Shown here one piece after another: positions 1 to 64,000 of a stretch of DNA of 64,000 bases; position 1 is the first letter of the stretch; each line of letters begins with the position of its first letter. The notes under the pieces were generated by a model. The model was not told the origin of the DNA and searched no databases. It worked only from the letters and a program-made list of their open reading frames with translations. This DNA is from an uncultured Pseudomonadota bacterium (GTDB lineage: Bacteria > Myxococcota_A > Polyangia > Nannocystales > Nannocystaceae), in contig CAJXVA010000003.1 in the NCBI GenBank assembly GCA_913061055.1, forward strand, positions 1 to 64,000. The letters run 5' to 3'. A program made the translations under genes and the position numbers.

Positions 1-238
1 CCGCCTAGCCGGCGGTGAAAACCAGAATCTGCAGAAGGCGAGCCTCGGCTCGTCCATTCGCGTTGGTTCCGGCGGCGCGGCTTCGTCCCGGACCTGGCCC
101 TGGGGATCAGGTGACCACGTCCCTGAGGGCCAGGTGCGGCCGAGTGTTCTCGGGGCGCGGAGCTCCGGAGCACGCCCGCGAAGGTCTGAGACCCAAAGAG
201 CCAGTACACGACTCCCGGACTGGTCTTCCCCCCCTCGA

Positions 239-667
239 TCACTTGGGCTTGGTGTGGTGGAAGATCTCCACGTCGGGTTGCTTTCCAACGCGCCCGATGG
301 AGACGACGTAGCCTTCGTCACCAGACTTGAAGCTGTGGATGATGACCCCGTTGTCCTGCTTGTCCGTGTTTTCGAGTTCGAAGCCCTGCTTCTTGAACTC
401 AGCCTGGATGGTCTTGTCCACCTCTTCAGCAGACACGTCCTCGGGGAACCCAACAACCAACGAGTCGGCGGAGGCGCCGGGGCCCATGTCGACGCGCGCC
501 TTTCCGGCGTAGCAGGTGAAGCTCTTGTCCGCGATCTTCTCAAGCTTCGAGAAGTTGGCCTTGGCCGCCTCCGCGTCGGAGGCCAAGTCGTCCCGGTATT
601 CACATTTCCCGCATCCGCCGAGGAGGAGGGACGCGACGGTGGTGAGGAGTAGTGCCAGTCGGACCAT
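239..667 (-). CDS. Putative lipoprotein, unknown function
   Basis: ORF; MVRLALLLTTVASLLLGGC signal peptide with lipobox; start trimmed to internal ATG at 667. Confidence 0.7.
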   Translation of the reverse strand: MVRLALLLTTVASLLLGGCGKCEYRDDLASDAEAAKANFSKLEKIADKSFTCYAGKARVDMGPGASADSLVVGFPEDVSAEEVDKTIQAEFKKQGFELENTDKQDNGVIIHSFKSGDEGYVVSIGRVGKQPDVEIFHHTKPK

Positions 668-727
668 GGGCACTCTTACCACGCCGCCCTCAGACCGCGT
701 CAGCGGCAACTGTTCGGTGAAGGCAGA

Positions 728-1501
728 TCAGGCGCCGCCCATCGACGGGGTGCCGCGCAGCCACGCATCGTTCGCCTCGAAGAACGATTCAGCACTGCGA
801 CGCCCCAACGCCATCGCGTCCTCGATCCGGCGGCGATCCAGCTCCCATGTATCCAGCCGAAGCGGTTCGATGGGCCGCAGGATCCGACACGCCGGGGGGA
901 CATCGAAGACGCGCTCGCGCAGGAATCCTCCACGCAGCGTTCCCTCAGATCGCGTGACGCAGCCGATTTGTTTGCTCGCCCCCAGCGGCTCGAGCGTGTC
1001 GACGGGCGTCCGCACGTGCCACGCACCGTCGATGGCAGGCCGGCCGTCGACGGGGACCATGCGTGAGTACGGACCCGGGAAGAAACACGACGCCAGAACC
1101 GCGTCGACCAACGGGAGACGGTCGGGCTGACTGAGGATGCGCCGCGTCAGCCCACGTCGCCGAAGCACCGTGACGGTGATCGCCAGCGGCTTGGGAACAT
1201 CCGCCAGCACCATCGCGCCGAGCTTGTCGCGCAGCGGAACACCGACGACCTCGCTCATGACAAACGGCCAGCGCCCGCCGAGAATCCGCCTCGGCTGAAA
1301 CACAGCCGTTCCTCCGACTGACAGCCACAACTCGGCCAGCGCCTTCACTTCGCCCAGCGCCACCAGGGCCGCGATCACCGAACCCGAGCTCGCCCCGGCA
1401 ACCGAATCAGGTTCGTACCCATGGTCGTGCATCCACTCGGCCACGCCGACGTGAAATGCACCCTTGCAGGCGCACCCCTCGAAAGCGATCCCGAACGACA
1501 C
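728..1501 (-). CDS. Patatin-like phospholipase
   Basis: Nucleophile motif GASSG in SVAGASSGSVIAALVALG, oxyanion-like FEGCACKGAFHVGV, DGAWHVRTPVD; GTG start at 1501 proposed (ORF extends to 1642). Confidence 0.75.
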   Translation of the reverse strand: MSFGIAFEGCACKGAFHVGVAEWMHDHGYEPDSVAGASSGSVIAALVALGEVKALAELWLSVGGTAVFQPRRILGGRWPFVMSEVVGVPLRDKLGAMVLADVPKPLAITVTVLRRRGLTRRILSQPDRLPLVDAVLASCFFPGPYSRMVPVDGRPAIDGAWHVRTPVDTLEPLGASKQIGCVTRSEGTLRGGFLRERVFDVPPACRILRPIEPLRLDTWELDRRRIEDAMALGRRSAESFFEANDAWLRGTPSMGGA

Positions 1502-1663
1502 GCAGCTGCAATACGGCAACGCTGGGGTTCGGGCAAGCGGGAGGACTCCGAGGAACGCTGTCCTCGTCCGTATCGCACTCGGCACTGATGCAGGTCGATG
1601 ACGTTCCGATCCAGAGAGCCGCCTTGAGCCCGCCGCCCGCACGCTGTGGGGTAGACTGTCGCG

Positions 1664-2605
1664 ATGCGGCTAGCTGTCAGCGCATTGGGGAGCGTTCTCG
1701 CGACCGCGTGCGCGGTGCCCAATCCGCTGTACGGCGCGGAGACCGGGTCGCTCGGAGACGGATCGGGAGCTGGAACTGGAGACGCGACCGGCAGCGTCGA
1801 CGCAGCCGGCACAACGACGATGAGCACGATCGGCACGGGAACGGCCGGCGGCGAGGGCACGAACTCCGCGACCGGAGCCAGCACCGCCGTATCTGACACC
1901 GCCAAGATGGAGGACACCTCTGACACCGCCGAGGATGACACCGGTGCTCCATCTTCATCGACCGGCGCTGACGCCGTTGGTCCAGTGCAGCCCCCATGCA
2001 ACGACACGCCCGGGGGGTTCGAGGTCTTGGGGTGCTGGGACTTCGACGCCCTGAACGCAGCCGGCGACGAAGTGTTCAACCGCGTCGAGGACGGCCCGTC
2101 GATCTTCTTCAGCGGTCCCATCACCCCGGCACCCGGGTTGTGGGGCCAAGCGCTGGGGGCCGAGGACTCTCCCTTTGGGGTGGCTGAAATGGACGCGGCC
2201 GGCAACGTCCTCATCGAAGTCTGGTTCCGGACCGACGCCCCGAACCAGTGGCCGGAAGAGGGGACGATCCTCCGCCTGTGGCGTGACGTGACGCAGAGCA
2301 GCGAGTTCGCGGGCTTGAGACTGTTCGGGCCACCGGACCCACGACGGCAATTCGACGGGGGCTTGATGAGTGCGCCACTGGTGACCCTGTCCGCCGTCAC
2401 GGACTGCGCCGCGTTCGCGGTCGAAGAAGGCGAAATGGACATCCATACCGGCCTGAGCTCCGGGACGTTCTTCGCGACGGTTGGCGACGTTGGCTCCGGC
2501 GGATTCTCGTTCACGGTGGGCAATGGCGCGGCCGCGATCATCGACGGCATCCGCATCTCGAGCACTTGGACCGAGGTCGGTATCTGCTCACCGCCGCCAC
2601 CTTGA
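1664..2605 (+). CDS. Putative lipoprotein, possible LamG/concanavalin-like C-terminal region
   Basis: Lipobox ATAC then VPNPLYGAETG linker; C-terminal region resembles the 19687-20709 LamG-like protein in layout. Confidence 0.65.
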   Translation: MRLAVSALGSVLATACAVPNPLYGAETGSLGDGSGAGTGDATGSVDAAGTTTMSTIGTGTAGGEGTNSATGASTAVSDTAKMEDTSDTAEDDTGAPSSSTGADAVGPVQPPCNDTPGGFEVLGCWDFDALNAAGDEVFNRVEDGPSIFFSGPITPAPGLWGQALGAEDSPFGVAEMDAAGNVLIEVWFRTDAPNQWPEEGTILRLWRDVTQSSEFAGLRLFGPPDPRRQFDGGLMSAPLVTLSAVTDCAAFAVEEGEMDIHTGLSSGTFFATVGDVGSGGFSFTVGNGAAAIIDGIRISSTWTEVGICSPPPP

Positions 2606-2726
2606 TGCCGCAGATCCGCAAGCGCGAACCTCGAATCCGGGGGACCCCCACCGGTTGCGCCGCGTCAGCCATCTCGCCGCAACATCTGCGGGTCCCGTTT
2701 CGCCTTGCGCGACCCACGATTCAAGT

Positions 2727-3386
2727 ATGGCCAAGTATCTCGGCGAGATCATGAATCATGAGCTGTTCAGTGCGGCTCTGGACGACTTCGCGCTCGACGT
2801 GCGGGGCTACTTCCGGACGCTGGGGATCTCCGCCGCACCGGTCCTCGACGCAGCGGGACGCCCTGTGGGCTTCGTTTCACTCACCGACATGTTCGAGCTC
2901 TCCGAGGACACCCAGGTGGAGTCGATCATGTCCTCGCCCGCCGACCCGCTTCCGGTCACCGCGACGATCGAGGACGCGGCCAAGACCATGGCCGAGCGCG
3001 GCCGCCACCACTTGGTGGTCGTCGACGACGATGGACGCGCCGTGGGATTCGTCGGCTCGCTCGACGTGGTTCGCGGCCTCGTAGGCGCCCCCGTTCCGCA
3101 CCCTGAGGCGTTCCGAACCTACGAGCCTACGACCGGGACCGCTTGGAGCGAGGAGGCGACGCTGTCGATGGAGAACGTCGAGCGCATCCCGGATGGGCCG
3201 GGGGTGATCAGCCTCGTTCGCAGCAAGCCCGGCGAGCGGGACCGCGTCGTGTGGTCCGCGGGGAGCCAGAACGCCCGCACCAAGGCGATCGGGATCCTCA
3301 GCGGCGCAGAACCGACGCTGGAGTATCTCGCCGCTGACCTCGACGCCGGAGCCTTGCGGTTCCGCGTCGCGTCCAACCGGGGCTAG
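2727..3386 (+). CDS. CBS-domain protein
   Basis: Two CBS-like units (APVLDAAGRPVGFVSLTDMFEL... HHLVVVDDDGRAVGFVGSLDVVRGL); ATG 2727 in frame. Confidence 0.8.
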   Translation: MAKYLGEIMNHELFSAALDDFALDVRGYFRTLGISAAPVLDAAGRPVGFVSLTDMFELSEDTQVESIMSSPADPLPVTATIEDAAKTMAERGRHHLVVVDDDGRAVGFVGSLDVVRGLVGAPVPHPEAFRTYEPTTGTAWSEEATLSMENVERIPDGPGVISLVRSKPGERDRVVWSAGSQNARTKAIGILSGAEPTLEYLAADLDAGALRFRVASNRG

Positions 3387-3581
3387 GGCGCGAGCGCCGT
3401 ACCGGCTGGCTCTGCTGGCGAGCCCCGCAACTGAGCCCGGAACCAAACAGATCGCTGCGGACCGGTACTGCCGCTGTGTGATCTCCGTCGAGCGCGTTCG
3501 CGTCACGTGACCTCCTTCGCTTATCGTGCTGGCGTGGCCCGGAGTGTGGGCTCGCTCAGACCGCATGGTAAAGTGAGAGGC

Positions 3582-4325
3582 ATGGGGGATTGGCTCTACG
3601 CCCTTCTTGCTGCGGTGTTAGTGACCGCGGCCGTAGGCTGTGGTCACGACGAGGGCGCTGCGGATGGCGAGGCGGATAGCGATAGTGGCGAGGCCACGAG
3701 CGGTCAAGGGTCGGACGCTCAGGGCGCGGAGGCGTCCGGGGGAACCTCGTCTGGCGGAACGGACGGAGCGTCGTCCGGAGGAACGGACGGAGCGTCGTCC
3801 GGAGGAACGGATGGAACGGATGGAACGGATGGAGCGGGCATCGGAAGCATGACGTTGAGAGACGTCGCCGCCGACGCGCAGGCCTTCGTCGACGCCGGCC
3901 ACACCAACTGCCTCATCAACCTGATCGTCGCCCAAGGCATCGAACCGGACGGCACCGTTGCGACCCCCACACCCAAGAAGGTCGTCGGGTGGAGCGTGAA
4001 CTTCATCTGCGATGGTGAAACGGTCGCCTACAACGACCTCACGAGCTTCCCCAAACCATACGAGACGGTTGGGCCGGCGGCCCTGGACGCGGCGACGTTC
4101 GCCGTCGACGCCGTCCCCGACAGCCCCTCGATCATGTCGGACTATGCGGACGCTGGCTGCACGCCGGTCACCGGCGAGATGTTTGAATCGCTCCGGGTTA
4201 GCGCTTTTCCCGGAACAGACGGCACCGGACCTCGGATGATCGTGTTTGTCGGCTCCTCCGCCGGCGACTGGTCCGGCTCCTTCGACGCGTCCGGTCTCGT
4301 CGAACAGACAACTCCCTGCATGTAG
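3582..4325 (+). CDS. Putative lipoprotein with repetitive GGTDGASS linker
   Basis: Signal MGDWLYALLAAVLVTAAVGC; Gly/Ser/Thr linker. Confidence 0.65.
   Translation: MGDWLYALLAAVLVTAAVGCGHDEGAADGEADSDSGEATSGQGSDAQGAEASGGTSSGGTDGASSGGTDGASSGGTDGTDGTDGAGIGSMTLRDVAADAQAFVDAGHTNCLINLIVAQGIEPDGTVATPTPKKVVGWSVNFICDGETVAYNDLTSFPKPYETVGPAALDAATFAVDAVPDSPSIMSDYADAGCTPVTGEMFESLRVSAFPGTDGTGPRMIVFVGSSAGDWSGSFDASGLVEQTTPCM
3756..3836 (+). repeat. In-frame minisatellite (24-bp and 9-bp units)
   Basis: ggaacggacggagcgtcgtccgga repeated, then ggaacggat x3. Confidence 0.85.
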
Positions 4326-4401
4326 CCCGTAGCCCTTCCGGGTCAGGCAGACCTCGCGGTTTCAGGCGAAGCAGGGGTTCGTGCGCGGACCCAGGGCCGT
4401 T

Positions 4402-5055
4402 TCATTCCCCCTGCGTCGCGTACTCGCAGTTGTCGTAGTCGATGACGTCATCCACCTGTGGCACGACCCCGTCTCGCAGGGTCTCGATCCAGCACGCGAT
4501 GGCGCCAATCTCGGCTTCGCTCAGGCGCCCGCTCGCCAAGGGCATCGACGACCCGGCGGACTCCCCTGTCACCCTCTGGAACAGCGCGGAATCTTGTGGG
4601 GATCCGGGCGTGATGCACAGGATCCCGGTCGCACGGCATGGGACTCCGATGGAGTCGAACAGGGAGTCCGGCTGCGCCATGTCCGGAAACTCGCGAGTGT
4701 GGTGACAGACGTTGTTGAACGGCGTGCACGTACGCTGAATGACCTTGTCGTACAGGTTGGCGTACGTCTGAAAGTCATCGCGTGCTTCAGGTAGCCAACC
4801 CGCCTCGTCGCCCCCGGTGGAGCTGCTTTCATCGCTGCCCCCCGGATCGAGACCATCCGTGGTCGGTTCGGGGTCGACCCCGCTCGTCTGCGTCGGGTCC
4901 ATCCCGCCCGTCTGAGACTCTGTGGTGTCGGACCCCGCCGCTTCGGTCCCGCCCCCAGAGTTGGCGCCACCGGAGACCGCGACGCTCGGGCCGCACGCCG
5001 TCAACCCTGCTACCGCAACCCAGGAGATTGCGCTCCGTTCGATCCATCGCCCCAT
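4402..5055 (-). CDS. Putative lipoprotein, cytochrome-c-like region with non-canonical heme motif
   Basis: Lipobox LTAC; CTPFNNVCHH...PGSPQDSALFQRVTG...SMPLASGRLSEAEIGAIACWIETL resembles c-type cytochrome domains. Confidence 0.6.
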   Translation of the reverse strand: MGRWIERSAISWVAVAGLTACGPSVAVSGGANSGGGTEAAGSDTTESQTGGMDPTQTSGVDPEPTTDGLDPGGSDESSSTGGDEAGWLPEARDDFQTYANLYDKVIQRTCTPFNNVCHHTREFPDMAQPDSLFDSIGVPCRATGILCITPGSPQDSALFQRVTGESAGSSMPLASGRLSEAEIGAIACWIETLRDGVVPQVDDVIDYDNCEYATQGE

Positions 5056-5176
5056 CGTGTGCCCCGTAGGACACCGCGCTCGCATCTTCTTCCGGATTCC
5101 TTCGGATTCCCCGTTTCACGACCGTTGGCGGCATCCGGTGACTGCGGCATCGCCATCGTACAGTCGCGCTGGCGCC

Positions 5177-6841
5177 ATGAGACCCAACCGTCTGCTCCTC
5201 CTCGTCGCGCTCACCGGTTGCGGCGCCTCCTCGAACACCGCATCCGCGCCTGCCTCCACGGTCTCCACACGTTGGGCGACCGCCACGACTCCCGAAGCAT
5301 TCGTTCCCCTCGCCCCCGACGAACTGCAGCGTCTCCGCCAGTCGGTCCTTTCCACCCGGCCCCAGTCGACCGTCGATGTGCAGGGCCGCAGATCCAAGGA
5401 CGGGTTCTCTTCGGGCGTGGTCTGGGTGATGTCGGCGGAGCACCCGGACCTGGAGAACTCTCGTGGCATGAGCCTGCGCCAACTTGCGGCGGGGTTGCGA
5501 GAGAGCACCGAAACGCAAGCCAGCGCCCGGGGTCTGCCGGCACCGTCGGGCGGCGACTTCCGGCTCATCGAGCGGCCGGACGACAACCAGATCGAGCTCA
5601 ACTGGATGATGCGCGGCCCGTCTGGCAAGGTGCTGGAGAACCGTGCGCTGATGGGTCTGCGCAGCGATGGCGTGCTTCTCGAGGCGGTCTGCAGCTGCTC
5701 GGAGGTTGGATGCGCGCGGGAGCGATGCTCCTTTTCGATGCCGACCGCCGGACTGCTCCCCATCGACACGCGCTTCGAGGCCCCACGCGACGACGACGAG
5801 TTGGAGTACCTCGATTCGCGATGGGCATCGGTGCGGGTGCCCAAGACGTACGTGGCGCTAAGTCCCGCAGAGCAGGTCCAGCTTCCCTCCAAGTCCATCG
5901 CCGGCATGCAGGTGGAGTTCAAGGGACGCAGGCACCCCGCGGGCGCGGCCGGCGGGCTCGCGTATGTCCGATCGGTCGACCATGAGCCGCTGTACTCCTA
6001 CGGCCGCACACTGACAGAGGTCGTGAAGGAGACGCGCCTGGTTCGGGCGAATCTGGAGGACGCGGTTCCTGCGGGCCAGCGGCTCGCATACACCCTGCAC
6101 GAGGATCCGTCGGATCGGGTCATCGAACTACGAGGCGCCCAGCCCGAAGAGTCGGCGACCCGCAGTCACAACCGTTCGGTCTTCACCTTCCTGACCGATG
6201 GAACGCTGCGTGAAGCGGAGTGCTTCTGCGATGCGAACGTGTGCTCGGTGGATGACTGCACGTTGGACGTCGGTGACGCAGACCGGGCTCCGATCGACAC
6301 CCCCGTGTTCCCCGGGGGCGAGCCGAAGCACATGTCCCTGGGCGAGGGGGCGATCAACTTCGACGTGCCGCCGTTTCTCGAACAACTCGATGCGGCTGAG
6401 GCCGCGAAGATCGACTGGGTTCCCGACGCCACCCACCTGCAGGGAACCGACCGGCTCTGTTTTGCGTCGCCCCAGGACGAGGGGATCGGATTCGTCTGCG
6501 CAGCGGAACGCCGCTGGTGCGCCGAGGGTGCGTGCACTGTCGATGACGTCACCGGCTACGCGAAGGCCGAGGCGAACATGCTCGCCGAGGCGATATCGTC
6601 GCCTACGACGACGGTGAAACCAGTCATCAGCCAGAGCCAACGCATGCGCACGACCGCAGGGAAGACGCAGACAGTCCGGGAGTTCTCAGCCAAGGTTGGC
6701 CGGACGGTCTGGCGAAAGAGCGTGGTGTGGGCGGACGGTGATGTCGTTCGAGAGCGAACGTGCACCTGCTCCGGAAACCCCTGCCGCCTGATGGAGAAGA
6801 CCTGCGCGATCGCTGAGCCCCTAGGGGACGCCCACCGCTGA
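5177..6841 (+). CDS. Putative lipoprotein with internal Cys-cluster repeats
   Basis: Lipobox LTGC; repeated CxCx(5-6)Cx(4-6)C clusters; ATG 5177 in frame. Confidence 0.7.
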   Translation: MRPNRLLLLVALTGCGASSNTASAPASTVSTRWATATTPEAFVPLAPDELQRLRQSVLSTRPQSTVDVQGRRSKDGFSSGVVWVMSAEHPDLENSRGMSLRQLAAGLRESTETQASARGLPAPSGGDFRLIERPDDNQIELNWMMRGPSGKVLENRALMGLRSDGVLLEAVCSCSEVGCARERCSFSMPTAGLLPIDTRFEAPRDDDELEYLDSRWASVRVPKTYVALSPAEQVQLPSKSIAGMQVEFKGRRHPAGAAGGLAYVRSVDHEPLYSYGRTLTEVVKETRLVRANLEDAVPAGQRLAYTLHEDPSDRVIELRGAQPEESATRSHNRSVFTFLTDGTLREAECFCDANVCSVDDCTLDVGDADRAPIDTPVFPGGEPKHMSLGEGAINFDVPPFLEQLDAAEAAKIDWVPDATHLQGTDRLCFASPQDEGIGFVCAAERRWCAEGACTVDDVTGYAKAEANMLAEAISSPTTTVKPVISQSQRMRTTAGKTQTVREFSAKVGRTVWRKSVVWADGDVVRERTCTCSGNPCRLMEKTCAIAEPLGDAHR

Positions 6842-6945
6842 CGACTCTACGGAGAGGAAACGGCAGAGCCAGACGTCCCGCGGCAGCGCAGCGGCGGGAC
6901 ACAGCGTCACGAGAACGGTCCATTCACGCCTGGGACCTCGGTGTC

Positions 6946-7632
6946 ATGTTGATCTTCATGATGCTCACATTCCGCGTTTTGTGGATCGGTGTGTTCACGC
7001 TGCTTCTCAGCGCCTGTGCCGGACCCAAAGCTCCGGCGCAGGCCGCGTGGGTGCCCGACGCAACCGGGTGGACCCTTCGAGACGTCGATCACGCGGACCC
7101 GCCGTTGTGGGTCCTCTACGAGCGAGACGCGCTCGGGGCCGACGTCAAAGAGTTTCGCATCGTCGGCGTGGTGGATGCCGAACCGGACGTCGCGATGCGG
7201 GCGCTGCGGTATCGACTGCTCGACGAGCAATACATCCCCGAGGGCCTGCAGCGCCGCATCCTCGAAGAGTCCGCGTCCACCGTCGTCCTCTACGGCCGCA
7301 CACCGTTGCCCTTCCCCTTTCGCGACCGCGAAGCGACGGAGCATCTGAGTTTCACCCACGACCCGGACGCGGGCGTGTTTCGGGTCGACGCGAAGGCGAT
7401 CGACCCGGGTGGAGAGCCGCCGCGCGGAGTCTTGCGGGTCCCGGTCATTGAGAACTCCTGGACGCTGGCACCAACCGGGTCGGGCCAGAGCGTGTTCACC
7501 ACCGACACGGTCCACGACATCGGCGGTGCCTTCCCGAACTCGTTGATCTACGGGCCGATCTGCGACCAGCTCGTCGAAGACCTGCACACCGTTCGAGAAC
7601 TCGCGGCTTCAATGGAAGCTGCGCCCAGATGA
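6946..7632 (+). CDS. Putative lipoprotein, unknown function
   Basis: VLWIGVFTLLLSAC lipobox. Confidence 0.65.
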   Translation: MLIFMMLTFRVLWIGVFTLLLSACAGPKAPAQAAWVPDATGWTLRDVDHADPPLWVLYERDALGADVKEFRIVGVVDAEPDVAMRALRYRLLDEQYIPEGLQRRILEESASTVVLYGRTPLPFPFRDREATEHLSFTHDPDAGVFRVDAKAIDPGGEPPRGVLRVPVIENSWTLAPTGSGQSVFTTDTVHDIGGAFPNSLIYGPICDQLVEDLHTVRELAASMEAAPR

Positions 7633-7735
7633 CCCCACCCCCTTCCTGGCGCGAATGATGATCGGGTACACACGAGTCTCTCCAGTTGGGCAGCGGCCGA
7701 CAGCCGTAGGTCGTTCGCGAGCCTGCGGAGGTCGC

Positions 7736-8122
7736 CTACACGTGCTGGTCGAAGAGAATCGCGTTGCCGTCCGGATCCACCATCGTGAAGCTCGCCGGAC
7801 CGGTCGTGCTCTCATCGGCCTCGGTCGTCAGAGACACGCCCTGGGACTTGAGCTGTTTTTGCAGCTCACGAACATCGGTGAACTCGCTCAGGGGGTCGCC
7901 GTTGCTGTCCCAGCCCGGATTGAACGTCATCAGGTTGCCCTCGAACATGCCCTGGAAGAGCCCGATCTTGGTCTCACCGTTTCGCAGAATCAACCAGTTT
8001 TGCGCCTCGTCGCCGCCGATCTTCTCGAAACCCAACTTCGCGTAGAACGCCTTGGAGGCCTGAAGGTCCTTCACGGCTAGGCTCACGGAGAAATTGCCGA
8101 GCGTCGTTGTCTGTCCTGTCAT
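7736..8122 (-). CDS. VOC (glyoxalase/bleomycin-resistance-like) family protein
   Basis: FSVSLAVKDLQASKAFYAKLGFEKIGG...FTMVDPDGNAILFDQHV. Confidence 0.85.
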   Translation of the reverse strand: MTGQTTTLGNFSVSLAVKDLQASKAFYAKLGFEKIGGDEAQNWLILRNGETKIGLFQGMFEGNLMTFNPGWDSNGDPLSEFTDVRELQKQLKSQGVSLTTEADESTTGPASFTMVDPDGNAILFDQHV

Positions 8123-8150
8123 CGTGGGCCGACACTAGCTCCCCTACTCC

Positions 8151-9083
8151 GTGGCTGACTTGCCAAATCTTGCGAACCTCGACTATGTCGCCCGCGTCAA
8201 CCGGGCGATCGATCACATCGTCGGGAACTTGAGCGAACCGCTGAAGCTCGAGGATGTCGCCAGGGTCGCGTGCTTTTCCCCCTGCCACTTCCATCGCATC
8301 TTCAAGGGGCTGGTCGGCGAGACCCTCAACGTCTTCGTCAAGCGCGTTCGGTTGGAAAAGGCGGTCCACATGCTGAGTTATCGACAGGGCATGACCCTGA
8401 CGGACATCGCGCTCGCATGTGGTTTTTCCTCGAGTTCGGACTTTTCGCGGAGTTTCCGGAGCCGCTACGGCGTGCCGCCGCGGGTCTTCGACGTCGAAAC
8501 CTTCCGGCGGAGCAATCGCGAAACGATGCATCAGGATCACGCGGGTCCCCAGCAGCTCGCGCGTCTGCCCGCCGGCGACAATCCAGACGGGTTCGCCGTC
8601 ACGCTCCGCGATTGCCCGCGGCGGCGCGTCGCCTACATCCGCGTCCACCGTCCCTACGAGGGGAGCCACGTGATGGACGCGGTGACCCGCTTGCGAGTCT
8701 GGGCGGAGGGGCACGGCCTTGCCGACGGCCAGTGGCTCGGCTACCAGTGGGACGATCCGGAGGTCGTTGCGCTCGACAAGTGTCGCTACGACATCGGGCT
8801 CGAGGTTCCCGACTCCGTTCCGGCACAGGGCGGGGTGTGCATCCACGAGTTCGAGCCCATGAAGGTCGCAGAGCTCGAAATTGCCGGCGGGGTCGATCTG
8901 GAGATGCGCGCTCTCGACTGGCTCTACCTCACCTGGCTGCCGGCCAGTGGGTTCGTCCCCGACGACCAACCAGGTTTCGAAGCGTTCAACGGACAACCGT
9001 TCGCACACGGCTCCGAGTACTTCGAGTTGCGGGTGCAGCTGCCGGTGACCGAAGCCGCGCCGCACACGTTGCCAAAACGGTGA
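8151..9083 (+). CDS. AraC family transcriptional regulator with GyrI-like effector domain
   Basis: HTH: LSEPLKLEDVARVACFSPCHFHRIFKGLVGETLNVFVKRVRLEKAVHML...LTDIALACGFSSSSDFSRSFRSRYG; C-terminal GyrI-like region. Confidence 0.9.
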   Translation: MADLPNLANLDYVARVNRAIDHIVGNLSEPLKLEDVARVACFSPCHFHRIFKGLVGETLNVFVKRVRLEKAVHMLSYRQGMTLTDIALACGFSSSSDFSRSFRSRYGVPPRVFDVETFRRSNRETMHQDHAGPQQLARLPAGDNPDGFAVTLRDCPRRRVAYIRVHRPYEGSHVMDAVTRLRVWAEGHGLADGQWLGYQWDDPEVVALDKCRYDIGLEVPDSVPAQGGVCIHEFEPMKVAELEIAGGVDLEMRALDWLYLTWLPASGFVPDDQPGFEAFNGQPFAHGSEYFELRVQLPVTEAAPHTLPKR

Positions 9084-9160
9084 GGCTAGATCCCCGTCCA
9101 TCCTTCGTCGGTGTCGCACCGTGGGGCGGCGGGCGATCCGAAGCGGGATGCAGATGGAAC

Positions 9161-9197
9161 TTCACTCGAGGCGGAACACGCGAAGCCGCCGAGTGAA
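9161..9197. terminator. Candidate bidirectional hairpin between convergent genes
   Basis: ttcactcg ... cgagtgaa plus gcgg ... ccgc; lies between 9083(+) and 9203(-). Confidence 0.45.
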
Positions 9198-9202
9198 CCC
9201 GA

Positions 9203-9826
9203 TCAGTCGCAGCTCTCGAAGCGCACGTCCGCGACCAAGGTGCCACCGTCTTCGAAGGCGCAGTTCAGCTTGAGCCTTCCGTCGAGCAGTCGAATCTCGT
9301 TGACCCAGGTATCGGTCTTCTTGACCTCCAGGTCGAACGTCGTGCACTGCGAAGGATCCACGCGGACGATGGTGCAGTCATCATTGTCCGGTCCCTTGCA
9401 GGACCCGGGCAGTTCGACGTCCAGGAAGTCTCCCTCCCGAGCGTCCACGACCGCCTTGATGGCGCCGGAGTTCTCGTCGTCTCCAAGGAGGAAGACGCCA
9501 TAGAAAGACTCGTGCTCACCCGATCGACATTGCTGCGGGACGAAGTTCAACGATCCGAGAGGCTCGCCCTGCGCCGTCACACTCCCCTCGGTGCTCGAGC
9601 ATCCTTTGAACATGAACACGGCCCAGAAAATGACGGCCCAGATGGGTAGCGCGAGTAAAGACCGAAGGAAGAGCTTTCGTTTGTTGGCAGGCGCTAGCCC
9701 TTGCGGTCGGGTCCCGGCCTCGACGGCACCCAGCTGCCCCGTCAGGCCATCCCTGGCCGAGCCACACTTGCTGCAGAATCGGTCGTTGGCATCGAATTGT
9801 TCGCCACAAGCTGTACAGAAGGTCAT
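9203..9826 (-). CDS. Zinc-ribbon membrane-anchored protein
   Basis: N-terminal FCTACGEQFDANDRFCSKCG, then TM LFLRSLLALPIWAVIFWAVFMF. Confidence 0.75.
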   Translation of the reverse strand: MTFCTACGEQFDANDRFCSKCGSARDGLTGQLGAVEAGTRPQGLAPANKRKLFLRSLLALPIWAVIFWAVFMFKGCSSTEGSVTAQGEPLGSLNFVPQQCRSGEHESFYGVFLLGDDENSGAIKAVVDAREGDFLDVELPGSCKGPDNDDCTIVRVDPSQCTTFDLEVKKTDTWVNEIRLLDGRLKLNCAFEDGGTLVADVRFESCD

Positions 9827-10081
9827 TTGAACTCGATTCCGCGATGCCTGCCGGGGTCTTCCCGAGACATCGCACCCCGGTGGTGACGCGAGCGGGACAG
9901 CGGTTCAAAAGAACTTTCTTGGCCCCCTCGGCTTCGCCGAAACGGGCGGAGCTACGGTTGCGTCCAGGTATCTGGACCTGGCCCAGAGGCCGAGAGGGTA
10001 CGGACGCAGCCAGAACAATCGCCGCGGGCGTCCATCCCTCGGAGAACGACGTTGGCTCGCTGTCCTTGCTACGCTCCGCGC

Positions 10082-10675
10082 ATGCGGTACGCGCACGCCA
10101 TCATCGACGTCGCAGCAGCCCTGCTCCTGTCTTCCGGCTGCGGTGCGGACAGTGAAGGCACGACGGCCGCCGGAAGCTCGAGCGGCGCGGCTGAGACGGG
10201 AGCCCAAACTTCAACGACCTCGACGACGGGAACCTCGTCCAGCACGTCGGAGGTCGCGGGTACGTCATCCGAGTCGGGGTCCACGGGAACCCTTCCGGAT
10301 GTGCCTGTACCCTCTGGGCCGAACGGCGTGGTTTGCGGCGCTCTGACGTGTGCGCCGGAAGACGCCTGCAACATCTGCAATGCGGATGGCTCCACCTCGT
10401 GCGTTCCTCCGACAGGCGGCGTCGTCTGCCTCGATGGCTGGACGATGCAATGCGATGGGCCGGAGGACTGCGAAGCCGCGCAGCACTGCGTGTTCAACGT
10501 AACCCAGCTCGGCAACCTGGTGTCATGCGCGGACGAAGACTCGTTCGTCGTCTGCGACGCCACACCACAGATCGTCTGCCACGACGACGAGGACTGCCCC
10601 TCGGACTGCCAATACTGTGTCGCGCCGGAAGACGCTGCAAACTCGCCGGTCTCGTTCTGCCGCGTTGTTCCCTGA
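10082..10675 (+). CDS. Putative Cys-rich lipoprotein
   Basis: AAALLLSSGC lipobox, Thr/Ser linker, Cys-rich C-terminus. Confidence 0.7.
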   Translation: MRYAHAIIDVAAALLLSSGCGADSEGTTAAGSSSGAAETGAQTSTTSTTGTSSSTSEVAGTSSESGSTGTLPDVPVPSGPNGVVCGALTCAPEDACNICNADGSTSCVPPTGGVVCLDGWTMQCDGPEDCEAAQHCVFNVTQLGNLVSCADEDSFVVCDATPQIVCHDDEDCPSDCQYCVAPEDAANSPVSFCRVVP

Positions 10676-11140
10676 GAAGGGGATCCCGCCAAACTGAGCG
10701 ATTCAGCTCCCGAGCAACCGCCCTCGGCAGGACCACATCGACAGAAAGCTCAGCGGAGTCGGTGGGCGTGTGCCTCGAGTTCGCACCATGAAACCCACGA
10801 CCCGTTTGCCAAACTCGACGCGACCGAGCAGCTGGCCGACGCTCACAAGGCGGTGAAGAGGCCACGAGGGCCGGGGTTCGAGGCACGGACGAAGTCACGT
10901 CCCTCCGGTGGCGCTGGACGTTCTTCGGTCCTGAGCGACGAGAACGAGCCAGCTCCTCTCAAGTCCCCGATCTACCCAGGGAACGAACCAAGCCGGGCTA
11001 CGAAGAGATCCTGCAGGTGTTCCGCAAGGCCGGTTCCATGACCGCGCAAACGGAATGCGACACCATGGATCGCAGACGCAGGTGGGCCTCACTCGTACGT
11101 TGTGCGGTGACACCGGCGAAAGCTGGCCGGAGTAGGACAT

Positions 11141-12178
11141 GTGTTCGCCCGCAACTTAGGGTGGACTACGTTCCGCGCTCGAAGTTTCTCGTTCTACCTC
11201 GGCGTCGCTCGGTTCGACCTGGGCGGTGTCATTCCAACAAGAACCCGCGACACGGGCAATCCCGCAACCGCGTGGGCCCTGCGCGGCCATCTGATCGCTC
11301 AGCTCGGGCTGTGGAGCGTGACCCCGTTCTTGTTGGCCGGGACCGGACTCCTCGGCGTCGATAGCGATGTGCCTCCGGCGTCCCTCGGCTCGGAGCAGGA
11401 CGTCGCCATTCACTTCGGCGGCGGCGTGAAGGCCTTCATCAACGATCGCATCATGCTGCGGCTGGACGTTCGAAACGTGGTCAGCAACCGCATCGGCGTG
11501 GGCGAGGGCCTCGCGTCCAGCCCCGAGATCCTGCTCGGGCTCACGGTCACGCTCGGTCGCAAGAAGAAGAAACGGCCCCGTCCCACGACCGGCGATCGGG
11601 ACGGCGACCACATCATCGACCGCGACGACTACTGCCCCGACGTCTACGGACCGGCTCCGCGGGGGTGCCCGACGGTCTGCATCGACGACAACGACGGTGA
11701 TGGTCTGGAGAACCCGATCGATAGCTGCCCCAACGACCCTGAGACCCGCAACGGGTTCGAGGACGCCGACGGCTGCCCCGACGAGGTGCCGCCGGAGTTC
11801 GACGATCTCGCCGGCATCATGGAAGGCATCAACTTCGAAACCGACAGGGCGAGCATCAAGTCCTCGTCCAAACCGAGGATCGACAACGCCGTTGAAGTCA
11901 TGAAGCGCTACCCCGACATCCGGGTGAGGATCACAGGCCACACGGACTCGCAGGGCGGATACCCCCACAACGTCGATCTGTCCAAGCGCCGTGCAGAGGC
12001 GGTGCGCAAGTCCATGGTGGACAGCGGCATCAAACCGGGCCGCATCGAAACCCGTGGCGTCGGACCCGACGAACCCGTCGATACCAACGAGACCGCACAG
12101 GGCCGAGCAAACAACCGGCGAATCGAGTTCACGATCCTGGGACAAGACGGCCCGGTGAAGACCAAGAAGTCGCCCTAA
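11141..12178 (+). CDS. OmpA family protein, apparently lacking its 5' end
   Basis: Beta-barrel-like N-part, TSP3-like DRDGDHIIDRDDYCPD repeats, OmpA C-terminus (INFETDRASIKSSSKPRIDNAVEVMKRYPDIRVRITGHTDSQGG...NNRRIEFTI); no signal peptide, in-frame stop at 11108. Confidence 0.8.
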   Translation: MFARNLGWTTFRARSFSFYLGVARFDLGGVIPTRTRDTGNPATAWALRGHLIAQLGLWSVTPFLLAGTGLLGVDSDVPPASLGSEQDVAIHFGGGVKAFINDRIMLRLDVRNVVSNRIGVGEGLASSPEILLGLTVTLGRKKKKRPRPTTGDRDGDHIIDRDDYCPDVYGPAPRGCPTVCIDDNDGDGLENPIDSCPNDPETRNGFEDADGCPDEVPPEFDDLAGIMEGINFETDRASIKSSSKPRIDNAVEVMKRYPDIRVRITGHTDSQGGYPHNVDLSKRRAEAVRKSMVDSGIKPGRIETRGVGPDEPVDTNETAQGRANNRRIEFTILGQDGPVKTKKSP

Positions 12179-12363
12179 ATCGCCCACTCTTGCACCCGCA
12201 CGCCGGACGCGGGCTCACCGGGCACGGTCCCGTGGGATCGCGAGGCGTCGATGCAGGCGGCGGGACTCGACCGGCGACTTCACGGTCGTCGGGTCTCAGC
12301 TCCAGCGAATCGGTCCGCGCCTCCGCTTGCGGCTCGCCGCCGGCAAGCGCGACCGCGCTGGCC

Positions 12364-12558
12364 TCACGCGCCCGGTGCGAACGCACCAACAATGATGGAG
12401 TCGCCCCCCGGCGTCTGCACGAGGTCGCCGTGGTCACACGACTCGCCTTGCGCCGAGCACTCTCCCGATTGCAGGTCGTCGTCGACAGGGCAAGTGCTGG
12501 GGAACGGCGGGGTCCCCGTTTCGGGATCCTGCGATGACGCTCGTTGTCTGAGCTTCAT
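12364..12558 (-). pseudogene. Possible remnant of a Cys-rich lipoprotein gene
   Basis: STCPVDDDLQSGECSAQGESCDHGD resembles Cys-rich modules of myxobacterial lipoproteins; no signal peptide. Confidence 0.3.
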
Positions 12559-12638
12559 CCCGGTGCCGCGTTCTTCGTCACCTTCCGCCGCCGCCGTTCC
12601 TCGTCTAGGACTGGCGAATCCGAGCGGGAGAGGAGACC

Positions 12639-15600
12639 ATGAGGGCATCGATGAGTTCCTCGTCGCACCGGTCTGCGGGGGAATCTGCTCAACTCGAGAC
12701 GGCGGTGGTTTCCAGCCGCGAGACTGGCGGGACAGACGACGCGATCCTCGAGACGCTGGCAGAGTTCTCCCCACCGCCGGAACTCGACCGCTACGTGGTC
12801 GTGGAGATCATCGGGCGAGGAGGACTGGGACTGGTCTACGCCGCGAGAGACCCCGTACCCGAGCGCCTTGTAGCGATCAAGCTGATTCGCTCTCGAAACA
12901 AGCGCGACCGAAGCAAGGCGACAGCCCGTTTCCTACGAGAGGCACAGGCGCTCGCAAAGCTCTCCGACCCGAACGTCGTGAGCGTCTACGACGTGGGTAC
13001 CTATGACGACGACGGCCCCTCCGCGTTTGTGGTCATGGAGCTCATCGCGGGCGAGACCCTGTCGGCATGGCTCGAGCAGGAGCGGGACGTCACAGAAATC
13101 GTTCACACATTCGCGCTCGCCGGTCGGGGCCTCGCTGCCGCGCATGCGCACGGGTTGGTCCACCGCGACTTCAAGCCGGACAACGTGATGGTGTGTGATG
13201 ACGGCGCGGTCAAGGTTCTCGACTTTGGCTTGGCTCTGATCGACGGGCAGGGAGAGAGCAGCGCGGGGCTATCGGTGGATCCCGCGACCGATTCAGTGCC
13301 GCTGTCTCCGCCGCGGTTGACCGAAACGGGGCTGGTCATGGGAACGGCACGCTACATGGCGCCCGAGCAGCACGCAGGCAGCGGGGTCGGGCCTGCCGTC
13401 GACCAGTTTTCGTTCTGCCTGGCCCTTCTTCGGGCGCTGCGAGGCGGGACGGATATCTACGACGCCGTGAGCCTGAGAGAGTTGGCGGTCCACAAGTCCG
13501 AGGAACGGGTCCTCGACCGCCCCGAAGGCGATCGAACGCCGCGCCATATCGAGAAGATCCTCCGCCGTGGCCTCTCCCCACAGCCTGGCGATCGTTGGGC
13601 CTCGATGGATGCGTTGCTCGGCGCCCTCACCCACCGCGTCCGCAGACGCTGGATCTTGCCCGTCGCAGCGGGGATCTGCCTCACCGGCATGGCCGCGTGG
13701 GCGGCCTCCCAACCGACGACACACGGCTGCGAAGACGGGGCGGACCGGCTGGAGCGCGCGTGGACCAGAGCTCACCTCGACGAGGTCAAGGTCCGGCTCG
13801 AGCAAGCGGATCCGAAGCTTGCACCGGCGGCTTGGACAGCGCTGCAGACATGGTCGGCCGCAGAGGTCGACGGATGGTCCGATGCATATCGGAGCACGTG
13901 CGCCAAACTCGACTCTGGTGTGCCCGAGGCAGCCGCGTTCGATCAGCGCATGCAGTGTCTGCGAGTCATGGCGGCATCGCGGGAGGGCCTCTTGGAGGTG
14001 CTTGCGGAACCGACCGAAAGGCTCGTAGGACGCCTCCCCGATCAGCTCGACGCGATGCGGCCGATCGCCGAGTGCGGGGAGGACGGAAGACTCGCGCGTG
14101 CGATGATCTTGCCCACACGCGCCCAGGACCGAGAGCGCGTCATCCAGCTGCGCGAGCGTCTTCAGCGCGCCAGAACCCTCTCGGAGTCAGCCCGGCTCGA
14201 TGAGGCTCGCGAGGTCGTCACCGCGGCCGTCCTCGAAGCCAGGGAAATCGGTTTCGAGCCCGTCGTGGCCGAGACGGCGGTTGCGCTCGGCCTTCTCGAG
14301 CTCGACGCCGGATCGTTCGAGGCCGCGGTCGTGGCGTTTGCAGAAGCCGCCGCCGCCGGAGAGTCGTCGCGGCAGGACTTCGCCGCCACGGAGGCGGCAG
14401 CGGGCGCGACCTTCGTACTCGCGACCCGCCTGGGACGCCCGGAGGAGGCACGGCGTTGGCTCGCACGGGCCAGATCCTCTCTCGAGCGGGCGGGACGGCC
14501 CGCAGAGCTAGAGCTCCGGGTGGTTCTCGGGGAGACAGCGCTGCGGTATGGCGCGGAGGACTACGCCGGCGTCGCCGAGCTGCTTGCCGACTTTCTTCTC
14601 CGCTTCGAGGCTCACAGCGCGAAGGATCGGCTGCAGGTCACGGTGCTACTCGGCAACCTCGCAACCGCACAACAGATGCTCGGCGACTATCCAGCCGCGC
14701 TCGCGAGGCTTGAGGAAGCGCTCGCGTTGCGTATCGAGCTCCTCGGTGCTGACCACCCCAAGATCGCCCCGCTTCGCTTCAACCTCGCCAACACCTACTC
14801 CAAGGCGGGGCGCTACCGCGAGGCGATCGAGGAGTATGAGCTCGCGATCGACAGCGTCGAGGCGCGGCTGGGGGCCGACCACTTCGAGGTCGCAAACTTC
14901 TACACCGGACGCGGTGTCGCCCTGAAGAAGCAAGGTCGTTACGACGAAGCGCGAAAAGACTACGAGCACGCACTCGACGTGATGCGAAAGAGCGTGGGTA
15001 CAGACGCCCCCCAGGTCGCGATGCTGCTCGCCAACTTGGGCAACCTCGCCAAGCGGACCGGGGATCCCGACGAGGCGCTCGAGCTTCATCAGCAGGCTCT
15101 CGCGATCCGGGAGAAGCGTCTGGGTGGCGAGCACTCCGACATCGCCTCCTCGCTGGACGACATCGGGTCGCTGTTGCGGGCGCAGGGACGGGTCGACGAC
15201 GGCCTCGGTCGGCACCAAAGGGCGCTGACGATTCGGACGAAGGTCCTGGGCGAGGACCATCCCTCGCTCGCGCTGTCGCACGTCCTGATCGGCAACAGCC
15301 ACCTCGACGCCGGACGTCTCGACGAGGCGGAGCGGTGGTATCGGACCGGTCAGAGGCTGCGTGCCAAGGTTGGCGACCACGAAAACGGTGCCGGCTTGCT
15401 GTTCTTCGGAGAGGGCCGGGTTGCGCTTGCTCGGGGGGAGACGACCGCTGCGATGGAGTCCCTCGGTCGAAGCCTCGAGTTCCTCACCAAGAGCGGGGCA
15501 GCAGCAGAGCTGCTCGGCGAGGTTCGCTTCGCGCTTGCACGTGCTCGCTGGAGCGCCGGGGACAAAGCCCTCGCCCGGGACGCGGTCGCACAGGCTCGCG

Positions 15601-15677
15601 TCGAGTTGCGGACCGGCGGCGCAGCGACCCAAAACCGTCTCGCTGAGCTCGAAGCCTGGACGCTCACGCTTCGCTGA
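12639..15677 (+). CDS. Ser/Thr protein kinase with TM and C-terminal TPR region
   Basis: IGRGGLGLVYAARD, VHRDFKPDNVMV, DFGLAL; TM RRWILPVAAGICLTGMAAWAAS; TPR-like repeats. Confidence 0.92.
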   Translation: MRASMSSSSHRSAGESAQLETAVVSSRETGGTDDAILETLAEFSPPPELDRYVVVEIIGRGGLGLVYAARDPVPERLVAIKLIRSRNKRDRSKATARFLREAQALAKLSDPNVVSVYDVGTYDDDGPSAFVVMELIAGETLSAWLEQERDVTEIVHTFALAGRGLAAAHAHGLVHRDFKPDNVMVCDDGAVKVLDFGLALIDGQGESSAGLSVDPATDSVPLSPPRLTETGLVMGTARYMAPEQHAGSGVGPAVDQFSFCLALLRALRGGTDIYDAVSLRELAVHKSEERVLDRPEGDRTPRHIEKILRRGLSPQPGDRWASMDALLGALTHRVRRRWILPVAAGICLTGMAAWAASQPTTHGCEDGADRLERAWTRAHLDEVKVRLEQADPKLAPAAWTALQTWSAAEVDGWSDAYRSTCAKLDSGVPEAAAFDQRMQCLRVMAASREGLLEVLAEPTERLVGRLPDQLDAMRPIAECGEDGRLARAMILPTRAQDRERVIQLRERLQRARTLSESARLDEAREVVTAAVLEAREIGFEPVVAETAVALGLLELDAGSFEAAVVAFAEAAAAGESSRQDFAATEAAAGATFVLATRLGRPEEARRWLARARSSLERAGRPAELELRVVLGETALRYGAEDYAGVAELLADFLLRFEAHSAKDRLQVTVLLGNLATAQQMLGDYPAALARLEEALALRIELLGADHPKIAPLRFNLANTYSKAGRYREAIEEYELAIDSVEARLGADHFEVANFYTGRGVALKKQGRYDEARKDYEHALDVMRKSVGTDAPQVAMLLANLGNLAKRTGDPDEALELHQQALAIREKRLGGEHSDIASSLDDIGSLLRAQGRVDDGLGRHQRALTIRTKVLGEDHPSLALSHVLIGNSHLDAGRLDEAERWYRTGQRLRAKVGDHENGAGLLFFGEGRVALARGETTAAMESLGRSLEFLTKSGAAAELLGEVRFALARARWSAGDKALARDAVAQARVELRTGGAATQNRLAELEAWTLTLR

Positions 15678-15810
15678 TCCTGCTCAACGGCACGGGGAGC
15701 ATCAGCGCCGCGACCCTCGTCGCGCCCGACCGCTCGGTATCGCCCTCGTGACACCTCGCTGGCATCGGGACCAGTTGACAGCGTATTCAGAGTTACACAT
15801 CCTGCACCAT

Positions 15811-17235
15811 ATGATGCGGCTTCGACTTGCCCTCGTCCTGCCCCTACTCGCCCCGATGGCTTGCACGGACGACGCTGGAGGCAACGACGCAAGCGGTGAC
15901 ACGACCGGGACCTCTGGGACCTCTGGGACCTCTGGGACCTCCGAGGCGCAGAGCGGGACCACCGGCTCCACCGACGACGGCGACACCACCGGCGACACCG
16001 ACGACGGCGACACCACCGGCGACACCGACGGTGACGACACCACCGGCTCCACCGAGTCCACCGGCACCACGCCCGATCCGTTCTGTGGAGACGGATCCCT
16101 CGACGAGGGGGAAGCGTGCGACGACGGGGACGCCAACGCCGACGATGCATCTTGCACGAGCGAGTGCGTGATGGCGACTTGCGGCGACGGGCTCATCTAC
16201 ACCGGCGTCGAGAGCTGTGACGACTCGGGTGCGTCCGCGGAGTGCGACGACGATTGCACCCTGGTCGAGTGCGGCGACGGTGTGGTCAACGAAACCGCAG
16301 GCGAGCTCTGCGACACCGACACCGAAGTGACCTGCGCCGACGAGGGCTTCGACGGCGGCGAGCTGTCCTGTAGCTCCGACACCTGCCAGCCAGACACCAG
16401 CCTGTGCTTCTCCAGCATCGACGTCACGTTCACCGTGTGCGGCAATGCTGGCAACCTCGGCCCCTCGCAAGCCGACTGCGATGCGGAGTACGTCGGCACC
16501 GACCTCGATGGCGATGTCGTCCTCGATGCCGGCATTCAAGAGTGGACCGCGCCCTACACCGCGACCTACACCATCGAGGCTTGGGGCGCGCAGGCAGGCG
16601 ATCACAACAATGGCGTTGGCGGCAGAGGAGCCCGGGTACGGGGGGACTTCGCGCTCACGCAAGGAGACGTATTGCGACTCCTGGTCGGGCAGAGCGGCAG
16701 CGACGGAGAACTCTATGACGTTGGTGGTGGCGGGGGGACGTTCGTCGTCCTCGAGGACGGGACCCCGTTGATCGTCGCCGGTGGTGGTGGGGGCGTGGGA
16801 AACTGTGGAGGCACGGACCTGCCCACCCAAGACGGCAGCGCGGCCGAGGGTGACGGGAGCGGCGGCCAGGGCGGCAACGACGGCGGTTGGTGTGGCTGCG
16901 GCGGAGACGGGAGCCCAGGTGGCGGCTTCGAGACCAACGGAATGCCCAGCGGCGGTGCCTCGTTCCTCAACGGTGGTGCCGGAGACGATACCGAGCGGGC
17001 GGGTCAGTGCGTCGACTCGGGCATCGGGGGCTTTGGCGGCGGCGGTAACGGAGGCAACGGCGGCGGTGGTGGTGGTGGGTATGCCGGTGGCGACGGCGGC
17101 GGATCGAACGGCGGTGGAGGGGCGAGCGGCGCGGCCGGCAAAGGCGGCGAGTCCTACAACGTCGGTACGAACCCCGAGGCCGAGGACGGCGCAAACGCTG
17201 GCGAGGGCGCCGTACGCATCCTGCTGGCGCCCTAG
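15811..17235 (+). CDS. Lipoprotein with DUF4215-like Cys-rich repeats and C-terminal Gly-rich (ALK/LTK-like) domain
   Basis: CGDGSLDEGEACDDGDANADDASCTSECV...; WTAPYTATYTIEAWGAQAGDHNNGVGGRGARVRGDFALTQGDVLRLLVGQ...GGGGGGG. Confidence 0.8.
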   Translation: MMRLRLALVLPLLAPMACTDDAGGNDASGDTTGTSGTSGTSGTSEAQSGTTGSTDDGDTTGDTDDGDTTGDTDGDDTTGSTESTGTTPDPFCGDGSLDEGEACDDGDANADDASCTSECVMATCGDGLIYTGVESCDDSGASAECDDDCTLVECGDGVVNETAGELCDTDTEVTCADEGFDGGELSCSSDTCQPDTSLCFSSIDVTFTVCGNAGNLGPSQADCDAEYVGTDLDGDVVLDAGIQEWTAPYTATYTIEAWGAQAGDHNNGVGGRGARVRGDFALTQGDVLRLLVGQSGSDGELYDVGGGGGTFVVLEDGTPLIVAGGGGGVGNCGGTDLPTQDGSAAEGDGSGGQGGNDGGWCGCGGDGSPGGGFETNGMPSGGASFLNGGAGDDTERAGQCVDSGIGGFGGGGNGGNGGGGGGGYAGGDGGGSNGGGGASGAAGKGGESYNVGTNPEAEDGANAGEGAVRILLAP

Positions 17236-17365
17236 TGGATCGGTGGGGAACGCGAGCGCCGGGTCGTAGCTGTAAGAGCCGGGCCCTGCCCCGCGTCCCC
17301 TGCCAAAACGCCAACAAAGCGCTCTTCGTCGTGATCGTTCCGACGGGGCGCGGCACTCACAGAGC

Positions 17366-17923
17366 ATGAACCCGAGTGCCGTCTCGACTTCCGCTCGTTG
17401 GTTGACCCTGGCCGCGTTGACGTTGCTGTCGGCGTGCGAGCCCGGAAGTTCGGGAACGAGCGTGGAAGGGCCCACGTTCACCCTGGATGCCCAGACGCCC
17501 GTTGCGGCGTTCGAGGTCACTCTGTGCATGGAGGGGCCCGAGGTCAAGAACACACAGCCAAAGGCCACGATCTACGCAAGTTGGGTTGCTCCGTCCGGTG
17601 CGGCGGTCATCGTGACCGCCGAGAACCTGGATGCAGTCGCTGACCCTGACGACGACGACAACCCGTACTTCGATGAGGAAGACGAGCCCGGCCCCGAAGG
17701 CAGCCTGAGCGTCGAGGTCGATACCGACGACGGGCCTTGGGAAGGGCGAAGTGGTCAGCGGTGTCAGCGAGCGCAGGTCATTCAGTTCGACGCACCCGAC
17801 CTGGCCCAAGGCGAGTCGGTCGAGCTCACTTGGTCGGCCAGGTTCGGCGGCAACTTCTACAGCGGAGCCTACGGTGACCCGCTGGAGGACGAGCACTGGA
17901 TCGTCAACATCCAGCGCCTGTAG
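17366..17923 (+). CDS. Putative lipoprotein
   Basis: LTLAALTLLSAC lipobox. Confidence 0.65.
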   Translation: MNPSAVSTSARWLTLAALTLLSACEPGSSGTSVEGPTFTLDAQTPVAAFEVTLCMEGPEVKNTQPKATIYASWVAPSGAAVIVTAENLDAVADPDDDDNPYFDEEDEPGPEGSLSVEVDTDDGPWEGRSGQRCQRAQVIQFDAPDLAQGESVELTWSARFGGNFYSGAYGDPLEDEHWIVNIQRL

Positions 17924-18119
17924 TCGGGCTCAGTCGCAGACCACGGGCACGTCTTCGAGGAGTACCGGCCCGAGCAAGGCGGTCACTCCGCCGAGCTCGA
18001 TCGAGCCGTACACCGTGAAGCGGTTGTCGGCTTGGCCGACCCTCTCCTTGGGCGTGGGCACCAATCTTTCGCGAAGCCCCGGATCCGACCTCGCCATCGA
18101 AGCGCGGCGTCTTCACGCA

Positions 18120-18491
18120 GGCCTGGGCGCCACGGGGTTCGTGCACGGGCGCCGGGACGTGCAGAAGATCAATTTTCTGTACCACTCAGAGGCCGGCTAC
18201 ATGTTCGTGGAGGGTCCGGTTCACGGCCACTGGTTTCGATGTGGAACCGGGGTCGGAGCCGGGACCCCGCAGTTGCACGTCCGCTACGGCGTTGCGCTGC
18301 ACGCCGGGCGCGGCCAAGGGGGCAACGTCGGACTGAGCCATGGCGCGGTGGTGGACATCGTCGGAGGATTGGTCGCGTTCGAGGTCGGGCAGCAACGGAT
18401 GAGGGGGGAGCCTCCGGGGCTCTACGCGCTGGCGACGACGAACCTGATCGCCGTCGCGTACCTCATCCGAACAACCGCCCGCCGACGGTAG
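18120..18491 (+). pseudogene. Possible outer-membrane-like gene remnant
   Basis: High-GC3 open frame ending LHVRYGVALHAGRGQGGNVGLSHGAVVDIVGGLVAFEVGQQ...ALATTNLIAVAYLIRTTARRR; no plausible start. Confidence 0.25.
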
Positions 18492-18513
18492 CCGTCCGCG
18501 TCCGGAGCTGGCC

Positions 18514-19590
18514 TCAGTTTCCGATACAGCCGGAGGGTCGCGGCGCGCACATGCCCTCGACACACATGCCCGAGCTGCACTCCGCGTTGCCGTCGCACAA
18601 TTCCCCATCGTCGACGGGAGCGGCGCACGTACCACCCGCGCAGAAGCCGATCTCGCACGGGGTGCCGGCCGAGCACGCCTCGCCGAGTCCGGCGGTCGAC
18701 GTACACACACCTCCGACGCAGGCCGTGAGGTATGGGCACCGCTGCGTGGCGCCGCAAGCATCGCCGAGGGTGACGAACGTGGGCCCCTCGCAGATGCCGT
18801 CGGCGCAGCCGGACCCGGCCATGCAGCGGTCGTCGGGGGTGCAGCGACCACCGTTGGCAACACGAGCGCGGCATACACCCGCATCGCAGAACCCCTCCGG
18901 ACCACAGGTCGTCTCCTCCGCGGTGCAGTCTTCCCCAGGCTCGAGCACCGTCTCGCACGTCCCGCAAAAGTCGAGGCCGATCGTGCACGCCGCCGAGGGC
19001 TCGCAGACGTAGTACTCGACGTCGAGGCCACAGCCCTCTCCTGCCCCTTGCGTACCCGACCACAACCCGCGGCAGGGCCCTGTCAGCTCGAAGATCTGCT
19101 CTTCACAAGCGACGGCGGCCAGATGCTCTTCGCACGCCAGCAACCCCTCGGGGCTCAGCGTCAGCAAGCCCGACGCTTCGAGTGCCACATACTGCGGCTC
19201 GAAGGTCGTGTTGCAAGACTCCAGAAACGGTTCGCGACACAGCTCCGCGGACGCGACATCCATCCGCCCGCAGCGGAGGTAGAAGTCGCAGAAGCTGTCG
19301 ACGATCGACTCGCAGTAGTCGGATGCCTGCGGGGGATCGGGGTCGGGCGAGGGAAGGTCGGGCAGGTCCCAGCCCGTCAACTCGCTCGATCCGTCTGCAC
19401 CTGACGAACTGGTCGATGCGGAGGACACCGAAGAGGACACCGTCGAAGATGTGACCGCCACCGCCGTGCCGGTGGAGGTTCCGCCCCCGGTGCTCGTCGA
19501 GTCGACCGTCTGCGATTCGGAGGGCCCGCAAGCGCTGCTCACGAGGAGAAGGATTGCGATCGCCTCACGCACGTCCGCGCAAGTTATCAC
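18514..19590 (-). CDS. Cys-rich lipoprotein (Dickkopf-like cysteine spacing)
   Basis: IAILLLVSSAC lipobox; repeated CxxGxC motifs in C-terminal half. Confidence 0.7.
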   Translation of the reverse strand: MITCADVREAIAILLLVSSACGPSESQTVDSTSTGGGTSTGTAVAVTSSTVSSSVSSASTSSSGADGSSELTGWDLPDLPSPDPDPPQASDYCESIVDSFCDFYLRCGRMDVASAELCREPFLESCNTTFEPQYVALEASGLLTLSPEGLLACEEHLAAVACEEQIFELTGPCRGLWSGTQGAGEGCGLDVEYYVCEPSAACTIGLDFCGTCETVLEPGEDCTAEETTCGPEGFCDAGVCRARVANGGRCTPDDRCMAGSGCADGICEGPTFVTLGDACGATQRCPYLTACVGGVCTSTAGLGEACSAGTPCEIGFCAGGTCAAPVDDGELCDGNAECSSGMCVEGMCAPRPSGCIGN

Positions 19591-19686
19591 GACCGGTGCA
19601 TGCCGCTCCGGGACTCGAGGGCCTCTCAGCGGCTCGAGTTGAGGAATCGATTGTGTTCGCCGAACCGGACTCCCTACACTCTGTGT

Positions 19687-20709
19687 GTGAGTAGGCTTCC
19701 GGCCATGGCAGCGCTGGTGCTTCTCGCCGGATGTGCGCGAGAAAACCCGCTCTACGCTCGGTCCGAATCCGAGTCTGGTTCGTCGTCGAACTCATCGGGT
19801 GTGACCCCTGATACGACCTCTTCCACCACGAACTCGAGCGTCAGCACAGGAGCATCCTCCGGCATGGTCAGCAGCACCACCACTGCGACGACGTCCTCCG
19901 ATGGCAGTACGTCCGGGGCGGACACGTCGGGTTCGAGCACCGGTTCCAAACGCTCTGACTGCGCGTACGGGGTCGATGGCGGTGTGGTGGCGCACTATCG
20001 GTTCGAAGACCCGGCGCAACTGTGGGTCGACGACGGCGGAAACTACGATGGGGAAGTCGCGTCAGGCGTACCTGCGTCCGTGCTCGGACCGGCCGGCTGC
20101 GGCACCGCGCTTGGGGCAACCGAAGGCATGGCCGGGAGGGTTCTCGATGCACCCGCCTTCGATCTGCCCGCCGGCTCGATCGATCTCTGGGTCCTCGCCC
20201 CCAATACCGAAGCACAGCTTCCCCTGCTCTCACGCGACGCCCAGGGTGCGGTGACCGAGCACGTGACGTTCTTCCTCACGAGCGTGACCAGCCCGGTCGG
20301 TGACCCCAGCGCTCGGCACCTCGTCGTTCGACACCAAAGCATGGGGACTGCGGCAGCGGTCTGCTCTGAGGATCCGCTCCCCCCGGATACCTGGGTGCAC
20401 GTCGCCTACAATTTCGGTCCGCCGAGGATGGAGCTCTACATCGACGGCGTCCTGCAGGGATCCCTGGACCAGCCCGATGTTCCCGGCGGCGGTATCCCTG
20501 CGTGCGACGGAAGAACCAACGATCCCGAGCTGGTCGCAGATCCACCGCCGTTCATCGGAGGCCTCGACACCGCCATGCCGTGGTTCATTGCTGGTAGCGC
20601 ACAAGGAGTAAAGAAGAGCCCGACTCAGTCACCGTCGACGTTCATGGACAACGGGGCGCTGGACGAGATCCGGATCAGCTCGGTCCGCCGCGACTTTGCA
20701 GATCTGTGA
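19687..20709 (+). CDS. LamG-like domain lipoprotein
   Basis: LVLLAGCARENPLY; VAHYRFEDPAQLWVDDGGNYDGEV...TWVHVAYNFGPPRMELYIDGVLQGS. Confidence 0.75.
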   Translation: MSRLPAMAALVLLAGCARENPLYARSESESGSSSNSSGVTPDTTSSTTNSSVSTGASSGMVSSTTTATTSSDGSTSGADTSGSSTGSKRSDCAYGVDGGVVAHYRFEDPAQLWVDDGGNYDGEVASGVPASVLGPAGCGTALGATEGMAGRVLDAPAFDLPAGSIDLWVLAPNTEAQLPLLSRDAQGAVTEHVTFFLTSVTSPVGDPSARHLVVRHQSMGTAAAVCSEDPLPPDTWVHVAYNFGPPRMELYIDGVLQGSLDQPDVPGGGIPACDGRTNDPELVADPPPFIGGLDTAMPWFIAGSAQGVKKSPTQSPSTFMDNGALDEIRISSVRRDFADL

Positions 20710-20775
20710 CGTCTCCGGAAGCGGCGGAGTCGCTTGGAATCGATGCAACGGCGCGATCGGAGAGCGCGCACAACT

Positions 20776-21291
20776 TCACCCCGTGGTCGTACCCGAAGTC
20801 CGGCCAGTCCCGTCACTCTCTCCGGTATCGCTCCCGGTGGTCGTGCTGGTGGCGTCGGTCGGCGCGCAGAAGCCGGGCGTCGATTCGTCCGGCCGAACGC
20901 ACATGAACCCCTCGCAGCATCCCTCGTCGGACAAGCATTGCTTGGTCGGGTCGGACGAGTCCTGACAAGAAGCACACACCTTGACGTTCCATTGGCAGTG
21001 GCTGCAGCTCTCGTTCTGGATGCCCGTCTGCTGAAAGCAGAACAGCTCCTCGCCGCAGTCCGCGTCGTTCTGACACTCGCTTTGCGGGCACGGGCCGCAC
21101 TCGGGAGCCGTCGTCGAGCTGGTCGTCTCCACGGACCCGGAGGTCGTGGATTCACCCTCCCCTCCTGAGGACCCGCTGACGGTCCCAATCCCCACGTCGT
21201 CATTTTTCTCGGTGCCGCAGCCACCGACGGCCAGGCAGCCGATCAAGAAGAGCCTCGCGAATGCTCGGGGAACCGGTGGCATGCTCCTCAA
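20776..21291 (-). CDS. Cys-rich putative lipoprotein
   Basis: FLIGCLAVGGC lipobox; 14+ Cys. Confidence 0.65.
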   Translation of the reverse strand: MRSMPPVPRAFARLFLIGCLAVGGCGTEKNDDVGIGTVSGSSGGEGESTTSGSVETTSSTTAPECGPCPQSECQNDADCGEELFCFQQTGIQNESCSHCQWNVKVCASCQDSSDPTKQCLSDEGCCEGFMCVRPDESTPGFCAPTDATSTTTGSDTGESDGTGRTSGTTTG

Positions 21292-21318
21292 GCTAGCAGA
21301 GTCTCCGCTTTCGCAATC

Positions 21319-23922
21319 CTAGGGCTCGAGTCTGCCCGGCTCGGGCTCAGCGCGCAGTCGGTCCAGGTGGCGGACGGCGGAGGCGCGGTCTGGATCCCGC
21401 AACGGGGCGTCGAGCGCAGACTCGAAGAACGCGATCGCTCGCCCGGGCTCGCCCTCCGCCTCCAGCAGCCGTGCTCGCGCCGTTTCGGCGGCAAATCGAT
21501 CGTGGTGCTCCAGCGGGTACGCACGGAAGATCTTGAGCGCGATGTTCAAGGACGTCCTGGCCTCTTCGAAACGACTCAGCTCGCGCAACGCGTTGGCCAT
21601 TTGGATTCGCAGCGAACCATGCTCATCGCTTTCGGGGCCTTCCACAGCGGAGAAAACCTCGGCGGACTCCCGAAGGTAGGGCAGCGCCTCCGCATGACGG
21701 CCCAGTCGGGACAGCGTCTCCCCAACGTTCGCCGTCGCCGTCGCGATGGACCGATGCGCATGAGGAAGCAACGCGCGCCGAATCGTCAGCGCTCGATGGA
21801 AGTGCGGCAGGCTCCCCTCGAGATCTCCGCTCATCGCCAAGACAGTCCCCAGGTTGTTGAGGGCCGTGGCAACTGCGCGATGGGTGTCTCCCCATGCCTC
21901 GGTCTGCACGGCGACCGCCCGTTCATAGATAGGTCGCGCCTCGTTCGTCCGCCCGCGCTCGTTGAGGATCTTGCCGTGCGTGTTGAGGGCCTGCCCCAAG
22001 CTTCGGAGGACTCCACTGTCCTCGGCATGGCGAACCCCCGCCTCAGCGGATTCGAGCGCGCGAGCTTCGTCGCCTTCGTGGTGGAAGGCCAAGGCCTCGA
22101 TCCGGGCGAACGCGGCCCGCTGCAAATCTGTTTCGAGTGAGGCCCGCGCAGATCGCAACCACCGATGCGCCTCCTCGGGGTCACGCTTCGCCGAGCCCTT
22201 CGCCAGTCGCATGGCCAGGTCCCTCGCGAGCTCGACACGCCCTGCTGCCTTGGCCGCGAAGTAGCTCTGCTCCCCCAGCACCCGGCCCTCCTCGCGGCGC
22301 CCGTTGGAGGTCAAAGCCAACGCACGACTTGCACGCGCGTCGAGGAGCAGGTCCGGCTCTCCAAGTTCGGTCGCCGTCGCGAGCGCGCCTTCGGTGCAGT
22401 CGAGTTCCCCGCGGGAGTCTCCCGTCGCACTGATCACGCTGCAACGTTCTAGGACCGCATAGGTCGCCTCGATCTGCGCCCTGAGGTTCGGGTCACTCGG
22501 ACGCTCAGGGAGTTCACCATCGGCCCCACACCGCTGGGGCTCCGGCAAACTCGCCACGGTGTCGAGCGCCCGCCCCACCGCCTCCCCCTCGACCGATCGC
22601 AGAGCGTCGACGACCGCCTCGAGTCGCCGCAGCTGCCGCGTGAGACACAACGAACGCGTGTCGAACACCTTCTCGGTCTGTGTCTCCTGTACGTAGGTCG
22701 CCTGACAGTTCTCGCGAGACGCCGCCGACCACCGCCCGGCCCAGTCGTCGACCCGGCGCTCCGCCAGGGCCCATGTCTTGGCAACGTGCGCACGCTCGAC
22801 CTTCCCGAACGCCGCATCGATCGCGGACCGCTCGACCTCGTTCCACGCCGCGTCCAGCCGGCTGGTGGCCTGCGCACACGGTGTTTCTCCCCCACCCAGA
22901 GCCCAGACCACGCCTCCCACCGCAACAGCCCCGACCGCGGGGAAGACCCACCACCTCCGGCGCTGGGGAGGCTCCAGAGCTTCGAGCAGCGCCTCCATGT
23001 TCGGCCATCGATCCTCTGCGGACGGCTGAAGCCCGCGTACCACCGCATCTGCGACGGCGGCCGCCCGGGCGTCTCCTGGGGGCGCCAGGGGCTGGACCCC
23101 ACACATCTGCTCGGCGATCTGGGCGACCACCGTGGACCCGGGAAACGGTGAACGGCCCCACAGCGCCTCATACAACGAAACACAGAAGGCAAACTGATCC
23201 GCCCCCGGCCCAACCTCGGCCAGGGCGAACTGCTCCGGAGCCATGTACTTCGGCGTGCCGTGCAGACGCCCGAGGTCGGTGAATGCCTCGGAAAGCGCCG
23301 ACTCGGAGGGGAGCACTACATCCGCCGCCGAGGCATCCGGGTCCGAGGAGCCGGTACGCCCGGCCTCGCGAGCCAGACCGAAGTCCATCACCCGCACCCC
23401 GTCCACGAGGCGCGCACCCTCATGGTCGGCGCAGATCATCACGTTCGCCGGCTTGAAATCGCAGTGAACGAGTTCGGCTCGATGCGCCGCCGCGAGACCG
23501 CGACCCGCCGCTTTGAAGACGGTGAGAATGTCCCGTGCGGACCGCGGCTCGGCATCCAGCCATTCCGCGAGGGTCACCCCTTCGATGCGCTCCATCGCAA
23601 TGAACGGGCGGCCGTTCACGACCCCAACGTCGTGGATGACGACGATGTTTGGGTGGTTCAGACGCGCCAACGCCTGGGCCTCCCGCTTCAGCCAGGTGTC
23701 ACCCTTCGCGTCCGCGCGGTGAAGGACCTTGATCGCAACCGGGCGGCCCAGTTCCGGATCCCGGGCGGACACCACCACCCCCATCCCACCGGAGCCGATC
23801 ACTTCTTCGATCTCGTAGCGACCCACGCGCGAACCCGGCTCGAGCCCGCGCGCTGGTTCGTACTCGCCATCGGCTCCCTCCGTGGCATCTGGGTCGAAAC
23901 CCGGCGTACGAGAACGATGCAC
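21319..23922 (-). CDS. Ser/Thr protein kinase (HCD catalytic loop) with TM and TPR region
   Basis: IGSGGMGVVVSARD, VAIKVL, LVHCDFKPANVMI, DFGLAREAG; TM RRRWWVFPAVGAVAVGGVVWALGGG; TPR-like C-terminus; GTG start 23922 proposed. Confidence 0.9.
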   Translation of the reverse strand: MHRSRTPGFDPDATEGADGEYEPARGLEPGSRVGRYEIEEVIGSGGMGVVVSARDPELGRPVAIKVLHRADAKGDTWLKREAQALARLNHPNIVVIHDVGVVNGRPFIAMERIEGVTLAEWLDAEPRSARDILTVFKAAGRGLAAAHRAELVHCDFKPANVMICADHEGARLVDGVRVMDFGLAREAGRTGSSDPDASAADVVLPSESALSEAFTDLGRLHGTPKYMAPEQFALAEVGPGADQFAFCVSLYEALWGRSPFPGSTVVAQIAEQMCGVQPLAPPGDARAAAVADAVVRGLQPSAEDRWPNMEALLEALEPPQRRRWWVFPAVGAVAVGGVVWALGGGETPCAQATSRLDAAWNEVERSAIDAAFGKVERAHVAKTWALAERRVDDWAGRWSAASRENCQATYVQETQTEKVFDTRSLCLTRQLRRLEAVVDALRSVEGEAVGRALDTVASLPEPQRCGADGELPERPSDPNLRAQIEATYAVLERCSVISATGDSRGELDCTEGALATATELGEPDLLLDARASRALALTSNGRREEGRVLGEQSYFAAKAAGRVELARDLAMRLAKGSAKRDPEEAHRWLRSARASLETDLQRAAFARIEALAFHHEGDEARALESAEAGVRHAEDSGVLRSLGQALNTHGKILNERGRTNEARPIYERAVAVQTEAWGDTHRAVATALNNLGTVLAMSGDLEGSLPHFHRALTIRRALLPHAHRSIATATANVGETLSRLGRHAEALPYLRESAEVFSAVEGPESDEHGSLRIQMANALRELSRFEEARTSLNIALKIFRAYPLEHHDRFAAETARARLLEAEGEPGRAIAFFESALDAPLRDPDRASAVRHLDRLRAEPEPGRLEP

Positions 23923-24025
23923 CGACGGCAGTCTACGAAAGTCGGGGCTGCCGTGGGGCAGGGAACCCCGCCTCTCAGCAGGCGCGGGCCTGCAACCGAG
24001 CGCCCAGACCACCGTCCACATCTCG

Positions 24026-25621
24026 ATGAACGGGAACACCCTCGCCCTGGCCCTTTGTATGGCGACTGCCGGCTTGGGGTGTTCCGCGAACCCGGGCGAG
24101 AGCGGCGAGATGGACCCAGAGCAAGCGCCCACAGCATCCTCAGGCGCGACATCTGGCGCAGGGAGCGAGAGCGGCGAGGCCGAAGGGGGAACTCATGGCG
24201 GCAACGACGAGACCGGCAACGCCACCTCCGATCCCACAGCGGGACCTCCGGCATGTTCGGCGGTGGGTTTCTCCAACGCTGAGTTGGCGTGGGCGCTCCC
24301 GCAGGTCCAGGGAGGCCCGGGATTTCGCAACCTCGGCGGCGTCGACGATTGCGGTGGCGTGGTCGGCGGCTTCCGCTACACCACGACCGACCTCACAGGA
24401 GACGGCTCCCCCGACCTCATCCTGACCTATCTGTGCGACACCAACGACACGGGCAATTCCTCCTGGTTGGTGTTTGAGAGTACCGGCAGCGGATTTCCCG
24501 AAAACCCGACCTCCTGGTCCCTTCCCCAGATTCAGGGGAGTCCGGGCTTTCGGGATTTCTCCGGAGTGGGTGACTGCGCAGGGGTCGTCAACGGTTTCCG
24601 CTACTCCACGACCGACCTCACTGGGGACGGCCTCCCGGACCTCGTCCTCACCTATCTGTGCGACACCAACGGCACGGGTGACGAATCGTGGCTCGTCTAC
24701 GAAAACACCGGAAGCGGCTTCTCCAACAACGCGACCACGTGGTCGCTGCCTCAAATTCAGGGCGGCCCTGGTTTCCGCAACCTCAGCGGAGTCGGTGACT
24801 GCGGCGGGGTCGCCAACGGATTCCGCTACTCGACCGCGGACCTCACGGGCGACGGCCTGCCGGACATGGTCCTCACCTATCTGTGCGACACCAACGACAC
24901 CGGTGATGCCTCGTGGGTCGTCTACGAGAACACCGGAAGCGGCTTCTCCAACAGCGCGATCACCTGGTCACTCCCGCAGATCCAAGGGAGCCCGGGGTTC
25001 CGCGATATCAGCGGTACGGGTGACTGCGGCGGGATCGTCAACGGCTTTCGGTACTCCACTTCGGACCTCACCGGTGACGCTTTGCCCGACCTCGTCCTCA
25101 CCTACCTTTGCGACACGAACGGTACCGGAGACGACTCTTGGCTGGTCTACGAGAACAACGGAAGCGGCTTCTCGAACAGCGCGACCACTTGGGCACTTCC
25201 GCAGATCCAAGGAAGCCCCGGCTTTCGAAATCTTGGCGGCGTGGGCGACTGTGGCGGGGTCGTCAACGGCTTCCGGTACTCCGTCAGCGACTTGACGAGC
25301 GACGGCTTGCCCGACCTCGTTCTCACATACCTCTGCGACACCAACGACACCGGTGACGAGTCGTGGCTCGTCTACGAAAACACCGGTGACGGCTTCTCCG
25401 GGGGTGCTTCGACGTGGTCGCTGCCGCAGATCCAAGGCGGGCCCGGCTTCCGCGACATCGGAGGCGTGGGTGACTGCGGTGGCGTGGTGAACGGGTTCCG
25501 CTACGCAACCACCGACCTCACCAGTGATGGGCTACCCGACCTCGTGCTCACCTATCTCTGCGACACGAACGGCACGGGTGAGGAGTCTTGGCTCGTCTAC
25601 GAAGGCGTCTGCGCACCGTGA
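24026..25621 (+). CDS. Lipoprotein with six tandem 75-aa FG-GAP-like repeats
   Basis: ALCMATAGLGC lipobox; repeated DLTGDGLPDLVLTYLCDTN. Confidence 0.8.
   Translation: MNGNTLALALCMATAGLGCSANPGESGEMDPEQAPTASSGATSGAGSESGEAEGGTHGGNDETGNATSDPTAGPPACSAVGFSNAELAWALPQVQGGPGFRNLGGVDDCGGVVGGFRYTTTDLTGDGSPDLILTYLCDTNDTGNSSWLVFESTGSGFPENPTSWSLPQIQGSPGFRDFSGVGDCAGVVNGFRYSTTDLTGDGLPDLVLTYLCDTNGTGDESWLVYENTGSGFSNNATTWSLPQIQGGPGFRNLSGVGDCGGVANGFRYSTADLTGDGLPDMVLTYLCDTNDTGDASWVVYENTGSGFSNSAITWSLPQIQGSPGFRDISGTGDCGGIVNGFRYSTSDLTGDALPDLVLTYLCDTNGTGDDSWLVYENNGSGFSNSATTWALPQIQGSPGFRNLGGVGDCGGVVNGFRYSVSDLTSDGLPDLVLTYLCDTNDTGDESWLVYENTGDGFSGGASTWSLPQIQGGPGFRDIGGVGDCGGVVNGFRYATTDLTSDGLPDLVLTYLCDTNGTGEESWLVYEGVCAP
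24290..25621 (+). repeat. Six in-frame 225-bp tandem repeats
   Basis: Conserved tgg codon of W(S/A)LPQ(I/V)QG at 24290, 24515, 24740, 24965, 25190, 25415 (exact 225-bp spacing). Confidence 0.95.
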
Positions 25622-25781
25622 TCGGCGCGCCCTCGAACCGGAACGAGCATCCCTCGCGAGAGGTCCAACGACCCCTGACCCGCGGTGCGTCTCCCAGACA
25701 CGGATGTCGTGCGAGAAGCCCCATCGGCAACCCAAGGCCGTGGAATCACGTGTTGGTTCCGGCGTTGCACTCGGTGCCCCC

Positions 25782-26351
25782 ATGCGTCGTCTCTCGATTG
25801 CGTTCATGGTGCTGGCGGCGTGTGGGGAGCCCTCCGAGTTCGACCAGCTTCCCGAGCAACCTCCGACGGAGACCGCCGAGCCGGACTCCACCACCGAGCC
25901 CGACTCCACCCCCGAGGCGCCATCGGTCGAGCCCTGCACGCTCGAATCCCTACCGTTGCCGAGCTATGCCGAAGTCCTGCAAACAGGCATCAACCCCGAC
26001 GACGGCAAATTCTGGATGCAGCTGGGCAGGCAAGGAGAGACCTGTGACGGCACCAGTTCGTGGGGAGGCTGGAAACTCTCGATCGTCTTCGAGCAGGGGC
26101 GTCCCGTGCCCGGAGTCTATGACCTCAGCGAGGACCCAGCGCTGAGCGTCAGTGGCTCGTACTCGCAGGGAAAGACAGACGGGATGGCGAGCCCGATGTT
26201 GCCCGGCGGCCGGCTGCAGGTCCTCGATGTGGACGGCGAGGGGATTGTGGAGGGCGTGCTGTGTGGCGTGCGGTTCGAACGTGACGACGAGTTCACCCCC
26301 GATGCCGAACCGCTCGACGTCGAGGGCCAGTTCACGGCCGGGCCCTGCTGA
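25782..26351 (+). CDS. Putative lipoprotein
   Basis: LSIAFMVLAAC lipobox, Pro/Thr/Glu linker. Confidence 0.65.
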   Translation: MRRLSIAFMVLAACGEPSEFDQLPEQPPTETAEPDSTTEPDSTPEAPSVEPCTLESLPLPSYAEVLQTGINPDDGKFWMQLGRQGETCDGTSSWGGWKLSIVFEQGRPVPGVYDLSEDPALSVSGSYSQGKTDGMASPMLPGGRLQVLDVDGEGIVEGVLCGVRFERDDEFTPDAEPLDVEGQFTAGPC

Positions 26352-26420
26352 ACCCATCCGCGGCCACGCGATCTACGCGGCTTTCTTTGGCTCTGCGCGG
26401 TTGAGCGTCATCATCTGGCC

Positions 26421-26765
26421 GTGCGACACATTCGGGACGAACGACGCATGCGACGCAGCGATGACCCTACGGAGGCGCTGGAGCTGTGGTTGGACGTCGA
26501 AGCCCGAAGATGCGGGGCCCGGGCGCTCTGCGTCTCGACGCCGCAAGGCATCCCGATCGCGCAGTCGGGCCCGGTCGATCCTCGCAGGCTGGCCATCGCG
26601 GCGAGCTTGGCTTCACGGGGAGCCCGAGTCGCGGCTCAAGAAGAGCTGCACAATGTGGATGGGCGCACGCTTCACGTCGGCGGCGGGCTCGAGCTGGTGC
26701 TCGGCTCCTGCGGAACCTTCATCCCGCACGACGCAGAGCGCCACGTGCAACGCATTCTGCGTTGA
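26421..26765 (+). CDS. Hypothetical protein, possibly roadblock/LC7-like
   Basis: Compact ORF between neighbouring genes; ALCVSTPQGIPIAQSG resembles roadblock core. Confidence 0.4.
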   Translation: MRHIRDERRMRRSDDPTEALELWLDVEARRCGARALCVSTPQGIPIAQSGPVDPRRLAIAASLASRGARVAAQEELHNVDGRTLHVGGGLELVLGSCGTFIPHDAERHVQRILR

Positions 26766-26772
26766 TTGCCCT

Positions 26773-27477
26773 TCAGCGATCTCTGGTCACCGACTCCCAC
26801 CGCGGGTTGTCCGGCGGCGGAGGCAGATCGATCGCGAGGGGAGATTGCTTGGCGGCAGGCTTGGGAAGGTCGGCGTCGGTCGGAATGGGCGCGCCGTGCA
26901 GGGCCCCCTTGGGTGCAGCCTCGCCGTACCCCCCGATCACGTTCAACCCAGCTTTCCGAAGTGATTGCCGGGTCGCATCCTCGAGGTCGGCCGCAACGTT
27001 CGCGCCGTTCTTGTAGAGCCCCACCCACGACAAAATCGCGTGCTGGGCTGGCGTCGCCAGGTCGAACCAGTCGCGCTTCTTGTACTGGTCCATGTGTGCC
27101 AGCGGCACCGCCCCATGAGAGGTGTTGATCACCACATCCCAATAGATGCGGTGATCTCGATACTCCGCCATCAAGTCGGTGAGACTCCAACCCTCGAAGA
27201 ACACCTCTTCGAGCGCGGCTTCCTTGTACCCAACGCGGACTTGAACCCCACGAACGTCGCGGAGCTTGACGAACGCGCGAGCGCCCCCGGGACGCTCGAG
27301 ATGAATCTTCCCCGCCCCACGGTCGAAGGTGTACGTGCCCAGCTCGGTCTCGATCACCGCGACGCCCCCGCGATCGTAGACCGTGAACTTCCCTCCCCGG
27401 ACGCGACTGCGGAACGCCCGGAAGCCCAGACTCGCAGCCACAGCGGCCGGTACGACGAGAATCAGCGGCCAGTCCAT
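26773..27477 (-). CDS. Membrane-anchored hypothetical protein
   Basis: N-terminal TM MDWPLILVVPAAVAASLGF; ORF-supported. Confidence 0.55.
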   Translation of the reverse strand: MDWPLILVVPAAVAASLGFRAFRSRVRGGKFTVYDRGGVAVIETELGTYTFDRGAGKIHLERPGGARAFVKLRDVRGVQVRVGYKEAALEEVFFEGWSLTDLMAEYRDHRIYWDVVINTSHGAVPLAHMDQYKKRDWFDLATPAQHAILSWVGLYKNGANVAADLEDATRQSLRKAGLNVIGGYGEAAPKGALHGAPIPTDADLPKPAAKQSPLAIDLPPPPDNPRWESVTRDR

Positions 27478-27689
27478 CAAGGGATCACGATACCGCGTCC
27501 GGGCCGTCCGCATTCCATCCGGGATGGGGCCGAGCTGGACCGCATCTCGAAGGGCTCGGCGACCATCGAGGAGCTGCTGATCGAAGCGCTCAACTGAGCG
27601 TCGGAGGCTGATCGCGCAGAATCGGTCGCCTGCTCTCCGAATCGTGCATCCCGGGAACATCTCGGGTCGCTCGCGCGTCGATCTCCTTC

Positions 27690-28565
27690 GTGGATTGCGA
27701 GGACGAGTCGGCGTGGTTTGCCGCGACCCGCCGTCGTCGGTGGCGACAGCTGCAGGGCATGCTTGCCTTCGGAGTTGCGACGCCGCTGGTGGTGGGGTTG
27801 TTCTGGAGTTCGGACACGTCCCGCCCCGCCGCAGCGGCGATGGTCACGACGGTCAGCGAGCCGACCTCCGAACCACAAAACGCCCCAAGACCAGTTCCAG
27901 CCGAGCAGTCCTTCAGCACGGGCACAGAGCCCGAAGGCCTCGCCGCGCCCGACCCCCGTATGGAGCCGGCGAGTCGGCCCGCGCGCAAGCTGCTGGCCCT
28001 CAAGGACGAGGTCCAGACCAGCATGACGCACACCGCCTACAAGCACCGCACCCGAATCCGAAGAAAGGAAGGGATCTACGTCTGGGACTGCTCGGCGATG
28101 GCGGCCTGGATGATGCGCAAGGTTGCGCCGCGAGCCCGCAAGGGGATGAACAAGAAGCGCCCCGTCGCCCGCGACTTCTATCGCTGGATCGCGCGCGCGC
28201 CTTCCCGGCGGGCCAAGAACGGCCGACGCCGCATTGCCCACATCGAGGACGTCCGACCCGGCGACATGTTCGCGTGGGAGCGACCGCCGTACTTTGCGAG
28301 CAAGAACACCGGTCACACCGGCTTCGTCATCGAGCCCGCGCAGCCGGTTCCGGAATGGCCAGGCGCTTACACGGTGCGCATCGTTGACGCCACCTCGCTC
28401 CCGCACCAGAACGACACCCGCACCGACCCCGAGGGCGGCATCGGAGAAGGCACGATCCTCTTTCTCACCGACGGCCAGGGGCAAGGCATCGCCTACGGAT
28501 GGTTTGGCGCCCGCAGCCGCGGGGTGGTCGTCACGGACATCGGGTTTGCGCGACTCACCGGCTGA
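27690..28565 (+). CDS. NlpC/P60- or CHAP-like cysteine peptidase, membrane anchored
   Basis: YVWDCSAMAAWMM (catalytic Cys) and NTGHTGFVI (His); TM MLAFGVATPLVVGLFW. Confidence 0.6.
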   Translation: MDCEDESAWFAATRRRRWRQLQGMLAFGVATPLVVGLFWSSDTSRPAAAAMVTTVSEPTSEPQNAPRPVPAEQSFSTGTEPEGLAAPDPRMEPASRPARKLLALKDEVQTSMTHTAYKHRTRIRRKEGIYVWDCSAMAAWMMRKVAPRARKGMNKKRPVARDFYRWIARAPSRRAKNGRRRIAHIEDVRPGDMFAWERPPYFASKNTGHTGFVIEPAQPVPEWPGAYTVRIVDATSLPHQNDTRTDPEGGIGEGTILFLTDGQGQGIAYGWFGARSRGVVVTDIGFARLTG

Positions 28566-28762
28566 CCGCTGGCAGACGCTGTTCGCCCGCGCATCCACGA
28601 GGGGCTCACCAGAACAACAACGACATGTCGACAACCGGCTCGAGTGACGGCATCACCCCACACCGACTCGGACAGTTGCGCCACCCAGGCTGACAACACT
28701 GTCGCGGTGTCACGCGAGCCGTCGCCTGCAGCCAGGCTAGTGCCTCATGCCCGAAGTCCGTG

Positions 28763-28910
28763 CCGGGTTTCTGCGCGACCCCTTCGGGGTGTGGGGTCGC
28801 TCCGAAACCCTCGGTTCCACAGGCCTGCGTTCGGTACTTTCTATCTCTTCCGCTGCGCATCCCTTCGGGACGCCTCGCTCTCTTGCTCTGAGGCGTCCCA
28901 CGAAACCCGG
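28763..28910. ncRNA. Candidate structured RNA or repeat element (multi-branch hairpins)
   Basis: Outer 9-bp stem ccgggtttc/gaaacccgg enclosing gcgacccc/ggggtcgc and gggacgcctc/gaggcgtccc. Confidence 0.4.
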
Positions 28911-28970
28911 AACGAACTTCAGCTCTGCGGTACTAGCTAGTTTGGCATAGAGCCTGCAGCTTCTACGAAC

Positions 28971-30389
28971 ATGGCGTTGCGTGGGTTGGAGGTTGCCCAA
29001 TGGAATCTGGTGGGTGCGGTGGGTCTTGTCGTCGCGTGTTCGGGGCCGGTCGCGGCCGTGGATAGTCCCGAAATGGGGTCCACGAGCGCCGGGGCAGTCA
29101 CGCCAGACGACGACGGCGAGACGAGCCCAGAGGGCACAGGCGATGAGTCCGGGACCGGCGACACCGACACCGCCGAATGCCTGACGTCTTGGGAGTGCCC
29201 GGGGACGCAATCATGTATCGGTGGAATGTGCATCGACGATGACAGCGACACCTACGACGACGATTACGATGACGACGACAACTACGAGTGCCGTGAGGAC
29301 GAGGACTGCGGCCCCGGAGGCTTCTGCGAATTCAAAGGCGCAGAAGTCGGGCCCGGCTACACCTGGTGCGAGGGCGACAGCCTCATCCCGACGTGCACAG
29401 AGCGACAGAGTCTTTCAACGGAATCCTTGCCGCAGCCCGATCAATTCGTCACCGTCTCGCTGACGTTCGTCGACATCGATGGCGACGGGCTCGACGACCT
29501 CGTCGCCGGAAACTTGCAAGGGGCGGATGTCCTGTACGGACCGGGCAATGGCAGCTTCGAGCCGCTGCCGCTCCCTGAGTCGCCGGTCATCGATGTGACC
29601 GCCGCGGACTTCGACGGAGATGGCCGAAGGGACATCGCCACACTCGACGAGCTGGGCCGCGTGACCCTGCTCCGAGGCATGGAGGACGGCACGTACACCG
29701 CGACGAGCGACACGCTGGTTTCGTCGGCGCTGGAGATCGAGGCACTCGAATGGGGCGACCCCCCCACCGACCTCATGGTCAACCATGCGGGCGGTGCGGT
29801 CCAGGTGCGGCTCTCCGATGGCGCCGGGTTCTTCGGCGACGTCGTCACCTTCGAGGCCGACGAGATGAGTGCAGTCGCGGTCGGCCCGATCCTCTACGGC
29901 GATGCGCGGGAGGGGATCGCCGTACTCTCTCCTTCCGGAAACAAGCTCGAACAGCACGGAGTGGACGACAGCAGTACGTGGTGGGACTACAGCCGTCACT
30001 GGGGCTCTCGCGGGGGGCTTGCGATCGCAGACTTCGACGGCAATGGGGTCGGATCCCTGGTGAGCACGCTCGTCCACCGCGACTGGACGCAGATCAACGC
30101 CTTCATACCCGAGGACGAAATGGAAGTCTCCGGAGTCCTCGACTTCGCAGGGTCCGATCCCCTCGTGGGCGACCTGGATGGTGATGGCAAGGATGACCTG
30201 ATACTTCGCGATGAACGGGAGATCGCGATCGTCCTGGGGGGTGGTCACGACGACGGCACCGAATGCGTCATCCAGTTCGACCTCACGCCCGTCACCCCTC
30301 TCGAATTCGCGGTCGGGGATCTCGACGGCGATGGGCGCTCAGAGATCGCGCTGCAGCGCGGAAGCACGATAGAGCTGCGCGGGCTGTAG
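28971..30389 (+). CDS. FG-GAP/VCBS-repeat lipoprotein
   Basis: VGLVVAC lipobox; FVDIDGDGLDDLVAGN, DFDGDGRRDIATLD, DLDGDGKDDLILRD. Confidence 0.75.
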   Translation: MALRGLEVAQWNLVGAVGLVVACSGPVAAVDSPEMGSTSAGAVTPDDDGETSPEGTGDESGTGDTDTAECLTSWECPGTQSCIGGMCIDDDSDTYDDDYDDDDNYECREDEDCGPGGFCEFKGAEVGPGYTWCEGDSLIPTCTERQSLSTESLPQPDQFVTVSLTFVDIDGDGLDDLVAGNLQGADVLYGPGNGSFEPLPLPESPVIDVTAADFDGDGRRDIATLDELGRVTLLRGMEDGTYTATSDTLVSSALEIEALEWGDPPTDLMVNHAGGAVQVRLSDGAGFFGDVVTFEADEMSAVAVGPILYGDAREGIAVLSPSGNKLEQHGVDDSSTWWDYSRHWGSRGGLAIADFDGNGVGSLVSTLVHRDWTQINAFIPEDEMEVSGVLDFAGSDPLVGDLDGDGKDDLILRDEREIAIVLGGGHDDGTECVIQFDLTPVTPLEFAVGDLDGDGRSEIALQRGSTIELRGL

Positions 30390-30479
30390 AGGCCAGCCCC
30401 CGCCACTGTCTCCTCGAGAAGTGCGCGCCGGCCCGTGTCCGCGGAGCAGCCGGTCCCATCATCTGCCTGGGACCACGTT

Positions 30480-31415
30480 TCAAGGGCGCCAAGTCATCGA
30501 CTCCGGCGCTTCCGCGTCTGAGGTCCAGGCCACAGTGAGGTCGGGAGTGTAGACCTCGAGCGTGCCCTTGGCATCGGTCAACACCGCGAGGCGGCCATCG
30601 TCGGCCCAGACCGGGTCCGTGGCGCCCTCGAGGACGTGCACGGCCGAACCCAACGGCGCGTCGTAGATCTCCACGCGCTGTCGTCCGGGGCTCGAACGCG
30701 AGACCGCGACCCGACCATCCCTCGCCCAGTCGACGCCGTAGACGACGTCGTTTTCGGTCCAGTCCGGCAGCGTCCACAGCTCGATCGTTTGCGAGTCGAG
30801 CCGCAGCAGGAAGAGCATCCGGAGCCCAGCCCGGGCCAGGATGGCGTCGCCTTCGGGAGACCAGTGCAGGGCTGTGAGCTCGGGCAAGCTGGGGCCCCAG
30901 CCGAGGTCAACCTCGAGCGACACCGTGGAGACGACCTCCGCCGTGGCGACGTCGAAGATCTCCACAGAGCCGCCTTGGACCACGGCGACCTCATCGCGGG
31001 TCGGAGACCACGTCCGCTGTCCCGAGGGAAGGCTCAGCATCTGTGACTCCATCGTGTCGGGGTCGAGTTCGAACACGGTGTCGGTGCCGAGGATCAGCGT
31101 GCCTCGCGTGGGCGACCACTGCGGCGCCAAGTCTCGCCCCAAGACCTCGACCTCTCGACGGGGGAACGACACCAACAGAGCCTCGTCGCTGGAGCACGTC
31201 TCGACCGTTAGGAATCGTCCATCCGGCGACCAGCGAGGAGAACACAGCTGCATCTCGTCGTAGCGGAAGACGACCTGCGGCTCTTCGTCGGCACCAAAGC
31301 CGATCAGACGCGGACGGTGCCGCGACGCCAACAGCAACTCGGTCGCATTCACATTCCGCTCGGGCTCGCTTGCGCAGGCCGAACAAAGCAGTACGCACGC
31401 CGCGATCCCCCGCAT
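30480..31415 (-). CDS. TolB/WD40-like beta-propeller lipoprotein
   Basis: IAACVLLCSAC lipobox; repeated PRWSPDGRFL / LHWSPEGDAIL / VDWARDGRVAV motifs. Confidence 0.7.
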   Translation of the reverse strand: MRGIAACVLLCSACASEPERNVNATELLLASRHRPRLIGFGADEEPQVVFRYDEMQLCSPRWSPDGRFLTVETCSSDEALLVSFPRREVEVLGRDLAPQWSPTRGTLILGTDTVFELDPDTMESQMLSLPSGQRTWSPTRDEVAVVQGGSVEIFDVATAEVVSTVSLEVDLGWGPSLPELTALHWSPEGDAILARAGLRMLFLLRLDSQTIELWTLPDWTENDVVYGVDWARDGRVAVSRSSPGRQRVEIYDAPLGSAVHVLEGATDPVWADDGRLAVLTDAKGTLEVYTPDLTVAWTSDAEAPESMTWRP

Positions 31416-31680
31416 GCTGTAAGCGTACGCGGCGGGCGGCAGGCGAGTCGACAACAGCCCTCATCCGGGAAGCTCCGCCCTGCAACCCTCCCCGCGATCG
31501 CAGGAGTATCTCTCTCCGCAGACGCCGGCGGGTGGTGTTCCTCATCCAGAGCGAAGCGCCTCCAGAATGGGGTTCATGGTTTCGCGAGGAACTTGGCTAC
31601 GCATCGCCACCACTGTGGGCGCTCATGAGGAGCTAAAGAGCCGTCGTGTCGTTGAAGATCGTGACCGCCACCATCGCGAG

Positions 31681-32163
31681 ATGAAGTCTTGGCGGCGCGG
31701 ACTTCGGCCTGCGGTCCTCGGATCCGCGCTACTTCTCGGCTGCGGGGAGCCGGGCTCTGCTGCTCGCATCATGCCGAAGCCCGCCCCGGCAGAACCGGAG
31801 GCTCGGACCCCCGAGGTGCCCTTCTTGGTCTCAAAGGCAAAGCTGGAGGAATGGCTTGTCTTTCCCGATGTCGAGGGCTGGATGCGACTCTCTCCACACC
31901 TTACAGAGTATGCCGCGGACTCGTACACCATCGGCTACGACTCGGTTCAGGATTCGATGTCCGACCAACGGTCCTGCGCCCCTACCCGAGCTGGTGGGAA
32001 GCATCCACCACCCGCTCCAAGAACCACCGAACGCCGGGTTCATCGCCCGCGACCGCGCTACGAAACAACGACAGCCGTACCGGTGGCAGATCGAACGGCG
32101 CGGCGCGGCAGTCGAGTTCGTAGGCCTCCGCTGCGCGTCCGATGGCCATGCTTGGAACGGTGA
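31681..32163 (+). pseudogene. Probable 3'-truncated lipoprotein gene
   Basis: Lipoprotein-like N-terminus (LGSALLLGCGEP) runs at about 31960 into sequence antisense to the LysR gene. Confidence 0.4.
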
Positions 32164-32893
32164 GCAGGAGGTCGGTTTCAGCCAGGACCGGAGCCGCGAG
32201 AGAGAAGTGTGGAACCACGGCGCCGACGATCCGCTCGATGCCCTCGCGCGCGGCGTGACTGTTAACGGGTCCCTCCCCGCTCAGCGTTGAGGTTCGCACC
32301 TGCAGGTGCGGGTATGCGGCCCACTTCTTCCGCGACCAGCGGGAGAACGCGGGGTGTCCTTTGCGGCCATAGACGGACCACGGCCATTCGCCGAGTGAAA
32401 CACCTCGGACGGATTCGTTCTCGACTGCCTCGGGTGCAATCAGGCCGTCGAAGAAGCCCTCCGCGACGTCTCGTAATGCCGTGGGCCCGAACGGCTTGAG
32501 TTCGATGCGGACCCCCGGCGCGCGCTGACCGATGTCGTGAAGCAGTGCCGGAATGAGAGGCGCGATGAAGTCCGGCGCAGACATCCGGAACGTGCGCGTG
32601 GAGGTGCTGGGGTCGAAGGCGCCGGGGTTGACCAGCGCATGCGCAAGCTGCTCGAGTGCCCGGGGGAGGATCACCGCCAACCGTTGACCGCGAACCGTCG
32701 CCCGCATTCGCCGTCCGTCCCGCACCAGCAACTCATCGCCCAGCAGTTCGCGAAGCCGACTGAGGGCATGGCTCACCGCAGAGGGTGTGCGGTGTAGCTG
32801 CCGCGACGCCCGGGTCACGCTCTGCTCGCGCAGCAACACATCGAGAACCGTCAGCAGGTTCAGGTCGACCTGCCATAATTGAATCTCATTCAC
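31982..32893 (-). CDS. LysR family transcriptional regulator
   Basis: VDLNLLTVLDVLLREQSVTRASRQLHRTPSAVSHALSRLRELLGDELLVRDGRRM. Confidence 0.92.
   Translation of the reverse strand: MNEIQLWQVDLNLLTVLDVLLREQSVTRASRQLHRTPSAVSHALSRLRELLGDELLVRDGRRMRATVRGQRLAVILPRALEQLAHALVNPGAFDPSTSTRTFRMSAPDFIAPLIPALLHDIGQRAPGVRIELKPFGPTALRDVAEGFFDGLIAPEAVENESVRGVSLGEWPWSVYGRKGHPAFSRWSRKKWAAYPHLQVRTSTLSGEGPVNSHAAREGIERIVGAVVPHFSLAAPVLAETDLLLTVPSMAIGRAAEAYELDCRAAPFDLPPVRLSLFRSAVAGDEPGVRWFLERVVDASHQLG
32880..32892. promoter_or_regulatory. Candidate LysR T-N11-A box
   Basis: TGAATCTCATTCA, perfect dyad between lysR and divergent membrane gene. Confidence 0.4.
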
Positions 32894-32995
32894 AGGAGTT
32901 GAATCCTTTTCGTTTTACTCATCATGCCGCAAAGACCACGCTGGGGCAATGCAGCGGGCGAACCGACGGCACGACCCGCATCAAGGCCCCGGACC

Positions 32996-33433
32996 ATGTC
33001 CACGAACAACGTACGTTCCACCCCCGAAATCCCAACGTGGATCACCATCGTCCAAGGCGTGTTGATCCTGATCATGCTCTCGCAGGTCTACCTCTTCGCG
33101 GCGGATCACGAAGCGGTCCGAGCATCCGGCATCACGCTCGAGACCGTCGCCGACGCCAACCTCGCCTACGAGTTTGCCGGTCGGACCGCGACCATGGCCT
33201 TGGTGTCGCTCGCGATCCTGTTCTCGAGGCGCGTCGAACTCTACCTCGCGATGTTCGGCATGAACATCGTTCGCGAGGGCCTCGAGACGATCATCGATCC
33301 GCTGTTCCCGCTGGCCAACGCTCCGGCCTCCCCGACCTGGGACCTCATCATGCACCTCGTCATCGTGGGCATCGAGGTCGCGGCCTTTGTGAGGCTGTAC
33401 CGGTTGGCGAAGGCTCCTGTCACGGAAGCGTGA
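32996..33433 (+). CDS. Small integral membrane protein divergent from LysR
   Basis: Four hydrophobic segments; ATG 32996. Confidence 0.7.
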   Translation: MSTNNVRSTPEIPTWITIVQGVLILIMLSQVYLFAADHEAVRASGITLETVADANLAYEFAGRTATMALVSLAILFSRRVELYLAMFGMNIVREGLETIIDPLFPLANAPASPTWDLIMHLVIVGIEVAAFVRLYRLAKAPVTEA

Positions 33434-35159
33434 GGGCTTCGGCGACGTTGAGCGTGTGATCGCTGAGCTTGCGATACCCGCGGAGCAGTCGTGTGAACGC
33501 CATGCTGCGTGCTGGGTCGATCCGCTGATCGCTCAGGCGCAACAAGTGTTCGCCGCGCGCTTCTTTTACGCTTTTGGCGATGTCCTGACTGAGGATAGCT
33601 ACAGCCTTCTGCTTTTCCGGGTCGGGACGCTCAAAGCTGGCCAGCGCGGCACGGAGCACTTCGAGGGTGCGGCTATGAAAGTCGTCGATGACGCTGCGCT
33701 CTTCGGCGCTGAGCTTGTGCTCGCTGTCGCGTAGCTTCAGGTTCGTCTTGAGGATCCCGGTGACGTAGTCGCTGATCGACTCCAGCTCATCGGCGACCCG
33801 AAGCTGCGCGCGGCACTCCTTCGCCACGCTGTAGGGCACGTTCGCGGAGAGCAAGGTTGTGAGGAACTCGGTGACCTCGCTCTGAACGTTGTCCATGATC
33901 TCTTCGCGTTTGAACGTCCTGTCGACCAGGGCGTCGTCCAGTTCCTCGTCGCGCGCGATGTTCGCGACCCACTCCATCATCTCGACGTCGTTCGCCCCCA
34001 TCTTCATGATCTGACGACGGCTGCGCTCGATCGCGATCGTCGGCGATTCGACAAGCGGGGCCCCCAGCGCGGTGAGGCGACGGACCTGCTTGCCCTCGTC
34101 CGGCACGAAGCGTTCGAGCAACCGTGCCCACGCTTTGACGAACGGAAGGTTCACCAGCGTGATCATCACGTTGAAAACCGTGTGTGCTGAGGCGATGGAG
34201 AGCGTCATGTTCGTGACGAAGTCGACGCTGGTGTCGACGTCGAGAAGACGCGGATCGATCCCCTTGGTGTATTCGACCACGTTCGCGATCACGACCACGT
34301 AGGGCCGGAAGATCACGAGGATCAGGGCAACGCCGGCGGCGTTGAAGAGGATGTGGAAGTAGGCGGCGCGCTTGGCCACCGTGTTCGTCCCGATCGATGC
34401 GAGCCAGGCGGTGATCGTCGTGCCGATGTTTTGCCCGAGCACGAGCGCGACCGCGGTCTCAAAACTGATCACGCCCTGCGCCGCGATCGCGATCGTGATT
34501 CCAAGGGTTGCCGAGGACGACTGGACGATCGCGGTCAACGTCGCCCCAATGACAACGCACAAGAAGATGCCCAAGACGGTGCTGGCATCGAACCACACAA
34601 ACGCTTCGCGGAACGCAGGGACCTCGCGAATCGGTGCAAAGCCCTCCTTCATCAGGAGCAGTCCAAAGAACACCATCCCCAACCCCATCGCCGCGAGCGC
34701 GGTAAACCGACGGCGCTCCACTTTCGAGAAGAGGTACACGATCGCGGACGCGCCGAGGATGGGGAGCCCGTACTTCCCGACCTTCAGCACCAAGATCCAA
34801 CCGGTGATCGTCGTGCCGATGTTCGCCCCCATGATCACACCGATGGCCTGGTGCAGCGCCATCAGTCCGCTGGTCGCGAAGCCGACAACGAGGACGGTTG
34901 TGATCGAGCTCGACTGCACGATGGTCGTCACCATCGCCCCGGTTCCGACACCGGCCAGGCGGTTCTCGGTCACAGCGCTGATGAGGCGACGGAGCCGGGG
35001 TCCCGCCACGGCCTGCATCCCCTCGGACATGTACTTCATGCCGAGCAGGAAGATCCCCAGGCCGCCCACGACCTGGAAGACCATGAACGTCACCACGTCC
35101 GAGATTTCCTTCGGCGCGGCGGGGGACATCGCGAGCAGGGAACTGAGCGGCTCAGCCAT
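33420..35159 (-). CDS. Na/Pi cotransporter family protein with PhoU-like domain
   Basis: GTGAMVTTIVQSSSITTVLVVGFATSG and second IVQSSSATLGITIA QSSS motifs; C-terminal PhoU-like helices. Confidence 0.92.
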   Translation of the reverse strand: MAEPLSSLLAMSPAAPKEISDVVTFMVFQVVGGLGIFLLGMKYMSEGMQAVAGPRLRRLISAVTENRLAGVGTGAMVTTIVQSSSITTVLVVGFATSGLMALHQAIGVIMGANIGTTITGWILVLKVGKYGLPILGASAIVYLFSKVERRRFTALAAMGLGMVFFGLLLMKEGFAPIREVPAFREAFVWFDASTVLGIFLCVVIGATLTAIVQSSSATLGITIAIAAQGVISFETAVALVLGQNIGTTITAWLASIGTNTVAKRAAYFHILFNAAGVALILVIFRPYVVVIANVVEYTKGIDPRLLDVDTSVDFVTNMTLSIASAHTVFNVMITLVNLPFVKAWARLLERFVPDEGKQVRRLTALGAPLVESPTIAIERSRRQIMKMGANDVEMMEWVANIARDEELDDALVDRTFKREEIMDNVQSEVTEFLTTLLSANVPYSVAKECRAQLRVADELESISDYVTGILKTNLKLRDSEHKLSAEERSVIDDFHSRTLEVLRAALASFERPDPEKQKAVAILSQDIAKSVKEARGEHLLRLSDQRIDPARSMAFTRLLRGYRKLSDHTLNVAEALTLP

Positions 35160-35315
35160 GGGCAGGCGAGTCTAGACGGCCTCTGGGCCTCCAACGTCAC
35201 GGCAGGGTGACGACTGACGTGCGGGACCTCCCCCGTTCCCCGCGCCGTTCCTGTGTTCCAGCGAACCGCACTGTGAAGCTCCAAACGCGGTGCCGATCCG
35301 ACTCCGCGGGGCTGG

Positions 35316-36449
35316 CTACGCTGCGACGAACGGGGCGATGTGCTCGTGGCTCAGGAACCCCTCGCGGCCCTCACTCCTGTCGAACACCGCGCGGCCAAAG
35401 TCGAAGCCCGGGTAGGCGTTGCGGAATCCACGACGTTCGAGGCAGGCGAGGATGCTCGTGCGAACCGCCGACCCGACGGGGTGCCGCGAGAGCTGGTACA
35501 GACGAATCTGGCCGTGGGCCGTGTCGGAATCCAGGAGGCGAGCCAAGAGGCGCGCGTGTGGACCGTCCAGAACGACATCTTGCACGGATGCGTGGACCAG
35601 CAGCGAGAAGGCAAACGCGGATACATTTGGGAGCGGAGTCGCGTCCAAGCCAGCGTTGAACAACGATGCCGCCTCGCCTCCGTCGAGAAGAGCATCGCCG
35701 CTCGTCGGGTCGACGGCGACGATTCGCCCGGCGGCCGGGTCGACCCACCACAGCCAAGCGTGAGCCCAGATACGCCACGGCGAAGGACGCCCAACGATAG
35801 GCACGACGAACGTCCCCCGGTGCGCAGTGCTGCGGCGCTTGAGGGCGTTGTGCACGGCTTGGACGGCCGTGACGTAGTGTCGACACAGCCCACGCCACTG
35901 TCCGCGCAGAGCACGATGGGCGACCCACGCCGACGACCGTAGATCCTTGAACACCGCCAGCAGGCTCACGACCCGGAGCTCCAAGTTCTCGAGGCGGTCG
36001 CGGAACTGCCGGCGTTCGAGGCGCGGACCGACGACCGCAGCGCCGTCGTCGTCGCGTCGAGTCAGCAGTCCAGCGACAGGGCGCGCGGCGTAGCTCATGC
36101 CGTCGGTGACCAAGAAACAAGCCAGGCAGAACAGGTCCCACGAGTCCATCGCGTCGACTTCGGCGGGCGACAGATCGCTGCAGGCGATGTCCGCGATCGT
36201 GAGTGCGTCTTCCTCCGAAAGCAGCGCGGAGTGGAGTGGGCCAACGATGCGACTGCCCGACAAGCCGGCAAGCGTGACCGTGAGGTCCGGGGACAGCGGA
36301 GCACGGTTCAGCGTGGGCAGGGACCGCACCGGGGCGCTCAGCTTTGTCGTGCCGGTCTCATGGGGCACGTACCGCTCGGCCACCGTAAACAGCGAACGAC
36401 GCCGGACGGGACGCTCGGGCCAAGACACCAACGACTCCACAGATCCCAA
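35316..36449 (-). CDS. Putative transglutaminase-like protein
   Basis: GLCRHYVTAVQAVHNALKRR...VPIVGRPSPWRIWAHAWLWWVDPAAGRIVAVDPT resembles C/H/D transglutaminase core. Confidence 0.5.
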   Translation of the reverse strand: MGSVESLVSWPERPVRRRSLFTVAERYVPHETGTTKLSAPVRSLPTLNRAPLSPDLTVTLAGLSGSRIVGPLHSALLSEEDALTIADIACSDLSPAEVDAMDSWDLFCLACFLVTDGMSYAARPVAGLLTRRDDDGAAVVGPRLERRQFRDRLENLELRVVSLLAVFKDLRSSAWVAHRALRGQWRGLCRHYVTAVQAVHNALKRRSTAHRGTFVVPIVGRPSPWRIWAHAWLWWVDPAAGRIVAVDPTSGDALLDGGEAASLFNAGLDATPLPNVSAFAFSLLVHASVQDVVLDGPHARLLARLLDSDTAHGQIRLYQLSRHPVGSAVRTSILACLERRGFRNAYPGFDFGRAVFDRSEGREGFLSHEHIAPFVAA

Positions 36450-36549
36450 ACCACCGCGGGCGCTCTGCGATTCCGTACGCGCAAAACGCTCCCAGCGTCG
36501 GCTGGGTTAGCCCCAGACCAGCTATGTGTGTATAGTTAGCTTTGTGGGA

Positions 36550-37866
36550 ATGTGGGTCGACCTTGGGCTCCGTGGCGCCGCATGCCTGGCTACGGCGGTT
36601 TTCGGCAGCGCTTGTGGTCCCGAGGACGGAGGCGCGGGCCCAGTCGGTGGGTCGGCGGAGGGCACGGGCGGTGGAACCAGCGGCGAGGCCAGCACGGGCA
36701 CTGGCGGGGACGCCTCGCACGGCGAAGTCGACAGCACAGGATCCGCCGAAGACGACGATCCGGCGGGGGAAACCTCATCGGACACCGGCCCGCCAATGGA
36801 CCCGGAGATCGATTGCCTGCAGATGCAGTGGTCCTGGACGAACGAGGACATGCTCGGCACCGCGGCGAGCCACGTCGTGCTCGACGGAGAACTGCGTGTA
36901 CTCGAGCGTGAACCCGGAGGTGCCGTTGTGCTTCGCGGATTCGATCTCGATGGCGAGCCGACCTCGGCCCCAATCCCCGTCGGCTCGGGCGTTCGGGTCG
37001 ACATGGCGGCGAGGCCAGCCGGCGGTCTCCTGCTCGCCACCGAGAACGGCGAGAGCTCCGCGTTGGCGGTGTGGTCCTCGGCGGGCGAGCTGGTCGAATC
37101 CGCGGGGGTGTCGTCGATGGGCGAGACGATCAGCGGACCGTCGGTGGTGGGCCACGCCGACGGAAGCGTCGTCTTCGGCGGCGCGGTCGAGAGCGAAGAT
37201 CGAGAATCAGTGCTGCAGGCTCGCGACGACGACGTCTCGTGGGAGCGACGGGGCGACCACGATTTCGTGCTGGCTCTGGACCGCAACGACTCGGGAGTCA
37301 CCCTGGCGTTGCTCGGCGCCAACCCGTTTGTCGAAGGGTATGACGTCTTCGTAGCCGCCTACGATCCCCTCGGCGAGTTGCTGTGGTCGGTGCCCGCAGG
37401 CTCCGTCAGCGGCTTGTTCAACCTCAGCCTCCCCTCCTACGACTTCGCCGCGCTGAGCGAGGGCGCGGTGACGCTGGGTGCCTTCGTTGGGCTGGATACC
37501 GAGACGCGGCCGGCGAGCGAAGACTTGGTCGTCTCGCGGTTCGGCGCCGACGACCGCATGCGGACATGGTCCACCGCGGTGCCCTTCGTAGGCGAGCCGC
37601 CTGCGACGATGAACGATGGTGGCATTGCGGTTGTGGGCCGGCAGATCGTCGCCGTCGGTGGTCGAGCGGTCCCAACGATCGCCCTGCTCGGCTTCGACGG
37701 CATCGTCTTGTGCTCCGGTGGGCTCACGATCCCCGGCCAGGAATTACACATCGCCGATATCCAGTCCGTCGACGCGGACACGGTGGTCATGGCGGGGTCG
37801 GTGGCGCCGAACGGGGACGCCGCTGAATCACGCACCTGGATCGCCAGTCTGACCGTCGGCCCCTAG
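36550..37866 (+). CDS. Putative lipoprotein, beta-propeller-like
   Basis: Lipobox FGSAC, Gly/Ser/Thr linker, repetitive beta-rich body. Confidence 0.65.
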   Translation: MWVDLGLRGAACLATAVFGSACGPEDGGAGPVGGSAEGTGGGTSGEASTGTGGDASHGEVDSTGSAEDDDPAGETSSDTGPPMDPEIDCLQMQWSWTNEDMLGTAASHVVLDGELRVLEREPGGAVVLRGFDLDGEPTSAPIPVGSGVRVDMAARPAGGLLLATENGESSALAVWSSAGELVESAGVSSMGETISGPSVVGHADGSVVFGGAVESEDRESVLQARDDDVSWERRGDHDFVLALDRNDSGVTLALLGANPFVEGYDVFVAAYDPLGELLWSVPAGSVSGLFNLSLPSYDFAALSEGAVTLGAFVGLDTETRPASEDLVVSRFGADDRMRTWSTAVPFVGEPPATMNDGGIAVVGRQIVAVGGRAVPTIALLGFDGIVLCSGGLTIPGQELHIADIQSVDADTVVMAGSVAPNGDAAESRTWIASLTVGP

Positions 37867-37867
37867 G

Positions 37868-37896
37868 GGCCGGCGCCTCCAGCTCCCCCGCCGGCC
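37868..37896. terminator. Hairpin between convergent genes
   Basis: ggccggcg/cgccggcc 8-bp stem; no U-tract. Confidence 0.35.
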
Positions 37897-37903
37897 GGTC
37901 GGG

Positions 37904-39757
37904 TCACAGTCCGGCTCGGCCGCGGAAGAGCAACGTCCGCAACTCCTGGGTCTCACCGTCGGCATGACGCCACAGGACAACCCCAAGTCCGTCGTCGGTG
38001 AGCGCCGCTCCTGTCGAGACCACGTTGCCTCCGCCAAACGGGACCGGCGCCGCCGGATCGGCGAAGCACGAGTCGTCGCTGCAGTAGCGGGCGATCGCGC
38101 TGCCGCTGTCAACGTAGAGCCCCACGCTGAAGCCAATGCCAGCAGCGGCCGCAATGTTGCTGTTGGTGTTGGTCAACAGTCGGTTCTCGGAGTCCCAAGA
38201 CCCCGTGCTCGGTCGATAGACACTCGCATACACGCCTGGCGTCGCCCCCGAGTCGAATCCCTGAGGGGAGCTGTAGATCAAGATCGTGTGTCCCTGCGAC
38301 GTGACGAGACTCGGCTCCGAGGGGATCACACCGCTGTAGTCTGTGCCGGTCGAAGGCTCGACGTCTCCGGCAGCATTGAACCGCCGAACAGACTCACCCA
38401 TGTTTTGAGGATCCCCCCCGGATGGCACCGTTGCGGTGAAGTACCCGTCGCGCCCCGCGGTGACCGACGGACCCCAGCCAGCGACGAAAGCGGTCCCAAG
38501 GGAAGTCGGCGAGATCGTCCAGATCCCCAGATCGCTTCTCGTCGCGGACCAGTACACGGTGTCTGGCTGGCACGACTGGTCGCCGCAGGGAAACGTCAAG
38601 CGACGAAACACTGCGACCGCGACACCGTCGGGGTCGACCGCTACAGCAGCTGCATCCGGCTCATCGGGCCCGTCGGTGACCGCGACTTCTTCGGCGATCA
38701 GACTCCAACTGTCGCCGTCGAAGTAACGAGCATCCACCCTCGGACCACTGCCACCGTTGGTCGTGAAGATCAGCGCCGCACTCCCGCCCTCGGAGCCTTC
38801 GAGATCGAAGTCCGCCCCTGAGGGCGCAAGCACCAGAGGCGCGTCCCACCCTCCCGTCTCGTCCCGCACGGCGACGTTGACCGCTGCCTGCTCCCAGGCC
38901 ACGATCACCTCCCCGCCCATTCTCGAGACGATGGGTTGCGTTGCGGGGGTATCGTCGTTCTCATCAACGCGAACCGGCTCTTCCCAGCCAGTGCCGGCCA
39001 GATACAGCGCCGACCACAACTGGCCGTCGGCCAGCCACACCGCGGAAACATTCCCCAGCGCATCGGCGACGAGGGCGGGATCGCTCGTTGCGACCGTCGC
39101 GAGGGTGGAGGGCTCGGTGTCCCAGGCCGATTCCGGAACCGCGAACGTCCATTGGGTCTCTTCCTCGAGCCGGTTGTCGGCCAGATCCCGCACACCGGTC
39201 ACGGTCGCGGTGTAGTCCCCGTCCGTCAAAGCACCCTCCGCCTCGGTGACCGTGAATACAACCCGGGATCCGTCCACCGTGACATCTCCCTCGACCTCGG
39301 TGGCTCCACGCATGACCACGAACGCAGGCAGCGAAAAGCTATCGATCTCCTCGTCGAAGTCGATGAAGACTGCGGTGCGCCCGTCGAGAATGACGGCGTC
39401 TTCGGCGGGCGACAGGGTCACGACCTGTGGCGGTGTGGTGTCGCCGGGGCTGCCCTCCGAGCTGCTTTCGGGAGCGTCGGTCGATCCCTCGCCTGTTGGG
39501 TTCGCGGTCGTCGAGTCTGCGGTGCCGGTGGTCGTCGAGGAACCCGTCGTCCCGGTCGTTGCGGGGTCGGTGCCCGTGCTGGTCCCCGCGATCGGGGTGC
39601 AAACATCCGAGATGCACATTTCACCCTCGCCGCAGTCCTCCTCGGTCACGCAGGCCGCGTTCGAGGCGGGGTTGTCCGGGTTGAAGCAGCCGATCGGAAC
39701 GATTCCGGCGACCGCGGTGGAGACAGCCAAGGATCTAACGAAAAACTGAAGTCTCAT
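37904..39757 (-). CDS. Lipoprotein with Ig-like (Big_5/SbsA-type) domain
   Basis: VPIGC lipobox; PPQVVTLSPAEDAVILDGRTAVFIDFDEEID...DYTATVTGVRDLADNRL. Confidence 0.7.
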   Translation of the reverse strand: MRLQFFVRSLAVSTAVAGIVPIGCFNPDNPASNAACVTEEDCGEGEMCISDVCTPIAGTSTGTDPATTGTTGSSTTTGTADSTTANPTGEGSTDAPESSSEGSPGDTTPPQVVTLSPAEDAVILDGRTAVFIDFDEEIDSFSLPAFVVMRGATEVEGDVTVDGSRVVFTVTEAEGALTDGDYTATVTGVRDLADNRLEEETQWTFAVPESAWDTEPSTLATVATSDPALVADALGNVSAVWLADGQLWSALYLAGTGWEEPVRVDENDDTPATQPIVSRMGGEVIVAWEQAAVNVAVRDETGGWDAPLVLAPSGADFDLEGSEGGSAALIFTTNGGSGPRVDARYFDGDSWSLIAEEVAVTDGPDEPDAAAVAVDPDGVAVAVFRRLTFPCGDQSCQPDTVYWSATRSDLGIWTISPTSLGTAFVAGWGPSVTAGRDGYFTATVPSGGDPQNMGESVRRFNAAGDVEPSTGTDYSGVIPSEPSLVTSQGHTILIYSSPQGFDSGATPGVYASVYRPSTGSWDSENRLLTNTNSNIAAAAGIGFSVGLYVDSGSAIARYCSDDSCFADPAAPVPFGGGNVVSTGAALTDDGLGVVLWRHADGETQELRTLLFRGRAGL

Positions 39758-40048
39758 GATTGGGGTTCGCTCTGGCAGAGGTGCTCGGGTCTCGGTCTGC
39801 GAGCCAGACCCTACTCGACCCGGCCTGCCCCTGCTTGGCCCGCGATGTCCTCAAGAGTCCGTACGTCCGCAAGCCTTGGGTTGGGGACAAGACCGCCCGC
39901 CCGAACGGTGCAATATCGCGCCGCCGCAGCCCTTCTTCTGAGGTCCCGTCTGCGCGGTGCCGCATCTCCGCCTGAATGCTATCGCGAGGGATGGTCCGTG
40001 AGCGATACCGGTGCGATGTCGCGCGATCGCGTGCTCGGGGCACCCTCC

Positions 40049-41461
40049 TCAGGACGGCGGCCGCGCCATCCACCGCTCAACCAGCTCGTCCGCCCCCGCC
40101 AGCAACTCGGTGCACTGCTTCGTCACCGAGTATTCCGCCTGAGCCAAGGCGACACACGCCGGCCCCTTGTTGGATTTCCAGTCCTCGTCGATCGCGTTCT
40201 TCACCAACGCAAAGACAGAGTCCGTGATCGAGTCCCAGTCGTAGCGCTCTGCGGGTTCGTCGAAAAGACCGCCGACCGCGTCGGTCACGAAGTCCTTTGG
40301 CCCGCCCGAGTTGGCACCGATGACTGGCGTTCCGCAAGCCATGCACTCCACGAACACCATGCCGAACGGCTCGGAGTATGAGGGGAACACGCCGAGCGAG
40401 GCGGCGGAGCAGAACTGAGCCAGGACCGGCTGAGGCTTGGGGCCGAGGAAGAACGTGTGCGCAAGCTTCAGCGCGTCGTGGAGCCCGTGATACAGCGCCA
40501 CGGCATCTTCGGGCCCCGACCCGATGATGACGAAGCAGACCTCATCGCTTTCCTGTTCTTGGTACCGCGCGGCCGCCCGGAGCACGGCGTCCAACCGCTT
40601 CCAGTTGGCGAACTTGCCGATGAAGACGACGGCCTTCTGGTACGACTTGTTGACCTCTCCCTTCAGCGGCGGGTGGTCGGCAAGGAGCGCGTCGATACTC
40701 ATTCGCTCTTCGCCGACCCTCGGATAGAAGACCTCCTGGTTCACGCCGTTGGGCGACACGACCAGGCGGTCGTCTGGGAACGTGGGGAAGATCGCTTTCG
40801 CCTTGGTCTTCTGGTCCGTCGAGATCGCAAACGCGCCCGTGATGCCGCCGTCCCCGAAGACGTTCTCCTCGAGCATCATCTTGTGAAAGCGCATCGGGAA
40901 CTCGTCGGTGTTGTCGCCGCGGATCTCGTGCGCGAACATCTTCAGGCTCGTGCCGTGGCAGAAGTTGAAGTGCGGGGTCGCGCCTCTCCCGAGCTCCCGC
41001 GCCCTCCGCTTCAACACGTCCCGCATGACCAGCGGATTGAGGAAGCAGTGGTGGGAGATCACCATCGTGAAGTGCCGGCCCTGCTCCTCCTCGCCCAGCT
41101 TCATGTACTCGAAGACCTCGTCCGTGAGTCGGTCGCGGTAGGCCTGAAACTCGCCGTCGGAGAACCCGTGCCACCGCTTGTTGGACACCGGGGAGACCGA
41201 CTCGCAGATCGGGATCTGGTGCCCCAACTCAAACACCCGAAAGTGCTTCTGGCGATCCTCCGCCGTTGGCTGCGGCTGCCCTTCGGACGGGTAGATCGAG
41301 TAACAAACCGTGCCCGGCATCGCGTTGAACGTGCTGTGGTGCGCCTCGTGCAGCACCCCCGACCCGGGAGCGAACTCCAGCTTCCCGTGCCGGTCGGCTC
41401 GCTGCCAGTTGTTGGTCCCGAGCTGGAAGATCATCCGCTGCACTGGTTGTTCACTGGGCAT
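40049..41461 (-). CDS. Glycosyltransferase family 4-like protein
   Basis: VVFIGKFANWKRLDAVLRAA...GVFPSYSEPFGMVFVECMACGTPVIGANSGGPKDFV. Confidence 0.9.
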   Translation of the reverse strand: MPSEQPVQRMIFQLGTNNWQRADRHGKLEFAPGSGVLHEAHHSTFNAMPGTVCYSIYPSEGQPQPTAEDRQKHFRVFELGHQIPICESVSPVSNKRWHGFSDGEFQAYRDRLTDEVFEYMKLGEEEQGRHFTMVISHHCFLNPLVMRDVLKRRARELGRGATPHFNFCHGTSLKMFAHEIRGDNTDEFPMRFHKMMLEENVFGDGGITGAFAISTDQKTKAKAIFPTFPDDRLVVSPNGVNQEVFYPRVGEERMSIDALLADHPPLKGEVNKSYQKAVVFIGKFANWKRLDAVLRAAARYQEQESDEVCFVIIGSGPEDAVALYHGLHDALKLAHTFFLGPKPQPVLAQFCSAASLGVFPSYSEPFGMVFVECMACGTPVIGANSGGPKDFVTDAVGGLFDEPAERYDWDSITDSVFALVKNAIDEDWKSNKGPACVALAQAEYSVTKQCTELLAGADELVERWMARPPS

Positions 41462-41525
41462 CGTTGTGACCGATCAGGGCTTATCACAACAGTCCGCGGT
41501 TCCGAGAGGCCTCTCGTCCGCGGGC

Positions 41526-41924
41526 TCATTCACGAAACAGCCAGCGTCGCAGTCGCCCGGTCCAGCCCCCAAGGATAGGCGTTCCCCGGCCGAGGCGACG
41601 CTCAAGATCCGCCTCGCTGGCCGCGTCGGCTGTCTCCAAGAACCAGCGCAGAGCACCGAGTTCCTCCGCGCACTGACGGCCGACCGTTGTTGCCACCTGC
41701 TCCGCGTCTTCGGCCTCGACTCGGATGCGGTCGGCCCAGAGCGTCAGCCTGGTGCCTCCGATCTCGCCCTCGAGCCCGCAGTTTCGGAACATGCGTTCCT
41801 CCCCGTCTTCGTAGTGGTCCGTCCACTCTCCCAAGAGCCGCCGGCCAAGGTTCAGACTCGCCTGATCGAGAGGGTGTGCGAACTCGAAAACGATTCCGAT
41901 TCCGTCGTTGTAGGGATCCGGCAC
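41526..41924 (-). CDS. Hypothetical protein
   Basis: ORF with high GC3-like composition; no family recognised. Confidence 0.5.
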   Translation of the reverse strand: MPDPYNDGIGIVFEFAHPLDQASLNLGRRLLGEWTDHYEDGEERMFRNCGLEGEIGGTRLTLWADRIRVEAEDAEQVATTVGRQCAEELGALRWFLETADAASEADLERRLGRGTPILGGWTGRLRRWLFRE

Positions 41925-42016
41925 GCTTGGCGCATATTAGCCGAGCTCGGCCTCGGCGAGTCGTTTCTTCGTGGTCCGATCCTTGCGCGGCGCGAAGAAT
42001 CGTAGACTCCGGACGG

Positions 42017-42691
42017 ATGGCGGACAAGGAATGGGTCGCAAAGCTTCGCAAGCTCCGTCAAGAAAGCGATGCGTCCTTACAAGACTGCAAGCGTGCGCTG
42101 GAGGCAGCCGACGGCAATGTTGCTGCCGCCCTGCTGCGACTGGAGGAACACAAGCTGCAAGAGGTTCGACGTCGGGGGGAGTGTTCGGAGCTGGTCGCAA
42201 AAAGGGCCCTAGCGCACGCAGCTGGCGATCTCGAACGGGCGATCGAGATCACCAAGGCCCCATCCATCGACGTGCTTCCCGAGTTCGAACGCGTGACGAA
42301 TCGGGCTCGAGTGTTGCTGGCGGAGGCAGCCCCCAGTCTCGGCCTCTACGAGCTCCGTGACGCACTCCCACACGCCGGGGCGAGTTCCATCACCACGACG
42401 CTCGGGCTTGTCTTCGAGTTCCACTCCATCTTGAGTGCTTGCGACGTCGAGACGTTCTTGGCAAACGATGAGGACAACGATGTGGTGGGCACGCAGGAAG
42501 CGCTCGAAGAGGTCGGGGCGAGTAACCTCGCGCGGTACCTGAAACTTGCAGTGGATGGTCCGAAACACATGGAGGCGCGAAAGCGACTTGCGCGAGAGTT
42601 CTTCGACGAAGAACGCCCTCTGCTGATCGCCGTGTTGGGCTACATCGACGGCAACGCCGACGCGCTTTTTCGAACGCCGCCGTTCGATTGA
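42017..42691 (+). CDS. UBA/TS-N (EF-Ts N-terminal-like) domain joined to DMP19-like region
   Basis: EWVAKLRKLRQESDASLQDCKRALEAADGNVAAALLRL; C-terminal GTQEALEEVGASNLARYLKLAVD. Confidence 0.6.
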   Translation: MADKEWVAKLRKLRQESDASLQDCKRALEAADGNVAAALLRLEEHKLQEVRRRGECSELVAKRALAHAAGDLERAIEITKAPSIDVLPEFERVTNRARVLLAEAAPSLGLYELRDALPHAGASSITTTLGLVFEFHSILSACDVETFLANDEDNDVVGTQEALEEVGASNLARYLKLAVDGPKHMEARKRLAREFFDEERPLLIAVLGYIDGNADALFRTPPFD

Positions 42692-42914
42692 CTGGTGCTG
42701 CCCGGCAAGCCGCACGGGGCTTCCCGGAAGAACAGGAGCAAGGGCAGAGCGCATGCGATCGCGACAAGCGGGAGCGTGCTGAGGCCGGCCGTGGCAGCGC
42801 CTGTACACCACGCGGGACCAGCAGGGCCCATCTTGCGCACCGTGAACACGCGCTTCATCCGGGCGTGCACCAATCACGGATGGACTTTGCGACGAAGCCG
42901 TCCAACCCTGGGGG

Positions 42915-44417
42915 ATGCGTTGGATCCCGTACAGCTGGCCAATCCTCCTGGTTGCCTGCGGTCCAGCGGTCAATCTCGACGCCGAGACCAGCACCACCGC
43001 CCAGGGCGAAACACAGGGCCCAGACGCGTCCTCGGCTGAGGCCAGCGCCTCCGGCACGTCGGGGCCGCAACCGACAACCGCGGGCAGTGACGTCACCGGT
43101 ACCGACACGACGAGTGACGATGGCACCGAAGGCGAGACGTCCGACACGACCGATCCGCAGACCCCCGGCCTTTGTGGCCGCTCCGCCGACGCGTACATCG
43201 CGATGGTCTTCGATGGTACGGACAGCCATCTCGTCCGTGGCGATGGATCCTTGGTCGCCATCGAAACGGCCCCGCTCGGGGCACCCGCCGAATCCAACCT
43301 CGGTAGGCAGGCGCGGGGGTCGGCAGACGGATCGTGGGCCGCGGTCGTTTCCGATTGGAGCCACTTCGATGCCGGTGCCGTCGACAACGGCTACACCCTC
43401 CGCACGTTCGATACCAACGGCGCGACCGCGCATGGAGAGTCGGTAAGCAGCGCCACCTTCGAGCTCACCGGCGTGGGTCCGGACGGTGACTTGTTGGGCT
43501 ACCGACAGACGGTGGGTGCCGGCTACGAAGGGCTGTACCTGGCTCCCAGTGAGCCTCCCGCCGTCTACCCAGGATTCCAGCCGCGGCATGGGAGCGCACC
43601 GGCCGATGTGATCCCCGGCCGGATCCCGACCGAGTCGTTCCCGAATCCGCTGGCGTGGGGCACCCTGTCCAACGGGGCGGTGGCACAGATGAGCCCCAAC
43701 CCCGTGGGGTCGCGAACCCTCCTCCACCAAGGACGACTCGTCTACCAAGCCGATGGTCAGATCGTATTGGCGGACCCCGGCGGCACGATGAGCGCGATCG
43801 ACGTTGCGGGGTTCAATCCTGGACCCAATGCGTTGACGTGGGTCTCAGCCAGCCCGGACTGGATTCTGCTCAAGGCTCAGGCCGATCAGCCTGCGGACTC
43901 TGTATGGGTGCGAGTGTCGCTGGTCGAGCAGACCGCGGCAGAGGTCGAGATCGTGCCCCCGCCCGGTTTCGATGCGATGGAGTGCTACGGGCGGGTCCCC
44001 GCGGTCGAGACGGACGGTGCGATCGTGATGGCGCTTCGCGACGCTGCGGCGGCCCAACCGCAGCGGCTCGACGTCGATGACGGCACCTGGACTCTCGTCG
44101 GAGCCCCAGTCGCAGGCATCGACATGATGGATGTCTACACGGTCGGCCAGGTCACCTTCGTCCAGACGGTCGCCGAAGGTCAGAGCTTCTGTCCGCCGCA
44201 GATCTTCGAGCCCGTCGCGGGTACAGCGACGGGCCAGCAGCTCCAGGTCTCATACGACGGAGGGGACTACACGCCACTTCCTCCCGGAACGTACGGCGTA
44301 GGGGTCAACGAGGCAGGTACGTGCGCGTTCTTCAGCGGCGAGGCTGGGGCCACCCTCCTGGACCCCGAGTCCGGTGAGACGCTCGTCTTGCCCGGTCACG
44401 AAGTTCACCTGTTCTGA
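42915..44417 (+). CDS. Putative lipoprotein, beta-rich
   Basis: PILLVAC lipobox, Thr/Ser/Gly linker. Confidence 0.7.
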   Translation: MRWIPYSWPILLVACGPAVNLDAETSTTAQGETQGPDASSAEASASGTSGPQPTTAGSDVTGTDTTSDDGTEGETSDTTDPQTPGLCGRSADAYIAMVFDGTDSHLVRGDGSLVAIETAPLGAPAESNLGRQARGSADGSWAAVVSDWSHFDAGAVDNGYTLRTFDTNGATAHGESVSSATFELTGVGPDGDLLGYRQTVGAGYEGLYLAPSEPPAVYPGFQPRHGSAPADVIPGRIPTESFPNPLAWGTLSNGAVAQMSPNPVGSRTLLHQGRLVYQADGQIVLADPGGTMSAIDVAGFNPGPNALTWVSASPDWILLKAQADQPADSVWVRVSLVEQTAAEVEIVPPPGFDAMECYGRVPAVETDGAIVMALRDAAAAQPQRLDVDDGTWTLVGAPVAGIDMMDVYTVGQVTFVQTVAEGQSFCPPQIFEPVAGTATGQQLQVSYDGGDYTPLPPGTYGVGVNEAGTCAFFSGEAGATLLDPESGETLVLPGHEVHLF

Positions 44418-44462
44418 GGGTTCACCGGAGCGCGCAGCGGGCCGCCCGGAAGGCGAGTACCC

Positions 44463-44789
44463 CTAGCTACGGGGCAACGGGCGGTTGGGCATGATCGCCC
44501 ACAGGACGAACGGCGCCGCGATGCCCACCACGATCGACCCGCCGACGGTCGCCGCCATCGCGATCACCGTTCCCCCCGGAACGAGCATGAGCTCCTCCAG
44601 CCGCACCTGCTTGAGCACCAGTTCGGCCACGCGGTGAACAGCGAACGAGCCGGCCATCGTCGCCACCGCCCATCCCCACGGGCTGCGGGACACACCTTGC
44701 CCCATCGCGAGCGCGAACATCCCCACCCCGACGGTGGTCACCGCCTCGAACAGGAGCGCGGCCAAGAACCCGAACGCGGTGGGGGGCAT
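44463..44789 (-). CDS. Small membrane protein
   Basis: Three to four hydrophobic segments. Confidence 0.6.
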   Translation of the reverse strand: MPPTAFGFLAALLFEAVTTVGVGMFALAMGQGVSRSPWGWAVATMAGSFAVHRVAELVLKQVRLEELMLVPGGTVIAMAATVGGSIVVGIAAPFVLWAIMPNRPLPRS

Positions 44790-44854
44790 GCGAGGCGGGC
44801 GAACACCCGCCCCGTCGACTCTATTCCCGGGCTCCCGATGGCGCAGCGCAAGGC

Positions 44855-46138
44855 CTATGAGGCACGAGGCGCATCACGAACCCGCGCCTGCCAAGCGAAG
44901 AGCGCGAAGAAGACGACCGCGACGATCGGCAGTGCGATCGGCGTGGCCCCTTCGGCAGAGAGGTTCCGCGCAAGGACAGCTGCGGCCATCAACCCTCGAC
45001 CGACCGCGTAGCGACGGGCGGCCGGCAGCCAGGCTCCCTCACCGCGCTTGAAGCGGGTGCAGGCGAAGGCGAGCACGAAGTCCACCGGGACAAACGCCAG
45101 TGCCAACGGGTTGTTCTGGAAGCCGGTTTCGTCGGTGAGAAGGTGAAGGCCCCACAGTGCGCAGCCGATGACCGCGAAGAGCAGGGACGGCCACAGCGCA
45201 AACTCGCCGAGAGCACCGAGGGTGAACCGGGAGCGAAGCTTCCCCGCTCCCCACAGAAGCCACCCGATCAGCGGAACGGCGAAGTACAAGCTGCCGCGGG
45301 TCGCTCCGTCGCGTGGTTTGACGCCCGTGCGCCCGGCGACGGGGATGGGAGGCCCGGCGAGCGGGACAGGCCCGGTGGGGCTCTCCAACGTCACCTCCTG
45401 CAAGTACATCCGCATGCGCCACGGGACGAAGAGCGCGTCGTAGCGGCTCAGCGGCTGATCGTTCTCCGCGCCGAGCAGGAGGTCCGCACCGAGACCGGCA
45501 AGCGGCTTGCTGTAGAAGGCCCGTCGCTGGTGCTCGCGGATCGTCAGCTCGTCGTTCTGCGCGCTCAGCTGGTCGTGGATTACCCCGCCAACCGCTTCGT
45601 CGATGATGTCTCGCGCTTTGGTCGTGCAGATCGCACGGACGTAGTCGTGCGCGTAGTGCCGCTTCTCATCGACGTCGAGCTCCTTCAAGCGGGCGTGAAC
45701 CGCTTCTGCTTGGGAGTGACTCAGCGCGAGCTCTTGCTTGAACACATCGCGGTTTTGGCTGACGCCGTGGGTGCCCGCGAAGTTGAACAGGTCTCCGCGC
45801 TGCTCGAGACGGAAGGTGAGCTGCCCCATGAGGAAGTCCCACGCCAGCGTTGAGCTGTCCCAGTCGGCTTCCCCAAAATCGTAGACGAGCTCGTGGTACG
45901 TGCCCTCCTGTGTCCACTCGACCATGAGGGCCGCGTGACCGCCCCGGGTGTAGAGGTCGTCACCGGGCCCGATCGTGATCAGCCAGATACGCGTCGGTGC
46001 ATCCGAGACGGGCGCAGACGCGGGCGGAACCTCAGCCTCGGCTTCAACCTCAAATGTGGAGGCTCGAGCGGTCGAGGCCGTGAGTACGAGCGCCCAACTC
46101 ATGCAGACGACCGTCCAGAATAATCGCAGCGAGATCAT
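44855..46138 (-). CDS. DUF4105-like (Lnb N-terminal periplasmic domain-like) membrane protein
   Basis: Signal peptide; IWLITIGPGDDLYTRGGHAALMV...YDFGEADW...HYAHDYVRAICTTKARDIIDEA; C-terminal TMs. Confidence 0.7.
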   Translation of the reverse strand: MISLRLFWTVVCMSWALVLTASTARASTFEVEAEAEVPPASAPVSDAPTRIWLITIGPGDDLYTRGGHAALMVEWTQEGTYHELVYDFGEADWDSSTLAWDFLMGQLTFRLEQRGDLFNFAGTHGVSQNRDVFKQELALSHSQAEAVHARLKELDVDEKRHYAHDYVRAICTTKARDIIDEAVGGVIHDQLSAQNDELTIREHQRRAFYSKPLAGLGADLLLGAENDQPLSRYDALFVPWRMRMYLQEVTLESPTGPVPLAGPPIPVAGRTGVKPRDGATRGSLYFAVPLIGWLLWGAGKLRSRFTLGALGEFALWPSLLFAVIGCALWGLHLLTDETGFQNNPLALAFVPVDFVLAFACTRFKRGEGAWLPAARRYAVGRGLMAAAVLARNLSAEGATPIALPIVAVVFFALFAWQARVRDAPRAS

Positions 46139-46194
46139 GCGTCGCGCGGACCATAGCAGTCCGCGGTGAGCCGTTGTGCCTCGATCACGGAGAA

Positions 46195-47340
46195 CTAGTC
46201 ACCGCCACAGCCACCGCAGCTCGAACCACAACTCGAACCGCAGCTCGACCCGCAGCTCGAGACATCCGATCCCACGTCCGACCCGCCGCCATCGAACATT
46301 CCATCGAGCCAGCCGCTGGATTCGGAACTCGAGTCGAAGACCCCTGTGCTGAAGCTCGGCTCGCAAATGTCACTGGAATAGTCGTGCCCGTCGAAGACCA
46401 CCGCGTCCGCGCCGGTGGGGACTTCCATCGCGCTGTCGGGATCCAGGGCGGAGGACGACGTCGGATCGATGCCCGTCTCGCCCAGCAGCAGCACGTCGTG
46501 TCCGGACTCGTCGACGAGGGTGACCTGCTGGGCGTGCACTCCATGGTCGTGCATCAGCTCCGACCACAGCCACGCGTGGAAGAACACGTCGCCAAACCCG
46601 TAGTACCCACCGAACAGCGGATCGGAGTGAGCATCCCAATCGCTGTCGTAGTCGATCTCGTCGTCGGCCGAACGACGACGACGCGAGGGCCGGAGCAACT
46701 TGGTGCGGAAGTTCTCCGAGATGTCATCGACGCCAATGTGGTGTGCCAAGGCGCCCTTGATCTGATGAACGAACGCATCAAACGCTCGTCGCCGCTCTCC
46801 CACGTAGGTGTCGTGGGAGACCTGGCTGGCAAACAGCGAGTCGAGCTGTTGTTTTGCGGTGTTGGCATCCGGCGCAGACGCGGGCGTCCGCAACGCAGCG
46901 TTGATCTTCAGCACCACAGGGTGCACGCCCGGCGCATGCGTGCGGGCGATGTCGATCTGCACCAAGTACTTGAGTGCTGCGTCTTCGTGCTCGAGCACCA
47001 ACGTGATCGTCTCGAATGGCTTCCCCGAAAACGCAGACGCCTCGGACATCTCGAACGTCTTCATCGCATCGGCAAGATCGTCGGGGCGCCCCTGCTGGTC
47101 GAAGTAGAAGTCCTTGCCGTCGCGCGCCAGCCGGACGATGTTGGTGACGCCCGCGCTCCGTAGCGCAACATTGACCTGTTGGAGAACGCTGACGGCAGTG
47201 AACGTCTCGATCTCCTTGCGCTCGCCCGCGAGTCCCACGGTCATGTAGTAGAAGAATTTCGCGAACGCCTTGGACGGCTTGACGCGGCGAATCTCGGTGG
47301 CGGCGGAGGGATCGAAGGAGATTTCGGAGGCGAAGTACAT
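46195..47340 (-). CDS. Hypothetical protein with Cys/Ser/Gly repeat tail
   Basis: C-terminus SSCGSSCGSSCGSSCGGCGGD; ATG 47340; 4 bp from upstream gene. Confidence 0.65.
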   Translation of the reverse strand: MYFASEISFDPSAATEIRRVKPSKAFAKFFYYMTVGLAGERKEIETFTAVSVLQQVNVALRSAGVTNIVRLARDGKDFYFDQQGRPDDLADAMKTFEMSEASAFSGKPFETITLVLEHEDAALKYLVQIDIARTHAPGVHPVVLKINAALRTPASAPDANTAKQQLDSLFASQVSHDTYVGERRRAFDAFVHQIKGALAHHIGVDDISENFRTKLLRPSRRRRSADDEIDYDSDWDAHSDPLFGGYYGFGDVFFHAWLWSELMHDHGVHAQQVTLVDESGHDVLLLGETGIDPTSSSALDPDSAMEVPTGADAVVFDGHDYSSDICEPSFSTGVFDSSSESSGWLDGMFDGGGSDVGSDVSSCGSSCGSSCGSSCGGCGGD

Positions 47341-47344
47341 GGGT

Positions 47345-47785
47345 TCACGGGGGCGGCGATTCGCAGGCGCCGCAGTCTGCTTGGGGTGCGAGTTCGGCTG
47401 CTCTGCCCCACCACGCGGGGTCGGGTGAGCCGAAGTGGAGATTGTACAGACGCAAGGTCTCGCGAAAACGATTCCGGTTGAGTTCCTCGGATCCGCCGGG
47501 GTCGTGATGCACGAAGCGGCCGAAGTACCGCTGACACAGCGCTTCGTATTCCCGGGTGCACAAGATGATCTCGTGCCAAGCGTCATCGACCCGCGGGCTG
47601 GGAGTCAGCCCAACCTCGGACAGTCCGGTCAACGCGAGAAATCGCAGGACTTCCCGAATCCCGCGGCGCGCTCCGTCGGGCTCCACGTCGCAGGCCGATC
47701 GCAGCTTGTCGAGCAGAACCGGCTTGGCGGTCAAGAGCTCTGCGGCTGCGACGTCCGCATCGAACTTCGGCACGGGCCGAACCAT
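47345..47785 (-). CDS. GRDP-like (glycine-rich domain protein N-terminal-like) protein
   Basis: LTPSPRVDDAWHEIILCTREYEALCQRYFGRFVHHDP. Confidence 0.65.
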   Translation of the reverse strand: MVRPVPKFDADVAAAELLTAKPVLLDKLRSACDVEPDGARRGIREVLRFLALTGLSEVGLTPSPRVDDAWHEIILCTREYEALCQRYFGRFVHHDPGGSEELNRNRFRETLRLYNLHFGSPDPAWWGRAAELAPQADCGACESPPP

Positions 47786-47816
47786 ACCGCGACTGCACAC
47801 TGCTCAGTCCGCCCTC

Positions 47817-48041
47817 GTGCTCGACGCGGTTCGTGACCCGGAGACCGGGCGTGCTCTGCGAGACGCTCTGGTGAGCGCGGCCCATCGACTCTGGAACGGC
47901 CTCTCGAGTTCCGGTGCGCCGGCGCACTGCCCCTACTGTGCAACGCTCTACCCGTACGCCCCGGGAACCGCGTGTCCCAGCTGCGGCGCGCCTCCCACCG
48001 CGCTTCACGGCTTGGCCGCCCCGGCACCGCGCTCGACATAG
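47817..48041 (+). CDS. Small zinc-ribbon protein
   Basis: HCPYCATLYPYAPGTACPSCG in 47556-48041 frame; GTG start proposed. Confidence 0.45.
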   Translation: MLDAVRDPETGRALRDALVSAAHRLWNGLSSSGAPAHCPYCATLYPYAPGTACPSCGAPPTALHGLAAPAPRST

Positions 48042-48046
48042 GTCGA

Positions 48047-48724
48047 ATGGGACCGGACGTCGAAGGACTCATCCGACGCGCAGCCCGGGAAGCTCGAGCA
48101 TTCGTCTTCACTGGAGTCCGATGGTTCTTCACTTTTCTCGGGAACGGTGGGGCCTCGGCGGCAACGACCCCCAACGCAGTGGAGTTGTGCTCTTCGGTTT
48201 TCCAGCGCTTTGTCGCGCTTGGTCGAACCTGTTGGCTGGTGTCGCGAGAGGAGGACTCCCGCTTCATGGGCCTGCAGCTGGACACGTCCCGCCTCCCGCC
48301 GCGCGAAGCCGTCCTCACGATTCGTGATTGGCACGTCGCAGCGTCACCGTGGAACCCCGAGCCCGGCGCGCCCCAAGGCCACGACGCGCTCCTGAGCCTC
48401 ACCGCAGCCGTCGAGGAGGGCCGAGTTCTCGTCTACGAACAGCGCCGGCCAGCGGTCCACTACGAACCGCTAGAACCCACCGACCTCACCGACATGCTCG
48501 ACGAGCCGGGGCCCGAGCCCGTCTCGCATTGGGTCGAGGTGCAGCTCGTCGACGAGCACGGTGAACCTCGAGCCGGTGAGCCCTACCGGGTGCTGCTGGG
48601 CGACAACACCGAGGTCGAAGGCAAGCTCGACCGGGCCGGAGTGGCGCGGCTTCCGGGTCTTCCGCCCGGACCGTGTGAGTGGTTCTTCCCTGCGCTGCAG
48701 CCGGGCGAGTGGGCACGAGCCTGA
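48047..48724 (+). CDS. Hypothetical protein with C-terminal regulatory-like beta-sandwich module
   Basis: HWVEVQLVDEHGEPRAGEPYRVLLGDNTEVEGKLDRAGVARLPGLPPGPCEWFFPAL. Confidence 0.55.
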   Translation: MGPDVEGLIRRAAREARAFVFTGVRWFFTFLGNGGASAATTPNAVELCSSVFQRFVALGRTCWLVSREEDSRFMGLQLDTSRLPPREAVLTIRDWHVAASPWNPEPGAPQGHDALLSLTAAVEEGRVLVYEQRRPAVHYEPLEPTDLTDMLDEPGPEPVSHWVEVQLVDEHGEPRAGEPYRVLLGDNTEVEGKLDRAGVARLPGLPPGPCEWFFPALQPGEWARA

Positions 48725-48746
48725 GTATCGCCGCGCGGCATGAGCG

Positions 48747-50204
48747 TCAGATTTCGGCCGCGCACGTCACCTCGTATTCCAGTGCGTCCCAGCTCGGCTC
48801 ACGGCGAAGAATGGTGGCCTCGGCTGCAAGCCCGCGGTCGAGGCAGAACTCCGAGACCGTTCGCGTTCTCCATTCGACACACGCATCGACGCCGTCGGGC
48901 ATCGCAAACAGCGGGTCGCAGGCCTCGTCCTCACACTGCGGTACGCACTCGGGGAGCCGACGTGACTCGCCTTGGCGAGTCTCCATGAGGACGCACGACT
49001 CCTCCATGCTCGCGTCTCCACCCAACGGCTCGATGTCCAGGCAGAGCGGTCGGACGGACTCGAACGGTAGGCAGGCGAGGGCGCTTCGCCAATCGGAGCC
49101 ACACACCGAGACGACATTGGACTCCCAGGGCTCAAACGCCTCCGCGACCTTCACCGTCCGGACCGACGGCGCCGCGACAGCACCGCCCATAACACAGCCG
49201 GCTCCGATTCCAAACGCGCGCTCGAAAGCAGGGTCGTCTCCTGGCCCGAAGGTCTGTCTGCGCTCGGGGAAGGCCAACGGGACCCCTGCGACCGCACTCA
49301 CGAACACCCTCTGTTCATCCGCGCGGCTGATCATGCGCTTCTGCGCGTCGATGAACTGCAGGCGTTCGATGAAGCCTTCCAGGTCCACGAGATCGCGGCC
49401 GTTCGCGACCGAGCAGGATGTTCCGTCGTCTCCTTCAACGCAATCGGCGGCTTCTCGCCAGCACGCCGCGGAGACAGAGGCATCGCCATTCAGACTCGAC
49501 GCCGACCCTCGCGAACAGTCGTCCTCATCTCCGATGAACACGATCGCCAGCCCGGCATCCGGCCGCATGAAGCCGAAGTCCGGGTCGTCGCGGTCCTCGG
49601 TCCGCTCGAGAAAGTGCAGCACGGCACCGAAGGGAGACTCCGCAGCGCAACCAGCGATCCCTACTTGACCCATGCACGTGAGGGCGGCCACTGGAGCCAC
49701 CGTGTTCTGACCGGCCCCGCCGCGTTCGAGCCACGCACGAGGCCGCCTGAGCCCCTCCGCCTCTACGCTGGTCGGTCGTGTCGTCACCACGTCGAGCGGA
49801 CACGAATCGATACACACATCACGGAGGTCGACTGCTGGAGACTCATGGTTCACGCTCGCCACGAACGAAGGCAACCGCTCACGACAGCTGGTCCGGACCA
49901 ACGCCCCGTCGCGACCCGTAGCGCAATCTGGGCCCGAGACATCGGTGGTGATCACCCCGATCCGGTAGTCGAGCCGCTCGCCCTCGTACACCTCAGCGAT
50001 CGCTTCGAGGTTCGAAGCGAGCAACCCAGCCTGGTCGTGCATCGACGGCGAGTCGTCGACGACCAGCAGAACATCAACCTTGGCCGGCCCCTCGACAATC
50101 CGCGCCCCAGCGACCCACTGCGTCCAGCGCGTCAGACTGACGTCGTTCAGCTCGTGCTCGTTGCAGGCGCTCATCAGACACAGACAGACCAAGAGTCGAC
50201 GCAT
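48747..50204 (-). CDS. Lipoprotein with von Willebrand A-like region
   Basis: MRRLLVCLCLMSAC; KVDVLLVVDDSPSMHDQAGLLASNLEAI. Confidence 0.75.
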   Translation of the reverse strand: MRRLLVCLCLMSACNEHELNDVSLTRWTQWVAGARIVEGPAKVDVLLVVDDSPSMHDQAGLLASNLEAIAEVYEGERLDYRIGVITTDVSGPDCATGRDGALVRTSCRERLPSFVASVNHESPAVDLRDVCIDSCPLDVVTTRPTSVEAEGLRRPRAWLERGGAGQNTVAPVAALTCMGQVGIAGCAAESPFGAVLHFLERTEDRDDPDFGFMRPDAGLAIVFIGDEDDCSRGSASSLNGDASVSAACWREAADCVEGDDGTSCSVANGRDLVDLEGFIERLQFIDAQKRMISRADEQRVFVSAVAGVPLAFPERRQTFGPGDDPAFERAFGIGAGCVMGGAVAAPSVRTVKVAEAFEPWESNVVSVCGSDWRSALACLPFESVRPLCLDIEPLGGDASMEESCVLMETRQGESRRLPECVPQCEDEACDPLFAMPDGVDACVEWRTRTVSEFCLDRGLAAEATILRREPSWDALEYEVTCAAEI

Positions 50205-50379
50205 CAGCTCCCTCCGCTGCGATGTTGGTGCCAGCAAAAAACCGTCTGGTTCAAAGCCCCGAAGCCACAGATCTGCCACCTGCGTTGGCGACAGCACCGC
50301 AACCGTTGGCCATACCGGCGCGTTTGCTCACGGTGTTTTTCGGCCTGCTCGCGAGAATCTCGAACTCCCGCGACAATGG

Positions 50380-50943
50380 GTGTCCGAGGTGCGTGCGGTC
50401 GCCAAGCAACCCCCAGATGCTGACGCGGTAGGGCTCGTTCCCACGGGCCCCGCGGACATGCGCTCGATGTTCGACGCGCACGCAGTGGTGGTCGCGCGGA
50501 CGGTTCGGGCGCTCACGTGTGGGCAGGGGCCGCAAGAGGACCTGGTCCAGGAGGTGTTCGCCGTCGCCTTCGCTCGCCGGGATCGCTTCGATGGCACGCG
50601 CCCACTCGACGCATGGTTGCGCGGCATCGCGGTGAATCTCGTTCGCTCGTTTCGCCGCCGCGAGGGTCGACGAAAGAGGCTGTGGAGGCGGTCCGGACCC
50701 ACGCGAGCCCCCGTGACCGCAGACAATCCGGAGTCCGCGCTCGAAGCCTCCGAGCTGGAGCGCGCGCTGTGGACCGCGGTCGAGGCCCTGCCGGATCCAC
50801 TGCGGGAGACGTTCGCGCTGAGGGTTGTGGAACAACGCAGTCTCAAGGACTGCGCCGACATGCTCGGAGTCTCGGTCAAGTCCGTCTCTCGGCGGGCCAT
50901 CGAGGCTGAGCGGCGGGTGCGAGCCGCGTTGGAGGCCCCATGA
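50380..50943 (+). CDS. ECF-type RNA polymerase sigma factor
   Basis: EDLVQEVFAVAFARRDRFDGTRPLDAWLRGIAVNLVRSFRRR; region 4 LPDPLRETFALRVVEQRSLKDCADMLGVSVKSVSRRAIEAERRVR; start uncertain. Confidence 0.88.
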   Translation: MSEVRAVAKQPPDADAVGLVPTGPADMRSMFDAHAVVVARTVRALTCGQGPQEDLVQEVFAVAFARRDRFDGTRPLDAWLRGIAVNLVRSFRRREGRRKRLWRRSGPTRAPVTADNPESALEASELERALWTAVEALPDPLRETFALRVVEQRSLKDCADMLGVSVKSVSRRAIEAERRVRAALEAP

Positions 50944-51860
50944 ACTACGACGCAGCGCTCCAGGCCGCCCGGATGAGCCAGGCGGAACTCGACCGACCCA
51001 GCTTCACCGGGCTCGAGGCCCGGCTCGCATGGCAACCCAGTGCCCGGCCGGCGGACTCTACACGTTGGCTCGCCTCGGCCATGGCGGGACTCGCCGCGCT
51101 CGTGTTCGCGGTCGACGCTTGGATCAGTCTGAACTTGGGGAGCCCGGTCGTGCTCGTGCTTGGACTTCCGGCGGCGATTCTGGCCGCGTCTGCCATCGCG
51201 ATTCACCGCCCAAGTTTCGGTGCTCAGCTGTCCGCCCGCGGGGCGTGGTGGACGTTCCTTTTCTTTGGCACCGCGTGGGCACTCACTCCGGCCGAGACCC
51301 TTCCGGCAGCAGGGGCGTTGGTGGCGTGGGGTTGTGGAGCCGCGCTGATCGCCGCGGGTCGAGATGGTCTGCACCGCGGACAGACCCAGGCGGCGTTCGA
51401 CCCGGTTGCGTTTCGAGGGACGCTCCTGGCGGCGATTGTGCTCGCACTGATCAACGCCCACTTGCTGGCGCTGCTCGGAGCGACGCGCGTCGAGGCGCTC
51501 GGCGTTCAAGGCCCGTCCGTCGCAATCCTGGTCGCGAGCGCGGGCTGCTTCGCGACCGTCCTTGGCTTGGCTCGACTCCGAGCCTGGGCCGTCCTGTGCG
51601 GTGCCCTGGTCAGTGCCGCGATCATTCCCCTCGTCGCGCTCACGTTGGATCCCCCCGTAGCCCCGATCTTGATCGGCAGCGCGACGGTTCAGCTGGTCCT
51701 GCTCGGTCGAGTCCTCCACGGTTTCTATCGCGGGTCCCGCTCCATCGGCCAGCGCCGGGAGGTTCCCAGGCTGCTCACCGCGGTCCTCATCATGGCTTTG
51801 CTGGCGACCGCGACCATCGTGGCCCTCTCGGAGACGTACGCTCATGCCCTCACCCACTGA
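50940..51860 (+). CDS. Polytopic membrane protein, candidate anti-sigma factor
   Basis: ATGA 4-bp overlap with sigma gene; many TMs. Confidence 0.7.
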   Translation: MNYDAALQAARMSQAELDRPSFTGLEARLAWQPSARPADSTRWLASAMAGLAALVFAVDAWISLNLGSPVVLVLGLPAAILAASAIAIHRPSFGAQLSARGAWWTFLFFGTAWALTPAETLPAAGALVAWGCGAALIAAGRDGLHRGQTQAAFDPVAFRGTLLAAIVLALINAHLLALLGATRVEALGVQGPSVAILVASAGCFATVLGLARLRAWAVLCGALVSAAIIPLVALTLDPPVAPILIGSATVQLVLLGRVLHGFYRGSRSIGQRREVPRLLTAVLIMALLATATIVALSETYAHALTH

Positions 51861-52341
51861 GAACCTCCTGCTCGCCGTACTGATCGGTCCGTGGCTCGCC
51901 GGCTGCGGCATCCTCGAACGCGCCGCATGTGGCGAGCCCTGCACCGCCAAGCCGACTCCCGTCGAGGGCACTCCCGATGACTTCACGCGGGACCAGGATC
52001 CACGAAGTGGGGTCGAAGCCTCCCCGGTCGTCGCGTGCGAGGACAACGACGACGCGATGTTCATCTTCGCGACCACCGACGGTGACGAGGCCGATGCCGA
52101 TGCCTGGGTCGGCGCGCGGCTCCTCCCGGCGCTCAACGCCGCCGAGATCCGCACCAGCTGGAACGTTGTGCGCTGTGAGTCGTTCGACCGCCCCGCCTAC
52201 AACGTGCTCGACTGGAGGGAAGTCGATGCGGTGATCGATCTCCTGGGCGAGCTCGCGGAAGAGGACGGGGTCTCGATTCAGCTCGCGATCACCGTGGGCC
52301 CAGAGCCCGGTGCGTGCCCGAGCATCGGCTGCGGCGTGTGA
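51844..52341 (+). CDS. Putative lipoprotein in sigma operon
   Basis: LLAVLIGPWLAGC lipobox; overlaps previous CDS by 17 bp. Confidence 0.65.
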   Translation: MPSPTENLLLAVLIGPWLAGCGILERAACGEPCTAKPTPVEGTPDDFTRDQDPRSGVEASPVVACEDNDDAMFIFATTDGDEADADAWVGARLLPALNAAEIRTSWNVVRCESFDRPAYNVLDWREVDAVIDLLGELAEEDGVSIQLAITVGPEPGACPSIGCGV

Positions 52342-52411
52342 AGCCGTGCGACCGACCCGACCTCGAGACACCGAAGCTTGACGCCGACCGAGCAGACCGG
52401 ATACGCAGATC

Positions 52412-52651
52412 ATGATGCGTCTGCTCCCTCCCCTCGCGCTCTTGGCGGTGATCGCCTGCGGAGCAGACGAGCCGGTGGCGCCCGAAACACCGACTTCGGT
52501 CGAGAGCCCATCGGATGGCTGGGCGGTTGAGAACGCTCGGGTGGGGTTCGGGCGTGCTTCCCCCGGACCCGGGTTCGAGCCTCCTGCACCCGAGAAGACC
52601 TCGAAGTTCCGAGCTCGGCTACAACGGCTTCGGGGCTTGCTCCCCAAGTAG
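52412..52651 (+). CDS. Small putative lipoprotein
   Basis: PPLALLAVIAC lipobox. Confidence 0.55.
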   Translation: MMRLLPPLALLAVIACGADEPVAPETPTSVESPSDGWAVENARVGFGRASPGPGFEPPAPEKTSKFRARLQRLRGLLPK

Positions 52652-52677
52652 GCGCACCCGGGCCGATCCCAGGTCGC

Positions 52678-52716
52678 AAAAAAGCCCCGGTGCATCAGGG
52701 GCGATACACCGGGGCG
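52678..52716 (-). terminator. Rho-independent terminator for 52765-54066
   Basis: Minus strand gccccggtg...caccggggc 9-bp stem followed by 7 T. Confidence 0.9.
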
Positions 52717-52764
52717 ACACAGCCCGAGGCAGGAAGTGGAAAGGGGGGTGCCTCGGACCGACTC

Positions 52765-54066
52765 CTACTCCAGGGTCGCGAGACCCGAAACTTGCGATTG
52801 CTCGGCGATGTTGCCGAGCGACTGGAAGACGCCTGCGCCTTCTTCAGCGACGGGCCCAGCGAGCGGCTTGATGAAGAACGGCATCGGGCTGTCGTCGGGG
52901 TCAGGCTCGACGGACAGGACGACCGTGGTTCCCGTCAGCTTCATCGCGGGGTCGATGAAGTCCTGACCGGGGAACGGAGGCGCTCCATCGGGACCTGCAG
53001 CAGGGCCCGCACCATCGCGGTCCGCCATCGAGGGGTCGACGAACGTTCCGGTCGAGATCGGTCCGTCCTCGCCCACGACCCAGCCTTCGTAGCGCCACCC
53101 CGCGGGCAGCTCCGGAAGCTCGAGGCCCGCGCCGGGTCCGGCTGCCGGCTCGAGGAACCAGACGCCTTGGTCGAAGTCGTCCGCGATCCCTGCCGTCGTG
53201 GGCGTCTCGAGGATGAAGCCGCCCTTGGAGTCCAAGAAGTCCGTCCCGAATGCAGCGCCGTGGTTCATGGTCAGCTGTGCGACTCCGCCATCGAAGGGAC
53301 CGGCCACGATGTGCGTGTCCGAAGGTGCGGGGTCGTCACCGAACTTGGGCTCGATGGTGAGCACGAACATCACGCTTGCGTCCGCAAGCTCGCGGTCGAT
53401 GTTGAAGGTGTGGCTGTCCTCGTCGCCGTTGACGACGAAGCGACCCGACGTAACCGGGCCGTCCTCGGTGATCAGCCATCCCTCGTAGAGGAAGTCGTCG
53501 CCGAGCACCGGAAGGTCGGCAAACGAGAGCTCGAGCTTGGCGTCGTTGCTGCCCCCGTCGGTCACGCCGCACCACACGTCGACACTGGTCTTGGCGCACA
53601 GGAAGGCGTCGCTGGTGAGCTCCGAAACGTTGGCCGGTGAAACGCCCTGGGCCCGCGCCATCGCGCCGAACACTTCACTGCTGGCCGAGTCGAACCGGTC
53701 GCCGTGGATCGTCGCCAGGAACCCGCCGACATCCATCGTCGCGGTGCGCGAGTACAGGTTGCAGGACGCCGCTTCCCCGTTGCTGACGCAGATGCTGTAG
53801 ACGCCGTAGCGGTAGTCGAGACCTTCGCGGGTCAGCGACGTGAAGCCGCCGGAGCGGTCGAAGATGTCGTAGAGCTCGACCGCTGCGTCGCCGCGGATCT
53901 GCAAGACGTCGTAGGCGCCCGCATCGGCGATTGCCACTTCGGAGCCATCGGCTTTGCCCGCTGGGGCACCGAGCGCATCGGGGTTCACGCCTTCAAACGA
54001 CTCGCCGGAGTCACAAGCCAGGGGTGCGAGAGCAAGGAGGACGATGGTGCTGAGTTTCTTGGACAT
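52765..54066 (-). CDS. Lipoprotein with two RskA/anti-sigma-K-like modules
   Basis: LLALAPLAC lipobox; FLYEGWLITEDGPVTSGRF...VLTIEP and WRYEGWVVGEDGPISTGTF...VLSVEP. Confidence 0.65.
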   Translation of the reverse strand: MSKKLSTIVLLALAPLACDSGESFEGVNPDALGAPAGKADGSEVAIADAGAYDVLQIRGDAAVELYDIFDRSGGFTSLTREGLDYRYGVYSICVSNGEAASCNLYSRTATMDVGGFLATIHGDRFDSASSEVFGAMARAQGVSPANVSELTSDAFLCAKTSVDVWCGVTDGGSNDAKLELSFADLPVLGDDFLYEGWLITEDGPVTSGRFVVNGDEDSHTFNIDRELADASVMFVLTIEPKFGDDPAPSDTHIVAGPFDGGVAQLTMNHGAAFGTDFLDSKGGFILETPTTAGIADDFDQGVWFLEPAAGPGAGLELPELPAGWRYEGWVVGEDGPISTGTFVDPSMADRDGAGPAAGPDGAPPFPGQDFIDPAMKLTGTTVVLSVEPDPDDSPMPFFIKPLAGPVAEEGAGVFQSLGNIAEQSQVSGLATLE

Positions 54067-54413
54067 GATTTGGATCTCACTTGGGTCGGAAGCCGCGCCC
54101 GCACGCCGCTTCGTGGTGAATCCCGCTCGACGTCGGCGGTATGCGTCCAAGGTCCGAAACCAACCAGGTCAACGATTCGCACTGGCTGTGCACACTTCGG
54201 CAACAATGCCCGTGACGTCCCGAATCCGGGGTGTAAGACCCACATCGGCGCGTCACAGCGGGGTCGAGAAACTTTGCGACGGACTTCGAAGACGAGTCAG
54301 AGTCGCCCCGACGCCCCCCACCACTCCGACACGGGGCCCGTTCGCAGATTGACGCAAGCGCACCGCAGCGTACGGATTCTTCGTCGCGCTCCAAGCTGCT
54401 ACCCTGTGCTCTG

Positions 54414-55784
54414 ATGCTGCGCGACCACACTCGCCTGCCGCCGGCCATCGTGCTCGTGGGCGTACTCGGTGCGTGCTCCTCCTCGGGCAGCGTCTTCGAG
54501 TGTCAGCAGGACGAGGGATGTGTCGTCGCGGGCGTCGCCGGGTTCTGCGAGGACAACGGGTACTGCTCGTTCCCCGACGAGGACTGCGACTCGGGCCGAA
54601 GGTTCGGCGAAAAGGCCCCCGAAGAGCTCGCGAGCGTTTGCGTTCCCCGCAGCGCAGACACCGATTCCCCCGGCTCCAGCACCACCGGCTTGGCGGAATC
54701 CTCGAGCAGCAGCGACGGCACCACCGGCTCGGGGGACACCGAGGTCGCGGATACCACCGCAGCCGCCAGCTCGAGCAGCAGTTCCACCGGCTCCATGCCG
54801 GTCCTGGAGGGCAACTACGTGTTCGTCTCCTCGCAGACCGTGGCCGTCACCGAGTCGGTGGTCGAGGATGCTGACGTCCTGTGCAACGACCTGGCCCAGG
54901 CCGCCGGACTCCCGGGCACGTTCGTCGCGTGGTTGTCGTCGGAGGGTGATGCCCGCGACCGGCTGCGGCTGGACAACATCACCGCGCAGGGCTGGATTCG
55001 ACCCGACGGTCGTCCGTTCGCGAACACGATAGGCGAGCTGGTGCTCGGCACCATCTTCTACCCGCCCGTCCTCGACGAGACTGGCATGCACGTTGGCTCC
55101 GTCTCTGTGATGACCGGCACCAATGGTGACGGCACCCGGTCGGATCGTTGCGCGAGCTGGACCGACACAACCGCCAAGGATCGCTACCTGATCGGACAAA
55201 CGGACGCCGGGTTCGACCGCTGGACCAACACCGGGCTCGCGGCCTGCGACGTCCCCAACCGCGTCTACTGCTTCGGTGTCGACCGGGTCGAGGAGGTGAG
55301 CTTCACCCCAGTCGAAGGCCGGCTCGCGTTCATCTCGGAGTCTCCGCTCCCCGCCAACAGCGGGCTCGAGGGGTTCGACGCCGCATGTGCTGCGACCGCC
55401 GTCAATGCGAACCTGGACGGGTCCTTCAAGGCGCTCATCGCCACCACTTCAGCTCCTGCGTTGGCGCGGTTCGATCTCGACGGCCAGCCATGGGTCAACG
55501 CCCTCGGCGTGCCCCTCACCCTCGAAGACGCGCCGCTCGCCAACGTCATCCGGCTCGACGCCCCCATCGGATTCTTGGCCGGCGGCGAAGCGATCGACGC
55601 CGGGCTGTGGTCTGGCGCGGAGGCGATCGGACTCACGGCGACAACCCGATCCTGCTTGGACTGGACCAGCCTCGACCCGGCCGAACGGGGCGAGTATTCG
55701 CGAAGCCCGGAGACCGTCAACTGGTTCGGTATCGGTTCGGAGGCGTGCGACGTCACCCGGCGCGTCGCGTGCTTTGAAGAATGA
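54414..55784 (+). CDS. Lipoprotein with duplicated DUF1554-like modules
   Basis: VLGAC lipobox; DADVLCNDLAQAAGLPGTFVAWLSSEG...CASWTDT...ACDVPNRVYCF, repeated in C-terminal half. Confidence 0.65.
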   Translation: MLRDHTRLPPAIVLVGVLGACSSSGSVFECQQDEGCVVAGVAGFCEDNGYCSFPDEDCDSGRRFGEKAPEELASVCVPRSADTDSPGSSTTGLAESSSSSDGTTGSGDTEVADTTAAASSSSSSTGSMPVLEGNYVFVSSQTVAVTESVVEDADVLCNDLAQAAGLPGTFVAWLSSEGDARDRLRLDNITAQGWIRPDGRPFANTIGELVLGTIFYPPVLDETGMHVGSVSVMTGTNGDGTRSDRCASWTDTTAKDRYLIGQTDAGFDRWTNTGLAACDVPNRVYCFGVDRVEEVSFTPVEGRLAFISESPLPANSGLEGFDAACAATAVNANLDGSFKALIATTSAPALARFDLDGQPWVNALGVPLTLEDAPLANVIRLDAPIGFLAGGEAIDAGLWSGAEAIGLTATTRSCLDWTSLDPAERGEYSRSPETVNWFGIGSEACDVTRRVACFEE

Positions 55785-55791
55785 GGCCGCG

Positions 55792-57012
55792 CTACAGCGT
55801 CGCGATTCGGGCCGCGAGCTGCTCGCCGAACTTCTGATTGCTGAGCACGTTGGTGTGGTAGTCGCAGCCCCACCCGTCCTCGGCATCGATGACGAAGCGC
55901 TCGGTGGTGCTGTTGGCGTCCCCGAACTGCTCGACGGCATCGGTCACCCAGCTCTCGCTGTCGCTTCCCCAGTGGGCCCACGAGATGCCGACGATCGTCG
56001 CGGCCGGATAGCGCGTCCGCACGTCGGCGAGCAGCGCCACGTAGGCTCCGACGAAGTTTTCGTAGGAGATCGCGGCGGAGAAGTCGTTCGTGCCGAGGTT
56101 GACCACAACCACGTCCGCGGGCTGGGCGGATGCGTCCCACTCCGGCTCGGCCTGGGTCGTGAACAGCCGCGGCCAGAGCACGGGCATCGGCTCGTCGAGG
56201 TTGCCGCCGTAGTTCTGATACACGCCCTTGCCGGAGTACGCGATGAGGTGGGCCGAGGCCCCAAGCTCGCGGGCGGCCACCATCGCGTACGACGCGTACG
56301 CGCTCTGTGTGGGAGCGGAGAAGTTCTCGTCGCCGTTCGCACACTCGACGCCGTAGCCCGCTGTCAGCGAATCTCCGATGAACTCGACGTGAAGATCGTA
56401 GGGCCACGGCGTGTCGACGAACGTCGTGTCTGCCCCGAGCTCGAACCCGGTGTATTCGACGATCCCAAAGTACCCCTCGTTGCGCCGAACGACCTCGATC
56501 TCGTGCTCGCCGGCGGGGAGCCCGGAGGCCACCACGTAGGTCTGCGGCCCGCTCTCGGTCACGAACACCTCGGTCGGGGCGCCGTCGACAACCGCTTGAA
56601 AGTGGATGCCCGAGGGTCCGTCCAGACCGATCGAGATCGACGTGCCATCGATCCGGGTTCGCGCGGTCGAGCCCGACCATGACGCACGGGGCCCGCCCTT
56701 TCCCGACAGCTCGAAGCGGCCCATGTAGTGCTCTTGATAGGTCGCCTCGGGTGGTCCGCCGGTCGACTCCTCCCCGACGCCCGTCTCCTGGCCTTCGCTG
56801 GTCGAATCCCCAGAACCCGGCGTCGTCGTCCCCGAGCTTCCACTCGTGCTCCCTCCGCGGCTCGACGCCTCGCCCGCGTCGGACCCGGTTGCGCCCGTGG
56901 TCGCGGACGAGGTCGAACTCGCCCCATCCCACCCTTGCGGACCGTCATCTTCGGCAGCGCAACCGGTTGCAACGGCGCAGGCACCCAGCATCAACAACAA
57001 CGTCCACCGCAC
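55792..57012 (-). CDS. CE2-like SGNH/GDSL esterase lipoprotein
   Basis: VEFIGDSLTAGYG, VVVNLGTNDFS, D-Y-H near C-terminus; N-terminal beta module. Confidence 0.85.
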   Translation of the reverse strand: MRWTLLLMLGACAVATGCAAEDDGPQGWDGASSTSSATTGATGSDAGEASSRGGSTSGSSGTTTPGSGDSTSEGQETGVGEESTGGPPEATYQEHYMGRFELSGKGGPRASWSGSTARTRIDGTSISIGLDGPSGIHFQAVVDGAPTEVFVTESGPQTYVVASGLPAGEHEIEVVRRNEGYFGIVEYTGFELGADTTFVDTPWPYDLHVEFIGDSLTAGYGVECANGDENFSAPTQSAYASYAMVAARELGASAHLIAYSGKGVYQNYGGNLDEPMPVLWPRLFTTQAEPEWDASAQPADVVVVNLGTNDFSAAISYENFVGAYVALLADVRTRYPAATIVGISWAHWGSDSESWVTDAVEQFGDANSTTERFVIDAEDGWGCDYHTNVLSNQKFGEQLAARIATL

Positions 57013-57052
57013 GCCACAAGGATACCGGAGTTCTTGGGAGCTCGGCTGACGC

Positions 57053-58378
57053 TCACAGCGCCTGGTTTGAGAACGACAACAGGGACTCGAACACCTGCAG
57101 CATCAGAGTCTCGGTGTTTGGACCCGTAGAGTTGAGCAAGATGACCAGGCCCACGTCGGTCTCCGCGTCATAGCCCATCGCCGTCGCCACGCCGGGGTCG
57201 CCTCCGGTGTGCCCCGTCATTCCCAAGAAGAACTCCCAGTAGATGCCTTGGCCGTCGCCGTCACCAAGGTCGACGAAGTCGAGCATCTCCGCGATCGAGT
57301 CAGGCTGCAGAACCGTCGCGCCCGGTAGCGATCCCTCGCCGGGAACGATGGCGGCGAGGTAGCGCGAGAGGTCGTCGACGCTGCTGTACAGGGCGCCGTC
57401 GGCAAACGTCGACAAGTTGTAGCGCGGGATCGGGACGAAGCCGTCTTCGTACATGTGGGGGACCGCCGCGCTGTCGGGGTCAGGGAGCTCGTCCCGCATC
57501 CACCGGGTGTGCTCGAGACCGAGTGGACCGAACACCTCGGCGTTGGTGAACGCGATGAAGTCTTGCCCGAGCGCGTCCTGGGTCGCGTACCCCAACGAAG
57601 CCGAAGCGAGCCCTGCTCCGATGTTGCTGTACTCGTAGGTCGTGCCTGGCTCTGCGTCGGGACCGTCGGCGTAGTTCTCTTCGGTGTACATCTCGCCGGC
57701 GGGATCGAGATAGGCGGCGAGGTACTCCTCCAAGCCCGGCATCGGTGTCTCGGGGCAAAACTTCTGCTGGTCGGGCAACGCGTACGCAGAGCCGTCTTCG
57801 CTGGTGTACGCGCACTCGTACCAGAGGGTGTCCACGATGCCGGAGCGGTGCTGCGCCAGGCTGCGGTAGGTGATCTGCTCGTCCCGGGCGTGCGGGTTGT
57901 CGACGGAGAAGGGCACCTCGATTACATCGTCGAGATCGATGATTCCCATCTCCTGAGCTCGCATCATCGCCACGCCCACGAAGGTCTTGCTGATCGAGCC
58001 CAGGCGAAACGCGGTGTCGGTACCCACCGGCGCCATCGACCCCAGATCGCGCGTGCCGAAGCCTGCGGTCCACACCACCGTGTCGCCTTTGACGATGCCG
58101 ACCGCCATGCCGGGCGCGCCGGCGTCGCTGAGAATGGTCCCGAGTTCGTCTTCGAGCGCGGCGAAGTCGGGCTCGGTCTCCCCCGTGCTGGATTCGTCGC
58201 CACCGCTGCTCTCGCTCTCGCTTTCGCTTTCGCTTTCGCTTTCGGTGTCCGTGGCATCCGATGCCGTCGTCTCTGCCGCGGTCGAGGTGTCCTCGGCCGG
58301 GGTCTCGTCGGCGGGGCTTCCGTCCGAACAAGCGGTGAGGGATAGAGCAAGGAAGGTGAGCGTGGTGCAGGTCCGCAT
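57053..58378 (-). CDS. Serine hydrolase, beta-lactamase (class C/PBP4*) superfamily lipoprotein
   Basis: LSLTAC lipobox; RLGSISKTFVGVAMM (SxxK), YEYSNIGAGLA (YSN), GHTGGDPG (HTG). Confidence 0.88.
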   Translation of the reverse strand: MRTCTTLTFLALSLTACSDGSPADETPAEDTSTAAETTASDATDTESESESESESESSGGDESSTGETEPDFAALEDELGTILSDAGAPGMAVGIVKGDTVVWTAGFGTRDLGSMAPVGTDTAFRLGSISKTFVGVAMMRAQEMGIIDLDDVIEVPFSVDNPHARDEQITYRSLAQHRSGIVDTLWYECAYTSEDGSAYALPDQQKFCPETPMPGLEEYLAAYLDPAGEMYTEENYADGPDAEPGTTYEYSNIGAGLASASLGYATQDALGQDFIAFTNAEVFGPLGLEHTRWMRDELPDPDSAAVPHMYEDGFVPIPRYNLSTFADGALYSSVDDLSRYLAAIVPGEGSLPGATVLQPDSIAEMLDFVDLGDGDGQGIYWEFFLGMTGHTGGDPGVATAMGYDAETDVGLVILLNSTGPNTETLMLQVFESLLSFSNQAL

Positions 58379-58521
58379 GAGAAGTTCCCCGAGGGTTCGG
58401 AAGCTCAAACACCGCCGCGCGGACCATCTGTCCCCCTTTTGGCAGGACTTTGTTTCGAGCGTAGTAAAACGCACAGGTGAATCGGGAACCTCTGGACCCT
58501 CCAACTGCACAACGCCCTTTG

Positions 58522-59919
58522 ATGCGGTGGGGAAACACATCAAGGATCGTGCTTCTGGGGCTGGCTGCGACGGCGTTGGCCTGCAACTCCGACACCTCGA
58601 GCGGGGCGTTCGAGTCCGCCGCTGGAGACGGTTCCAGCTCCGAGGGAGCGGAGGCGGGCTCGGGCACCTCGCCCTCGAGCAGCAGCAACCCGTCCGCGGG
58701 AGCGACGAGTTCGCCCGGCGGATCGAGCGGCGAGTCCGTCGATGAGACCGGCGACGGAATCAAGCTCGACGTCGGTTCGCCCGAGGGTGGATTTGGCAGC
58801 TGCGAATGCGAGCTCACCTATCTGTGGGTCGCCGACCACGTCGAGGGCACGGTCTCCAAGATCAACACCCGCACGCTCGTCGAAGAGGGTCGCTACCTGA
58901 CCCGCGCCGACGGAAACGGCAACCCGTCACGCACGTCCGTCAACCTCTCGGGCGACGTCGCGGTCGCCAACCGACATGGCGGCCTCACCAAGTTCTACGC
59001 CAACCCGGACAACTGCCTCGACACCAACGGCACCCCCGGCATTCAGACCAGCACGGGTCCAGACGACGTGCTCCCGTGGGACCAAGAAGAGTGCCGTGCG
59101 TGGTTCACGGACTTCCCGACCAGCAACCAGCGCCCTGTCGCATGGACCGGCGATACCACCGAGCCGGGCAACTGCGATGCCAGTGTCTCGCAGGTCTGGA
59201 CCGTGACCTCGACCGTGCCCGGACTGATCCCCGGCCTCGGTGGTGCCGGGGGCGTCACGGCCTCGCTGCTGGATGGGCTCACCGGATCGGTCGATGCCGA
59301 GGTCGACATCCCGGACTTCCCCGGCGGCAGCTTCGGCGCCTACGGGGGCGCGGTCGATGGTGGGGGCAACCTGTACTTCAGCCCGCTGGGCGGCTTCGGT
59401 GCAGCGCTGCTGGCCAAGGTCGACAAGGACACGCTCACCTATCAGATCTGGGACATCCCGGCGGGCGTCGCCCCATACGGCATCACCGTCGACCACAAAG
59501 GTCGGGTGTGGCTCGCCAGCAACTTTGGCAGCATCGCCGGGCGCTTCGATTCGACCACCGAGACCTGGGAAGTCGTCGAAGGCATCGGCGGCGGGTCCGG
59601 GCTCGCCGAGGGGCCCGACGACCTGATGTACGTCAGCCAAGGCAACAGCGTGCACGCGGTCCACATCGACACGCTGGACATCATGGGGACGTGGACCACC
59701 GACGAGGGGGTCAAGGGCGTGAGCTTCGATGCGGACGGCTACCTGTGGGCCGTCACGTACCGCGACGACGAAGACCCCATGTCCGAAGCCGGAGCGTTCA
59801 AGATCGACGTCGACACGATGACCGCCGTCGACGTCTTCACCGGACTGCGCGACCCGTACACCTACTCGGACATGACCGGCAACGCGTTGGGTTCGGTAGC
59901 CTGCGCACCCGAAGGCTGA
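58522..59919 (+). CDS. Vgb/SMP-30-like beta-propeller lipoprotein
   Basis: TALAC lipobox; LWVADHVEGTVSKINTRTL...GGAVDGGGNLYFSPLG...YGITVDHKGRVWLASN. Confidence 0.75.
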   Translation: MRWGNTSRIVLLGLAATALACNSDTSSGAFESAAGDGSSSEGAEAGSGTSPSSSSNPSAGATSSPGGSSGESVDETGDGIKLDVGSPEGGFGSCECELTYLWVADHVEGTVSKINTRTLVEEGRYLTRADGNGNPSRTSVNLSGDVAVANRHGGLTKFYANPDNCLDTNGTPGIQTSTGPDDVLPWDQEECRAWFTDFPTSNQRPVAWTGDTTEPGNCDASVSQVWTVTSTVPGLIPGLGGAGGVTASLLDGLTGSVDAEVDIPDFPGGSFGAYGGAVDGGGNLYFSPLGGFGAALLAKVDKDTLTYQIWDIPAGVAPYGITVDHKGRVWLASNFGSIAGRFDSTTETWEVVEGIGGGSGLAEGPDDLMYVSQGNSVHAVHIDTLDIMGTWTTDEGVKGVSFDADGYLWAVTYRDDEDPMSEAGAFKIDVDTMTAVDVFTGLRDPYTYSDMTGNALGSVACAPEG

Positions 59920-60025
59920 GCGAACCCGCCCGTGACCGCGACACACCTGTCGCGGTCGACCGTCCAATTTGGACAAAATCGAGTCCGTGCGTGGACAAAA
60001 ACTCGCGTCGCGACACCATGGATGC

Positions 60026-61270
60026 ATGGCTTTGCTTCGCTTGATCTCCTTGGGTGCTTTGGCAGCGGTGGGTGCTGTCGCCATTGCGCCATCGACCGCC
60101 CACGCCTGCTCCATCGATCCCTGCGCCGAATCGGCCGAGTTCGGCATGCTGCGAGTGACGCACGAGACCGTCACCACCGACGGCGTCTTGTTGCTGAGCT
60201 CCCAGCAGGGCGACTCCGATGCCCTCTCCCCGCAGGACGCGATCGCCCGCATGACCGTCGTCGTGACCGAGGAAGACATTGAGCTTTCCGGCACGATCGA
60301 ACACGCCGCGGGCGAGTACTTCTGGCGCCCGGACGCTCCGCTGTTGGCCGGGAGCACGTTGAACGTCACGGTGAGCATGGAAGCCAACCCCGACGACATC
60401 CAGCAGTGTGGTGCCGCGGCCGGAGGTGAGACGACCGTGGTCGTGCTCGACGAAGTGCTCCCCGCACTGGAGCTCCCCTCGGTCGAGGGCACCACCGATT
60501 ACTGGTTCGCCGAGGACGTCACCTTCGAGACCGCGGTCTGCTGCGACGATGGAACCGTCAACGTCGATAGCTGCAACACGCCTGGCTTCTCGGGCACCGG
60601 GTTTTGTGTGGCCCCCTCGGGAACCGGCTACGCGACGGGCTCACTGACCATCGGTGCGCTCCCCGCGAACCTGGGGCCCAGCGTGGCCATCGAGTACCTC
60701 GTCGACGGCGAGGCCATTCACAGCCAGGACGGGACCGAGCCGCTCGGCTGGGGCATCAGCCGCTCGGCAGCGTTCGATGTGCAGGTGCGCGTCACCAGCT
60801 TGATCGATGGCAGCACCCTCGAGACCGACGCGGTCACGGTCGACGGCGACAACCCGGATGGGCTGGGAGAACAGGTCGTCGATGTGGCAGCCGAGCTCGA
60901 AGCCAACTGCGAAGGCGAGCCGTACACCTGCGAGACCGAGGACGACTTCGCGTGGGACCCAGAGAACTGCACGCCCTACGATGATGGCGGGACCGACTCC
61001 GACTCGGGCGGCTCCGACACCGACAGCGGTGGTTCCGATTCCGACTCGGACTCAGGCTCCGGTGGCTCAGACTCGGACTCCGCAGGCTCAGACTCGGACT
61101 CGAACTCGGGCGGCTCAGACTCAGACTCTGCCGGCTCCGGCTCGGATACCGACGGTGATCCCGGCCAAGACGACGGCGGTGGAGGCTGTTCCGTCGGCGG
61201 CAGTGGCCTTGGCGGCGCATGGTTGTTGTTGCTTGGCTTCGCAGGCGTCTTCCGGCGGCGTCGGCAGTAG
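60026..61270 (+). CDS. MYXO-CTERM-like cell-surface protein (cassette copy 1)
   Basis: Signal peptide; Ser/Asp/Gly repeats; tail GGCSVGGSGLGGAWLLLLGFAGVFRRRRQ. Confidence 0.8.
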   Translation: MALLRLISLGALAAVGAVAIAPSTAHACSIDPCAESAEFGMLRVTHETVTTDGVLLLSSQQGDSDALSPQDAIARMTVVVTEEDIELSGTIEHAAGEYFWRPDAPLLAGSTLNVTVSMEANPDDIQQCGAAAGGETTVVVLDEVLPALELPSVEGTTDYWFAEDVTFETAVCCDDGTVNVDSCNTPGFSGTGFCVAPSGTGYATGSLTIGALPANLGPSVAIEYLVDGEAIHSQDGTEPLGWGISRSAAFDVQVRVTSLIDGSTLETDAVTVDGDNPDGLGEQVVDVAAELEANCEGEPYTCETEDDFAWDPENCTPYDDGGTDSDSGGSDTDSGGSDSDSDSGSGGSDSDSAGSDSDSNSGGSDSDSAGSGSDTDGDPGQDDGGGGCSVGGSGLGGAWLLLLGFAGVFRRRRQ

Positions 61271-61303
61271 CGAGATCAGCCCAGATGAGCGAAGGTCACC
61301 GCC

Positions 61304-61606
61304 ATGAAGCGCGTGTCCTTCGCTCTGCTCGTTTTGGTCGCTTGCAAACCCGCAGCCGCTCCGTCCTCGGACCAGCCCGGCACCGCCGACGGAGGTCTGC
61401 CCGCTGGTAACAGCGGTCCCGAAGCGACCCTAACCGCCACCGAGTGTGAGGACGGCGGAGGCAGCGTCGTCGGCGACATCGGCGACGGTGCGATCTTCAA
61501 ACCCGACTACGTCTGCGAGAGCAACGGCGAAGCTCCGACCGCCCGCATCAAGGCCGAAGAAGGCGGGCCGATCGGAGTCGAAGGCTCCGTCTGCTGCGGC
61601 GGCTGA
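61304..61606 (+). CDS. Small CCG-ending lipoprotein (cassette copy 1)
   Basis: LLVLVAC lipobox; ECEDGGGSVVGDIGD...GVEGSVCCGG. Confidence 0.7.
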   Translation: MKRVSFALLVLVACKPAAAPSSDQPGTADGGLPAGNSGPEATLTATECEDGGGSVVGDIGDGAIFKPDYVCESNGEAPTARIKAEEGGPIGVEGSVCCGG

Positions 61607-61723
61607 CGAGATCGCCCCCTCAGGCGATCATTTGCGCTACGACAGCAGTGTCGCAGTTCGCGGCTTCTCAGCAGCGCGGCGAAAAAACGTGCAAGACGGC
61701 CGGGCAGGCGCCCTCTACCCAAC

Positions 61724-62881
61724 ATGCCTGCTTCCGTGACTTATCTACGCTTGATTTCGTTGGGCGCGATCGCCTTTGCTGCCACTGCTGCGCTACGCCC
61801 TGCGACTGCGCACGCCTGCACCCCGGACTTCTGCGAGGACTCCACCGAGTTCAACCAGCTCGCGGTTGCCACCGACCAAGTCCTTCCCAGCGGCGTCATC
61901 GTGCTGAGCACGCGACAACGAAACATCGGCAACACACAAGACGCCCTCGACCGCCTCTCCATCGCCGTCCTCGACGCTGACGGAGCGGAACGACCGGGCG
62001 CAGTCGACGAGGTGGGCGGTGTGTATTTTTGGCGTCCGGATTCCGCGTTCGTCGTCGGTGAGGTCGTCACCGTGACGGTCAGCGACGACGGCAGCTTCTA
62101 TCAGGAGTGCGGATACGAGGACGACAGCGGGGTCACGACGGTTGAAGTTGTCGAAGGCCAGCTGCCCGAGCTCGAACTGCCAAGCATCGAGGTGGAGACC
62201 TCCTACGACATCGTGCGAGCGTTCGACGTCAACTCCACACTGTGTTGTGATGACGGATTCCTCAACGCCAGCGGGTGCGGTGACGCGTTCCCTGGCCAAG
62301 AAGGCTTCTGTGTCGCAACGGAACAGACCGGGTGGGCCACCGCGAACGTCTCCGCCTCCGCCATCTCACTCGGTCCTCCGGTCGCTGTCGAGTTCATCGT
62401 GGACGGTATGACCCGAACGAGTCGCAACGGACTTCAGTTCGCGGAACTGCCGACCTTCTCGGAACGATCGCCTGTTTCTTTCACAGTTCAGATCCGCGTC
62501 ACGAGTGTGCTCGACGGCACGATGCTGGAGAGTGAGGTCTATACGATCGATGCTGGCGATGCCGGTCCCCTCGGCCCGCTGGCCATCGACGCATCGGCAG
62601 AGCTGGAAGCCAACTGCGAGAGCCCCGCCTATTCCTGCGACGAGAACATCGACGGGGGGTGGGATGAGGACAACTGCACGCCGCACAGCGGTGCATCGGA
62701 TCCGGGCGACACCGGCGGCGCAGGTGGTGAGGACACCGACGGCGCGGCTGGTGAGGACACCGACGGCGCAGCTGGTGAGGACACCGACGGCGGGGGCTGC
62801 CGAGTCGGAGGTCAGGGGCCAGCCGGGGCTTCCTTGTTCCTGCTCGCGCTCGCGGCCGTTGTGCGTCGACAGACGCGGTAG
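61724..62881 (+). CDS. MYXO-CTERM-like cell-surface protein (cassette copy 2)
   Basis: Homologous to 60026-61270; tail GGGCRVGGQGPAGASLFLLALAAVVRRQTR. Confidence 0.8.
   Translation: MPASVTYLRLISLGAIAFAATAALRPATAHACTPDFCEDSTEFNQLAVATDQVLPSGVIVLSTRQRNIGNTQDALDRLSIAVLDADGAERPGAVDEVGGVYFWRPDSAFVVGEVVTVTVSDDGSFYQECGYEDDSGVTTVEVVEGQLPELELPSIEVETSYDIVRAFDVNSTLCCDDGFLNASGCGDAFPGQEGFCVATEQTGWATANVSASAISLGPPVAVEFIVDGMTRTSRNGLQFAELPTFSERSPVSFTVQIRVTSVLDGTMLESEVYTIDAGDAGPLGPLAIDASAELEANCESPAYSCDENIDGGWDEDNCTPHSGASDPGDTGGAGGEDTDGAAGEDTDGAAGEDTDGGGCRVGGQGPAGASLFLLALAAVVRRQTR
62726..62793 (+). repeat. 24-bp minisatellite encoding GEDTDGAA
   Basis: ggtgaggacaccgacggcgcggct, nearly three copies. Confidence 0.85.
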
Positions 62882-63068
62882 GGTGTTGACGCCCGCGCTC
62901 AGAGTTCCGCGATCGATTCGGCCCGGGCGCGGACCTGGTTGAACCCAAGACGGGGAATCGCGGCGGAAGGACGAGTCCCGTCAGCCCGAACAACACGACT
63001 GCGGCTGGCGCGACCCGCATCCGCGTGCCCAAAGACGCGGCCCCGAACAGCCCGCTCCCCCTCGGCCC

Positions 63069-63335
63069 ATGAGCCGTTCGACACCGAAGCACGCGCGCGG
63101 GACGATGAGCGCGATGGGACGTTCTCTTGCTCTCCTCGCCACGCTCGCACTGATCTCCTGCAACGAAGACGACGCGTATACAGTCGCCGACTGCGAAGCC
63201 GACGGCGGAACGGTGGTGACCAGCATTGGAGACGAGTTCCCGATGTGCCCGTCCGGGTCTGCAACGCTGGGCCGCGTGACGACCAAAGACGGGAAGCCAG
63301 TGGCGACCGAGGGCGCCATCTGCTGCGGAATGTGA
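63069..63335 (+). CDS. Small CCG-ending lipoprotein (cassette copy 2)
   Basis: LATLALISC lipobox; DCEADGGTVVTSIGD...ATEGAICCGM. Confidence 0.7.
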   Translation: MSRSTPKHARGTMSAMGRSLALLATLALISCNEDDAYTVADCEADGGTVVTSIGDEFPMCPSGSATLGRVTTKDGKPVATEGAICCGM

Positions 63336-63373
63336 CAGGGCGAGAGCCTTCCACCACCGCTACACTCCCCATC

Positions 63374-63757
63374 GTGCCCAACAACGTCGTCCACTTCGCG
63401 ATCCATGCCGACGACGTCGAGCGAGCCAAGAACTTCTACGCCGCGACGTTCGGTTGGCAGTTCGAAGCCTGGGAACCGCCCGGCTTCTACAACATCGGAA
63501 CCGGCGACGGCGGCATCATGGGTGCCCTGGAAAAGCGCCAGATCCCGCTCAGTGGCACCGGGGTTCGCTCCTTTACCTGCACCATCTCGGTGGACGATCT
63601 CGACGCGACCATCGAGGCCGTCAGGGACGCTGGCGGGACCGTCTCTGGCGAACCGTTCACGATCCCGACGGTCGGCCGACTGATTCAGTTCTACGACCCC
63701 GAAGGCAACGTGGTCTCCGCGATGCAATACGACGCGGGCGTGCTCGGCGGGGGCTGA
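63374..63757 (+). CDS. VOC family protein
   Basis: VVHFAIHADDVERAKNFYAATFGWQFEAWEPPGFYNI...FYDPEGNVVSAMQYD; GTG start. Confidence 0.88.
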   Translation: MPNNVVHFAIHADDVERAKNFYAATFGWQFEAWEPPGFYNIGTGDGGIMGALEKRQIPLSGTGVRSFTCTISVDDLDATIEAVRDAGGTVSGEPFTIPTVGRLIQFYDPEGNVVSAMQYDAGVLGGG

Positions 63758-63838
63758 GACGCTCGGTTGCGCGCGCGGGGGCGAAACAGGCTTCGAAGCT
63801 CGGTTCGCTCGCGACGATCCGGTGCGACAATCGGGGAG

Positions 63839-64000
63839 GTGACGCAGAGCTGGAGTACGAGCCCGGACGAAGCCACGAAGGTCGAGGCGAAGTCGGACGG
63901 GAGATCCTCTTCGCCATCGGCGACGACGAGCATCGAGATCGGCCAAGTCGTCGCAGGTCGGTACACCGTCACCGACCGCATCGGCCAAGGCGCGATGGGG
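63839..64000 (+). CDS. Ser/Thr protein kinase, N-terminus only (cut by window end)
   Basis: Translated by eye from GTG 63839: VTQSWSTSPDEATK...IGQVVAGRYTVTDRIGQGAMG, the kinase Gly-rich loop; not in ORF track. Confidence 0.8.
   Translation, partial: MTQSWSTSPDEATKVEAKSDGRSSSPSATTSIEIGQVVAGRYTVTDRIGQGAMG

Follow-up and report, generated by a model that had tools for sequence, protein, structure and literature searches.

Architecture of the locus

Within the 64,000-nucleotide stretch of DNA analysed here (the window), two genes for secreted proteins, A1 and A2, alternate with two genes for small lipoproteins, B1 and B2. All four open reading frames of this A-B-A-B arrangement, as laid out in the preliminary description, are present on the forward strand (Table 1), although the shape of the B2 signal peptide, judged by inspection, makes a start at 63105 or 63114 more probable than the one listed. 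A1 and B1 are separated by 33 bp, which renders co-transcription plausible in this lineage; the gap between B1 and A2 measures 117 bp and that between A2 and B2 187–223 bp. The corresponding intergenic regions, compared for a trace of segmental duplication, had no similarity left, and a promoter and terminator scan of the locus gave results near chance level. A reading of the locus as a defence system was discarded, since a PADLOC search matched none of the four genes.

Just upstream of A1 lies a lipoprotein gene (58477–59919) whose product weakly matches virginiamycin B lyase/beta-propeller proteins. Its homologs in a relative of the same genus (G001) are found on contigs C96 (40% identity) and C98 (33%), about 20–30 kb from the respective B gene. 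Downstream, after a glyoxalase-like gene, a large TPR-repeat Ser/Thr protein kinase occupies 63767–64000 and continues to contig position 66706; similar kinases appear to recur at 12609–15674 and 21322–24192, where the same homologs were matched.

Table 1 Genes, protein segments and flanking gene of the A-B-A-B locus (window coordinates).
Feature	Position	Strand	Description
A1	60026..61270	+	Secreted MYXO-CTERM protein, 414 aa
A1 domains			Signal peptide to about residue 27, Cys-rich two-domain Ig/FN3-like ectodomain (predicted), Ser-Asp-rich repeat linker, C-terminal MYXO-CTERM tag
A1 linker, Ser-Asp-rich	60986..61146	+	Tandem repeats, in frame, with units of 21-48 bp
A1 MYXO-CTERM tag	61175..61264	+	
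B1	61304..61606	+	Small 100-aa lipoprotein with lipobox LVAC; canonical Cys-rich family member (GDIGDGAI..PDY.C...EGSVCC)
A2	61724..62881	+	Sister paralog of A1 (385 aa) with a GEDTDGAA repeat linker and a MYXO-CTERM tag
A2 linker, GEDTDGAA	62708..62792	+	24-bp tandem repeat, 3.5 copies
A2 MYXO-CTERM tag	62786..62878	+	
B2	63069..63335	+	Small, divergent B-family lipoprotein with lipobox LISC; DGAI..PDY segment absent
Flanking gene	52768..54168	-	Common to the syntenic locus G001 C96, 62% identity

A1 and A2 are related MYXO-CTERM proteins

The relationship between A1 and A2 proposed earlier is firmly borne out, with 40% identity over 364 aa (BLASTP, E = 2e-69). When the alignment was restricted to the core, leaving aside signal peptides, linkers and C-terminal tags, it still scored 530, and shuffled sequences reached at most 89; the likeness thus extends to the folded part and is not confined to linker and tag. 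In 21 aligned A homologs, conserved positions include cysteines and the motifs W-R-P and CCDG. The suspected MYXO-CTERM tails are likewise genuine: A1 (22.1 bits) and A2 (22.0 bits) both exceed the curated TIGR03901 cut-off of 20 bits, and did so again in a genome-wide search, where they are among the 57 matches listed. Both tags, GGGGCSVGG...LLLLGFAGVFRRRRQ in A1 and DGGGCRVGG...LFLLALAAVVRRQTR in A2, combine an invariant Cys with a transmembrane stretch and an Arg-rich tail. Both linkers are made of tandem repeats that keep the reading frame, and this accounts for the different linker sequences of the two proteins. Their difference, previously taken as a sign of an old duplication with functional pairing, therefore says little about function.

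An AlphaFold2 model of the mature part of A1, computed from 17 sequences (those of the window plus named Nannocystis and Polyangia records), comprises two mostly-beta domains with a mean pLDDT of 84.4. The top Foldseek matches of this model were generic tandem Ig/FN3 chains (E values of 1e-3 to 2e-4, probability 0.99–1.00), at whole-chain TM-scores of about 0.13–0.31 and 12–13% sequence identity, values that leave the general fold class alone in common. On this model, the A ectodomain is predicted to be a tandem of Ig/FN3-like beta-sandwiches. It matched no family in Pfam or NCBIfam.

B1 and B2 belong to one small lipoprotein family

B1 and B2 share about 37% identity over 57 aa (pairwise E = 3e-10), and their alignment score of 106, against a maximum of 67 among 5000 shuffles, refutes the possibility that they align no better than shuffled sequence. 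B1 alone as query retrieved B2 from the whole genome (E = 1.4e-4), and B2 alone retrieved other members of the B1 family, such as one on contig C149 of genome G006 (E = 4.5e-8); these separate single-sequence searches place both proteins in one family. By inspection, both carry a lipobox of the form [LVI][ASTVI][GAS]C. The C-terminal domain of the family is very regular (C-E-x-x-G-G-x-V-V-G-D-I-G-D-G-A-I-x-x-P-D-Y-x-C ... E-G-x-V-C-C) and matched no Pfam family. B1 is a typical representative and is nearer to the B protein of the same-genus relative (64%) than to B2, which forms a very long branch in the B tree and is devoid of the central segment. A structure model of B, for which two sequences served as input, was of low quality (pLDDT 43.9).

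The B family, mostly with one copy per genome, extends to a few members in other taxonomic families of the class and has almost no neighbouring genes in common across genera. The B domain also occurs as a C-terminal fusion in longer lipoproteins, in the genome studied (G000, contig C834, 733–1884) and in the same-genus relative (G001, contig C86, 7481–9460). The host lipoprotein at these loci has a Cys-rich module of its own, and one neighbouring gene is common to both, with 75% identity between the two species.

A and B are unlinked outside the window

For each family a profile was made, from 21 sequences for A and 16 for B, and run against 29 genomes of the order. A yielded 72 matches in 20 genomes (1–8 per carrying genome; some matches are fragments of one gene), and B 16 matches in 12 genomes. 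The only contig carrying both was that of the window, so that just two of the 72 A matches, the window copies themselves, share a contig with B. Neighbourhood analysis, suggested earlier as a check, gave the same answer: among 32 neighbourhoods of up to 20 kb, A and B occur together in the window contig only, with no B in any other A neighbourhood fetched and no A in any other B neighbourhood. In a phylum-wide sample of 284 genomes, four genomes outside the family carry B and eleven carry A, none carries both, and no further linkage appeared.

Several of the relatives are fragmented, as is the genome studied (a draft of 913 contigs, 89% complete), and some B neighbours of A could therefore fall in gaps. 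Near-complete genomes of the Nannocystis-type genus g12 are free of this problem. Six genomes of the genus (G020, G023, G039, G040, G041 and G042; 1–60 contigs, several in 1 to 5) hold 5–8 A matches and no B each. A seventh, fragmented member (G012, 88% complete) carries both on separate contigs, and genome G009 has B and no A. A conserved A-B operon is ruled out by these neighbourhood and presence/absence data. The claim that A is always followed by B thus holds inside the window only, and the functional pairing built on it falls with the routine occurrence of A without B across the order, which the preliminary description had itself named as refuting.

Tandem duplication is recurrent in the A family elsewhere, in each case in the absence of B: a triple array on G040 C1, a pair on G023 C3, an array on G012 C116 and a pair on C163 of the genome studied. 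The last of these (9162–11395) consists of more distant A homologs and adjoins an isocitrate dehydrogenase-like gene.

A1 and A2 arose by a lineage-specific duplication

The closest A homolog outside the window lies on contig C145 of the same genome (46% identity to A1), with no B nearby. In the A tree, A1 and A2 are sisters (100/99), joined by C145 (100/95) and then by the gene on G001 C70. Approximately unbiased (AU) tests rejected the pairing of C145 with G001 C70 (p = 0.021) as well as that of C145 with A1 (p = 0.0006). Together, tree and tests identify A1 and A2 as extra copies gained in this lineage, where they derive from a C145-type gene. Their split postdates that from the same-genus relative, which makes the duplication lineage-specific rather than ancient, and an ancient duplication common to the relatives is excluded by the same data. 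Of the old tandem duplication first envisaged, the local duplication therefore stands and the age does not. The B trees were compatible with every placement of B2, including a sister pairing with B1 (AU test, p = 0.365).

Contig C145 (A gene at 8742–10046) is fully syntenic with G001 C70 (117271–118539), with no B near either gene, and this type of locus is the ancestral A locus, kept by synteny. Flanking proteins of the two contigs are mostly 68–86% identical, compared with just 49% for the A orthologs; on these identities, the A family is evolving unusually fast. Such divergence is in keeping with a surface protein that faces changing pressures.

The end of the window contig is syntenic, in inverted orientation, with G001 C96. 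There, B adjoins genes for a methyltransferase and an M19 dipeptidase, the same two that follow the window locus, and A is absent. This lone B suggests that B was probably resident at the locus and A was added later; loss of A in G001 would be a less simple alternative. Synteny with G001 C96 extends through the locus (window 52768–54168 and 61304–63335, and G000 C3 67246–70217), and the genes between the common flanks are almost wholly different, indicating fast regional turnover. The relative's second B gene lies on contig C98; the orthologous contig of the genome studied, C803, ends short of that place.

Interpretation of the arrangement

As the A and B families lie apart in every relative examined, the locus points to ordinary local gene-family expansion rather than to a conserved partner system. 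We consider it highly probable that a fast-evolving A family expanded locally, in this lineage, at a site that also carries the unrelated lipoprotein family B. This reading brings together the sequence homologies, the MYXO-CTERM tag, the fold predicted for A and its gene tree, the synteny comparisons and the lack of A-B linkage outside the window. The A proteins would then expose two Ig/FN3-like domains upon a flexible acidic linker, probably serving adhesion or ligand binding, with export and anchoring presumably resembling those worked out in Myxococcus xanthus. B would be an ordinary outer-membrane lipoprotein working without A.

A more elaborate history, in which A arrived beside a resident B, the two came to be transcribed together and this young unit was duplicated a single time, appears unlikely. 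One tandem A-B duplication would leave the A-B-A-B order as its simplest footprint, and the 33-bp gap between A1 and B1, the lineage-specific sisterhood of A1 and A2, the survival of a B1-B2 pairing in the AU test and the lone B at the sister species' syntenic locus are all consistent with it. The B genes speak against such a unit, as B1 is nearer to the relative's B than to B2 and B2 is an extremely long branch; so do the much wider A2-B2 gap and the corresponding intergenic regions, which retain no similarity. The products of such a unit may or may not cooperate. That B went on, in this lineage alone, to help display, or to bind, one particular A once an operon had formed and been duplicated strikes us as more doubtful still; if true, a newly formed two-gene surface system would have been caught at an early stage. 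Least credible is an old cassette, each sorted surface protein invariably acting together with a Cys-rich lipoprotein of its own: both window copies do run A then B on one strand, but A is routinely found without B, genus g12 lacks B throughout except in G012, and the A duplication is not old.

In summary, the highly probable local expansion of A beside B illustrates that what looks like a duplicated cassette in a single genome can result from two expanding families of secreted proteins lying side by side by chance. Two families of the Nannocystis-containing order, neither of them described before, are also defined: the Ig-like MYXO-CTERM proteins, which evolve fast, and the small B lipoproteins, which are conserved.

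Comparison with known systems

MYXO-CTERM proteins (TIGR03901) are sorted by myxosortase, with TraA as the prototype, and in M. xanthus myxosortase cleavage and surface display through the T2SS constitute a known mechanism (PMC11980579). A1 and A2 resemble these proteins in their N-terminal signal peptide and in a C-terminal tag made up of a Gly-rich stretch, a Cys, a hydrophobic helix and an Arg cluster; they differ in the ectodomain, a predicted Cys-rich tandem Ig/FN3-like module that is undescribed. Tandem Ig/FN3 surface modules likewise consist of successive beta-sandwich domains, as the A1 model would have it. The FN3-like modules of Clostridium thermocellum CbhA (3pdd), the SiiE adhesin (2yn3) and the Deinococcus HPI S-layer protein (8cka), which were among the Foldseek matches, are nevertheless set apart from A1 by the low whole-chain TM-scores and sequence identity given above.

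Like other small outer-membrane lipoproteins of Myxococcota, the B proteins combine a type II signal peptide and lipobox with a short low-complexity spacer and a small Cys-containing domain. Their domain differs in lying outside Pfam and in occurring also at the C-terminus of longer lipoproteins. A SitA-type lipoprotein toxin cassette, as known from the myxobacterial literature, was also considered; B would be unlike such polymorphic toxins, being a short domain that is conserved across genera and encoded at unlinked loci.
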